Assembly: GCA_019114205.1 (NCBI GenBank)
Contig: DXFY01000053.1
Span: forward strand, 1 to 46,588
Origin: Candidatus Tidjanibacter gallistercoris
GTDB taxonomy: Bacteria > Bacteroidota > Bacteroidia > Bacteroidales > Rikenellaceae
Length of the DNA: 46,588 bases
Direction of reading: 5' to 3'
How positions within the stretch are numbered: the stretch's first letter is position 1; each line of letters starts with the position of its first letter. Below the pieces are notes generated by a model, which had not been told where the DNA came from, did not search any database, and worked only from the letters and a program-made list of their open reading frames with translations. Positions 1-46,588 of this stretch are shown piece by piece. The position numbers and the translations under genes are program-made.

Positions 1-103
1 TAAAATACTGATTATGAAAGAATCACTAAAACAACCATCAGCGTCAATAATGATTGCGGTTCATTAAAGAAACGCGCGGCAGCTTTAGTTATTGTGTGCA
101 CTG

Positions 104-133
104 CAAAAATAAGGAAAAAATATTAGATACAAA
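104..133 (-). promoter_or_regulatory. Leftward Bacteroidota-type promoter
   Basis: Read on the minus strand, 111-104 is TATTTTTG, an exact match to the TAnnTTTG -7 box, and it is followed by CAG. A TTTG box lies 18 bp upstream (133-130). It points out of the left edge of the window, so it probably serves a minus-strand gene beyond base 1. The surrounding 1-215 is AT-rich and non-coding. No equally good rightward box is seen for the gene at 216; the nearest is a weak TAAATTTA at 163-170. Confidence 0.5.
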
Positions 134-215
134 TATAATACTCAGAGAATATTTGCTAAAATTAAATTTATGATAACAAAAAGAAGTTTTTGTATACTAT
201 AAAAAGTTCGTTGCT

Positions 216-1253
216 ATGGACATGAAAGATTTCGACCCGGACGGAGTGGGTATCGACAACGGCAATTATTTCGGTTTTCCTTTCAACGAGGACGATGCGC
301 GTCTCGTGCTGCTTTCCGTTCCGTGGGACGTGACGGCCTCTTACGGAGGAGGTGCTGCTTTCGGACCCGACGCCATCATAGAGGCCTCCACGCAGCTCGA
401 CTTTTACGACCCGGTGTCGCCCGGTGCCTGGAAGAAGGGAGTGGCCACCGTGCCCATCGATTATTCCGTGCAGGACCGGAGCGCGCGCCTGCGGCCCGAT
501 GCGAAGAAAATCATGGAGAGCCTTCAGGAGGGCGGCATCATTTTCGAAGACTACCTGATGCCGCGCAGGCTGGAACGCATCAATGCCGCTTCCGCGGAAC
601 TGAACCGGGAGGTGTACGATGCGGCGGCCGCACGCCTCGATGCGGGGCGCATCGTGGGGCTTGTGGGCGGCGACCACAGCACACCGCTGGGGCTCATCAA
701 GGCGGTTTCCGAACGGGAACGCGGCGTGGGCATCCTGCATCTGGACGCGCACTGCGACCTGCGCAGGGCGTACGAAGGATTCGACTACTCGCATGCTTCC
801 ATCATGTACAACGTTCTGCAGGAAGCGCCGGAGATATGTAAAATCGTACAGGTGGGGCAGCGCGATTATTCGGAAGAGGAGTATCGGCTCGCCTCCTCCT
901 CGCCCCGCATCGAGCTGTTCGACGATTTTTCCCTGTGCGGACGCCGGTTCGCGGGCGAACCGTGGAACGCCGTTTGCGACACCATCGTGGCCGCACTGCC
1001 GGAAAAGGTGTATGTGAGTTTCGACATCGACGTGCTCTCGATGGAATACTGCCCTTCCACCGGTACGCCGGTGCCGGGCGGACTTACCTTCAACGAGGCC
1101 GTCTGGCTCGTGGACCGCATCGCGGGCAGCGGCCGGCGCATCGTGGGATTCGACCTGTGCGAGGTGGCGCCTTCGCGCGAGGGTACCGCGGATGCCAACG
1201 TCGGGGCACGGGTGCTGTTCAAGCTCTGCGGAATCGCCCTGAAGACGAATTGA
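216..1253 (+). CDS. Ureohydrolase (agmatinase/arginase family)
   Basis: This 345-residue cytosolic enzyme belongs to the binuclear manganese ureohydrolase family, which hydrolyses guanidino compounds (agmatine to putrescine plus urea in agmatinases). The metal-binding motifs are intact and in the family order: GGDHS near residue 150, DAHCDLR near 175 and SFDIDVL near 270, followed by the STGTPVPGG loop. The N-terminal extension of about 60 residues before the core is longer than in short agmatinases, as in many Bacteroidota homologues. The start at 216 gives MDMKDFD; a second ATG at 222 is equally possible. nhaA follows after 30 bp, so the two may be co-transcribed. The exact substrate (agmatine, guanidinobutyrate, formimidoylglutamate) cannot be fixed from motifs alone; agmatinase is the most likely reading. 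Confidence 0.85.
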   Translation: MDMKDFDPDGVGIDNGNYFGFPFNEDDARLVLLSVPWDVTASYGGGAAFGPDAIIEASTQLDFYDPVSPGAWKKGVATVPIDYSVQDRSARLRPDAKKIMESLQEGGIIFEDYLMPRRLERINAASAELNREVYDAAAARLDAGRIVGLVGGDHSTPLGLIKAVSERERGVGILHLDAHCDLRRAYEGFDYSHASIMYNVLQEAPEICKIVQVGQRDYSEEEYRLASSSPRIELFDDFSLCGRRFAGEPWNAVCDTIVAALPEKVYVSFDIDVLSMEYCPSTGTPVPGGLTFNEAVWLVDRIAGSGRRIVGFDLCEVAPSREGTADANVGARVLFKLCGIALKTN

Positions 1254-1283
1254 CGGTTTCGATAACGGATAAAATACATTGCG

Positions 1284-2672
1284 ATGGGCTTTTCATTCGG
1301 TTACGGTTTCAAACGACGCTCGTATATCTTCTACCGGAAGGGGCGTAACTTTTTCAGCACCCAGTGGGCGGGCGGAGCCGTGCTGCTGTTTTTCGTCGTC
1401 ATCGCCATGCTGCTTGCAAACCTTCCCCTTACGGCGGGATTCTATCATGCGCTTCTCGATGCGCCGGTCGGCATCACGGTCGGCAGTTTCGAGTTCGGGT
1501 TCGACCTGGAACGGTTCGTGAACGACGGCCTGATGATGGTGTTTTTCTTCACCGTGGGGCTCGAAATCAAAAGAGAAGTCGTTTCGGGACATCTTTCCTC
1601 GTTCCGGAAGGCCATCCTGCCGGTGGCGGGCGCACTCGGCGGCATGGTCGTTCCGGCGGCCGTCTATGCGCTGTTCAACCACGGTACGGAATATGCGGCC
1701 GGATGGGGAATACCGATGGCGACCGATATCGCATTCGCCATTGCCATCCTCTCTACCGTTGGAAACCGCGTGCCGGTTTCATTGAAAGTGTTCCTGACCG
1801 CCCTCGCCGTGGTGGACGACCTGGGGGCCATCGTCGTGATTGCCGTTTTCTACGGAGCATCCGTACAGTTCGACCTGTTGCTGGCCGCTGCCGTGTTCCT
1901 TTTCCTTGCATGGATACTGAACAGACTGAAGATAAATTCGTTTCTTCCTTACGTGCTCATCAGCGTGGCGCTCTGGTTCCTGTTTTACCATTCGGGCGTG
2001 CACGCCACCATCGCAGGCGTACTGTTGGCCATGTTCATCCCTTCGCAGCCCAAGTACAACAAGAAATATTTCCTGAACAAGGTACGGTTTTTCATGGACG
2101 ATTTCGTCAGCAAGGACCGGGGAGAGGATGTGCCCGTCACCGAGAACGAGGCACAGATGCGCGACCTGCACAGGATAGAGCTTATCGCCGCCGATTCGGC
2201 CAGTCTGTCGCAACGGTTCGACCACCTGCTGTCGCCCTGGGTAAACTACCTGATTCTGCCGCTGTTCGCACTTATCAACGCGGGGGTACCGCTGACCTCC
2301 GCGGCCGACCTCGACGTATTCGGCACCACGCAGGGAATGGGGATAGTGCTCGGTCTGTGGCTCGGAAAGCCGCTGGGCATTACGCTGATGAGTCTGCTCT
2401 TCGTCAAGACCGGGCTCGCGACGATGCCCGCAGGGACGACATGGAAGATGTTCGCGGCCGTCGCCTGTCTGGGGGGTATCGGCTTCACCATGTCCATTTT
2501 CATAGATACGCTCGCATTCGCATCCCAGCCGCACTTCGTTTCTACCGGAAAGATAGCGGTGCTCGCCGCATCCGTGGCGGCATCGGTTACCGGTCTGGTC
2601 GCGGTACGGGCCGCGCATCGGGCCGGGGGAGATGCGGATGCCGAAGCGGGGGATGCACTCCCGGAACGATAA
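1284..2672 (+). CDS. nhaA: Na+/H+ antiporter NhaA
   Basis: This inner-membrane antiporter exports Na+ in exchange for H+ for pH and salt homeostasis. It has about twelve hydrophobic segments. The family signatures are visible: the ATDIAFAIA segment near residue 150 and the paired aspartates in TALAVVDDLGAI near residue 175, which match the Na+-binding Asp pair of the E. coli protein. It is 462 residues against about 390 in E. coli. The extra length is mainly a charged cytoplasmic insert around residues 255-310 (rich in K, D and E) and a polar tail. The start at 1284 (MGFSFGYG) lies 30 bp after the ureohydrolase stop. No clear terminator follows; a new promoter box for the next gene is at 2711. 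Confidence 0.95.
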   Translation: MGFSFGYGFKRRSYIFYRKGRNFFSTQWAGGAVLLFFVVIAMLLANLPLTAGFYHALLDAPVGITVGSFEFGFDLERFVNDGLMMVFFFTVGLEIKREVVSGHLSSFRKAILPVAGALGGMVVPAAVYALFNHGTEYAAGWGIPMATDIAFAIAILSTVGNRVPVSLKVFLTALAVVDDLGAIVVIAVFYGASVQFDLLLAAAVFLFLAWILNRLKINSFLPYVLISVALWFLFYHSGVHATIAGVLLAMFIPSQPKYNKKYFLNKVRFFMDDFVSKDRGEDVPVTENEAQMRDLHRIELIAADSASLSQRFDHLLSPWVNYLILPLFALINAGVPLTSAADLDVFGTTQGMGIVLGLWLGKPLGITLMSLLFVKTGLATMPAGTTWKMFAAVACLGGIGFTMSIFIDTLAFASQPHFVSTGKIAVLAASVAASVTGLVAVRAAHRAGGDADAEAGDALPER

Positions 2673-2710
2673 ATTTTGAAACCGTACCGCTTTTTTTACG
2701 CAAAAATCAT

Positions 2711-2718
2711 TAAGTTTG
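2711..2718 (+). promoter_or_regulatory. -7 promoter box for the isomerase pair
   Basis: TAAGTTTG matches TAnnTTTG exactly and lies 66 bp before the FKBP lipoprotein start. The upstream -33 region is only T-rich, with no clear TTG at the usual spacing. Confidence 0.5.
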
Positions 2719-2784
2719 CATTTTGCAGGTGTAATCCGAACTTACGGTAACTTCAGAACTTAACTATAAAAAACAGACACAAAG

Positions 2785-3570
2785 ATGAAAAGATTACTAA
2801 TCGTTCTTTCGGTCTTCGCACTGGGCCTTACGGCCTGCGACTCGAAGACCGCAGCAACGGGCAAAGACGGTGCCCAGGCATCCGCGGACGGCGAAAGTCC
2901 GAGGAAAACGGGCATGAAACTGAAAAACGCATCCGATTCGATTTCCTATGCGATAGGAGCCGATTACGGACGTTATCTCAAGAATGCCAAGGAAACCATG
3001 GGCGGCGACCTGAACGACAAGGTCGTGCTGAAGGCCATTCGCGAAGCCATGGAGGACAGGAGTACGCTGACCCAGCAGGAAGGTTTCGCATTCATGCAGG
3101 AATATTTCACCGTGATTGTACCCGAACGGAACCGCAAGGCGGGCGAGGAATATTTAGCGAAAGTGGCCGAACAGCCCAATGTACAGAAAACCGAAAGCGG
3201 TCTGCTGTATGAAATCCTCGTTCCCGGCAGCGACAAGAAGGCTACCAGCCTCAAGGACGAGGTGCGCGTGAAATACCGCGGCTACCTCAAGGACGGCCGC
3301 GACTTCGACAACAACTACGAGAAACCCGATACGGCCCGTTTCGCACTCAACCGTGTAGTAAAGGGCTGGGGCGAGGGATTGCAGCTCGTGGGCGAGGGCG
3401 GTAAAATCAAGCTCTACATTCCTTCCGAACTGGGTTACGGCATGATGGGCCGTCGCGGAACCATCATCGGCCCGAACGAGCCCCTCGTATTCGAAGTCGA
3501 TGTAATCGAAGTGATTCCCGCCGAACCGGCCGAACCGGAGACGGATGCAACCGCTTCTGCGAAAAAGTAA
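2785..3570 (+). CDS. FKBP-type peptidyl-prolyl isomerase lipoprotein
   Basis: This envelope-anchored peptidyl-prolyl cis-trans isomerase is expected to assist folding of exported proteins. Residues 1-18 form a lipoprotein signal with lipobox LTAC and acylated Cys18. A linker follows, then an FkpA-type N-terminal helical domain (about 45-130) and a C-terminal FKBP domain (about 140-245). The FKBP signature is clear in [32 protein letters not shown] and the [15 protein letters not shown] strand. The tail is rich in A, E, P and K. The gene is followed after 4 bp by a cyclophilin lipoprotein, so two unrelated isomerase folds are co-transcribed. A -7 box at 2711-2718 gives a leader of about 60 nt. 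Confidence 0.9.
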
Positions 3571-3574
3571 CCGA

Positions 3575-4186
3575 ATGTTTTTCGGAAGATTGACATATGC
3601 AGTCTGTGCGGCGGCCGTCGGTGCTGCCGCACTTTCTCTTTCCGCCTGCCGGTCGTGTACGCCTCAGGAGCGGGGAGCGGATACTGCGAAGGCGCAGGCC
3701 GCGGCTGCGGAAGCGGACAGTAACGGAAACAAGGACGAGGAGACGATTATGACATACGCTGTTATCAGTACGGAGAAGGGCGACATGAAAGCCGAACTCT
3801 ACACAAGGGAGACGCCAGGAACGGCTCAGAATTTCATCAAGCTGGCCGAGAGCGGATTTTACGACGGGCTCACGTTCCACCGCGTGATACCGGGATTCGT
3901 CATACAGGGCGGATGTCCGGTGGGCGACGGCACGGGAGGGCCCGGTTATACCATCAAGTGCGAAACCGATGCACCGCGGCAGTACCACGACCGAGGCGTG
4001 TTATCCATGGCGCACCGCGGTAGAGATACGGGCGGTTCGCAGTTCTTCATCTGCTGCAACCGGGAGAACACGCAACACCTCGACGGGGTACATACGTGTT
4101 TCGGCAAAGTGGTCGAAGGACTCGATGTTATCGATGCAATCCGTCCGGGCGACCGGATTGTGTCCGTGCGTATCGTGGAGGAGTAA
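3575..4186 (+). CDS. Cyclophilin-type peptidyl-prolyl isomerase lipoprotein
   Basis: This is a 203-residue exported cyclophilin. The ATG at 3575 is preferred over the in-frame ATG at 3545, because it gives a clean lipoprotein signal (hydrophobic core, then SLSAC with Cys25) and starts 4 bp after the FKBP stop instead of overlapping it. A low-complexity Ala/Glu linker runs to about residue 55. The cyclophilin core then shows the conserved [13 protein letters not shown] motif, the SMAHRG segment and GSQFFICC, close to the short bacterial PpiB type. It probably works with the FKBP lipoprotein just upstream in periplasmic folding. A strong terminator closes the unit 25 bp after the stop. Confidence 0.9.
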
Positions 4187-4211
4187 GGTCGTCGTATGCA
4201 CAGCGCAGGCT

Positions 4212-4249
4212 GTCCGCCGTCCGGTTACGGACGGCGGACTTTCGTTTTT
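4212..4249 (+). terminator. Rho-independent terminator
   Basis: A perfect 12-bp GC-rich stem (4212-4223 with 4228-4239) with a GTTA loop is followed by a T-rich tract (TTTCGTTTTT). It terminates the isomerase pair. Confidence 0.9.
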
Positions 4250-4403
4250 CCGGTACGCAAGGTCCCCGGCGGGGTATAGTGCCGGATAGGTTTCGTCTTC
4301 CGGGGCCGTCCGTCTTCGGTCTGTGCGGAGCTTTGTATGCGTGCCGTTTCGGTAGGCTGTTCCGGATGACGGGGCATGCGTATCATGATGGGGATGTGCG
4401 ATT

Positions 4404-4838
4404 GGAGGGAAAGGTTTTGTCCGGAGGGGCATCCTGCACCGGGTTCGGGACTTCGGAATCCCCCGATTGTTCCAGTCGCCCGTTCCGGTGTGCCGGATGT
4501 ACGACGGCCCATGTTCTCTTTTCGAGGGGGCTGAAATGCCGGCTGCCGTCTCTTGCGGCGCGAAGCACGGCACCCGCACATCGTGCCGTGACGGGAGCCC
4601 CCCACGGGCGGGGAAGTGCGACGGGGGAAAGGCTTTGTCCGGAGGGGACATTCTGCACCGGGTTCGGGATTTCGAAATCCTCTAAGTTGTTCCAGTCGCC
4701 CGTTCCGGTGCGCCGGATGTACGGTGGCCCGTGTTCGTTTTTCGAGGGGGCCGAAACGCTGGCTGCCGTCTCTTGTGGCGCGAAGCACGGCGTCCGCACA
4801 TCGTGCCGTGACGGAAGCCCCTCACAGGCGGGCTGTCG
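4404..4838. repeat. Tandem 218-bp imperfect direct repeat, non-coding
   Basis: Two adjacent copies (about 4404-4620 and 4622-4838) align with an offset of 218-220 bp, most positions identical. Shared blocks include TTTGTCCGGAGGGG, GTTCCAGTCGCCCGTTCCGG, CGAAGCACGGC and CACATCGTGCCGTGACGG. The second copy contains a perfect 14-bp palindrome at 4668-4681. Both strands have open frames through the repeat, but none keeps one frame across both copies and substitutions are not concentrated at third positions, so it looks non-coding. The rest of 4250-4888 shows no gene. Confidence 0.8.
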
Positions 4839-4888
4839 CGTTCCGGTCGGCGCGGTATCTTCGTACCGGAATAATTCGTATCTTGCGG

Positions 4889-4896
4889 TAAATTTG
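4889..4896 (+). promoter_or_regulatory. -7 box directly upstream of the DUF3127 gene
   Basis: TAAATTTG matches TAnnTTTG exactly. It ends 8 bp before the ATG at 4905, so transcription would begin only a few bases before the start codon (near-leaderless mRNA). The -33 region is weak. Confidence 0.55.
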
Positions 4897-4904
4897 CGAC
4901 ACGT

Positions 4905-5264
4905 ATGGAATTTGAAGGAACGGTTTATAAAGTGCTGCCGTTGGTGAAAGGTACGAGCCAGCGCGGCGAATGGATGAAGCAGGAGGTAGTCTTCGAACTG
5001 CCGGGCGAATTCAACAGGAAAATTTGCGTGGGCTTCTGGGGCGACAAGGCGCACGATGCCGGTGCGCTCCGCGAGGGCGACAGGGTCTCCGTTTCGATAA
5101 ATGTCGAATCGCGCGAGTATAACGGACGGTGGTTTACCGAAGCACGCGGATGGAAAATGACGCGGGCGGCCGTACAGCCTCCGGTTCCCGGTCCCGACAT
5201 GCCGCCTTTCGCGGAGGAGGAACGGACCTATGCCGGCGAGCCGGCCGACGACCTGCCGTTCTGA
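4905..5264 (+). CDS. DUF3127 protein with SSB-like acidic tail
   Basis: This 119-residue cytosolic protein resembles the DUF3127 family of Bacteroidota. The core (residues 1-85) is a predicted small OB-like beta barrel: it begins MEFEGTVYKVLPL, then EWMKQEVVFELPG, a conserved FWGDKA turn, and GDRVSVSINVESREYNGRWFTE. A proline-rich disordered linker follows. The protein ends in DDLPF, closely resembling the DDIPF tip by which bacterial single-stranded DNA-binding proteins recruit repair and replication partners. That makes a DNA-metabolism role attractive, but it is inference. The start is fixed by the conserved family N-terminus. The gene stands alone behind its own -7 box and is followed 92 bp later by a 57-residue gene. 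Confidence 0.8.
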   Translation: MEFEGTVYKVLPLVKGTSQRGEWMKQEVVFELPGEFNRKICVGFWGDKAHDAGALREGDRVSVSINVESREYNGRWFTEARGWKMTRAAVQPPVPGPDMPPFAEEERTYAGEPADDLPF

Positions 5265-5356
5265 CCTGCCGGCCGGAACGACCCCGGACTATCGTTTTCC
5301 GGGGCGGAGGTATGCTGTGGTATTCTTTTTGTTCCGTCTGCGTATAAATTCCGGAT

Positions 5357-5530
5357 ATGAGTACGAGAGCGGAACTTGAAAAGGATGTGCGCGCAGCCGG
5401 GGAACGTCTCGACCGTGCGCCGGCGGATACTCCGCCGGAAGTGCTGCAGGAGTGGAGAAAGGAGTACGATGAACTCGTTTTCCAGCTCGATAATCTTTAC
5501 GACGACCAGGTGAACGAATTCACCGACTGA
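5357..5530 (+). CDS. Small acidic helical protein, unknown function
   Basis: An ATG-TGA frame of 57 residues begins MSTRAELEKD and ends QVNEFTD. It is highly charged, with a predicted helical hairpin: residues 3-17, then a PADTPPE turn, then residues 27-50 (WRKEYDELVFQLDN). There is no signal peptide or membrane segment. Support for it being real comes from its balanced helix-forming composition, its position in the same direction as the DUF3127 gene, and a terminator 20 bp after its stop. No family is recognised. Confidence 0.6.
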   Translation: MSTRAELEKDVRAAGERLDRAPADTPPEVLQEWRKEYDELVFQLDNLYDDQVNEFTD

Positions 5531-5550
5531 TGTCGCCGCGGAACGATTGC

Positions 5551-5590
5551 CGCAGGGGGGGGGATGCACATTGCATCTCCCCTGCGTTTT
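5551..5590 (+). terminator. Rho-independent terminator
   Basis: A long hairpin has outer arms CGCAGGGG (5551-5558) and CCCCTGCG (5579-5586) and an inner GATGCA/TGCATC stem with a CAT loop, followed by TTTT. It closes the DUF3127 and small-protein unit. Confidence 0.8.
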
Positions 5591-5716
5591 CGGTGCCTTT
5601 GCCGGCAGCATATCCATGCCTCCCACTTCATCGGCGCCGTGTTTTTGCGGCCGCGTGCGGTGCGGGTTGTGCATCTCCTTCCTGCTTCCGCAGCTTGGCA
5701 GAACGTTCGGGCCCGG

Positions 5717-6988
5717 TTATTTCCCGGCGGGCAGGTCGCCTGCCGTCCTGCTTCCGCGGAGCGCATAGAAGAGCAGGTAGGCGAAGCTGGCGGCCACGAG
5801 GAGATAGCTGAAGGGATAGGAAGTCCGGTCGGCTATCCACGCCTGTACGGCCGGCATGATGCCGCCTCCGCAGACCATCGTCATGAAGATGCCCGATGCG
5901 GTTGCCGTATAGATGCCCAGCCCGGAGGTGGCGAGGCTGAAGATGGCGCCCCACATCACGGAAGTTGCCGCCCCGCAGAGTATCAGAAACAACAGGCTGA
6001 GGCGTACCGGCTCCGCTCCGAACGTGAGGTCGGAACGGAACACGGGAAGGGGAACGGTCGTCGGTACGTGTTGCAGGCCGATGAAAAGTCCGATGAAGAG
6101 CAGTCCGAGTGCGGCTGCGAAAACGAGCATGGCCCTGCCCGATACACGGCCTCCCACGGCTCCGCCGATGAGCCTTCCGAAGAGCATCAGCAGCCAGTAG
6201 GTGCCCACAACGGTGCCCGCTGCGGAAGCCTCCATGTCCAGCGCGTCGGTCATGTAGAGGTTGGCGATGTTGGGGATGCCGACTTCGATGCCCACGTAGA
6301 GGAAGATGGCCGCCACGCCCAGCGAGAAGTGGCGGAACCGCAGCGGATTGTACATCTTCGTCCGTTTCCCGTCCGTCGCCTTCAGGTACGGTTCGGGGAT
6401 GTCGGTAAAGAACAGGACGACGAATGCGAGCACGAAAATGCCCATAGCGAGGTAGAGCGCCGGATTCGCATCGGCTATCGACCGGGCCGAGGCTTCGTTT
6501 CCCATCAGGTAGCCGACGAGAATGGGGGTCAGGGTGGCTCCGAGCGAATTGAACGTCGTGCCGAACTGGATGAGCTGGTTTCCCTTTTTTTCGTTCGCAC
6601 CGAGCGATTGCAGCATGGGGTTCACCACGGTGTTCAGCATGCACATCGAAAAACCCGATACGAATGCGCCGGCGAGGTATGCGGCGTAGCTTCCCGTCCG
6701 CCCGGCCGCCCACATGACGCATACGCCCGCCAAACCTACCGCAACGGCGGTAAGGGCCGTTTTCCGGTATCCGATGCGCTGGAGCATCAGCCCGGCCGGG
6801 ATGCCCATGAAGGCGTAGGCGATAAAATTGGCCAGATTGCCGAGCTGCGACTGGAGGTTCGAGGCGGAGAACTGCGACTTGATGATGACGCCCATCGGGT
6901 TTTGCAGTCCCGTGACGAATGCGATGATGAAGAACAGGGCGAACATCATGGCAATGGGCAGCGCGCGGTTGTTTTTGGTTTTCGTCAT
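5717..6988 (-). CDS. MFS permease, FucP-type sugar transporter
   Basis: This 423-residue inner-membrane permease of the major facilitator superfamily has about twelve hydrophobic segments. It resembles the FucP/glucose-galactose:H+ symporter branch: an early GLQNPMG segment, ASNLQSQLGNLANFIAYAFMGIP in the first helices, then the NTVVNPMLQSLG and GTTFNSLGATL segments characteristic of this branch. It probably imports a monosaccharide by proton symport; the sugar cannot be told. It is monocistronic and divergent from the capsule-type dehydratase gene at 7479, with a 490-bp region between. No exact minus-strand -7 box is seen upstream; the closest is TATATTTC at 7103-7096. Confidence 0.85.
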   Translation of the reverse strand: MTKTKNNRALPIAMMFALFFIIAFVTGLQNPMGVIIKSQFSASNLQSQLGNLANFIAYAFMGIPAGLMLQRIGYRKTALTAVAVGLAGVCVMWAAGRTGSYAAYLAGAFVSGFSMCMLNTVVNPMLQSLGANEKKGNQLIQFGTTFNSLGATLTPILVGYLMGNEASARSIADANPALYLAMGIFVLAFVVLFFTDIPEPYLKATDGKRTKMYNPLRFRHFSLGVAAIFLYVGIEVGIPNIANLYMTDALDMEASAAGTVVGTYWLLMLFGRLIGGAVGGRVSGRAMLVFAAALGLLFIGLFIGLQHVPTTVPLPVFRSDLTFGAEPVRLSLLFLILCGAATSVMWGAIFSLATSGLGIYTATASGIFMTMVCGGGIMPAVQAWIADRTSYPFSYLLVAASFAYLLFYALRGSRTAGDLPAGK

Positions 6989-7187
6989 AAGCGATGCGTT
7001 TTTGAAATCCGGTCAGCATGTCTGGCGGGTCCGTTCCTTCCCTGGAAATGTCCTGCAGCGGAAGAACGCTCTTCCGTTTCCAGCTGTCCGCGGAAGAAAT
7101 ATACGGAAAAACCGGCACATATTTTATGCCGCAACGACCGGTTTGCAGGATTATTTCATTGCCGGAACCGCCGTCCCGTTGCGCCGG

Positions 7188-7219
7188 TTGAAATTGTCGT
7201 GGATATTGTGCTAACTTTG
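7188..7219 (+). promoter_or_regulatory. Distal promoter upstream of the dehydratase gene
   Basis: TTG (7188-7190), 21 bp, then TAACTTTG (7212-7219), an exact -7 box. It would give a leader of about 250 nt for the gene at 7479, running through the inverted repeat at 7290-7322. Confidence 0.55.
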
Positions 7220-7289
7220 TTTGCGGCATTCGCACACCGGCAGCGGCATTGCGGTATTTCGTCGGTGTCTCCGGTTCCGTTTCTGAGGC

Positions 7290-7322
7290 TATAATTATAA
7301 ATATAATAAATTTATAATTATA
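7290..7322. repeat. A/T-only perfect inverted repeat
   Basis: The arms TATAATTATAAAT (7290-7302) and ATTTATAATTATA (7310-7322) are perfectly complementary over 13 bp, with a 7-nt spacer. The repeat covers the expected -33 region of the promoter at 7338 and so could be an operator or a bending site. In an otherwise GC-rich chromosome a 33-bp A/T-only block is unusual. Confidence 0.7.
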
Positions 7323-7337
7323 AAAGTCGGATATTTG

Positions 7338-7345
7338 TATCTTTG
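7338..7345 (+). promoter_or_regulatory. Proximal -7 box upstream of the dehydratase gene
   Basis: TATCTTTG is an exact -7 box. The -33 position falls in the right arm of the A/T inverted repeat. A 16-codon frame (7377-7427, MSRKGNDK...) lies in the resulting leader and could be a leader peptide, though nothing else supports it. Confidence 0.5.
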
Positions 7346-7478
7346 TAGGTCGAATCCTCCCTCGTAAAAACAAGAAATGTCGCGCAAAGGAAACGATAAG
7401 GTCGATAAATCCCGCGGCAACGGATAAAAGGTACGGTTATTGATTGTTGCAATCGGCAACTTTTAAGAATACCGGATT

Positions 7479-9500
7479 TTGAAAAAGCAAAGTGTGTCGG
7501 AAAAAATGGCAGGAAAGTTTCGGGAACGCATCGTCGGGATGCATTATCTCAACCGGTGGATTGTATTGATACTCGATACGGTCGCATCGGTGCTGTGTAC
7601 GTTTCTCGCCTGTATTCTGGCCGACCGGCTCGTAACCGGCGGCATGGATGTGTCGGAAGTACTGAAGATAACGCTGCTCTCGGTACCCGCCAGCGGTTTT
7701 TCATTCTGGCTGTTTCGCATTCACCGCAACATCATACGGCACTCCACCCTCAAGGAGCTGTGGCGGCTCGTGGCGGCGGCCGTACTGAAACTTGTGCTCA
7801 TGGCTGCGGTGGTTTTCGGTATCTTCCTGCCCGGCAGACAGTTCCTCATAGGCGGACTGCTCGATATTCTGATGACGACCGTGGTGCTGATATGCATGCG
7901 CGTGGGAATGGTGTTGGGTTATGACGTCATCCTATCCCGCATATCGAAAAGCGACAGCAACCTGCTCATTTACGGTGTGGACGAACGGAGCGTGTCGCTC
8001 GAAACCCGCATGCGCAACAGCCGGCAATACCAGATAGTCGGATTCTATAATTACGGAAAGGATTACAAGTCGTACCGGTTGGCCAACCTGCCCGTCTACT
8101 ATTTCAACAACGAGCAGGACTTCGTCCATATCGTCACCCGGCACCGCATCGAGGGAATCCTGTTCCCCGATTACGAGAGCATCCGCATCGAGAAGGAACG
8201 GCTCATCCGCTACTGCGAGACGCACCATGTCCGGATGCTGATTGCCCCGCCTGTGGACGAGGTGAGCGGCGATCGGCTTGTGCCGGGCATCCGGGAAATC
8301 AAGATAGAAGACCTGCTCGGCCGTGACGAAATCAATATGGACGAAGAAGAGGTCGCTTCCGGCTTTCGCGACAAGACCGTTCTTGTCACCGGCGCTGCGG
8401 GAAGCATCGGCAGCGAACTGTGCCGCCAGCTCGCCGCTTTCGGCGTGAAACGTCTGATTCTGTTCGATTCGGCGGAAACCCCGACACACAACATCCGGCT
8501 CGAACTGGAGGAACGGTTCCCGCGCCTGCATTTCGTTCCCGTAATAGGAGACGTAAGGCTGAAGGCGAGGCTGCGGATGATATTCGAACGTTACCGGCCC
8601 GACGTGGTGTTCCATGCGGCGGCCTACAAACATGTTCCCCTCATGGAGGAGAATCCCTGCGAGGCGGTGTTCGTCAATGCGATAGGAACGCAGCACGTGG
8701 CCGACCTGTGCGTGGAGTACTGCGTGGAGAAGATGGTCATGATTTCGACGGACAAGGCCGTGAATCCGACTAACGTCATGGGCGCATCGAAGAGGCTCGC
8801 GGAGATTTACGTGCAAAGCCTCGGCGTATCGATTGCCGAGGGAGAGACGGTTGGGCGGACCCGGTTCGTCACCACCCGTTTCGGGAATGTGCTGGGCAGC
8901 AACGGCAGCGTCATTCCCCGGTTCATGGAGCAGATACGGCACGGCGGACCGGTGACGGTGACCCATCCGGAAATAACCCGTTTCTTCATGACCATTCCGG
9001 AGGCATGCCGGCTGGTGATGGAGGCCGCCACGATTAGCGACGGCAATGAAATTATGGTCTTCGAAATGGGCGAGTCGACTCGAATCGTCGACCTGGCCAA
9101 ACGCATGATAGAACTTGCAGGGTATGTACCCGGAGTGGATATCGAAATCAAATATACCGGACTGCGGCCGGGCGAGAAACTCTACGAGGAAGTGCTGAGT
9201 ACGATGGAAAACACCATTCCCACTTCGCACAGGAAGATAAAAATCGCCAAGGTGCGGAAGTACGAGTATGGCGACGTGCTCCATGCCTTCCGGGACTTGG
9301 AACGGTTGGCCGTGTCGGTGGACATACACGGCACGGTTCTGCGCATGAAGGAAATCGTTCCGGAATTCATCTCCCGCAATTCTCCCTTCGAGGCAATCGA
9401 TGCGGAACTCGCCGGGAGGCAGGGGCGGCCGGCGAAGGAGTTTGCCTCGCGGGAACTGAAATCCGATAATATCCGTGTGGCGGCCGGCATGGGAGAATAA
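7479..9500 (+). CDS. Membrane nucleotide-sugar 4,6-dehydratase, FlaA1/WbpM/CapD type
   Basis: This 673-residue membrane enzyme is predicted to convert UDP-GlcNAc to a 4-keto-6-deoxy sugar, an early step in making unusual sugars for capsule, O-antigen or protein glycans. Four N-terminal transmembrane helices (about 20-150) precede a CoA-binding-like domain (about 155-280), then the extended SDR catalytic domain with the NAD motif TGAAGSIGSE near 303. The active site shows STDKAV near 422 and MGASK near 433-437, i.e. Met replacing the SDR tyrosine as in WbpM. The TTG start at 7479 is used here; ATG at 7506 would lose nine residues. Two promoters and an A/T inverted repeat lie upstream. It is solitary, not in a capsule cluster. 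Confidence 0.88.
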   Translation: MKKQSVSEKMAGKFRERIVGMHYLNRWIVLILDTVASVLCTFLACILADRLVTGGMDVSEVLKITLLSVPASGFSFWLFRIHRNIIRHSTLKELWRLVAAAVLKLVLMAAVVFGIFLPGRQFLIGGLLDILMTTVVLICMRVGMVLGYDVILSRISKSDSNLLIYGVDERSVSLETRMRNSRQYQIVGFYNYGKDYKSYRLANLPVYYFNNEQDFVHIVTRHRIEGILFPDYESIRIEKERLIRYCETHHVRMLIAPPVDEVSGDRLVPGIREIKIEDLLGRDEINMDEEEVASGFRDKTVLVTGAAGSIGSELCRQLAAFGVKRLILFDSAETPTHNIRLELEERFPRLHFVPVIGDVRLKARLRMIFERYRPDVVFHAAAYKHVPLMEENPCEAVFVNAIGTQHVADLCVEYCVEKMVMISTDKAVNPTNVMGASKRLAEIYVQSLGVSIAEGETVGRTRFVTTRFGNVLGSNGSVIPRFMEQIRHGGPVTVTHPEITRFFMTIPEACRLVMEAATISDGNEIMVFEMGESTRIVDLAKRMIELAGYVPGVDIEIKYTGLRPGEKLYEEVLSTMENTIPTSHRKIKIAKVRKYEYGDVLHAFRDLERLAVSVDIHGTVLRMKEIVPEFISRNSPFEAIDAELAGRQGRPAKEFASRELKSDNIRVAAGMGE

Positions 9501-10161
9501 GCCGGCGGAGAACGGATGATGGACGCACTGTAGGATGCTGTTCTGTATTCGAAAAATGCCCGAAACTCGTGTTGGCTTTCGGGAATAAGGACACGGAAGT
9601 TTCGGATGAATACCGTGGCATCGCGCGACAGACACGATATGGTCGTGTTATTCCCTTGAGTATATTCATAACTTTTATTGACCGAATGGTTTTGTGAATG
9701 CGGCCGGATAGAGGTTCGGTTGCGCAGCCGGTTTTCGACGAATACGGCATGTATGCCGACGAATCGTATTCCTGTGGGTAGCCGCTCCGTCAGGGTCGCA
9801 TTCCTGATTTCCGGGAATGATGCGACGGCAGTGAAACTGTGTTGCGTGCCGGGGGCATGCCCGTGAATGCAGCTTCGTTTTTTTGCCGTAGTACCTCGTA
9901 TCGCCCGCAAATGTCGTTACCGTGTGAAGTGAGATACGGCAGGGATGCGTCTTCGGGCATGATTGTCCGTGGGGTGATGATGGATGCCGGGAGCAAGTTC
10001 AAAGGTACGGACATGTCCGTCGGACCAATCGCGGGGCCGCCCGATTTCCCGAATAGGTCGTTCTTCTGCACATAACAGGCCGTTGCTACGCCGTGCAGCT
10101 ACCGGGACGGCGGCTGTGCGGAAACGGGAACTGGCTCCGGTTCCCGTCGCTCCGGAGCCGA
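9501..10161. other. Intergenic region without recognisable genes
   Basis: No convincing frame is found. A small hairpin at 9559-9583 (CCCGAAA/TTTCGGG) may be a weak terminator for the dehydratase gene. A second stem at 10133-10159 (GGCTCCGG/CCGGAGCC, 11-nt loop) lies just upstream of the tRNA promoter. The rest shows no clear structure. Confidence 0.5.
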
Positions 10162-10193
10162 TTTGTGATTGACTGTAAAAACAGCTATCTTTG
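10162..10193 (+). promoter_or_regulatory. tRNA-Leu promoter
   Basis: TTTG (10162-10165), 20 bp, then TATCTTTG (10186-10193): one of the best matches in the window to the Bacteroidota consensus. It ends 9 bp before the mature tRNA. Confidence 0.85.
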
Positions 10194-10202
10194 TCGGATA
10201 CT

Positions 10203-10284
10203 GCGGATATGGCGTAATTGGTAGCCGCGCCAGACTTAGGATCTGGTGCCGAAAGGCGTGGGGGTTCGAGTCCCTTTATCCGCA
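10203..10284 (+). tRNA. tRNA-Leu (anticodon UAG)
   Basis: A class II tRNA. The acceptor GCGGATA pairs with TATCCGC (10277-10283), with discriminator A10284. The anticodon stem CCAGA/TCTGG encloses the loop CTTAGGA, giving anticodon TAG, which reads CUA and other CUN leucine codons. The long variable arm (TGCCGAAAGGCGT) and the T arm GGGTTCGAGTCCC are intact. CCA is not encoded (the sequence continues CGA). Confidence 0.97.
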
Positions 10285-10379
10285 CGATTTCGCTCCGTTT
10301 CGTCGGGGCGTTTTCGTTTGGCGGCGATGCGAGGGCACGGGTGCGGTCCGTGCGAAAGGCAAAGGGATATTTTGAAAAA

Positions 10380-10412
10380 GGAAAGGCGGAGAACCGGTTT
10401 CTCCGCCTTTTC
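10380..10412 (-). terminator. Terminator of the zinc peptidase gene
   Basis: A perfect 12-bp stem (10382-10393 with 10399-10410), extended by a wobble pair and one further pair, with a 5-nt loop. On the minus strand it is followed by a T-rich stretch (CCTTTTTC). It sits 20 bp beyond the stop of the minus-strand gene at 10431 and may also stop transcription from the tRNA side. Confidence 0.8.
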
Positions 10413-10430
10413 CGTGTATGTGTCCGAACG

Positions 10431-11105
10431 TCAGTCGCGACGGGCGATGCCGATGTAGTAAATCAGCGTAGCGATGGCGCTGAGGGCGGCTACCAGATAG
10501 GTGCGGGCGGCCCAGCGAAGTGCGGTGCCGGCCTGTCGGAGCGATTCCCCGTGCAGTGTGCCGCTTGCCTCCAGCCATTGCATGGCCCGGTTGGAAGCAT
10601 TGTATTCCACCGGCAGCGTGATGACGGAGAAGAGCGCTGACAGGGCAATCAGGGCGATTCCCGCCCAGAAAATGACGGGCATGGTGTTGATGACGAACAA
10701 CCCCATGAGGATGAGCAGGAACGACCAGCGGGACGAAAAACTGATGACGGGAACGAGCGCCGACCGCATCCGCAGCGGAGCGTACTCCTGCGCGTCCTGT
10801 ATGGCGTGGCCCGTTTCGTGGGCGGCAACCGCGGCGGCGGCTATGCTGTTGGAGGCGTAGACGCTCTCGCTCAGGTTGATGGTTTTGTTCGCGGGGTTGT
10901 AGTTGTCGGTCAGGTGCCCGCGTGTGGAGGTCACGGTGACGTCGTAGATGCCGTTTTCGCGCAGCATCTTTTCCGCTACTTCACGGCCCGTCAGTCCGCC
11001 CTCCATCGGTACTTTGGAGTATTTGGCGAATACGGCCTGCAGCCGGCCCTGTACGATGAGGCCGACGATGCCGATAACGATGATGAGCATCCATTCTATG
11101 GTCAT
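10431..11105 (-). CDS. Membrane zinc metallopeptidase, YugP family
   Basis: This 224-residue membrane-bound metalloprotease has its zinc motif HETGH (within AAHETGHAIQDA) near residue 90, flanked by hydrophobic segments: an N-terminal helix (about 4-22) and two or three helices in the C-terminal half (about 115-160 and 200-220). Length and layout fit the YugP/Zn_peptidase_2 family, whose substrates are unknown. The segment NKTINLSESVYAS before the zinc motif is also typical. The gene is monocistronic, with its own terminator at 10380-10412. The 117-bp gap to the SDR gene upstream shows no clear promoter box in its direction. Confidence 0.85.
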   Translation of the reverse strand: MTIEWMLIIVIGIVGLIVQGRLQAVFAKYSKVPMEGGLTGREVAEKMLRENGIYDVTVTSTRGHLTDNYNPANKTINLSESVYASNSIAAAAVAAHETGHAIQDAQEYAPLRMRSALVPVISFSSRWSFLLILMGLFVINTMPVIFWAGIALIALSALFSVITLPVEYNASNRAMQWLEASGTLHGESLRQAGTALRWAARTYLVAALSAIATLIYYIGIARRD

Positions 11106-11222
11106 GGTTGTTCGCTTTTTAACGGTTTCGTATGTTTGTATAACGGTATCCTGCGGCGGCTATTGCATCGCGTTTCGATAAATTCGTATCCGCCCGCCGC
11201 TCCGCCCTCTGGGGCAGGCCGG

Positions 11223-11987
11223 TCACATCTCTTTCTTGTTGTAATAGGAGTTGGCCTGCGATACGGGCGTCACCACAAGTTCGTCGATATTGACATGCGG
11301 CGGCTGTGTGACGGCCCACAGGACGGTCCGTGCAATGTCTTCGCCGCGCAGCGGTCGGATGCCTTCATATACCTTGTCCGCCTTCTCCTTGTCGCCGTGG
11401 AAGCGTATCAGCGAAAATTCCGTTTCCACCTTGCCGGGGCGTATCTCGGTAACTTTCACGCCTGTGCCCAGCAGGTCGATGCGCATGCCGCGGCTGAGGG
11501 CGTGTACGGCGTGTTTCGTGGCGCAGTAGACGTTGCCCGCTTCGTACGCTTCGGTGCCGGCAATCGAGCCGAGGTTGACGATGTGCCCGCCGCCCTGACG
11601 TATCATCCGTTCCGACACGATGCGGGCCATGTAGATGAAACCCTTGATGTTGATGTCGATGACCTCGTCCCAGTTGCGCACGTCGCCCTCCTGGAACCGT
11701 ACCAGGTCGGTCGCGCGGCCGGCGTTATTGACGAGGATGTCGATACGGCGGAACTCTTCGGGCATGGAGTCCAGCGCGGCGCGGCCCCGCTGATAATCCC
11801 TGACGTCGAAGCTCATGACGTGTATCTTCGTACCGTATGCGTCCCTGAGCTCCTTTTTGAGTTCCCGGAGCCGGTCGGCCCGGCGGCCGGCGACGATGAG
11901 GTCGTAATCTCCCGTTTCGGCGAACAGCCTGGCCGTCGCCTCTCCGATGCCGGAGGTAGCTCCGGTTATCATGGCAACTTTTTTCAT
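11223..11987 (-). CDS. SDR-family NAD(P)-dependent oxidoreductase
   Basis: This 254-residue cytosolic classical short-chain dehydrogenase has the cofactor motif TGATSGIG at residues 8-15. The arginines in AGRRADR after the second strand suggest NADPH. NNAG lies near residue 90, the catalytic Ser in GSIAG near 145, and YCATK supplies the Tyr and Lys. The sequence resembles the YdfG group (3-hydroxy acid / serine dehydrogenases), including the RPGKVETEFS stretch. It is divergent from the LolC/E-type permease gene and has its own minus-strand promoter. The substrate is not determinable here. Confidence 0.88.
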   Translation of the reverse strand: MKKVAMITGATSGIGEATARLFAETGDYDLIVAGRRADRLRELKKELRDAYGTKIHVMSFDVRDYQRGRAALDSMPEEFRRIDILVNNAGRATDLVRFQEGDVRNWDEVIDINIKGFIYMARIVSERMIRQGGGHIVNLGSIAGTEAYEAGNVYCATKHAVHALSRGMRIDLLGTGVKVTEIRPGKVETEFSLIRFHGDKEKADKVYEGIRPLRGEDIARTVLWAVTQPPHVNIDELVVTPVSQANSYYNKKEM

Positions 11988-12015
11988 ACTGGATGAACGG
12001 TTTGATATTTCCCGG

Positions 12016-12046
12016 TAAAACTACGAATAAAGCCCCGAATATACAA
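12016..12046 (-). promoter_or_regulatory. Promoter of the SDR gene
   Basis: On the minus strand: TTG (12046-12044), 20 bp, TAGTTTTA (12023-12016), one base from the TAnnTTTG consensus. Start codon at 11987. Confidence 0.5.
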
Positions 12047-12083
12047 TTTTACCGCTTTATTTCGGTCGGCCCCTTTTTTCGCT

Positions 12084-12091
12084 TATTTTTG
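12084..12091 (+). promoter_or_regulatory. -7 box for the permease/menG operon
   Basis: TATTTTTG is an exact -7 box, with TTTC at the -33 position (12060-12063). It lies 79 bp before the permease start at 12171, back to back with the SDR promoter. Confidence 0.6.
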
Positions 12092-12170
12092 CGGACGGGT
12101 GCGCCTCCTGCTGCCGGCGGGTGCCGCCCGACCGGACGAATGCCGTCTTCCGCAAAGAATTCCGTACGCC

Positions 12171-13421
12171 ATGCCGCACGTCGATACAGAACTGTTCATA
12201 TCCCGCCGCATCTCTTCCCGCCGCAGCGGGAGGAACAACGTCATGGTACGCATCGCGACGCTTACCGTGGCGGCGGGCATGGCCGTGATGATTATCGCGC
12301 TGGCCGTGGTCACCGGCTTCAAGAAGGAAGTGACGGCCAAGCTGGTGGGTTTCGGTTCCCATGTCCGCATCGTGAGCCTCCATTCCAACGGTTCGCTCGA
12401 AACCGACCCCGTAACGGTGGATACGGCCCTCATGGAGTCCGTGTCGCGTCTGCCGCTGTTCGCTTCCATCGCGCCCTTCGCCGTGAAGGGAGGAATGATA
12501 AAGACGCCGGAAGCTATCCAGGGGGTTGCGCTCAAGGGGTTCGGGCCGGACTACGACACGTCGTTTCTCGCGGAACATCTCCTCGAAGGAACCCTGCCCG
12601 AAACGGGAAGAGCGGAGCGCACCAAGGACCTGCTCGTCTCGGCCGATATCGCGCGCCTGCTGGGACTCGACGTGGACGACCGGGTGGAGATGCTCTTCGT
12701 CAGCGCTTCCCGTCCGGTGAGGCGCGACCGGTTCAAGGTCTGCGGCATCTATTCCACGGGTATGGAGGAGCTCGACAATTCTTTGGTCTTCACCGATATA
12801 CGGAACGTGCAGCGGCTCAACGGATGGGATGCGGAGCAGGTGACCGGCTACGAGGTCATGACCGCCGATTTCGGACGGCTCGACGAGTTCGCCGAGTCGG
12901 TTTACGGTGCCGTGTTCGACCATGCCGACCGCACTTCCGACGTACTGAAGGTGGAGGACATCGTGAGCCTCAATCCGAACACGTTCGACTGGCTGCGGGC
13001 CCACAACGTCAATGCGCTGGTGATTATCGTCATCATGCTGCTGGTGGCCTTCCTGAACATGGTGTCGGCGATGTTGATTATCCTGCTCGAAAAGACCTCC
13101 ATGATAGGGGTGCTCAAGGCGCTGGGCATGCGCAACGGAGCCGTGCAGAAGGTCTTCCTGCTGCGGTCGCTCGCTATCGTGTTCCGCGGGATGTTCTGGG
13201 GCAACGTCGCGGGGCTGGGGCTCGCGCTGATACAGAAATACACGGGCATCATCCGGCTCGACAGTACGGGGTACATGCTCTCGCACGTTCCCGTAAACCT
13301 CGGCTGGGGGTGGTGGCTCGCCCTGAATGCGGGCGTACCGCTCGTGATGCTTTTCCTGATGATAATACCCGCACGGGCGGTGTCGGCCGTGAAGCCCGAC
13401 CGCACCATGCGGTACCAATGA
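12171..13421 (+). CDS. ABC transporter permease, LolC/LolE (FtsX-like) type
   Basis: This 416-residue inner-membrane protein resembles the transmembrane subunits of the lipoprotein-releasing system, which extract lipoproteins from the inner membrane for transfer to the outer membrane. The start at 12171 (MPHVDTELFISRR) is chosen because the conserved cytoplasmic N-terminus begins there; an upstream in-frame ATG at 12099 adds only a non-conserved, proline/arginine-rich stretch. A first helix (about 23-47) is followed by a large periplasmic domain (about 50-275) and three C-terminal FtsX helices, the first beginning NALVIIVIMLLVAFL. No ATPase subunit is adjacent, so it must be encoded elsewhere. 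menG starts 7 bp later. Confidence 0.87.
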   Translation: MPHVDTELFISRRISSRRSGRNNVMVRIATLTVAAGMAVMIIALAVVTGFKKEVTAKLVGFGSHVRIVSLHSNGSLETDPVTVDTALMESVSRLPLFASIAPFAVKGGMIKTPEAIQGVALKGFGPDYDTSFLAEHLLEGTLPETGRAERTKDLLVSADIARLLGLDVDDRVEMLFVSASRPVRRDRFKVCGIYSTGMEELDNSLVFTDIRNVQRLNGWDAEQVTGYEVMTADFGRLDEFAESVYGAVFDHADRTSDVLKVEDIVSLNPNTFDWLRAHNVNALVIIVIMLLVAFLNMVSAMLIILLEKTSMIGVLKALGMRNGAVQKVFLLRSLAIVFRGMFWGNVAGLGLALIQKYTGIIRLDSTGYMLSHVPVNLGWGWWLALNAGVPLVMLFLMIIPARAVSAVKPDRTMRYQ

Positions 13422-13428
13422 CGAGAAT

Positions 13429-14133
13429 ATGGGCGAAACCAAAAAGGCGCAGGTGCGGGCGATGTTCGACAGCATCGCACCGAAATACGACCTGCTGAAC
13501 CATCTGCTTTCCTTCGGGGTGGACCGGCTGTGGCGCCGCAGGATGGTCGGAGCGGTTGCTGCCGCCGCACCGGAAGAGGTGCTCGATGTCGCGGCCGGTA
13601 CGGGCGACGTCGCCATAGCCATGGCGCGGCGGATGCCCCGTGTCCGGATAACGGGTATCGACCTGTCCGGGGAGATGCTCGCCGTCGGACGCGGAAAGGT
13701 TGCCCGGCTGGGGCTCGACGGACGCATCGTCCTGAAGGAGGGCGATGCCGAACGGCTTCCCTTTCCCGATGCGTCGTTCGATGCGGTGAGCATCGGATTC
13801 GGTATCCGCAACTTCGGCAGCATCGAGGCCGGGCTTTCGGAGGCGTTCCGGGTGCTGCGCCGGGGCGGGTGCCTGTATATTCTCGAATTTTCGACACCGT
13901 GCGGGCGGCTGTTCGGTCCGCTGTATCGGTTCTATTTCCACCGCATCCTGCCCCGCGTGGGACGTGTCGTGTCGAAAGACCGCGGAGCTTATTCCTATCT
14001 ACCCGATTCGGTAGACCATTTCCCGGATAATTTATTATTTTTGCGAATGATGGGGGACGCGGGCTTCACCGGCTGCCGTGACCGTCGTCAGATGCGGGGC
14101 ATCGCTTATATTTACGAAGGCAGGAAGGAATGA
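13429..14133 (+). CDS. menG: Demethylmenaquinone methyltransferase
   Basis: This 234-residue SAM-dependent methyltransferase is expected to carry out the last step of menaquinone synthesis. Family signatures include VRAMFDSIAPKYDLLNHLLSFGVDRLWRR at the N-terminus (split here: FDSIAPKYD and LSFGVDRLWRR), the SAM-binding loop DVAAGTGDVA near residue 65, the GEMLAVGR helix, and the late motif GFGIRNF. The length is typical of UbiE/MenG. It sits between the LolC/E-type permease (7-bp gap) and a small lipoprotein (4-bp ATGA overlap), so the mRNA is shared. A quinone pathway gene is an odd companion for envelope proteins; co-transcription need not mean shared function. Confidence 0.93.
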   Translation: MGETKKAQVRAMFDSIAPKYDLLNHLLSFGVDRLWRRRMVGAVAAAAPEEVLDVAAGTGDVAIAMARRMPRVRITGIDLSGEMLAVGRGKVARLGLDGRIVLKEGDAERLPFPDASFDAVSIGFGIRNFGSIEAGLSEAFRVLRRGGCLYILEFSTPCGRLFGPLYRFYFHRILPRVGRVVSKDRGAYSYLPDSVDHFPDNLLFLRMMGDAGFTGCRDRRQMRGIAYIYEGRKE

Positions 14134-14642
14134 AAGGAAAATGCTGTATACTGGCCGCGGCGGTCGTGGCGCTGATGTCGCTCCAGGGATGTATCAGAAA
14201 GGATTCCATCGTATTCCACGGGATTTCCGATGTGGACGTGTCGCTGCAGGCGTCGCCGCGCGTGGATGCGGTACTGCTCGTGGAGAATACCTCCGGCAGG
14301 GACATCACGGTGCGCGATGTTGCGTTCGAGCTGACGGGCCGCGACGGTGGGCGGATAGGCAAGGCCATGGTGGACGGCGACCTCCGTCTGCCCAAACATG
14401 CCCGCACGGAACTGTACGTTCCCCTGCAATGTTCGCTGGACAATCCCCTGAAGGCATTGTCCCTGTTGGGCGACATAGGGGGAAATGCGCCGTTGCTGTA
14501 TGTTTCGGGAGGCGTCACGGTCAAGGCCGGATGCCTGAAGAAGCGGTTCCGGGCGGAGATGGTGCCCTTGTCGGATTTCATCCGGTATTTCGGAGGAGTG
14601 CCGGATACGGTTCCCGCAGGGGAGGAAAGGAGTTTGGAATGA
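14130..14642 (+). CDS. Small LEA-like envelope lipoprotein
   Basis: A 170-residue lipoprotein: the signal ends in LQGC with Cys21. The mature part (about 35-150) is a beta-rich domain resembling the LEA type 2 / WHy fold: VDVSLQASPRVDAVLLVENTSGRDI, then DVAFELTGRDGG, and an LPKHARTELYVPL strand pattern. No catalytic residues are seen. The start overlaps the menG stop (ATGA) and its own stop overlaps the next start (ATGA), so translation is probably coupled across three genes. The function is unknown; residues after the cysteine are not acidic, which suggests the periplasmic face. Confidence 0.75.
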   Translation: MKGKCCILAAAVVALMSLQGCIRKDSIVFHGISDVDVSLQASPRVDAVLLVENTSGRDITVRDVAFELTGRDGGRIGKAMVDGDLRLPKHARTELYVPLQCSLDNPLKALSLLGDIGGNAPLLYVSGGVTVKAGCLKKRFRAEMVPLSDFIRYFGGVPDTVPAGEERSLE

Positions 14643-15202
14643 TACGTGCGGTAACGGTAAAACGGCTGAGGCGGCTAGGCGGCGTCCTGTTTGCGGCCTT
14701 GATGTCGCTGCCTGCTTCGGGACAGGACATCGCTGCATTCCGGAACGGACTGGCGCGTCCGGGAACGGTATCCGACGCGACGGTGACCGTAACCGAATAC
14801 GGCTCTGCGGCGGATGCCGTGCGCGTGTACGACACGGAGGAGAAGCCGGATGAAATACAGGGGTATCGCATTCGAATATTCTTCGACAACGGACAGAACG
14901 CCCGCAGCGAGGCGCTGGCCACGCAGGAGCGTTTCCGCAGCGAGTTTCCGGGCATACCGACATTCCTCGTGTACGAGAACCCGTCCTACATCGTGACCGT
15001 CGGCAACTGTATTTCCATCGACGAGGCGCTGATGCTGTGGAACAGGGTGCGGAAGAGCTTCGATACCGCTTTCCTGTGGCGGGGGAACATTCCCCTGGAG
15101 GAACTGCTGCGGGAAGAGGCGGTCCCGATTCCGGAGGAAGGCCTGCGGGCCGATTCCACGGCAACGGCGAACAGTGTTTTACCAGAATCAACCATTTTAT
15201 AA
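14639..15202 (+). CDS. Exported SPOR-like protein
   Basis: The frame from ATG 14639 encodes 187 residues and overlaps the preceding stop by 4 bp. An N-terminal signal peptide (about 1-28, ending SLPASGQD) precedes a spacer and a domain near 80-155 (GYRIRIFFDNGQNARSEA, then FPGIPTFLVYENPSYIVTVGN) with the beta-alpha-beta pattern of SPOR domains, which bind denuded peptidoglycan. A short disordered tail follows. It probably sits in the periplasm near the cell wall. It is 19 bp upstream of the cysteine-repeat lipoprotein and likely on the same transcript. The SPOR assignment is from pattern only. Confidence 0.72.
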   Translation: MIRAVTVKRLRRLGGVLFAALMSLPASGQDIAAFRNGLARPGTVSDATVTVTEYGSAADAVRVYDTEEKPDEIQGYRIRIFFDNGQNARSEALATQERFRSEFPGIPTFLVYENPSYIVTVGNCISIDEALMLWNRVRKSFDTAFLWRGNIPLEELLREEAVPIPEEGLRADSTATANSVLPESTIL

Positions 15203-15221
15203 CTTACTAATTTTTAGAACT

Positions 15222-15734
15222 ATGAAAAAGTTAGCACTCCTTTTAATCGTGGCTGCGGCCGCATGCGTAATGACTTCGTGCGGTAACCGCAATGCGAAGA
15301 AGGTCGCTACGCAGGTCGTGGAGACCGAAGTCGTAGCGGCAGAGGCTTCCGCCTGCTGCACGCAGGGCGAATGTACCTGCGAGACGTGCAAGTGCGAGAA
15401 CTGCCGTTGCGCTGAAGGCGAATGTACGTGCGAGCAGTGCGTCTGCGAAGGTTGCACCTGCGCCAAAGCCGCTGCCTGCTGCACGAAGGGCGAATGCACC
15501 TGCGAAACGTGCAAGTGCGAGAACTGCCGTTGTGCTGAAGGCGAATGTACGTGCGAGCAGTGCGTTTGCGAAGGCTGCACCTGCGCCAAAGCTGCCAAAT
15601 GCGAAACCTGCGCCTGCGAGGATTGCAAATGCCCGGCTGAGATGTGCGAGGAATGCAAATGCGAAACGTGCGAATGCGGTGCATGCTGCGCTGAAACCGC
15701 AGTCCTGAAAACGAAGACCGTAAAAACCGAATAA
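15222..15734 (+). CDS. Cysteine-repeat lipoprotein, metallothionein-like
   Basis: A 170-residue protein. The ATG at 15222 is chosen because it gives a canonical lipoprotein signal (hydrophobic stretch, then MTSC with Cys20); an in-frame ATG at 15174 would bury that signal. After a linker (about 21-42), the mature chain is almost entirely Cys-X-Cys and Cys-X-X-Cys units: 42 cysteines in all, about one residue in four. A 41-residue block (ACCTQGECTCETC..., CEQCVCEGCTCAKA) is repeated twice in tandem, then a degenerate third part (KCETCACEDCKC, EECKCETCEC). No histidines are present. Acidic residues between the cysteines suggest binding of metals such as Zn, Cu or Cd, or a redox-sensitive matrix, at the membrane; function is inferred. 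It ends the permease-menG operon. Confidence 0.85.
   Translation: MKKLALLLIVAAAACVMTSCGNRNAKKVATQVVETEVVAAEASACCTQGECTCETCKCENCRCAEGECTCEQCVCEGCTCAKAAACCTKGECTCETCKCENCRCAEGECTCEQCVCEGCTCAKAAKCETCACEDCKCPAEMCEECKCETCECGACCAETAVLKTKTVKTE
15351..15596 (+). repeat. Tandem 123-bp coding repeat in the cysteine-rich gene
   Basis: Copies 15351-15473 and 15474-15596 are nearly identical at DNA level, with only a few, mostly silent, differences. That indicates a fairly recent in-frame duplication of 41 codons. Confidence 0.9.
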
Positions 15735-15745
15735 TTCGGACGGCT

Positions 15746-15772
15746 CCGGAAAGGAATCGGTTTTTCCTTCGG
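15746..15772 (+). terminator. Possible weak terminator
   Basis: AAGGAA (15751-15756) pairs with TTCCTT (15764-15769), with extra outer pairs interrupted by bulges. No long T-run follows. It would separate the cysteine-rich gene from the helicase promoter. Confidence 0.35.
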
Positions 15773-15809
15773 ATGTACGGGGATGGGGGCAAGTGCCTTT
15801 ATCCCCGTT

Positions 15810-15842
15810 TTTGTGCGAATGCGGTTTATTTGCGTATCTTTG
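15810..15842 (+). promoter_or_regulatory. DEAD-box helicase promoter
   Basis: TTTG (15810-15813), 21 bp, TATCTTTG (15835-15842): an excellent consensus match, 20 bp before the start codon. Confidence 0.85.
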
Positions 15843-15862
15843 CGGTTCGTAAAAACAAAAAG

Positions 15863-17842
15863 ATGACCGAAAACGAAGATTTCGGCTCGCTCGGTCTCTC
15901 TCCGGAGATGCTCGCGGCGGTCGAAGCGAAAGGGTTCGAGCGCCCTACGCCAATCCAAAAGCTCACAATCCCCAGATTGCTCGAAGGCAGAAACGACATC
16001 ATCGCCCAGTCCCAGACCGGAACGGGCAAGACCGCTGCATACGGTCTGCCCATATTGCAGGTGCTGGAACGCGGCGCAGGAGGCGTGCAGGCAATCGTAC
16101 TCGTGCCTACGCGCGAACTCGCCCTCCAGGTGACCGAGGAACTCGTGTCGTACAACCGGGAGCGGAAACTCTCCGTCGCTGCCATATACGGCGGTGCCTC
16201 GATGAGCGAACAGCTCCGGCGGCTGGCGAAGGGAGCCGATATCGTGGTAGGGACGCCGGGGCGCGTGCTCGACCACATCCGCCGGCGGACGCTCGACCTT
16301 TCCTGTATCCGCTACCTCGTGCTGGACGAGGCCGACGAGATGCTGAACATGGGATTCATCGAGGATGTCGAGGAAATCATGTCGCATACGCCCGAAGAGC
16401 GGCGCGTGCTGCTCTTTTCGGCTACCATGCCCCGGCGCATCGTGAATCTTTCGCAGACGTACATGCACGATGCGGAGCTGCTGCGCGTGGAGTCGGCACA
16501 GTTGACGGCCGACCTGACCGACCAGATTTATTTCGAGGTGCGCGAGGCGGACAAGTTCGACGCCCTGACGCGCATCATCGACATCACCCCCGAATTTTAC
16601 GGCATCGTCTTCAGCTGCACCAAAGTGGGAACGGACGAGCTGGTGAACCGGCTGCTCGAACGGGGCTATGCCGCCGAGGGACTGCACGGCGACGTATCGC
16701 AGGCCCAGCGCGAAAAGGTGCTGCGCCGGTTCCGCAACCGGCAGGTGAACATCCTCGTAGCTACGGACGTGGCGGCACGGGGTATCGACATCAACAATTT
16801 GTCGCACGTCATCAACTATTCGCTGCCGCAGGATTCGGAAAGTTACGTGCACCGTATCGGGCGTACCGGCCGGGCCGGCAACCAGGGGACGGCCATCACC
16901 TTCATCTCCTCGTCGGAGATGCGGCAGTTCGGTTTCCTGCGCCGCGACATCAAGGCCGACATTCGCAGGCAGGATTTGCCCACGCCGCAGGACATCGTCG
17001 CCGTTAAAAGGCAGCGCATCAAGGAAGAACTGGACGAAATCGTCGCAGGCGGCGACTGGACCGATTACAATGACGTGGCGGACGAACTGCTCGACGCCTA
17101 TACGCCGGAGGTGGCGCTGGCTGCCCTGCTGCGTCTGGCGTTTCGCAGCGAGCTCGACGAGTCCGCCTATCCGGAGATACGCTCCTTCTCGGTGGACCGC
17201 CGGGGAAAGGCGCGTCTTTTCATCGCTGTCGGGAGGGAGGACGGCTACGACGTGCGGAAGCTTGTGGCACTGCTCAAGCGCGAATGCGGACTGCGCGACA
17301 AACATATCGATGACGTGAAGCTTGGCGACAGCTATTCGTTCGTCAGCGTTCCGTTCGAGGATGCCGAACAGGTGGTGCACAGGCTGAACAGGCTGCGCCG
17401 CGGGAAGCGTCCGTTGGCCGAGATAGCGAAGCCGGCCGGCACTTCCGATGAAGGGCGCAGCAAGCAAAGGGGCAGGGCCCCGGTCGCTGCGAAGCACGCA
17501 GGGGCGGCGGAAGCGCCCGGTGAAGGACGTTTTGCGGATGCGGTCGAACAGGCGACCGACCGGACACAGAAGAAAGTCCGTGGAGGGGATGGGAGAACGA
17601 CTTCCGGTTTCACGGAACGGCCGGGCCGTACTGTCGCGGCGGGAGGCCGCAAAAGCGCAGTAGTGCGTGACGGCAGGCAGGGCGGGAAAGGCAAGCCGCG
17701 CCGTGCCCCGCAGCGGGATGGCGGCGGGAACGGGGTGCAGGGGTTCCCGGAGTCGGAAGGCAGCGGCGGGTTCGACTGGTCGTTCTTCGAGAAGGACGGC
17801 AACCGGTGGGAACGTCCGGCCAAGGGCAGGAAACGGAAATAG
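15863..17842 (+). CDS. DEAD-box RNA helicase, DeaD/CsdA type
   Basis: This 659-residue ATP-dependent RNA helicase likely serves ribosome assembly, mRNA turnover and cold adaptation. The start at 15863 (MTENEDFGSL) follows the promoter by 20 bp and matches the family N-terminus; an in-frame ATG at 15773 lies upstream of the promoter. The RecA-like core shows the Q motif (PTPIQ), Walker A (SQTGTGKT near 52), PTRELALQ, TPGR, DEAD near 152, SAT, then ARGIDI and HRIGRTGR. Residues about 440-515 form a DbpA-like RNA-binding domain (ARLFIAVGREDGYDVRKLV). The last 130 residues are a disordered R/G/K-rich tail that would add nonspecific RNA affinity. It is monocistronic and convergent with the next gene. 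Confidence 0.93.
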   Translation: MTENEDFGSLGLSPEMLAAVEAKGFERPTPIQKLTIPRLLEGRNDIIAQSQTGTGKTAAYGLPILQVLERGAGGVQAIVLVPTRELALQVTEELVSYNRERKLSVAAIYGGASMSEQLRRLAKGADIVVGTPGRVLDHIRRRTLDLSCIRYLVLDEADEMLNMGFIEDVEEIMSHTPEERRVLLFSATMPRRIVNLSQTYMHDAELLRVESAQLTADLTDQIYFEVREADKFDALTRIIDITPEFYGIVFSCTKVGTDELVNRLLERGYAAEGLHGDVSQAQREKVLRRFRNRQVNILVATDVAARGIDINNLSHVINYSLPQDSESYVHRIGRTGRAGNQGTAITFISSSEMRQFGFLRRDIKADIRRQDLPTPQDIVAVKRQRIKEELDEIVAGGDWTDYNDVADELLDAYTPEVALAALLRLAFRSELDESAYPEIRSFSVDRRGKARLFIAVGREDGYDVRKLVALLKRECGLRDKHIDDVKLGDSYSFVSVPFEDAEQVVHRLNRLRRGKRPLAEIAKPAGTSDEGRSKQRGRAPVAAKHAGAAEAPGEGRFADAVEQATDRTQKKVRGGDGRTTSGFTERPGRTVAAGGRKSAVVRDGRQGGKGKPRRAPQRDGGGNGVQGFPESEGSGGFDWSFFEKDGNRWERPAKGRKRK

Positions 17843-17906
17843 CGGTATTGCGGCGTGCACACCGCTGTAGATGGTTACAATAGTTTTAAGTTAAGTAATT
17901 ATGGGG

Positions 17907-18383
17907 TTATTCGTAAACCGGCACGGGCTGTCCTTGGGTATTAAAAAAAACATCATCGAATACGATTTGGAGATGGACGGATTTGTTCGTGGATTTCGTT
18001 TTTTCATACCAGCCGCTGTATTGGTAGAATAGACCATCGGGGCTTCGATGTGAAACTATTAGTTCTCCATTCGATACGGTAATACATCTTGCCTCTTTTA
18101 TATCCTCAAACGGAGGGGAAGTACTTGCTTTTGGTGCACTCGGATATGGCGGCAATATTCTGGTGTATTGTTCGCCCGGTGCGATGACAAAACAGAATAC
18201 TTCTTTGGCATCGGGATTTACTTCGACCTGCCATTCATTCGTATAGAAGTCCTGGTCGTAAAGCGTCACAGTAATCGTCTTATCCGTAGCATTTATAAAA
18301 GTGTAGTAGGTAAATTGTCCTAAATGTTCACATCCGCACAACATCACAGCGGCAATGAGGAGTAACAGAAGTTTGGTTTTCAT
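17907..18383 (-). CDS. Orphan lipoprotein, AT-richer than its neighbours
   Basis: A 158-residue lipoprotein: signal MKTKLLLLLIAAVMLCGC with Cys18. The mature part is beta-rich, with YYTFINATDKTITVTLYDQ near 25-45 and many aromatic residues, and resembles small immunoglobulin-like or beta-sandwich domains; no family is recognised. Its base composition is clearly more AT-rich than the flanking helicase and groEL genes, and it carries rarer A/T-ending codons, which may reflect recent acquisition. It has its own promoter (18421-18449) and is convergent with the helicase gene. The function is unknown. Confidence 0.75.
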   Translation of the reverse strand: MKTKLLLLLIAAVMLCGCEHLGQFTYYTFINATDKTITVTLYDQDFYTNEWQVEVNPDAKEVFCFVIAPGEQYTRILPPYPSAPKASTSPPFEDIKEARCITVSNGELIVSHRSPDGLFYQYSGWYEKTKSTNKSVHLQIVFDDVFFNTQGQPVPVYE

Positions 18384-18420
18384 AGCAGGAAATTTTTATA
18401 GGTTGAACTTAAATTCATCC

Positions 18421-18449
18421 TAAAGATACCTTATTTATTTTATTTCCAA
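18421..18449 (-). promoter_or_regulatory. Promoter of the orphan lipoprotein
   Basis: On the minus strand: TTG (18449-18447), 18 bp of A/T-rich DNA, TATCTTTA (18428-18421), one base from consensus; 38 bp before the start codon. Confidence 0.5.
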
Positions 18450-18736
18450 TAAAGTAGATTGAAAATAAACAAGGTACAGGTATGAAAAGGGGCAGGAAGT
18501 CGTGCGGTGCTGCATCGCAATGTTTCGCGCAAAAGGTACTTCCTACCGGATAACGGGAGGCCGCACGGGATATGAATTGAAATGTGCCGGCTGGCACGGT
18601 ATCGGAGTGGTGACGGAATCCCTTCCGTTTTTGAAATGGATAAGGATACGGAACGATTTTGTAGGCGTGTTTCGAGGCACCGACTGTCAGGAGGATTGGC
18701 CAGGCTGCGGGAATCGTTTTGAAGGCATCGTTAACT

Positions 18737-18775
18737 GAAGAGGGGAGGCTGCGATATTCGCAGCCTCCCCTCTTC
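18737..18775 (-). terminator. groESL terminator hairpin
   Basis: A perfect 18-bp stem (18737-18754 with 18758-18775) with the 3-nt loop TAT, 42 bp after the groEL stop. The U-run is short (TTC), but the stem is the longest in the window. Confidence 0.88.
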
Positions 18776-18817
18776 ATTGCGGTGTCCCGTGCGGGAACAC
18801 CTGTTGCTTCGCGTCGA

Positions 18818-20756
<1,939 letters not shown>

Positions 20757-20816
20757 AACTTGACTTGTTTTAAGTGTTGTATGTTTCAATGTCTTTCGCA
20801 TTCTGCGTTGCGGTCG

Positions 20817-20958
20817 TGACAATCCGCACATTGTATGCCAAACGGTCGGGGCGTACAATCTGTCACCCGCGGCATGTCAGCCTGGCAAAATGACGCCCGG
20901 ACGGGTGACAGAATTGCAGTATGCGGGTGGCTGCCGCACGGTGGAACGTGCGGCAGCC
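20817..20958 (-). promoter_or_regulatory. Structured region upstream of groESL
   Basis: Five TGAC-type motifs in both orientations lie near 20817, 20861, 20875, 20891 and 20906. Two of them form a 10-bp inverted repeat, CTGTCACCCG (20860-20869) and CGGGTGACAG (20902-20911), with a nested GTCA/TGAC. Next to it is a perfect 11-bp hairpin, 20929-20939 with 20948-20958 (8-nt loop). It could be an operator cluster for heat-shock control or a structured leader; the role is inferred. Confidence 0.5.
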
Positions 20959-21330
20959 GTCGGACGGAAATGCGAAATATCGTTGCAGCTTATGGGATAA
21001 TGCTTCAGGCACGCGTAAAACCGTGAATGTGTGTCCGGAGAAAATATGGAATAATCTTGATATGCAGTATTTTAAAATTATGTTTGCATTACGTGCATGC
21101 AGGTGGCCTTGCCGGCTTTATTTTAATAAAACCTTGAACTAACTAATTATTCATGGAAAGCAAAGGAATGCCGGGAGGCTCTTCCGGTGTGCGGTTTCAT
21201 GCGATCGTATGCGTCGCCCTGCTGCCGTGAAGCTGGCGAAAAATAATGTACATTCCTGCCGTGTCGTGCGGTGTTGCCGCATTCGGTCGGGAGTGCGGAG
21301 GTGCGTCGTGCAGCGCGGCTGTCCGTCCTG
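20959..21330. other. Intergenic region, no gene seen
   Basis: An AT-rich patch (about 21050-21155) and a 25-codon frame at 21153-21230 without supporting signals. No convincing terminator for the BACON gene was found apart from the distant hairpin at 20929-20958. Confidence 0.45.
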
Positions 21331-23067
21331 CTACGGGCATTCCCGCGTGAGGACGATATTCCGGTGGTATTCGATGGGAACCGGGATTTCCGAACCGCCT
21401 ATCCGCATCGTTTCGTAATATATGTAGCAAACCTCGCCCGTCTCTCCCCACAACTGTGCCTTGTCGGGGAACAGGGCGCTGTCGGCCGCGAGCAGGTCGG
21501 GCAGCGTCATCCGTTCGCAGCGCCTGCCGTCCAGGGTCGTTTCTTCCACCGTTATTTCCGCGAAAGTTTCTGTCGCCGTCCACGCCTTGATGATTCCCGA
21601 AGGGAAAGAGAGTTGTGCGGCGGAGTAGTAGCGGATACCGTCCTTTTCAAATGCCTCGCCGTACGAAATGCCTGCACGGCCGTTCCGCAGCACCAGGTGC
21701 ATTTCGGGCTCCGTAGCTCCGAGCCTTCGGATGCCGGCACCGGCAATGCCTGTGATGGTGTATCCGTCCCCGTCGCGTACGACGAACGCTGTTCCCGATA
21801 CCGTGACGGCATCTTCCCAACCTTCGTCCGTCGTGCAGCGCGAGCTCCACTGCCAGGTGCCGGAAAGGTCGGCCGTTTCCGTTCCGCTCTGTTCGATGGC
21901 AAGAACGGCTTCTCCTCCTTCGGCATTGCGTACCGTGACCGTACCGCTGCGCAGACCGCTGCCGTCCCACGGCGCGACGGACACGGTCAACAGAGCTCCT
22001 TCGGCCGATGCCGCGAGCCATGCCGTGCTTCCGGCATCGGTCTCCGCCGTGAGGCCCGTACCTTCGGTAACGATTGCGCAGTTCTTGCTGCCGCCTTCCG
22101 GCCCGAAGGTGAGTTTCCGGGGCTCCAGCGCGATGCCGTCGTCGCCCGCCGCTTTTTGCGTGACCTCCAGCGGAGCGCTCGCCCCTTCGGTGTTGCGCAC
22201 CGTGATGCGGCCGCTGCGCTCTCCGCCGTAGTTTATGGCCGCGGTGACGGTAATCCGGTTTCCTTCCGCTGCCGCAGCGAGCCATTCCGCGCAGTCGGCG
22301 GTCGTTTCGGTCGTGATGCCGGTGCCCTGCGTGGCGACGGTAACGGTTTTCGTGAGGCCGTCGCCGGATGCGGCGAATGTAAGCGAAGCTGGGTCGAGCA
22401 CTATGTCGAACGTTTCCGGCATGCCGGCCTGACCGATTGCGAGCACGGCGCTGCCTCCCTGTGCGTTCGTCACCGTCACGCAGCCTTCCCGCCGGGCGGC
22501 GGCGGTATTGGGTGCGGCCTCTACGACCACTTTGTTCCCGTTCATGCGGGCCGTGTACCACGTGTCGTCCGTTTCCGTCCGGGCGCTGAGTCCGCTTCCG
22601 GCGGTGACGACATTCGCTTCTCCGGTCAGGTCGCCGTCAGCCGGGAATTCCAACAGTTCCGGCGACAGCGTGATGGAGAAAATGTCCGGACTCCCCTGAG
22701 CCCGCTGCGTGACCGTCACGGTACACGGTTCGGCCCGGTCGGCAGTCACGGTGACCGTGGCGCTGCGGTCGTGTTCCGACCGGTTGGCGCTTGTGGCCGA
22801 AACCGTAATGCAGGCTTCGCCCAGAGCCGTTTCGAGCCATTCCGCTTCTGCGTCGGCATAATTGACCGAAAAACGGAACGCTGCCGCATTCGTTTCGACG
22901 CCTATCCGTTTCGGAATCCCCGTTTCGTCGTATGCGAACGAGAGCGATGCGGGTTGTACTTCGAGGGTGTTGGAGACGAGCTGCGGTTCTGCGTGTTTGC
23001 AGCCGGCGGCCGTCGCGAGGAGTATTGCGGCGAATGCAGCATGGGTTTTCGGTCGGCAGGGTCGCAT
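21331..23067 (-). CDS. BACON-repeat lipoprotein
   Basis: A 578-residue lipoprotein. The start at 23067 is chosen for the signal ending ATAAGC (Cys23); the open frame continues upstream to 23325 without signal features. Four BACON-type beta-sandwich domains follow in tandem (about 28-120, 121-212, 213-306, 307-396). Each opens with a P-x-x-L-x-F motif (PASLSFAYDE, PELLEFPAD, PASLTFAAS, PRKLTFGPE) and closes with V-x-V-T-Q-like strands. A C-terminal domain (about 400-578, starting DLSGTWQWSSRC) resembles a lipocalin-like or immunoglobulin-like barrel. BACON domains are common in surface glycan- or mucin-binding proteins of gut Bacteroidota, so an adhesive role is likely but unproven. It lies 228 bp after the efflux operon. 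Confidence 0.8.
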   Translation of the reverse strand: MRPCRPKTHAAFAAILLATAAGCKHAEPQLVSNTLEVQPASLSFAYDETGIPKRIGVETNAAAFRFSVNYADAEAEWLETALGEACITVSATSANRSEHDRSATVTVTADRAEPCTVTVTQRAQGSPDIFSITLSPELLEFPADGDLTGEANVVTAGSGLSARTETDDTWYTARMNGNKVVVEAAPNTAAARREGCVTVTNAQGGSAVLAIGQAGMPETFDIVLDPASLTFAASGDGLTKTVTVATQGTGITTETTADCAEWLAAAAEGNRITVTAAINYGGERSGRITVRNTEGASAPLEVTQKAAGDDGIALEPRKLTFGPEGGSKNCAIVTEGTGLTAETDAGSTAWLAASAEGALLTVSVAPWDGSGLRSGTVTVRNAEGGEAVLAIEQSGTETADLSGTWQWSSRCTTDEGWEDAVTVSGTAFVVRDGDGYTITGIAGAGIRRLGATEPEMHLVLRNGRAGISYGEAFEKDGIRYYSAAQLSFPSGIIKAWTATETFAEITVEETTLDGRRCERMTLPDLLAADSALFPDKAQLWGETGEVCYIYYETMRIGGSEIPVPIEYHRNIVLTRECP

Positions 23068-23294
23068 AAGGTTCGGAGGATGTTTCGCGTTATGAATATC
23101 TTTCGGGCTGCGGGGGCTTGCGTAACGGAGTGGCTTCGGCACGATGCCGCCCCGTCGCGCGGTCTCCATCCGCCGCCGGCAAGGTAGGTTTCGTATTGTT
23201 CTGCCGTGCGTTTCGGTGCGGTCTGCGTCCGGGACGGAATGCACGTCCTGCCGTCCCCGGAGCCCGTACGGTCTGTCGGTCTGTCTGTCGGCCG

Positions 23295-24707
23295 TTACCG
23301 GTCTGTGTCCGCGTCCGTATCCCAACCGCCGCCCAGTGCCTTGTATAGCGTGACGAGGGCGATGTATTCGTCGCGTACGGCGTTGCTGAGTCCTATCTGC
23401 GCATCGAAATACTGACGCTGCGCGTCGAGCACGTCGAGGTAGTTGATGACGCCGTTGATGTATTGCAGCCGTGCCAGGTCCACATATTTGCGCGATGCCT
23501 GTTCGAGTGCCTTCTTCAGTACGCGCGCTTCGCGGGCGCTGTTGTAGCCGACAATGGCGTCATTCACTTCCTGGAATACCGACAGAATCTTTTTCTCATA
23601 ACGGGCGCACTCCTGTTCGTAGGCATGTTGTTCGGCCCGGTACTTGGCCCGTTTGGTGTTGAAGGCGAAGATGGGGGTTATCAGCGTTCCGTTCAGCAGT
23701 CCGTAAGGCGACTGGAGGATGCTCCGGACGGCGTCCCCTTCGAGGCCGTAGGCACCGGTGAGCTTGATGCGCGGGAAACGGTCGGTGTAGGCCATGCCTA
23801 CCGCGGCGTTGGCCGCTATCAGCGCCTGTTCCGCGGCCCGCACGTCGGGGCGCCGGAGCAGGAGTTCGGAAGGCAGACCGACCGGGAGCGAACGGGGCAG
23901 CAGCATGGCGCTGTCGAGCGACGAACGCGCGACATGCCCCGGAAACCTGCCGGCCAGCAGGGCGATTTCGTTTTCCTTGGCGGCCACTTTGCGGACGAGT
24001 TCCGGCACGAGGGTGGCCGTGCTCGCGAGTTCCACCTGCGACTGCTGGTAGGACGTTTCCGAGGTCAGCCCGCCCTCGAAACGTATTTTGGCCTGCCGCA
24101 CCCCCTCCTGTCGTGTGGCCAGCGTCTGCCTTACGATGGCAAGTTCGTTGTCCAGAGCGGCCAATTCGAAGTAGGCCTGGGCGACTTCCGCGATGAGCGT
24201 CATTTGCAGCGCCCGCTGCGCTTCGACCGATTCGAGGTATTCCGCGATACCCTTGCGGCGTGCCCAGCGAAGGTTGCCCCACAGGTCGAGTTCCCAGCCC
24301 AGCGTGAGTTTGGCTCCGTATTCCGGAGCGATGTCGGGGTTGTCGCCCCCGTAATTCTCCCATTCCCGTTCGCCGTATACCGTGCCTCCGATTTCGGGAA
24401 GCATCGCGGCGTTGTCTATCCTGCGCAGCTGCGCCAGTTCCTGTACCCGCTGCGCCGCGATGCGCATGTCCTTGTTGTTTTCGAGCGTGGCGGATATGAG
24501 GTTTTGCAGCGTGGTGTCCGAATAGACCTCCCACCATTTCAGGTCGGCGAAAAGCAGCGAGTCGTTGTCCGTCCGTTCCTCGACGAGCGATTCGGGCAGG
24601 TCGAGTTCCGGGCTCCGGTATTTCCTGCCCAGCACGCAGGAACCCATGGCGGCCGCCACGGAGACCAGCAGTGCGGCCCGGAAGATGTGGTTCGTTATTC
24701 GTTTCAT
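23295..24707 (-). CDS. RND efflux outer-membrane factor (TolC/OprM family)
   Basis: This 470-residue lipoprotein (signal ending MGSC, Cys24) forms the outer-membrane exit duct of a tripartite efflux pump. Two repeated outer-membrane-efflux domains are visible, with long coiled helices: residues about 60-260 (NKDMRIAAQRVQEL, AYFELAALDNELAIVRQTL) and 270-460 (RRPDVRAAEQALIAANAAVG, VNDAIVGYNSAREA). The NPPL-like RRPDV loop and the KYRSPELDLP N-terminal stretch are typical of the OprM/NodT branch. Its start overlaps the pump stop by 4 bp, so translation is coupled. It is the third gene of the operon. Confidence 0.93.
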   Translation of the reverse strand: MKRITNHIFRAALLVSVAAAMGSCVLGRKYRSPELDLPESLVEERTDNDSLLFADLKWWEVYSDTTLQNLISATLENNKDMRIAAQRVQELAQLRRIDNAAMLPEIGGTVYGEREWENYGGDNPDIAPEYGAKLTLGWELDLWGNLRWARRKGIAEYLESVEAQRALQMTLIAEVAQAYFELAALDNELAIVRQTLATRQEGVRQAKIRFEGGLTSETSYQQSQVELASTATLVPELVRKVAAKENEIALLAGRFPGHVARSSLDSAMLLPRSLPVGLPSELLLRRPDVRAAEQALIAANAAVGMAYTDRFPRIKLTGAYGLEGDAVRSILQSPYGLLNGTLITPIFAFNTKRAKYRAEQHAYEQECARYEKKILSVFQEVNDAIVGYNSAREARVLKKALEQASRKYVDLARLQYINGVINYLDVLDAQRQYFDAQIGLSNAVRDEYIALVTLYKALGGGWDTDADTDR

Positions 24708-27700
24708 GCCTTCTTCCTGTTAAGCCGGTCCGTGAACTTGTGTATCATGACGAAGAAGAACGGTACCAGCACGATGCCCACGATGATGGCCACAATCATG
24801 CCGAAGAATACACCCGTACCGATGTCCTGCCTGCTCGACGAACCGGGACCGCTCGCCAGCACGAGGGGCACCATGCCGAGGATGAAGGCGAGCGAGGTCA
24901 TGAGGATGGGGCGGAAACGGAGCCTTGCGGCATGGATGGCTGCTGTGGTGACGTTCACGCCGCGTTTGACTTCGGCCTGCGCGAACTCTACGATGAGGAT
25001 GGCGTTCTTGGCCACGAGCCCCATGAGCATCACCAGACCTATCTGGAAATAAGCGTTGTTCTCCAGCCCGCATATCCAGACGCCGAGATAGGCTCCCAGC
25101 ACGGCCACGGGCAGCGAGAGCATGATGGCGATGGGTATCGACCAGCTTTCGTACTGCGCGGCGAGGAACAGGAACACGAAGACGAAGACCAAGCCGAGAA
25201 TGTACCCCGTCTGGCCGCCGGCCTTCTTCTCCTGGTAGGAAAGACCGCTCCAGTCGATGCCGATGTTTTCGGGCAGTTTCTCCCGCGCCAGTTCCTCGAT
25301 GGCCTGCATGGCCTGTCCGGAACTCTGTCCCTGCGCCGCCTCGCCGGTGATGGTGGCGGAGTTGAACATGTTGAAACGTTTGATGACGCCCGGCCCCGTG
25401 GTATAGTGGGCGGTGCCGAGGGCGGTGAGCGGTATCATCACGTTGCCGGTACCCCGTACATAAAACATGTTGATGTCGTCCTTGTGGGCCCTGTAGGGGC
25501 CTTCGGCCTGTATATAGACGCGGTAGATACGGTTGAACATGTTGAAGTCGTTTACGTACACCGAGCCGGTGAACGTCTTCATGGTGGAGAATACGTCTGC
25601 CAGCGGTACCCCCGACAGTTTGACCTGGTCGCGGTCCACGTCAAAATAGAGCTGCGGGATTTCCGGCTGGAGCGACGAGGAAACCTCGTTGAGCCTGCGG
25701 TCGTGTCCGGCATAGTAGATGAGCGTGTCGGAGGCCTGCCGCAGGTTGTCGAGCGTGGCATCGCCTCTGGCTTCCAGCACCATCTCGAAGCCGCCCGACG
25801 TACCGAGTCCCGGAATGACCGGCGGGGTGCGGAGCACGACCTTCGCCTCCGGGTAGCGCGACAGTTCGCTGCGCACCTCTTCCATGATTTTGTCCAGCTT
25901 GCCTTTCCTGCGTTCCTTCCAGGGTTTCAGGATGACCGTCAGTTCGCTGCGCGACTGGCTGGTGCCCACCCGCGAACTGGAGCCGGTGACGTTTTGGACG
26001 TATTCGACGTCGGGACGGGCCATGAGGTAGGCGATGGCTCGGTCGGTCACTTCGCGCGTGCGTTGCAGCGTCGCACCTTCGGGCAGTTCGAGTTCCACGG
26101 TGAAATAGCCCTGGTCCTCTTCGGGCAGGAAGCTGCCCGGTACGGCGTAGTTCAACAGCCAGATGCCCACAACGACGATGCCCAGTCCGGCGAAAACGCG
26201 CTTCGGAAAGGCGAGGCTTTTCTTTATCATCTTCTCGTAGGTCCGGTTCCCTTTCGCGAGATAGATGTTGATGTAGCGGAATACGATGTTTTTTCTGCGC
26301 CCCGTTTCCGACTTCAGCAGACGGGCGCACATGGCCGGGCTCAGCGTGAGGGCCACCACGGTGGAGATGAGTACCGATGCCACGATGGTGACGGTGAACT
26401 GGCGGTAGAGCATGCCGGTGATACCCGAAAGGAAGCTCACCGGTACGAACACCGCGCACAGTACGAGCGAGGTGGTTATCAGCGCCCCGCTGATGCCCTG
26501 CATCGCCTCCTTGGTGGCTTCGTAGGCTCCGATTTTCTTCTCCTCCATGATGCGGGTGACGTTCTCCACCACCACGATGGCGTCGTCCACCACGATGCCG
26601 ATGGCGAGGATGAGGCCGAGCAGCGTCAGCATGTTGAGCGAGAAGCCGAATATGAGCATCACGCCGAAGGTGCCTATCAGCGAGATGGGTACGGCGATGA
26701 TGGGGATGAGCGTCGCCCTCCAGCTTTGCAGCGAGAGGAAGACGATAAGAATGACGAGGAAGAGCGCCTCGAAGAGCGCCTTGTAGACCTCGTGTATGGA
26801 TTCGGAAATGTAGGTGGTGATGTCGAACGGGATGAGGTACGAGATGCCCTCCGGGAACGACATGCTGATTTCTTCCATCGCCTCCCGGACGAGTTTGGAA
26901 ACCTCCATGGCGTTGGCGCCCGGCAGCAGGCGGATGTTCATCACAGCCGCGTTGGCGCCGTTCAGTCCGCTTTCGGTGTTGTAGCTCTGCGCTTCGAGCG
27001 ATATGCGGGCCACGTCTTTCAGCCGGATGATGGAACCGTTGGGATTGGCGCGAACGACGATGTTCTCGAACTCCTCGACCGAAGAGAGGCGCCCCTGTGT
27101 GGAAATCGGTATGGAAATGTCCACGTCCTCGATGGGCTGCTGGCCGAGCACGCCGGCGGCCGATTCGCGGTTCTGGTCCTTCAATGCGCTTTGCAGGTCT
27201 TGGACGGTCACGCCGAAACTGGCCAGTTTGTCGGGCTGCACCCAAATCTGCATGGCATAGTAGCGGCTGCCCACGTTCGATACGCCGCCCACGCCCGGCA
27301 CCCTGCGCAGAATGTCCACCACGTTGAGCGTGGCGAAGTTGCTGAGGTATATCTCGTCGAACTTGTCGTCGGAAGTGAGCAGGCAGACGGTCATCAGCTG
27401 GTTCGAAGCCTGTTTTTCCACGCTGATGCCGTTCTGGACTACCTCGGCGGGCAGACGGGCCTCCGCCTGTTTCACGCGGTTCTGTATTTCGACGGCAGCA
27501 AGGTCGGGATTGACCGATATGTCGAACGTCACCGTCGCGCTGAAGCTGCCGGTGTTCGTACTGCTCGATTCCATGTAGAGCATTCCCGGCGTGCCGTTGA
27601 GCTCCTGTTCGATGGGCGTCGCGACGGCCTGGCTTACAGTCAGCGCGCTCGCTCCCGGATAGCTGGCGCTCACCTTGACCGTCGGCGGGGTGATTTGCGG

Positions 27701-27808
27701 GTACTGGTCTATCGGGAGCATGGTGAGCCCGATGAAGCCCACGATGACGATGACGATGGAGATGACCGCCGAGAAAACCGGTCTGTCTATGAAGAAGTCG
27801 GCTTTCAT
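24704..27808 (-). CDS. RND efflux pump (AcrB/MexB, HAE1 family)
   Basis: This 1034-residue inner-membrane proton-drug antiporter has about twelve helices with two large periplasmic loops after helices 1 and 7. The proton-relay residues are present: the Asp pair in GIVVDDAIVVVEN (helix 4) and the Lys in GLVAKNAILIVEFA (helix 10). The N-terminus (FFIDRPVFSAVISIVI, then LPIDQYPQITPP) and the length match AcrB. It expels hydrophobic drugs, bile salts or dyes from the periplasm; for a gut organism bile is the likely natural load (inference). It starts 3 bp after the adaptor stop. No regulator gene is adjacent. Confidence 0.96.
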   Translation of the reverse strand: MKADFFIDRPVFSAVISIVIVIVGFIGLTMLPIDQYPQITPPTVKVSASYPGASALTVSQAVATPIEQELNGTPGMLYMESSSTNTGSFSATVTFDISVNPDLAAVEIQNRVKQAEARLPAEVVQNGISVEKQASNQLMTVCLLTSDDKFDEIYLSNFATLNVVDILRRVPGVGGVSNVGSRYYAMQIWVQPDKLASFGVTVQDLQSALKDQNRESAAGVLGQQPIEDVDISIPISTQGRLSSVEEFENIVVRANPNGSIIRLKDVARISLEAQSYNTESGLNGANAAVMNIRLLPGANAMEVSKLVREAMEEISMSFPEGISYLIPFDITTYISESIHEVYKALFEALFLVILIVFLSLQSWRATLIPIIAVPISLIGTFGVMLIFGFSLNMLTLLGLILAIGIVVDDAIVVVENVTRIMEEKKIGAYEATKEAMQGISGALITTSLVLCAVFVPVSFLSGITGMLYRQFTVTIVASVLISTVVALTLSPAMCARLLKSETGRRKNIVFRYINIYLAKGNRTYEKMIKKSLAFPKRVFAGLGIVVVGIWLLNYAVPGSFLPEEDQGYFTVELELPEGATLQRTREVTDRAIAYLMARPDVEYVQNVTGSSSRVGTSQSRSELTVILKPWKERRKGKLDKIMEEVRSELSRYPEAKVVLRTPPVIPGLGTSGGFEMVLEARGDATLDNLRQASDTLIYYAGHDRRLNEVSSSLQPEIPQLYFDVDRDQVKLSGVPLADVFSTMKTFTGSVYVNDFNMFNRIYRVYIQAEGPYRAHKDDINMFYVRGTGNVMIPLTALGTAHYTTGPGVIKRFNMFNSATITGEAAQGQSSGQAMQAIEELAREKLPENIGIDWSGLSYQEKKAGGQTGYILGLVFVFVFLFLAAQYESWSIPIAIMLSLPVAVLGAYLGVWICGLENNAYFQIGLVMLMGLVAKNAILIVEFAQAEVKRGVNVTTAAIHAARLRFRPILMTSLAFILGMVPLVLASGPGSSSRQDIGTGVFFGMIVAIIVGIVLVPFFFVMIHKFTDRLNRKKA

Positions 27809-27811
27809 GGG

Positions 27812-29008
27812 CTATTCCTCCGTATTGGTATCCGCCGTGTTATCCCCCTCCGCGGGTTCCACGATTTCGACCTTCATGCCCGGCATGAGCTTGTGGTAAC
27901 CCTCCACGACGATGCGCTCTCCCGGAATGAGACCGCGTTCCACAATCATCATGTTGTCCGTTTCGGGGCCGAGTTCGATGAAGCGTCTTTCGGCCACGTT
28001 GTCGGGACGGACGACGAAGATGTAGGCGCCGCCTTTTTCGATGATGACGGCCTTCGAGGGCACTACCACGGCCTTTTCACGCACATCGAGCAGCAGTTTG
28101 ACCTTGGTGAACTGGCCCGGCAGCAGGACGTGGTCGGGATTGGGCATCTCGGCCCGTACGGAGAAGGTGCCCGTCTGCGGGTCTACCTGCGGGTCGGCGA
28201 AATCCACCACGCCCTGATAGGGGTAGACCGAGCCGTCGGCCAGCGTGACCGTGATGTAGGGATTCCAGCCGCGCGTAGGGTCCTGATGGCCGAGGTTCAC
28301 GTTGCGCTCCTTGCTTTTGAGGTAGTCGAGCGCCGTCATGCTGAAGTCCACGCGGACGGTGTCGCTTTTGACGATGGTGGCCAGCAGCGACCGTCCGCCC
28401 GGTCCGACGAGCGTGCCGATATCCACGTTGCGTTCGCTGATGTAGCCCGAAATGGGCGAACGTACCGTCGTGTAGCCTAAAGCCAGCTCCGCCTGAGCGA
28501 GGTCAGCCTCGCTCATGATGACCGCCGACACGGCGCTTTCGTACGATGCGATGGCGTTGTCCAGGTCGAGCTGGCTGGCCGCATTCTGTTCGAAGAGCGG
28601 ACGGATGCGGTCGAGGTCCCGTTTGGCCTTGAGTTCGAGGGCCTTGTCTTTCTGGAGCTGCGCCCGTGCGCCGTCCACGCGGGCCTTGTAGAATTTCGGG
28701 TCGATGACGAACAGCACCTGGTTCTTGTTGATGTAGGTGCCTTCCTCGAAGAGCATCTCTTCGAGATAACCTTCCACGCGGGCGCGTATTTCGACGAACT
28801 GCTGGGCGCGTATCCGGCCGACGTATTCGCCGTATATCTCCATGTCGTCGGTGGTGACGGTCTCCACCACCACGGTCGGCCAGACTTCGGGCTGGGGACG
28901 TTTCCGGAAAATGAAATAGAGTGCTACCGCCACCGCGACCGCTACGACGGCCGCAGCTATTATCTGACGTTTGGTCGGTTTGAACCTTTTTCTGTTCTTT
29001 TTTACCAT
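27812..29008 (-). CDS. RND efflux periplasmic adaptor (MFP family)
   Basis: This 398-residue membrane fusion protein links the RND pump to the outer-membrane channel. The start at 29008 (MVKKNRKRF) is followed by a single N-terminal membrane helix (about 16-36); upstream in-frame codons lie beyond the promoter. A lipoyl/barrel-sandwich half-motif (IRARVEGYLEEMLFEEGTYI) near 72-92 is followed by a coiled-coil hairpin (about 100-165), the second half-motif (TTVRSPISGYISERNVDIG) near 180, beta-barrel (DPTRGWNPYITVTLADG) and membrane-proximal domains. It is the first gene of the efflux operon, with a -7 box at 29072-29065. The acidic C-terminus ends NTEE. Confidence 0.93.
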   Translation of the reverse strand: MVKKNRKRFKPTKRQIIAAAVVAVAVAVALYFIFRKRPQPEVWPTVVVETVTTDDMEIYGEYVGRIRAQQFVEIRARVEGYLEEMLFEEGTYINKNQVLFVIDPKFYKARVDGARAQLQKDKALELKAKRDLDRIRPLFEQNAASQLDLDNAIASYESAVSAVIMSEADLAQAELALGYTTVRSPISGYISERNVDIGTLVGPGGRSLLATIVKSDTVRVDFSMTALDYLKSKERNVNLGHQDPTRGWNPYITVTLADGSVYPYQGVVDFADPQVDPQTGTFSVRAEMPNPDHVLLPGQFTKVKLLLDVREKAVVVPSKAVIIEKGGAYIFVVRPDNVAERRFIELGPETDNMMIVERGLIPGERIVVEGYHKLMPGMKVEIVEPAEGDNTADTNTEE

Positions 29009-29064
29009 AAAAGATAGGCTGCTTTCGGGGTTCCTGAAAATCGACGGTTCAGGGTTAGAATGTA

Positions 29065-29097
29065 CAAATATAAGGATTGAGGCCGAAAAATGGCCTC
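29065..29097 (-). promoter_or_regulatory. Efflux operon promoter with inverted repeat
   Basis: The minus-strand -7 box TATATTTG (29072-29065) is exact. The expected -33 region lies within the right half of an inverted repeat, GAGGCC (29079-29084) and GGCCTC (29092-29097) with a 7-nt spacer. The repeat could bind a repressor encoded elsewhere. Confidence 0.5.
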
Positions 29098-29401
29098 GTT
29101 TCCGTGCAAAATATCGTCCGGCGGCTCCGCAGGGAAGGAGGAGAAGCGGAGGAAAAGTCCCGTTTCTCCTGAGTAACGCGTTTGTGTGCAATGCGTTGTC
29201 TTCTGTCTGGACGTATTTTGCCATGCGTTTTCCGGATAAGGCGTTCCCGTCCCCGTTCTGCGGAAAGGGGAACATTTCGACTTCCGGAACGCATGCGTAC
29301 GGCGTCCGCTTTTTGCGGCTTCAGGCCCCGTCGGGGGGGCCGTCCGGGGCGGCGGAACGTTTTGTTCCTGCCGGAGCGGGACGGATTTATGAAAACTGTT
29401 G

Positions 29402-29409
29402 TAACTTTG
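29402..29409 (+). promoter_or_regulatory. -7 box for the DMT transporter
   Basis: TAACTTTG is an exact -7 box, 31 bp before the ATG at 29441. No clear TTG at -33. Confidence 0.55.
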
Positions 29410-29440
29410 CCGCCCGGTAACGACAGCAGCATCCGATATT

Positions 29441-30382
29441 ATGGGACGCACCAGTCATTTCAAGGGGATAATTTATGCGGTGCTTTCGTCGTCGACGTTC
29501 GGTTTCGCACCGTTCTTCACGTTGATGCTCATCGGCGGCGGTCTCTCGTCGTTCGGGGTACTCTTTTACCGTTGGGGCGTGGCCTCGCTGGCGCTCGGAT
29601 GTTTCGGGCTCGCCGTGCGGCAGAACTTCCGCATCGGCTGGCGCGACCTGGGAACCATTTGCCTGCTGGGAACGGCCCGCGCGATGACCTCCCTCAGCCT
29701 GGTGGTCGCCTATCAGAACATCGCCACCGGCGTGGCCTCTTCGATACATTTTCTCTATCCGCTCGCCGTGGCGTGCGGCATGGCCCTGTTTTTCCGGGAG
29801 CGTATCTCGTGGCGGGTTTTCGCCGCCATCGCGGTTTCGCTGCTGGGGGCCGTCCTGCTCTCGGCGGGCGACCTGAGCGCTGCGGACGGCAATGGCGTGC
29901 TCGGCATGTCGGCGGCCTGCATGTCGGTCGTATGTTACAGTGCCTACATCATCGGCGTGCGCAAAACCCGTGCGGCGCGTATCGACTCGGCGGCCCTTAC
30001 CTTCTATGTCACGGCCTTCGGCGCCCTGCTCTTCGGTTGCTGCGGCATGCTTTTCGACGGCGGCATACAACTCGTCACGGGATGGAAGATGTGGCTGTGC
30101 GTACTCGGCATCGCCCTGCCCGCCACGGCCATTTCCAATATCGCGCTCGTGCAGGCCATCAAATACATCGGGCCGACGACCACCTCCCTGTTCGGCGCCA
30201 TGGAACCGCTGACGGCCATGGTTATCGGCGTACTCGCATTCGGAGAACCGTTCACGTGGATGACGGCGGCGGGCATGGTGCTCGTCATCGCTGCCGTGAG
30301 CTGGGTGGTGCGGGACGGTTCGGACGGCAACGGCCCGTGCCGGCGTCGTGGCGCTCCGGCGACCGATGCCCCGAACTGCTGA
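29441..30382 (+). CDS. EamA/DMT-family transporter
   Basis: This 313-residue inner-membrane protein has about ten helices arranged as two EamA repeats: about 10-145 and 155-290. Typical features are the early GFAPFFTLMLIGGG stretch, the end-of-repeat-1 motif IAVSLLGAVLLSAGD and the repeat-2 signature GPTTTSLFGAMEPLTAMVIGVLAFGE (split as PTTTSLFGAMEPLTA and GVLAFGE). These carriers export amino acids, nucleobases or other metabolites; the substrate is not predictable. The C-terminus is polar. It is convergent with the nitroreductase gene, 32 bp away. Confidence 0.87.
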   Translation: MGRTSHFKGIIYAVLSSSTFGFAPFFTLMLIGGGLSSFGVLFYRWGVASLALGCFGLAVRQNFRIGWRDLGTICLLGTARAMTSLSLVVAYQNIATGVASSIHFLYPLAVACGMALFFRERISWRVFAAIAVSLLGAVLLSAGDLSAADGNGVLGMSAACMSVVCYSAYIIGVRKTRAARIDSAALTFYVTAFGALLFGCCGMLFDGGIQLVTGWKMWLCVLGIALPATAISNIALVQAIKYIGPTTTSLFGAMEPLTAMVIGVLAFGEPFTWMTAAGMVLVIAAVSWVVRDGSDGNGPCRRRGAPATDAPNC

Positions 30383-30414
30383 ACGCACACCGCACTGCGT
30401 GCCGGGCGGTGCGG

Positions 30415-30951
30415 TCAGTACCGGTTCCTCGCGTATATCGCTTCGAGGGGTTTGCGCACCTTTTCCCTTACCGGCGCATCGGAGTATCCGAGCGTTATCA
30501 GCAGCGGGATGCGGCGGTTTCCGCCCACGCCCAGTAGTTTCCTTACCTTCTTTTCGTCGAACCATCCCACCATGCAGGTACCCAGTCCCAGTGCCGCGGC
30601 CTGGAGGCAGAGCTGGTTGGCGGCTATTCCCACGTCCAGCAGGCGGTATTCCTTGTCCTGTATGACGCTGCCGGCTGCCGACAGCATGTTCTGTCTTTCG
30701 AGTATGACGGCGATGATGACGGGGGCCTGGCGCACGAACCGGTTCATGCCCATTCCCGCCGCGGCATCGGCTATGCGTCCCCTCAGCTCCGGTTCGTCGC
30801 TGACGACGAACTTCCACGGCTGGGAGTTGTTGGCCGAAGGCGACAGCCGAGCGGTTTCGATACACTGCATCAACTTGTTCTCCTCTACGGGTCTGTCCGA
30901 ATAGTTCCGGACGCTCTGGCGCATTGCGGCCAGTTCTGCGAAATCCATCAT
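30415..30951 (-). CDS. Nitroreductase-family flavoprotein
   Basis: This 178-residue FMN-dependent oxidoreductase has the N-terminal FMN-binding motif RQSVRNYSDRPVEENK, the SPSANNSQPWKFVV segment near 40-53, and late LGLGTCMVGWFDEKKVRKLLG. It is shorter than the 200-220 residues of classical NfsB enzymes, as in the subfamily found in anaerobes. The start at 30951 (MMDFAELAAMR) is chosen from the family N-terminus; the frame is open upstream to 31071. Natural substrates are unknown; homologues reduce quinones and nitroaromatics such as metronidazole. Confidence 0.88.
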   Translation of the reverse strand: MMDFAELAAMRQSVRNYSDRPVEENKLMQCIETARLSPSANNSQPWKFVVSDEPELRGRIADAAAGMGMNRFVRQAPVIIAVILERQNMLSAAGSVIQDKEYRLLDVGIAANQLCLQAAALGLGTCMVGWFDEKKVRKLLGVGGNRRIPLLITLGYSDAPVREKVRKPLEAIYARNRY

Positions 30952-31040
30952 GGCGTTCTGTTGTCGGTTATCGGTTCGCCGCGGTACCGGCCGGTTTCCC
31001 GGAATCCGTACGGAACTGGCCGCCGGGAGCCGCGGTGCGG

Positions 31041-31071
31041 TAAAGATAAACACGGTATCGTATATTGGCAA
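31041..31071 (-). promoter_or_regulatory. Probable nitroreductase promoter
   Basis: On the minus strand: TTG (31071-31069), 20 bp, TATCTTTA (31048-31041), one base from consensus, giving a leader of about 85 nt. Confidence 0.45.
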
Positions 31072-31246
31072 TAATCTTTGGTCTTTTGAGGGGCCTTGTC
31101 GTTTCCGTCATACCGGCCGCGCCTGTCGCGGACGGGCCGGGATGTATCCGGTTCCTGAGTTCGGAGTGCCCGTTATGGACTTGGTGCTGCCCGTCGGAAT
31201 GCCCGTGTACCGACCGGTACAATGCGCCGGTCGTTTGGCCGGAGCA

Positions 31247-31289
31247 TGTAACAATCTTTTAACGCCGCTTTAACGACAGGGTAAATTTC
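31247..31289 (+). promoter_or_regulatory. Pho-box-like operator with activator-type promoter
   Basis: Three 7-bp direct repeats, TGTAACA (31247-31253), TTTAACG (31258-31264) and TTTAACG (31269-31275), are separated by exactly 4 bp, so TAAC recurs every 11 bp. The layout matches the PhoB (E. coli) and PhoP (Bacillus, TTAACA) boxes. A near-consensus -7 box TAAATTTC (31282-31289) follows 6 bp later, so the repeats replace the -33 box, as expected for an activated promoter. It precedes a phosphate-selective-type porin. Confidence 0.65.
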
Positions 31290-31325
31290 CCGCGGTTCTT
31301 TTGCGGCGTGTTTACGGGAACTACG

Positions 31326-32660
31326 ATGAAAAAATGGATGCTTTCCTTTCTGTGCACTGCCGCAGCGTGCTTCGGATGTTTCGCACAGGAAGACGTTCCG
31401 GCCCGCGCTTCTTTCCGCAATGGAAAACTGACCTTCGAATCGCGCGACGGGGCTTTCAGGCTCTGGTTCGACAACCGCGTCTATGTGGATGCGGCGGCCT
31501 ACCTGCCTTCGGAGGATGTCTCCTCGCTGCTGTCCGAACCTAACAAAGACCTCGAATACGACGACGGAACGTTCCGTTTCAGCAACGGTATATCGATACG
31601 GCGGGCCCGCTTCGCGGTGAAGGCCACGCTTTATGAAAAATGGTTCGGTGAGCTCGACCTCGATTTCGCGTATAACGAAGTGGAAATGAAGGATATGTTC
31701 ATCGGCTACCGCTTTTCCGACCGAATTTCGGTCAAGGCGGGCCACTTCAAGGAACCGATGAGCATGGAGCGCCTGACGAGTTCCAAATACCTTCTGAACA
31801 TGGAGCGTCCGATGGCTGTCGAGGCGTTCGCCGGCGGGCGGCGGCTCGGCGTGGCGGCTACCGCATGGGGGCGTCACTGGTGGGTATCGGGAGGCGTTTT
31901 CGGCCGTCAGGCGGATATCCTTCAGAAAGAGAAGAACCGCGGCGACGACGGGTACGGTTTTACGGCGCGTGCGGCTTTCTCGCCATTGGCCGACCGCGAC
32001 CTGACACTCCATATAGGCGGTTACGGAACTTACCGCGTGCCGGAGATGGCCGGTAGCACGGAACGTTTCGTCGAGTTCCGTACTTTCCCGGAGAGCCGTA
32101 CCGACCGCAGGCGGTTCGTGCGGGCCGAGATTTTCAACGTGAATCATTATTATACGCTGGGCCTCGAGCTCGCCTTCAAGTGGCGCAAACTCCTCGTGTA
32201 CGGCGAATACATCTTCACGGAACTTTCCCGATACGGTCTTTCGGGCGGCGAACGGACACCGCTCAAGAACGCAACGTTCAATGGTTGGTACGCCACCGCG
32301 TCCTGCATGCTGTTGGGTGAACAGCGCTGCTACGCTCCGGAAGATGCCGAATTCGGGCCGATGCGCGTGCGTCGGGGCGGTAATCTCGAACTGGCGCTTC
32401 GGGTGAGCAGCATCAACATGAACGATTTCCACGACACGCGGGCGGTCATCACCGGGGGAGCTGCGACGAGCTATTCCGCTTCGCTGAACTGGTACCCGAA
32501 CCGCAGCGTGTTGGTAGGGTTGAACTACGTCTATATGGACAACGACAAGTATGCCGACGACAAGGGGCACATCACGCTCGGCGGAAAACCGCTCAGCCAG
32601 GCACTGCCGTCGGGGCTCGATTTCGGCATCCTGCAGCTGCGCCTGCTGTTGTCGTTCTGA
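31326..32660 (+). CDS. Porin O/P family outer-membrane protein
   Basis: This 444-residue outer-membrane beta barrel is of the phosphate-selective porin (OprO/OprP) family. The start at 31326 (MKKWMLSF) gives a signal peptide cleaved near CFAQ-ED; an in-frame ATG at 31308 adds six residues. The mature chain alternates amphipathic strands (FRLWFDNRVYVDAAAYL, RRARFAVKATLYEKWFGELDLDF, ISVKAGHFKEPMSMERLTSS) with charged loops, and ends in a strand with a terminal phenylalanine (LQLRLLLSF), the barrel-assembly signal. The family name suggests phosphate or polyphosphate uptake; in Bacteroidota many members are of unproven specificity. The Pho-box-like repeats upstream favour phosphate. The lamin-tail lipoprotein follows after 30 bp. 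Confidence 0.85.
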   Translation: MKKWMLSFLCTAAACFGCFAQEDVPARASFRNGKLTFESRDGAFRLWFDNRVYVDAAAYLPSEDVSSLLSEPNKDLEYDDGTFRFSNGISIRRARFAVKATLYEKWFGELDLDFAYNEVEMKDMFIGYRFSDRISVKAGHFKEPMSMERLTSSKYLLNMERPMAVEAFAGGRRLGVAATAWGRHWWVSGGVFGRQADILQKEKNRGDDGYGFTARAAFSPLADRDLTLHIGGYGTYRVPEMAGSTERFVEFRTFPESRTDRRRFVRAEIFNVNHYYTLGLELAFKWRKLLVYGEYIFTELSRYGLSGGERTPLKNATFNGWYATASCMLLGEQRCYAPEDAEFGPMRVRRGGNLELALRVSSINMNDFHDTRAVITGGAATSYSASLNWYPNRSVLVGLNYVYMDNDKYADDKGHITLGGKPLSQALPSGLDFGILQLRLLLSF

Positions 32661-32690
32661 TTCGGAGAATTTCAGGTAAAATATAAGAGG

Positions 32691-34910
32691 ATGAAAAAAA
32701 TTGTTTGTGCGGTGCTGCTCGCAGCGACGGCAGCGGTATCCTGTAAGAACGACAGGGAGAGCGATGTGACCCCCGGCGATTCGGCGGTCGAGGGGCTCTA
32801 TATCAACGAAGTCTATTCCTGTAATCCCGACTGGGTGGAACTTTACAATGCGGGAAGCGAAGAGCTGCATATCGGCGGCTTCATCCTGCAGGACGACAAG
32901 GGGGCGGAAGAGGAATACGTTCTGCCGGAGGGGACGACGATAGGCGCCGGAGCGTTCCTCGTCATCGAGGAGTTTTCTTTCGGCATCAGCTCCTCCAAGG
33001 GCGACCGGGTGACGTTGCTCGACGCTTCGCGCAGTGTGGTGGACGACGTGCTGCTTCCCGTCATGGAAGACGGCGCTTCCTACGGACGCAGTACCGACGG
33101 CGGTGCGAAATTCACGACATTCGATACCCCGACGAAGGGTGCTTCCAATACGGGCGGCGGAACGGTACCGGAGCCGGAGCCTTCGGTTACGGCAGTACGC
33201 ATCAACGAGGTGCTTTCGGCCCCGGCGGGCGACGATGCGGATTTCATCGAACTCTATAACGGCGGCGAGCAGGATGCCGACGTCGGCGGTTTCGTGCTGC
33301 AAGATGATAAGGGTGCCGCAGAGGAGTTCGTCATTCCGGAAGGAACGGTCATCCCTGCGGGCGGTTTTCTCGTGTACGAACAGGTGTCGCCGGGAGCCGG
33401 GGAGAGTTTTACCTTCGGACTGAGTTCCAAAGGCGACCGGGTGACGCTGCTCGATGCTTCGCGCAGTGTGGCGGACGAGGTGGAAACGCCCGATTTCGGC
33501 AATACGAAGGGGGCGTCCTATGCCCGTACCGTAGATGGCGGGGGCGAGTGGCGGATTGCCGCCGTTCCGACCAAAGGTACGTCCAACGCGGGCGGAGCGG
33601 AAGTCTCCCTGAAGGGCGTGCTTTTCATCAATGAAGTATATACCTATGCCGACGGCAGCCGGGAAGACGACCTCGATTTCATCGAACTCTACAATGCGGG
33701 CGAAAGCGAAATCGCACTCGCCGGGCTGAAGTTGTGGGAGAGCGGTGGCAGCGCCGAGGCGTGGACTTTCCCGGAGGACGCCGTCATCGCTGCGGGCGGA
33801 TTCTTCGTGGTGGTCTGCGACAAAGACAGCGAATGGTTCGCCGACCCGGTGCACTATCCGGTCTGGGGGCTTAGCAAGGGGCCCGACGAATACGTGACGC
33901 TGGCCGATGCCGATATGAACGAGATAGATTACGTGGCGTGTCCCAGCATGAAGCGGGGCGAGAGCTACGGCCGCGTGAGCGACGGTGCCGCGCAGTGGCA
34001 GGTGTTCGCCGCCTTTACCAAAGGTGCGCCCAACGAGGGCCCTGCACGGCAGCCCGTGACGAATACGATAGGGCTGTGGGTGAACGAGGTCTTCTCGAAC
34101 AATCAGGATACCGCGGAACTGCCGTGGAACGAGTCGGTGGATTTCATCGAATTCTACAATTCGGGCGATGCGGCAATCGATTTCGGCGGGTATGTGATAA
34201 AGGACGACAAGGGGGCCGACGACGAGTCCTATACCGTACCGGCCGGTACGATGATTCCTGCGGGCGGTTTCTTTACCTGCAATGTGTACAAGGATAATCC
34301 CGAAGGCCCTTCGTTCGGGCTCGGAAAGGGTGGCGACTGGGTGTTCGTCTACAATCCCGCTGGGGAGCTGGTGGCCGAACTGGAGGTGCCCGCCTTTGCG
34401 GACGATGAAATACTTTCCTGGGGCCGCATGCCCGACGGAGGAGATGCGTTGCAGAAAATGGAGCCCACCAAGAACCGCAGCAACGACGGGACGGCGGCGC
34501 CCGCAGCCGCGGTGGTGATTAACGAAGTGCTGACCAACGGTTCGCAGGAGGAGGACTGGGTGGAGTTTTACAACGGCGGCGGCGTCGATGTCGACATGAA
34601 AGGGTATGTCCTTTATGACGATGGCGGCATCGAGAAGGCGTTCACCTTCCCGGCAGGAGCGGTGGTGCCTGCGGGCGGGTATCTGGTGCTGGTCGCCAAG
34701 GAGCCGGGGTCGTTCGATTTCGGGCTCGGCAAGAAGGGCGATGCGCTGACGCTGCTCGATGCTTCGGGTGCGGTGGCCGATGAGGTGGAGCTGCCGGCGC
34801 TCGACGATGACGAAACATACGGCCGCCGCAGCGACGGCACCGCGGAGTGGGTGGTATTCACTGCCTCCACCCGCGGGGCTTCCAATGCGGGCGGTACGGT
34901 CCGGGAGTAA
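32691..34910 (+). CDS. Lamin-tail-domain repeat lipoprotein
   Basis: A 739-residue lipoprotein (signal ending AVSC, Cys18) with acidic residues just after the cysteine (CKNDRESD), which suggests export to the cell surface. Five lamin-tail domains of about 135 residues follow. Each opens with INEV or VNEV (LYINEVYS, VRINEVLS, LFINEVYT, LWVNEVFS, VVINEVLT), continues DFIELYN or DWVEFYN, then a GY/GF strand, DDKG, P-x-G-x-x-x-x-A-G-G-F, and closes before a K-G-x-S/P-N motif. No catalytic domain is attached. Such domains usually serve binding to other proteins, glycans or DNA in secreted bacterial proteins. It lies between the porin and the esterase-like gene, in the same direction. Confidence 0.85.
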   Translation: MKKIVCAVLLAATAAVSCKNDRESDVTPGDSAVEGLYINEVYSCNPDWVELYNAGSEELHIGGFILQDDKGAEEEYVLPEGTTIGAGAFLVIEEFSFGISSSKGDRVTLLDASRSVVDDVLLPVMEDGASYGRSTDGGAKFTTFDTPTKGASNTGGGTVPEPEPSVTAVRINEVLSAPAGDDADFIELYNGGEQDADVGGFVLQDDKGAAEEFVIPEGTVIPAGGFLVYEQVSPGAGESFTFGLSSKGDRVTLLDASRSVADEVETPDFGNTKGASYARTVDGGGEWRIAAVPTKGTSNAGGAEVSLKGVLFINEVYTYADGSREDDLDFIELYNAGESEIALAGLKLWESGGSAEAWTFPEDAVIAAGGFFVVVCDKDSEWFADPVHYPVWGLSKGPDEYVTLADADMNEIDYVACPSMKRGESYGRVSDGAAQWQVFAAFTKGAPNEGPARQPVTNTIGLWVNEVFSNNQDTAELPWNESVDFIEFYNSGDAAIDFGGYVIKDDKGADDESYTVPAGTMIPAGGFFTCNVYKDNPEGPSFGLGKGGDWVFVYNPAGELVAELEVPAFADDEILSWGRMPDGGDALQKMEPTKNRSNDGTAAPAAAVVINEVLTNGSQEEDWVEFYNGGGVDVDMKGYVLYDDGGIEKAFTFPAGAVVPAGGYLVLVAKEPGSFDFGLGKKGDALTLLDASGAVADEVELPALDDDETYGRRSDGTAEWVVFTASTRGASNAGGTVRE

Positions 34911-35076
34911 CCGGCGTGAGAAGCGTAGGACTTGTCCGCGGCAGGAGAGCGGGCGACCGCCTGTCCGGTGCTGCGGACGGTCTTACATAGGAATGACAGG
35001 ACAACAAGGTATTCGATTCGGACGGGCGTATCCGGGAGGACGGGTCTGTCCACAATTACGGAAAAAGTACGGAAAG

Positions 35077-36318
35077 ATGAATATAAGAATGAAACGGACA
35101 GCAGGGGCGGCGGTTCTGGCGGCTGCGTGCTGGAGCTGCGGCGCCGCCCTCCCCGCTTCCCTGCCCGAACGGGCGGAGGTGCCTTTTGAGGAAGTGTATC
35201 CGGAGACGGGCGGCGTGCCCGTCGTTATCGGCGGTTACGGGTCGGCGATGGGGTACGATGCGGCGGATTCGTGCTTCTGGCTCCTGACCGACAGGGGGCC
35301 CAACGTGGACGGGCCGACGCCGGAGAGCAAGGTATTCGTGCTGCCGGCATTCGCGCCCCGCGTCGGGAAATTCCGGCTGTCGGGCGATTCGCTCGTGGCG
35401 GTCGGGACGGTGCTGCTGCGCGATGCCGCCGGCCGGCCGTTCTGCGGGCTTCCGCCTGCGGGCGGCGATGGCAGTACGGGCGAGGTGGGGTACGACCTTG
35501 CCGGAGCGCTGGTGCGCGACACCCTACGGCAGGGCCTCGACAGCGAGGGGCTGGCACTGGCCGGCGACGGTACCTTTTGGGTGAGCGACGAGTACGGTCC
35601 CTACATCCTGCATTTCGACGGGGAAGGCCGGCTGCTGGAGGAGTACAGCCCGTTCGACGGCAGCCTGCCCGCGGTGCTGGCGCGGAGGCGCCCCAACCGC
35701 GGCATGGAAGGGCTCGCATACGATGCCGGGAAGGGGATGCTCTTCGGCATCATGCAGTCTCCGCTTTATCATCCGGACGCCTCCACGAAGGACGTTTCCC
35801 GCTGGTGCCGTATCGTGGCGCTCGACCCGTCCGACGGAGGTACCGCACAGTACCTTTATCCGCTCGAAAGTCCGGAACACGTGGTGAGCGAACTCTGTGC
35901 GCTGGGCGGCGGCCGTTTCCTCGTGCTGGAGCGCGACGGAGCGTTTCCGGAAAACGGGAAAGGTTTCAAACGGGTCTTCCGCATCGACATCGGTCGGGCT
36001 TCCGACATTTCGTCGCTGGACGGTACGGAGGCGGTGGAGATGCTTTCCGCAGAGCAGCTGCGCGAACGCGGGGTGACGCCCGTCGGCAAGGAACTTTTCT
36101 GCGACCTGCTCGCGGCCGTACCCGACTATCCGCACGACAAGCCGGAAGGCATGTGCCTGCTGGAGGACGGAACGCTGTGCGTGGTGAACGACGATGATTT
36201 CGGAATCACCGCTCCGCACCAGCCGGACGGGAGCATCGTCGTGAAACGCATTCCGGGGAGTTCGAAGCGCGATGCCGCGGCGATATATTTCATTCCCGCG
36301 GCGGACGTCTGCCGGTAG
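35077..36318 (+). CDS. Phytase-like esterase, exported
   Basis: A 413-residue exported protein of the esterase-like-activity-of-phytase family. The start at 35077 (MNIRMKRTAG) or 35089 gives a signal peptide; the run AAACWSCGAALP contains cysteines but not a canonical lipobox, so lipid anchoring is uncertain. The mature domain has the family blocks GGYGSAMGYD, FWLLTDRGPNVDG, GLDSEGLALAGDGTFWVSDEYGPYI (split as GLDSEGLAL and FWVSDEYGPYI), RRPNRGMEGLAYD and DYPHDKPEGMCL, consistent with a six-bladed propeller rich in acidic metal-binding loops. It may release phosphate from organic esters, matching the porin and Pho-like box upstream. The 166 bp before it show no promoter, and a terminator follows. 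Confidence 0.85.
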   Translation: MNIRMKRTAGAAVLAAACWSCGAALPASLPERAEVPFEEVYPETGGVPVVIGGYGSAMGYDAADSCFWLLTDRGPNVDGPTPESKVFVLPAFAPRVGKFRLSGDSLVAVGTVLLRDAAGRPFCGLPPAGGDGSTGEVGYDLAGALVRDTLRQGLDSEGLALAGDGTFWVSDEYGPYILHFDGEGRLLEEYSPFDGSLPAVLARRRPNRGMEGLAYDAGKGMLFGIMQSPLYHPDASTKDVSRWCRIVALDPSDGGTAQYLYPLESPEHVVSELCALGGGRFLVLERDGAFPENGKGFKRVFRIDIGRASDISSLDGTEAVEMLSAEQLRERGVTPVGKELFCDLLAAVPDYPHDKPEGMCLLEDGTLCVVNDDDFGITAPHQPDGSIVVKRIPGSSKRDAAAIYFIPAADVCR

Positions 36319-36418
36319 CTTGCCGCCTGTCGGAACGGGCGGGAAAAGGATTTCATAGTTTTGTGTTGTTGGATTCACGGCCTTGCCGCTCTCCGTGACG
36401 GCCGGTCATGGCCCATGT

Positions 36419-36450
36419 CGTTCCCGCAGTCCTTTCTGCGGGAACGTTTT
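36419..36450 (+). terminator. Rho-independent terminator
   Basis: A perfect 11-bp stem (36419-36429 with 36436-36446), 6-nt loop TCCTTT, followed by TTTT. It closes the porin/lamin-tail/phytase unit 100 bp after the last stop. Confidence 0.88.
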
Positions 36451-36541
36451 GCCTTGATGTCCGGGAGGACGAACCGCCTGCGCTGTACCGATGGATGCGC
36501 TGTATTTTTAATAAATAATATACTTGTTGGAGGCTTTTTTT

Positions 36542-36549
36542 TACCTTTG
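36542..36549 (+). promoter_or_regulatory. -7 box of the surface-protein operon
   Basis: TACCTTTG is an exact -7 box in an AT-rich patch, 75 bp before the first start codon. The -33 region is T-rich with CTTG slightly too close. It is the only good box upstream of the seven-gene unit. Confidence 0.6.
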
Positions 36550-36623
36550 TCGATTATGCCGTATCCGTAAACGTGCCGGCCTGTCGGGAAATGCACGGAC
36601 GGAACGGGCGGAAACGATACCCG

Positions 36624-38444
36624 ATGTACAGGAAACCGATACGGAACATCCTATTTACCGCTGTGTCGGCAGCTGCGCTGATGTGCTTTATGGCGGCTTG
36701 TACCGCGCAGGGAAGCGGAGCCGTGACCGCCGGCGAACGTCCGGTCGCGACCGTATATGTCCGGGCGTCCCAGGCGGATGTCTTGTCGCGGACTTTCATA
36801 GGGGGCGAAGGACTCGACCGCTGTTTCTGGTCGGAGTACGACCGGATAGGCGTGTATTGCCTGACCGCCGGCACATCCGGAACGCCGCAGGGTTACGAGT
36901 TCGGATGTTACAGACCCTATCCGGACGAGGCCCTCTTTTCGGCCGAGATACCCGCGATGGAGGAAGGTACCTATACTTGGTACGGTGCGTACCCGGTGCC
37001 CGAAAAAGTTGAAGGTACGGTCGTGACATGGCAGTTGCCGTCCGTACAGTCCGGTGCATACCGCGGTTATAACGATAACTTCGATTTCATGCTCGCTGTG
37101 CCGGCTCAGGGGCCGGCGCTCTCGCCTGCGGGCGGGGAGCTCGCGATGCAGTTCATCCACCAATGTCATGTCATGCGCATCCAGGTGCCGGAAGGGCGGA
37201 ACCTGTGGGGTGCGGACATCCGCCGGCTGCGTGTGGAATTTCCCTCCGATGTGGTGGGTACCGTGACCGTGGATATGGCCGTTCCGACGGCTGCTCCCGT
37301 GCTGAGCGACGGGAGCGCCACCGTAGTGGCCGAACTCGACGAATCGTTATACGAGTCGGTCGAGGATGCCGCCGACGGCAGGTACGTATGGCTTTTTCTC
37401 TGTCCCGGCAAGGTGGAGGGCGACGTTCGGTTCACCGCCTACGATATCCATGGCTATCAGTCGGCTACGCTGACGGTTCCCATGAACAAAACGCTCGAAG
37501 CGGGCCGCATCACTCCCGTGAACCTGACCGTGCCGGAAGAGCTTCCGGTGTCGTGGATGGAATTCGCCATAACGGGCAACAACCTCGGCGAAGAGCCGGA
37601 GTTGCTGACCGTCAGGGCTCCCGAAGGGGCCCGGTTCCGCAACGGAACCGATACCTGCTCTTTCCGGACGAATGCGGAGCACCGCTACCGGCTCGGCTAT
37701 TACGAAAGTTACGACGGCGTCGACAACGGTGCGCTCCTGCGGAACGGGGAGTTTACCTTCACGTACGAGTCGGCCAATGCGGTGGTGTCGGAGCGGCGGA
37801 CCGCAGTACCGGAGGGGGACGGCGTCCCGGTGGAACTGACGGTCCCTTATCTGTTTTACGAAGATTTCGGAGGAGCTTCGGGTACGGACCAGAACAATGA
37901 GACGGTGGAGCTGGACGGCTACGGTCTGCCGGGCTGGTCGGGTTCGCGTTTCGGGTTGCAGGCGGGTACCGCGGCGATGATTTCGGCCTATCTGGGTTCC
38001 TCGGCCATCATGCCCGACCCGGACAGCGGCGACAACAAGCGCGGCCGATTGGATACGCCTCCGCTTGCGGCCATCAAGGAGGGTTCGACCGTCACCCTCG
38101 ATGTGTCGTTCGATATAGGCGGCACCTTGCAAAAGGGAACGAACTTCTTCGGACAGGCGGTCATGTACTCCCGGTACGAATTCGGAAGCGATACCCGGAC
38201 GGGGGCCGTAGACCATACCAGCGGTATCGAGCATACGGTGCTGACCGCGGAGGATGCGGGTACCGACGGCAGTTATACCAGCCTCCCGCTGCACCGCGAA
38301 GGCATCGAGGTGGAGGGGTGCACCAATGCCCACCGGCTCGCGTGGAGGACTTCCTACCGCATCGAGTATGCCGGAGCCTCGACCATTACGGCCAAAACGG
38401 TGTATGTGTACATAGACAATATAAAAGTTTCGATTAAGAAATAA
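36624..38444 (+). CDS. Fimbrillin-like lipoprotein with C-terminal jelly-roll-like domain
   Basis: A 606-residue lipoprotein. The start at 36624 gives the signal ending MAAC (Cys26); an in-frame ATG at 36573 is rejected. Residues about 40-320 look like a fimbrillin-type pair of beta domains (SEYDRIGVYCLTAG, FSAEIPAMEEGTYTWYGAYP, LAMQFIHQCHVMRIQVP, VWLFLCPGKVEG): a fit to the FimA/Mfa fold family by pattern. Residues about 420-606 form a separate beta-sandwich beginning FYEDFGGASGTDQNNETVELDGYG and ending VYIDNIKVSIKK, typical of carbohydrate-binding-like jelly-roll domains. It is first in the operon; the next gene starts 3 bp later. It is probably surface exposed and structural or adhesive. 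Confidence 0.75.
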   Translation: MYRKPIRNILFTAVSAAALMCFMAACTAQGSGAVTAGERPVATVYVRASQADVLSRTFIGGEGLDRCFWSEYDRIGVYCLTAGTSGTPQGYEFGCYRPYPDEALFSAEIPAMEEGTYTWYGAYPVPEKVEGTVVTWQLPSVQSGAYRGYNDNFDFMLAVPAQGPALSPAGGELAMQFIHQCHVMRIQVPEGRNLWGADIRRLRVEFPSDVVGTVTVDMAVPTAAPVLSDGSATVVAELDESLYESVEDAADGRYVWLFLCPGKVEGDVRFTAYDIHGYQSATLTVPMNKTLEAGRITPVNLTVPEELPVSWMEFAITGNNLGEEPELLTVRAPEGARFRNGTDTCSFRTNAEHRYRLGYYESYDGVDNGALLRNGEFTFTYESANAVVSERRTAVPEGDGVPVELTVPYLFYEDFGGASGTDQNNETVELDGYGLPGWSGSRFGLQAGTAAMISAYLGSSAIMPDPDSGDNKRGRLDTPPLAAIKEGSTVTLDVSFDIGGTLQKGTNFFGQAVMYSRYEFGSDTRTGAVDHTSGIEHTVLTAEDAGTDGSYTSLPLHREGIEVEGCTNAHRLAWRTSYRIEYAGASTITAKTVYVYIDNIKVSIKK

Positions 38445-38447
38445 CGG

Positions 38448-39221
38448 ATGAGAAGAATTTGGATTGCGGTCGCCGCAGCGGTCGTGCTGTGCGCGACGGG
38501 ATGTTCGGAAGGAAAGGAGGGGCTCCCGGCCGGCGGAGAAGGACGGGTGGTGTTCGACTGTACGGTTTCGGCTTTCGTGGGGACGCGGGCCGATACGAGG
38601 ACGCTGCCTTCCGGAACCGTTCCGGACGAAGGAGCGCTCGCCCTCGTGCTGTCGGGGGCGGAGGGTACGGCGGCCTCTTACGACGCCTTCGCCGATTACG
38701 ACCAGCCCCTGCTGCGGGAAGGTACCTATACGGCTGCGTTCGTATACGGCAATCCCGATGCCGAAGGGCCGGATGCCGCATGTTTCGCCGGGGAGGGAAC
38801 GTTCGACGTCGTGGCACGCAAAACGGTGACCGAACCGGTGGCCGTCTCACTTGCCAATTCCGTGGTTTCCCTCGCCTTCACGGAGTGGTTTCGGGGTTAC
38901 TATACGGATTTTTCGCTGACCGTGCACACCGCATCGGGCTTCCGGACGGGATTCGTCGGGTCGCAGATTTCCTCTTCCGGGGAGACGGCTCCGGTATTCG
39001 TGAAGGCGGGGACGGAGCTTTTTCTGAGCGGCAGCGCCACGAAGTCCAACGGAGTGGAGGTCTCGTTTCCCGAAACGCTTGTCGGGACGACGGCCGCCCG
39101 GACGTGGCATACCGTTACGCTCGATGCCGGACAGGCGGGACGTGCGGGCATCGTGGTGACGCTCGACGACACTCCCGTGGCCGTCGAGGAGATTCCGGTG
39201 GAACTGAATCCGGATGCGTGA
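38448..39221 (+). CDS. DUF4493-like lipoprotein
   Basis: A 257-residue lipoprotein (signal ending ATGC, Cys19; acidic SEGKEG after it). It has the pattern of DUF4493 proteins: an opening beta strand with short polar stretch, PLLREGTYTAAFVYGNPDAEG, then CFAGEGTFDVVARKTV, and LANSVVSLAFTEWFRGYYTDFSLTVHTASG (split as LANSVVSLAFTEWF and YTDFSLTVHT). DUF4493 is a fimbrillin-like beta domain of unknown function found in Bacteroidota surface proteins. It is one domain long, with no PCMD. The gaps are 3 bp upstream and 28 bp downstream, so it is operonic. Confidence 0.75.
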   Translation: MRRIWIAVAAAVVLCATGCSEGKEGLPAGGEGRVVFDCTVSAFVGTRADTRTLPSGTVPDEGALALVLSGAEGTAASYDAFADYDQPLLREGTYTAAFVYGNPDAEGPDAACFAGEGTFDVVARKTVTEPVAVSLANSVVSLAFTEWFRGYYTDFSLTVHTASGFRTGFVGSQISSSGETAPVFVKAGTELFLSGSATKSNGVEVSFPETLVGTTAARTWHTVTLDAGQAGRAGIVVTLDDTPVAVEEIPVELNPDA

Positions 39222-39249
39222 AATACGGACAAACGATAAGAATATCATA

Positions 39250-41064
39250 ATGAAGCGATTTACCCTTATGCTTGCCTGCGCTGCCTTGGTGCTGACGGGA
39301 TGCAAGGACGAGTCCGCCGATTTCGGCGGCGGACAGACCGGAGAGACGGAAACGGGCTACCTCTCGCTGTCGGGACTCGATGTCGATGTGGCCGACTACG
39401 CCGAAGAGATAACCTCCGGTACGGGAGCGGAGGCGGAAGTTGCCGCCGCGTCGTCCCGTGCCGCGGGCGCCACATCCGATGCACCGGACGATTACCGGGT
39501 CCGGATACGCAGCGTCAAGACGGGCGAAGAGTCGGTCTATACGTATGCCGACCTGAAGCTGCCGGAAAACCAGCGGATTCCGCTGGCTCCGGGGGCATAC
39601 GTCGTGTCGGCCGAGTCGCCCGACCATGCCGATTACATGGCGGGGGAGGCCCGCGCCGACTGGGAGCGGCCGGTCTATTACGGCTCCGTGACCAAGAACG
39701 TGATAAAGCGTACGGAGACCGCGGTGAACGACCTGGTGTGCACGCTGGCCAACATCAAGACTACGGTAACGCTGACGCAGGACTTGCAGGAGCTTTTCAT
39801 GTCGGATGCCGATGCGGAAGCATCCGGTCGGGAGCCGCTCTCCGTGACGCTCTCGGTGGACGATGCACGGCTGGTTTTCGACCGCGCGGCGGCCGATGCG
39901 GGCAGGGCCGGCTATTTCAAGGCGACCGGCGGAACGAATACCGTTAAAATCGTGCTCAGCGGAGCGTACAACAAGGCTGCCGCCGACGAGGAACCCGAAT
40001 ACGTGTCGGTGAACTGGACGAAAGAGATAACGGGCTGCAAGGCAGGTCAGTGGCGCAAGGTGTCGATAGGCGTACTCAATGCCGACCAGGGGAACGTACA
40101 GTTCCAGGTGACCGTCGAAAGCTGGGTGTACGACCAGAAGGTCGAAGTGGACGTAATGCAGCTTTACCCGTTCGGCGAGGAGACCGTCCCGGACGAAGAT
40201 GTTTCCGACGAGGGGGCGCCCGAAGTCGCCCTCGACGGGGCGGACATCGCGGACGGATATGCCATCGACGGTTCGATGTACGACGAACTGCTCGGCAAGT
40301 GGAACGAGAACCTCAAGGTGGTGTTCACTCCTTCGGACGGCGCTGCGGTGCGGTCGGTGGAGATGCGGTTCGATTCCGACAACGCCGCATTCCTCGATGC
40401 GCTCGATGCGGCCGGCGTGCGGGAACGCACCGTCGCGCTGTGGCCCGAAAATGCGGAGATAGCGGCCTATGCGGTGACGCGGGAAGCCGGGACGGGCGTC
40501 GTGACCGCTACGGTGAAGGATGCCGGCATGTCGGCCCTGTACGGTTTCGCGGGGACGCACACCATCCGGTTCGCCGCGGCGGACGACCGCGGCAGAACCT
40601 CCTATACGGTGCTCGAAATACGGGTGACGGACGGGAGCGCCGTGGCGGACGGCCCTTCGGTCGTGTGGACGGACCGGGCCGGTACGAAGACGTACGATTT
40701 CGCCACCCGGTACGACCACAATGCCGTCGAAATCGTCATCGACGTGACCACGCAGAGCGCGTTCACCGGATTCACGGTCGATATCGTGAGCGAATCGGTA
40801 CTGCCGCCCTCCGAACTTGAGGGCGTAGGGCTTACCGACCACCTCGACCTCGTCAACCCCGGCATTTATAAAACTCAGTTGGAAAACCTCGGTTTCCCCA
40901 CCGGCGACGCGGTGACGGGCAGCAGGCGGGTGTCGTTCGATATTACCGGATTCATGGACCTGCTCACGCTGCTCAACCGGGAAGGAAACTGCGATTTCCG
41001 CCTGACCGTCACGGACGCTTCGGGAACGACGACGAAGACCATTCAGCTACATGTCGTAAAATAG
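39250..41064 (+). CDS. Large DUF4493-type surface lipoprotein
   Basis: A 604-residue lipoprotein (signal ending LTGC, Cys18). CKDESAD after cleavage is a good lipoprotein export signal, placing it on the cell surface. After an alanine-rich linker, residues about 85-300 resemble DUF4493 (APGAYVVSAESPDHADYMAG, VVNDLVCTLANIKTTVTLTQDL-like TAVNDLVCTLANIKTTV). The C-terminal half (about 325-604) has Ig-like beta blocks (TIRFAAADDRGRTSYTVLEIRV, CDFRLTVTDASGTTTKTIQLHV; each read as a strand pair). The start at 39250 is chosen for the signal; ATG at 39214 is upstream. Neighbours are at 28 and 20 bp. Likely structural or adhesive; no catalytic motif is seen. Confidence 0.75.
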   Translation: MKRFTLMLACAALVLTGCKDESADFGGGQTGETETGYLSLSGLDVDVADYAEEITSGTGAEAEVAAASSRAAGATSDAPDDYRVRIRSVKTGEESVYTYADLKLPENQRIPLAPGAYVVSAESPDHADYMAGEARADWERPVYYGSVTKNVIKRTETAVNDLVCTLANIKTTVTLTQDLQELFMSDADAEASGREPLSVTLSVDDARLVFDRAAADAGRAGYFKATGGTNTVKIVLSGAYNKAAADEEPEYVSVNWTKEITGCKAGQWRKVSIGVLNADQGNVQFQVTVESWVYDQKVEVDVMQLYPFGEETVPDEDVSDEGAPEVALDGADIADGYAIDGSMYDELLGKWNENLKVVFTPSDGAAVRSVEMRFDSDNAAFLDALDAAGVRERTVALWPENAEIAAYAVTREAGTGVVTATVKDAGMSALYGFAGTHTIRFAAADDRGRTSYTVLEIRVTDGSAVADGPSVVWTDRAGTKTYDFATRYDHNAVEIVIDVTTQSAFTGFTVDIVSESVLPPSELEGVGLTDHLDLVNPGIYKTQLENLGFPTGDAVTGSRRVSFDITGFMDLLTLLNREGNCDFRLTVTDASGTTTKTIQLHVVK

Positions 41065-41084
41065 GAGGCCGGGAGGAGAAAATC

Positions 41085-43238
41085 ATGAAAATGAGGAGAT
41101 ACGGGAATCTTGCGGCCGTTTGTGCGGCGTTCTGTACCGCGTTGCTGGCGGGATGCGTCGCCGAAACGCCGGCCGATGCTCCTGCGGGAGCGGGCGAGGG
41201 AATCGTGCAGCTTCGCGTGGGGCTGCCCGAAAACTCCGGGACCGATGCGGAGGAATACGATGCGCTCGCCCTGAGCACGATGCGCATATACAGCCTGGAC
41301 GACGACGGAGCGGGAGGAACCGCGGAGCGTCTCGTCCGCAAATACGTACCGGCGACGGAGACTCCGGCCGACCTGTACCTCGCTGCCGGACGGTACCGGG
41401 TGTCGGTAGAGGCGGGAGACGGTAGCCCGGCCACCTTTACCCGCAAGAGCTATGCGGGCGGCGGGACGTTCGACCTCGCACCGGGCGACGTGAAACCGCT
41501 GCCAATCGTGTGCCGGATTACCAACATCGCCGTGAAGGTGGCGTTCGACGCTACGGTGGCGCAGCGCTTCGACGAAGGTTACCTTACCTACGTGTGCGCG
41601 TCGGACGACTTTTCCAGAACGGATGCCGAGAACAGCCTCGTGCCGACGCTCCGTTATACGGAGGACGGGACGGGGTATTTCCTGCTGCCCGAAGGAACGG
41701 AACACCTGAGCTGGGGCTTTTTCGGAACGAGTTCCGATGCCGACCTCGCGGGCAAAAGCACGAAGACGGGCCGTATCGAACTGCCGCAGGGCGGTATGCA
41801 GTACACGCTCACGTTCCGCTATTCGGACGATGCGGAAGGGAGGCTGACCGTCAGCGTACAGGTGCGCGAATACGAGAGCGCGCACGATGACAATTTCAAT
41901 TTCAGTCCGCAGCCGACCGTCAGTGGCGAGGGGTTCGGCATCGCGGAGGTGACGGGCTATCGCGACGAGCCGGTGCGGTTCCGCATCGCTTCGATAAACC
42001 CCCTTGCCTCCATCGTCTTTACCGTGAACGGGGAACGCTACGACGTGATGAACGGCGGCACGGCGGACGAGGGGCTTCAGGCGCAGGGCATATCGTACCG
42101 GCGTACGGACGAATACAACGGTCTGCTGTCGCTGGAGGAAAGTTTCTTCGCCGGATTGCCGGGCGGCATCCATGCGCTCGATTTCGTCGTGACCGATACC
42201 GACCGAAGCGAAGGCAGGGCGACCGCACGGGTGGCCGTGGCGGGCGCCACGGGCATCGTGTCGGCAGACCTCTGGTTCGGGCAGGCGACGCTGGGCGCTG
42301 TCGTGACCGACCCGCAGGCGGCCTCCGTAAAGATACGCTACCGAGAGGAAGACGCCGGCGAATGGAACGACGTCGAGGCCGTGAAGGGGCCCGACGGATA
42401 TACGTATACCGCGGAGGCGGCGGATATCCGGGCCGGAAGGAGCTACGAATTCCGGCTGGTCGGCGACGGGAGCGAATGCGGCGTGCCGCTTGTCGCGGCA
42501 GCCGAAGACGGCGTGCAGGTACCCGGTGCAGGGTTCGAAGAATGGCACCAGTCCGGGAAGGCATGGTATCCCTATGCGGCAGGCGGTACGGAGTTCTGGG
42601 GGACCGGGAATCCCGGTGCGACCACGGCCGGGGCGCAATACAACCTGACATCGGGCGTGGAAGACCCGCGCCCCGGTTCCGCCGGGCGCCTCGCAGCGAA
42701 GCTGGAAACCAAGAAGCCGAGTTTTTTCGGCATCGGCAAGCTCGCCGCGGGCAACCTGTTCGTCGGTTCGTTCGGTACAGTATCCGGCATGGGCGGTACG
42801 GTACTCATGGGACGTCCGTTCGATTTCAACGCCCGTCCGACGGCGCTGCGCGTCTGGTACAAATATACGCCGGTGGGCGGCGACAAGGGACGGATATTCG
42901 TCTGTCTGGTTCGCATGACCGACGGCAGCACCTGTCATACGGTGGATACGAACAACCCCGACGAAACCACCTTCCTGCCCGACGACGAGTTCCTGTATGC
43001 CGACAAGAGCAATCCGGCGACGCTTCAGGGGCATGTCATCGGTTACGGCGACCTGATGCTCGAAAGGCAGGTGGGCGAGTGGACGGAGGTGACGATTCCC
43101 GTTACCTACCGCGAAAAATATGCGGCCGAACGGCCGAACGTGCTCATCCTGACCGCTGCGGCGAGTTACAGGGGCGATTATTTCGAGGGCGAGGTGGGCA
43201 GTACGCTGTACCTCGACGATGTGGAGTTTGTCTATTAG
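41085..43238 (+). CDS. DUF4493-PCMD surface lipoprotein
   Basis: A 717-residue lipoprotein (signal ending LLAGC, Cys24). Domains in order: DUF4493-like beta domain (about 35-190: APATETPADLYLAAGRYRVSVEAGDGS region, IVCRITNIAVKVAFDATVA), further Ig-like modules (about 260-390), an Fn3-like module (about 395-480, KIRYREEDAGEWNDVEAV) and a C-terminal PCMD domain (about 485-717). The PCMD part has GFEEWHQSG, FWGTGNPGA, RPGSAGRLAAKLETK, GKLAAGNLFVGSF, then strands ending LYLDDVEFVY. PCMD is a putative carbohydrate-metabolism or -binding domain with no proven activity. It is clearly paralogous to the end of the last gene in the operon. Two barrel genes follow, the first after 6 bp. Confidence 0.8.
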   Translation: MKMRRYGNLAAVCAAFCTALLAGCVAETPADAPAGAGEGIVQLRVGLPENSGTDAEEYDALALSTMRIYSLDDDGAGGTAERLVRKYVPATETPADLYLAAGRYRVSVEAGDGSPATFTRKSYAGGGTFDLAPGDVKPLPIVCRITNIAVKVAFDATVAQRFDEGYLTYVCASDDFSRTDAENSLVPTLRYTEDGTGYFLLPEGTEHLSWGFFGTSSDADLAGKSTKTGRIELPQGGMQYTLTFRYSDDAEGRLTVSVQVREYESAHDDNFNFSPQPTVSGEGFGIAEVTGYRDEPVRFRIASINPLASIVFTVNGERYDVMNGGTADEGLQAQGISYRRTDEYNGLLSLEESFFAGLPGGIHALDFVVTDTDRSEGRATARVAVAGATGIVSADLWFGQATLGAVVTDPQAASVKIRYREEDAGEWNDVEAVKGPDGYTYTAEAADIRAGRSYEFRLVGDGSECGVPLVAAAEDGVQVPGAGFEEWHQSGKAWYPYAAGGTEFWGTGNPGATTAGAQYNLTSGVEDPRPGSAGRLAAKLETKKPSFFGIGKLAAGNLFVGSFGTVSGMGGTVLMGRPFDFNARPTALRVWYKYTPVGGDKGRIFVCLVRMTDGSTCHTVDTNNPDETTFLPDDEFLYADKSNPATLQGHVIGYGDLMLERQVGEWTEVTIPVTYREKYAAERPNVLILTAAASYRGDYFEGEVGSTLYLDDVEFVY

Positions 43239-43244
43239 AAACGG

Positions 43245-44012
43245 ATGAAAAAGTACGCCTGCATATTGTCGCTGTTTCTGTTCTTTTCGGGCGCGGACAT
43301 CGCTGCTGCGGTGCAGCAGGCGCCCGCACGTCCGCTGAAGGAGACGCGCGGACTGACCTCTCTTTCGAACATCTTCGTGCCGAAGGGGCAGTGGGTGGCC
43401 GGGCTGAACGCCTCCTTTTCCACCCATGACAACCGAAACTATACGCTGGCGGTCATCGAGGGCATCGAATCGCAGGGGCATACCGTCCGGGTGTCGCCGC
43501 TGCTGGGCTATGCCGTCGCCGACAATGCGGTCGTCGGGGGCCGGTTCGGCTATTCGCGCACGTTCCTCCGTCTGGACGGCGGCAGCTTCGGCATGGGGAG
43601 CGGGGATACGGGCGTCGAACTGAAGGTCGATTCCTACTATTCGCTGAAACACCGGTACGAGGGGGCGCTCTTCTGGCGGCAGTACATACCGTTCGGCAGC
43701 AGCAAGCGGTTCGCCCTTTTCAGCGAGGTACAGCTCGTCATGGGCGGTTCGCAGGCCAAGTTCGCCGCCGATACGCCTGTGCGGGGTACATATGAAACGG
43801 GGTTCACCTGCGCCCTCAGCGTGACGCCCGGCCTGGTGGCTTTCGTCACCAACGCCATGGCGCTGGAGCTGAACGTGGGCGTCATGGGTATTACGTACGA
43901 GAACGTGAAACAGGTACACAACCGGGTGACGGTCGGCCGTCGGCAGGGCAGCATGATGAGTTTCAAGGTAAACCTGCTGTCCATCGGACTGGGGATGGCT
44001 TTTTATCTTTAA
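43245..44012 (+). CDS. Small outer-membrane beta barrel, first of two
   Basis: A 255-residue protein with a signal peptide (about 1-22, cleavage near IAAA-VQ). The mature chain is a run of amphipathic strands (GQWVAGLNASFSTHDNRNYTLAV, HTVRVSPLLGYAVADNAVVGGRFGYSRTF, LFSEVQLVMGG) and ends in a strand with aromatic residues and a final leucine (LLSIGLGMAFYL), as in small eight- to ten-stranded outer-membrane barrels. No closer family is recognised. It starts 6 bp after the DUF4493-PCMD gene and its stop abuts the start of the next barrel. It may anchor or export the surface lipoproteins of the operon (inference). Confidence 0.75.
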   Translation: MKKYACILSLFLFFSGADIAAAVQQAPARPLKETRGLTSLSNIFVPKGQWVAGLNASFSTHDNRNYTLAVIEGIESQGHTVRVSPLLGYAVADNAVVGGRFGYSRTFLRLDGGSFGMGSGDTGVELKVDSYYSLKHRYEGALFWRQYIPFGSSKRFALFSEVQLVMGGSQAKFAADTPVRGTYETGFTCALSVTPGLVAFVTNAMALELNVGVMGITYENVKQVHNRVTVGRRQGSMMSFKVNLLSIGLGMAFYL

Positions 44013-44888
44013 ATGCGGAAGGGAATGAAGGGGAAAATATGCCTTGCATGGGTTGCGGCCGCTGTGTTGCTTGCAGCGCCGGCCCTTGCGTCGGAAGGGG
44101 CGGCAGCTTTCCGCGACCGGGCCGTACAGGGGCAGGAAGTGCTGACGCGAGTGCCGTCCGGGGATTCGGTGCGCCCGGTGTCGGCTGCCCGGTTTCTGCC
44201 TACCGCGCGGCGTATCGACAGGGGAATCAACGATATATGTTATGCCTACAGGGGAGAAATGGCCATCGGGTTCGCGGCCTCGTACGGGACGCTGACGAGC
44301 GAAGATACCGACATCATGCTGCTGCTCGACGGCATCGACTTGAGTGGCAGCATGTTTACGCTCAACCCTTCGTTCGGCTATTTCATAAGGGACAACATGT
44401 GCCTCGGCGTGAGTTTCGGCTATACGCGTATGCAGGGAACGCTGGGGAACGTGTCGCTCAACCTCGGTTCGGCCAACGATATCAGCATGTCGCTTTCGGG
44501 TGTCGGCTTCAAGAGCCGCATGACTACCATGGGCGCTTTCATGCGTTCGTATGCGGGAGTCGACCCGAAAGGACATTTCGGTCTGTTCGGCGAACTGGAA
44601 CTGACCTTCCGGATGGGCGGTTCGGTCTTCTCCTATGCCCCGGAAGGGGAGGCGAAGAGTACCGAGAACGGGAACATGCAGCTGCGCGTCGCCTTCAATT
44701 CGGGCGTGGCGGTTTACATATTCCCGAACGTGTGCTGTACGCTGTCGTTCGGGCTGGGCGGATTCCAGTTCAACAGAGTGGACCAGAAGGATGCTTCCGG
44801 CAATGTGACGGGAACGCGGCGCGCATCGAAGATGCGGCTGCGCCTCAATATCGCCGACATCCGGATAGGTCTGAATTTCCATCTTTGA
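44013..44888 (+). CDS. Small outer-membrane beta barrel, second of two
   Basis: A 291-residue protein with a signal peptide (about 1-26, ending APALAS). It has a charged N-terminal spacer with RFLPTARRIDRGIND (27-75), then barrel strands (EMAIGFAASYGTLTSED, MFTLNPSFGYFIRDNMCLGVSFGYTRM, LGLGGF-like turns) and a final strand ending NIADIRIGLNFHL. The organisation parallels the preceding barrel (both contain a xxPxxGYxxxDNxxxGxxFGYxR pattern: PLLGYAVADNAVVGGRFGYSR and PSFGYFIRDNMCLGVSFGYTR), so the two are diverged paralogues. The start ATG follows the previous stop directly; the next gene begins 1 bp after its stop. A direct partner role with the first barrel is plausible. Confidence 0.75.
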   Translation: MRKGMKGKICLAWVAAAVLLAAPALASEGAAAFRDRAVQGQEVLTRVPSGDSVRPVSAARFLPTARRIDRGINDICYAYRGEMAIGFAASYGTLTSEDTDIMLLLDGIDLSGSMFTLNPSFGYFIRDNMCLGVSFGYTRMQGTLGNVSLNLGSANDISMSLSGVGFKSRMTTMGAFMRSYAGVDPKGHFGLFGELELTFRMGGSVFSYAPEGEAKSTENGNMQLRVAFNSGVAVYIFPNVCCTLSFGLGGFQFNRVDQKDASGNVTGTRRASKMRLRLNIADIRIGLNFHL

Positions 44889-44889
44889 A

Positions 44890-46539
44890 ATGATACCGAT
44901 GATGCGCATATTCCGTCGTTTGTCGCTGGTGCTGCCGGTGCTGGCAGCCGTTTCCTGCATTCGCAACGATATTCCCTATCCCGTGGTGGAGCTGGAGATA
45001 CTCGGTGTCGCGGGGGAGGGTTTCACATGCTCCGGTGCCGATATCGATACCGGGGAGCGCATCGTCACGCTGCACCTCGACGAGGTCACCGACATCAGCC
45101 GCGTGCGTATCGATTCCGTTTCCGTGACCGAAGGGGCGAAGGCTTCCATCCCCCTGTCGGGCGTATTCGACCTGCGGGCCGACGTGTCGGTGGTGCTTTC
45201 GCTTTACCAGGATTACGAATGGACGCTGCGCGGGGAGCAGACAATAACCCGTGCCTTTGCGGTCGAGGGACAGATAGGGGCCGCGGAGTTCGACGAGGAG
45301 CTCCGTACCGCACGGGTGAACGTGCCGCTGGATGCCGACCTGAACGATGTCCGGGTGACGGAACTCAAACTCGGCCCCGAAGGCATTACGACCATGACGC
45401 CTTCGGCCGAGGAGCTGACCTCCTTCGAGACCTACCGCACGGTCGATATACGCTATCACGATTTCGAGGAGCGGTGGATGCTCTACGTGGTGCCCACGGA
45501 CATCGTGGTGGAGCTTACCGGTGCGGACGCGTGGACGCGGCTCATCTGGCTCCGCGCCCAGGGACGGCCGGGCACCGCGCTCGGCTTCCGGTACCGCGTG
45601 CAGGGTGCGGAGGAGTGGAACGAAGTGCCCGCCGAACGGGTAGAAGTGGAGGGCGGAACCTTCAGGGCATGTCTTTCGGGACTGGAACCCCGAACCGTTT
45701 ACGAGGTCGTGGCCTATTCGGATGAAGAGCTTTCGGCCGTGGCTGCGGTCACGACCGGCGAGGAAACGCCTTTAGAGAACGGCGGCTTCGAGGAGTGGTG
45801 CACGGAGGGCGGCATCGTCTATCCGGGCCTCTCGAAAGACGGCGCGTACTGGGGAACCGGCAACACGGGCGCCGCGATTGCCGGGACGACGCTTACGGAC
45901 AAGACCGACGACGTGCGCCCCGGTTCGGCCGGAACGTATGCCGCGAAGCTGGAATCGAAACTGGCCGGTATCGCAGGCGTGGGCCGTCTCGCCGCAGGCA
46001 ACCTGTTCGTGGGGCGTTATGTGGCCACACGCGGCACGAACGGCATCGTCGGGTTCGGCCGCCCCTTCACGATGCGTCCTACCGCACTGAAGGGCTGGGT
46101 GAAGTATCGGGGCGGGGAGATAACCGACGTCGGTACGACGCAGCCTCCCGGCGTGACGGTCTCCAAGGGCGACCCCGACAGCGGCATCATCTATGTGGCA
46201 CTCGGTACGTGGACGAAGGAGGAATACGGTGTCTGCGAGAAGGAGGAGGGCGACAAACTGGTGGGTACCGATGAAGTGCCCATCTGCGTGGACACGCGCG
46301 ACAGGAATACGTTCTTCGACCCCGACGCTCCGGCGGTCGTGGCTTACGGCGAGCTGGTGCTCGACGAGGCCGTTGCGGAGTGGCAGGAGTTCACGATAAA
46401 GCTCGACTACCGGGCGACGGATATCGTACCCACGCATCTCGTGCTCGTCTGTTCGGCATCGCGGTACGGCGACTATTATATCGGCAGTCGCAGCAGCATT
46501 CTGTGGGTGGACGATTTCGAATTGATATACGACGAATGA
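44890..46539 (+). CDS. PCMD-domain lipoprotein
   Basis: A 549-residue lipoprotein (signal ending LAAVSC, Cys23). The N-terminal part (about 30-200) holds two short Ig-like repeats, the second around residue 135 ([26 protein letters not shown]). Residues about 205-295 form an Fn3-like module (GFRYRVQGAEEWNEVPAE, LEPRTVYEVVAYSDEE). The rest is a PCMD domain with the same blocks as the paralogue at 41085: GFEEWCTEGG, YWGTGNTGA, RPGSAGTYAAKLESK, GRLAAGNLFVGRY, ending SILWVDDFELIYDE. It is last in the operon, 1 bp after the second barrel, with a perfect hairpin after it. Function unknown; probably a surface glycan-binding or structural protein. Confidence 0.82.
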   Translation: MIPMMRIFRRLSLVLPVLAAVSCIRNDIPYPVVELEILGVAGEGFTCSGADIDTGERIVTLHLDEVTDISRVRIDSVSVTEGAKASIPLSGVFDLRADVSVVLSLYQDYEWTLRGEQTITRAFAVEGQIGAAEFDEELRTARVNVPLDADLNDVRVTELKLGPEGITTMTPSAEELTSFETYRTVDIRYHDFEERWMLYVVPTDIVVELTGADAWTRLIWLRAQGRPGTALGFRYRVQGAEEWNEVPAERVEVEGGTFRACLSGLEPRTVYEVVAYSDEELSAVAAVTTGEETPLENGGFEEWCTEGGIVYPGLSKDGAYWGTGNTGAAIAGTTLTDKTDDVRPGSAGTYAAKLESKLAGIAGVGRLAAGNLFVGRYVATRGTNGIVGFGRPFTMRPTALKGWVKYRGGEITDVGTTQPPGVTVSKGDPDSGIIYVALGTWTKEEYGVCEKEEGDKLVGTDEVPICVDTRDRNTFFDPDAPAVVAYGELVLDEAVAEWQEFTIKLDYRATDIVPTHLVLVCSASRYGDYYIGSRSSILWVDDFELIYDE

Positions 46540-46563
46540 GCCGTCCTCCGGTGGATGCGGGCC

Positions 46564-46588
46564 GGGGCGGATGGTATCCATCCGCCCC
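46564..46588 (+). terminator. Hairpin terminator at window edge
   Basis: A perfect 11-bp stem (46564-46574 with 46578-46588) with the loop TAT, 25 bp after the PCMD stop. The window ends exactly at the stem, so a following T-run cannot be judged. The same TAT loop is used by the groESL hairpin. Confidence 0.8.

Follow-up and report, generated by a model that had tools for sequence, protein, structure and literature searches.

A cysteine-rich Tidjanibacter lipoprotein with a possible metallothionein-like tail, at the extreme of a syntenic Rikenellaceae family

The cysteine-rich protein encoded at positions 15222-15734 (forward strand) of the window, a stretch of 46,588 nucleotides from Candidatus Tidjanibacter gallistercoris (host genome of 2.03 Mb; Rikenellaceae, Tidjanibacter group), is the extreme of a conserved family of short lipoproteins encoded downstream of one conserved gene. 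With somewhat less than an even chance, its tail is a lipid-tethered polythiol segment that would bind soft metals in a metallothionein-like manner, the metal binding being suggested by sequence. The stop-free translation of 170 residues contains 42 cysteines, 26 glutamates, a single aspartate and no histidine; the cysteine count, the lack of histidine and the lipobox announced in the preliminary description are all borne out by translation and residue counts. Forty of the 42 cysteines lie in the tail, the other two being C15 in the signal peptide and C20, the lipobox anchor. The lipobox, VMTS-C with methionine at −3, aligns with VMVSC/AMVSC of relatives, and the cysteine-free linker that follows it is the mature segment best conserved within the genus. 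The gene, its parts and its neighbours are:

13429-14133, forward strand: ubiE/menG-type methyltransferase gene, syntenic.
14130-14642, forward strand: conserved upstream lipoprotein gene, LEA-like by eye, no Pfam match, identified by synteny.
14639-15202, forward strand: conserved gene upstream of the lipoprotein gene, used as the syntenic marker; it looks SPOR-like by eye and matches no Pfam family.
15222-15734, forward strand: coding sequence of the 170-residue cysteine-rich lipoprotein, from ORF translation and same-place orthologues.
15222-15281, forward strand: signal peptide and anchor cysteine, residues 1-20 (ending in VMTS-C20); C20 and GN(R/K)NxKK align among Tidjanibacter orthologues.
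15282-15350, forward strand: linker without cysteine, GNRNAKKVATQVVETEVVAAEAS, residues 21-43, from the alignment.
15351-15473, forward strand: repeat copy 1, residues 44-84, from autocorrelation and block comparison.
15474-15596, forward strand: repeat copy 2, residues 85-125, identical to copy 1 at 115 of 123 bases.
15597-15692, forward strand: third cysteine block, diverged, residues 126-157, common to the orthologue in G002.
15863-17842, forward strand: downstream DEAD-box RNA helicase gene; synteny holds in those core Tidjanibacter loci that reach that far.

Autocorrelation of the window protein has its top peak at a lag of 41, where 53 of 110 residues are identical. Of the tandem 41-residue blocks proposed earlier, two stand as true copies (44-84 and 85-125), whereas the third block (126-157) is only a diverged remnant. 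Inside the blocks runs a five-residue CxCxx rhythm, 28 of 38 cysteines having another cysteine five residues on; cysteine pairs number 16 at distance 2, 13 at distance 3 and 28 at distance 5. The two copies differ at eight bases, seven of them silent and one replacing, against a silent share of about 23% expected without selection (P = 2e-4). These near-exclusively silent differences, together with same-place orthologues in other genomes, exclude a chance open reading frame. The repeat is a single recent duplication, as its base identity shows, and has been retained by selection, as the codon counts show. In the orthologue of G002, the nearest relative, the block is present as a single copy, and one copy was either gained by duplication in the lineage of the window or lost in that of G002. 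Since the two copies are far more similar to each other than either is to the G002 block (85 or 86 of 114 bases identical), duplication in the window's lineage is favoured.

Like the other members of the Rikenellaceae syntenic family, the window protein is a small lipoprotein encoded immediately 3′ of the SPOR-like gene, whose low-complexity tail, rich in A/E/K/T, comes after a conserved signal and anchor. The SPOR-like gene is present in 254 of 268 Rikenellaceae genomes; among 295 sampled genomes of Bacteroidales, 281 have the same gene (14639-15202 in the window). That the lipoprotein follows it throughout Bacteroidales was considered and dropped, because none of 20 loci from other families has one. 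Within the window's own GTDB genus a family member was found in 7 of 22 loci. Tail cysteines of same-place orthologues number 26 in G002, 15 in G019, 8 in G022 and 1 in G001, and at least 16 in G020, where the contig ends inside the repeat; the more distant orthologue of G021 has a single cysteine, right beside the anchor. In the G020 sequence (G020:C16:1-300, locus L006) the interrupted repeat is 27 residues long, and the two copies that can be seen hardly differ. For this family, short-read assemblies are likely to underestimate the number of repeats.

Eighty further loci were sampled via the SPOR-like gene alone, and 61 of them have a short family lipoprotein downstream; among the remaining 19, at least two are truncated where a contig stops. 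Added to 26 earlier loci these give 87 syntenic orthologues, and because 19 of the 26 were found through the family model, the share of member-bearing loci is a biased measure of prevalence. Tail cysteines range from 0 to 40 among the 87 (median 6; anchor positions of L001, L065 and L080 set by hand), with at least four in 73 and none in seven, all of genus g3; many homologues carry just 3-6, and cysteine makes up 11.6% of all tail residues. The preliminary description had proposed looking for a conserved family of variable repeat number, and this is what was found: the family is syntenic, and cysteine and repeat number both vary. The Cys-free tails of g3 (L063-L066, L069, L071, L080) consist of ADSIAAA-like repeats, showing that the repetitiveness of the tail does not depend on cysteine. 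Tidjanibacter tails are built of CxC and CxxC units and are enriched in cysteines at distance 5 (z 7.8). Outside Tidjanibacter, in Alistipes-type tails, CxC is strongly avoided (15 observed vs 105 expected), and CC and CxxC are common. CxxC was considered as a family-wide metal motif and dropped, not being significant over shuffles (z 1.3).

To follow cysteine content over the family, orthologues were classed as poor (0-1), mid (2-9) or rich (at least 10 cysteines) on a tree of the SPOR-like protein, which is a quick-method tree of one short gene, so that change counts are approximate. The three-state count needs 12 changes; the rich state alone needs about 8, of which at least 5 are forced by the starred branches. 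Gains and losses would not be separable with certainty on this tree. The sisters G001 and G022, for instance, have 1 vs 8 tail cysteines. Two PG1828-like lipoproteins from another Bacteroidales family (L170 and L175, family f18) carry tails of CDSC repeats, apparently a further independent parallel gain.

Where cysteines are present, they are held by selection in the nearest relatives. Between the window protein and that of G002, all 26 aligned tail cysteines are kept, and in seven of these the codon differs silently, whereas 28 of 79 non-cysteine residues have changed (Fisher 9e-5). Across 24 close pairs, 10 of 158 cysteine positions changed vs 164 of 1252 others (P = 0.014); both P values are somewhat optimistic, as aligners favour Cys-Cys matches and the pairs are non-independent. 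Homologues without the cysteines, which the preliminary description had named as evidence against its reading, do exist in part: the syntenic G001 protein has one tail cysteine and the seven g3 members none, yet the nearest relatives retain theirs. Same-place orthologues with 0 or 1 tail cysteine indicate that cysteine is a recurrent elaboration of this lipoprotein and not its defining feature, and their persistence in place suggests that the lipoprotein has another or more general role.

Comparison with known families places the protein near short Bacteroidales lipoproteins. The window protein matched no Pfam family at E-values up to 10, and a PDB sequence search with it returned nothing significant; a cytochrome c match (E = 0.2) was rejected as what looks like an effect of cysteine composition. 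For the window protein and 14 relatives, Pfam and NCBIfam gave no metallothionein and weak matches of signal-peptide type only. The nearest named family is the PG1828 lipoproteins (NF050142), below the family cut-off: 11 of 14 family members matched the model at E-values up to 1 (best 1.3e−8), and none of 10 individually scored relatives reached the cut-off of 50 bits (best 35.4). The window protein itself did not match it. The likeness lies in a short Bacteroidales lipoprotein with an MKK...SCGN signal and anchor and an Ala/Glu/Val/Thr/Asp tail; in contrast to the window protein, most PG1828-like proteins seen elsewhere carry Cys-free tails. LptM (NF047847), the sole NCBIfam match of the window protein and also a short lipoprotein with a comparable signal and anchor region, aligned with residues 1-22 at 12.4 bits (E = 0.13), below its cut-off of 27.7 bits. 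Both families share the anchor region with the window protein, and not the tail. A literature search on cysteine-rich or metallothionein-type lipoproteins, Alistipes and Bacteroidetes, with most subscription journals outside its scope, returned nothing on this family.

The metallothionein comparison made in the preliminary description holds as a likeness: membership is not supported, given the lack of any Pfam or NCBIfam metallothionein match. Bacterial metallothioneins (SmtA/BmtA, MymT) are small proteins for intracellular metal chelation and storage (PMC7558416). They resemble the window protein in being short cysteine-rich chains with many CxC/CxxC units, here 40 tail cysteines, and no confident metal-free fold. 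The window protein differs in having an export signal and a lipid anchor, in being longer and in lacking histidine, and its signal peptide and lipobox, predicted and conserved in orthologues, speak for a location other than intracellular. AlphaFold2, run on the single sequence, gave a mean pLDDT of 54 and no confident fold, which would fit an apo-metallothionein-like chain, but any disordered tail equally well. Csp1-type proteins are exported and, like the window protein, have many cysteines, which in Csp1 serve metal storage. In Csps, Cu(I) is held in the core of a pre-folded four-helix bundle (PMC7558416), whereas the window tail has no confident fold. By analogy, the window protein may be described as one of the short lipoproteins of Bacteroidales, its tail resembling a metallothionein.

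As to location, surface export in Bacteroidota is associated with acidic motifs after the anchor cysteine, K-(D/E)2, Q-A-(D/E)2 or SDDDD (PMC5080379). None of these follows C20, where the sequence is CGNRNAKK, a comparison made with motifs that have not been validated in Rikenellaceae; this makes the periplasmic face likelier than the surface, in agreement with the preliminary description. Neither DsbB nor VKOR was detected in 23 genomes of the genus, and across 60 genomes from the order no VKOR exceeded the cut-off, so the absence of VKOR is not specific to Tidjanibacter. The envelope is likely reducing, although oxidants other than DsbB/VKOR are possible. Cysteine parity is also free, with an odd count in 41 of the 87 orthologues and no even-number bias, which is evidence against obligatory disulfide pairing.

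The genomic neighbourhood gives no hint of metal homeostasis: no such gene is adjacent, the neighbours being ubiE, two conserved genes without Pfam matches and the DEAD-box helicase, and a recycling reductase is likewise missing next to the gene. The Bacteroidota house-keeping promoter consensus TTG-N17-23-TAnnTTTG (PMC7366714) precedes the lipoprotein gene in 70 of 87 loci (expected 1), and the −7 element alone in 80 (expected 7). In most of L035-L142 a near-consensus promoter lies about 40-50 bases before the start. The six core loci of Tidjanibacter, among them that of the window, all lack the consensus; in the window the gene starts 19 bases past the neighbour's stop codon, a gap that suggests co-transcription.

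From the sequence we infer anchoring, a periplasmic face, a reduced state and metal binding, which would combine as follows. Export would be by Sec, with a lipid anchor at C20 and the remaining chain most likely lying in the periplasm. The mature part would be unfolded, with a short Ala/Val/Glu linker followed by the 40-cysteine polythiol segment in CxCxx rhythm. In a periplasm without a detectable DsbB/VKOR oxidase, its thiolates could form clusters with soft metal ions (Zn, Cu(I), Cd or similar), and the tethered tail would buffer or hold metal at the envelope, with evolution adjusting its capacity through tandem duplications of the cysteine blocks. Cysteine retention and rhythm, free parity and the likely reducing envelope argue for metal binding. 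Against it count the lack of adjacent metal genes, the Cys-free orthologues, the 3-6 cysteines of many homologues, which seem few for a metal cluster, and the avoidance outside Tidjanibacter of CxC, a unit typical of metallothioneins.

The main rival to metal binding is thiol or sulfur buffering, in which the tethered thiols act as a metal-free pool at the anaerobe's envelope, with oxidants, sulfide or polysulfide as reaction partners. We consider this unlikely. Forty thiols without a histidine, the undetected DsbB/VKOR and the freedom of cysteine number and spacing across the family agree with it, but in the window's lineage every aligned cysteine and the CxCxx rhythm are kept, suggesting that spacing matters, and there is no adjacent recycling reductase. 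Rather less likely still is low-complexity drift, whereby an anchor and an acidic flexible tail suffice and the cysteines, of little use themselves, are carried along by tandem duplications of DNA. Tails do diverge quickly, as the sharply differing sisters G001 and G022 show, Cys-free tails exist and the 123-base duplication is recent; against neutral drift, nevertheless, stand the codon counts (seven silent differences out of eight), the retention of 26 of 26 cysteines vs 51 of 79 other residues, and an 11.6% cysteine content across 87 orthologues with several separate enrichments. A structural cross-linker, its disulfides joining lipoprotein tails to one another or to partners in the envelope, could draw on the CC and CxxC pairs of Alistipes-type tails, but is improbable given the undetected DsbB/VKOR and unbiased parity. 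Equally improbable is a tail that recruits a specific partner, e.g. as an LptM-like accessory of lipoprotein or LPS transport with cysteines as assembly ligands: the weak N-terminal LptM resemblance and the house-keeping promoters of consensus type that precede most family genes point that way, but the sub-threshold match spans the signal peptide and anchor only.

Returning to metal binding, a tentative generalization, to which we give less weight than to metal binding in the window protein itself, is that the membrane-tethered polythiol lipoproteins of Rikenellaceae make up a hitherto unrecognised class, in which metallothionein-like tails of tunable capacity have repeatedly evolved as a metal store on the periplasmic side. 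If metal binding holds true, metallothionein-like chemistry would have been relocated to the envelope on a lipid anchor and would have arisen anew several times within a single family of common gut bacteria, in contrast to the intracellular bacterial metallothioneins described in PMC7558416. The series of orthologues with 0-40 cysteines at one syntenic place is a ready test set for comparing metal or redox behaviour with thiols and with none.
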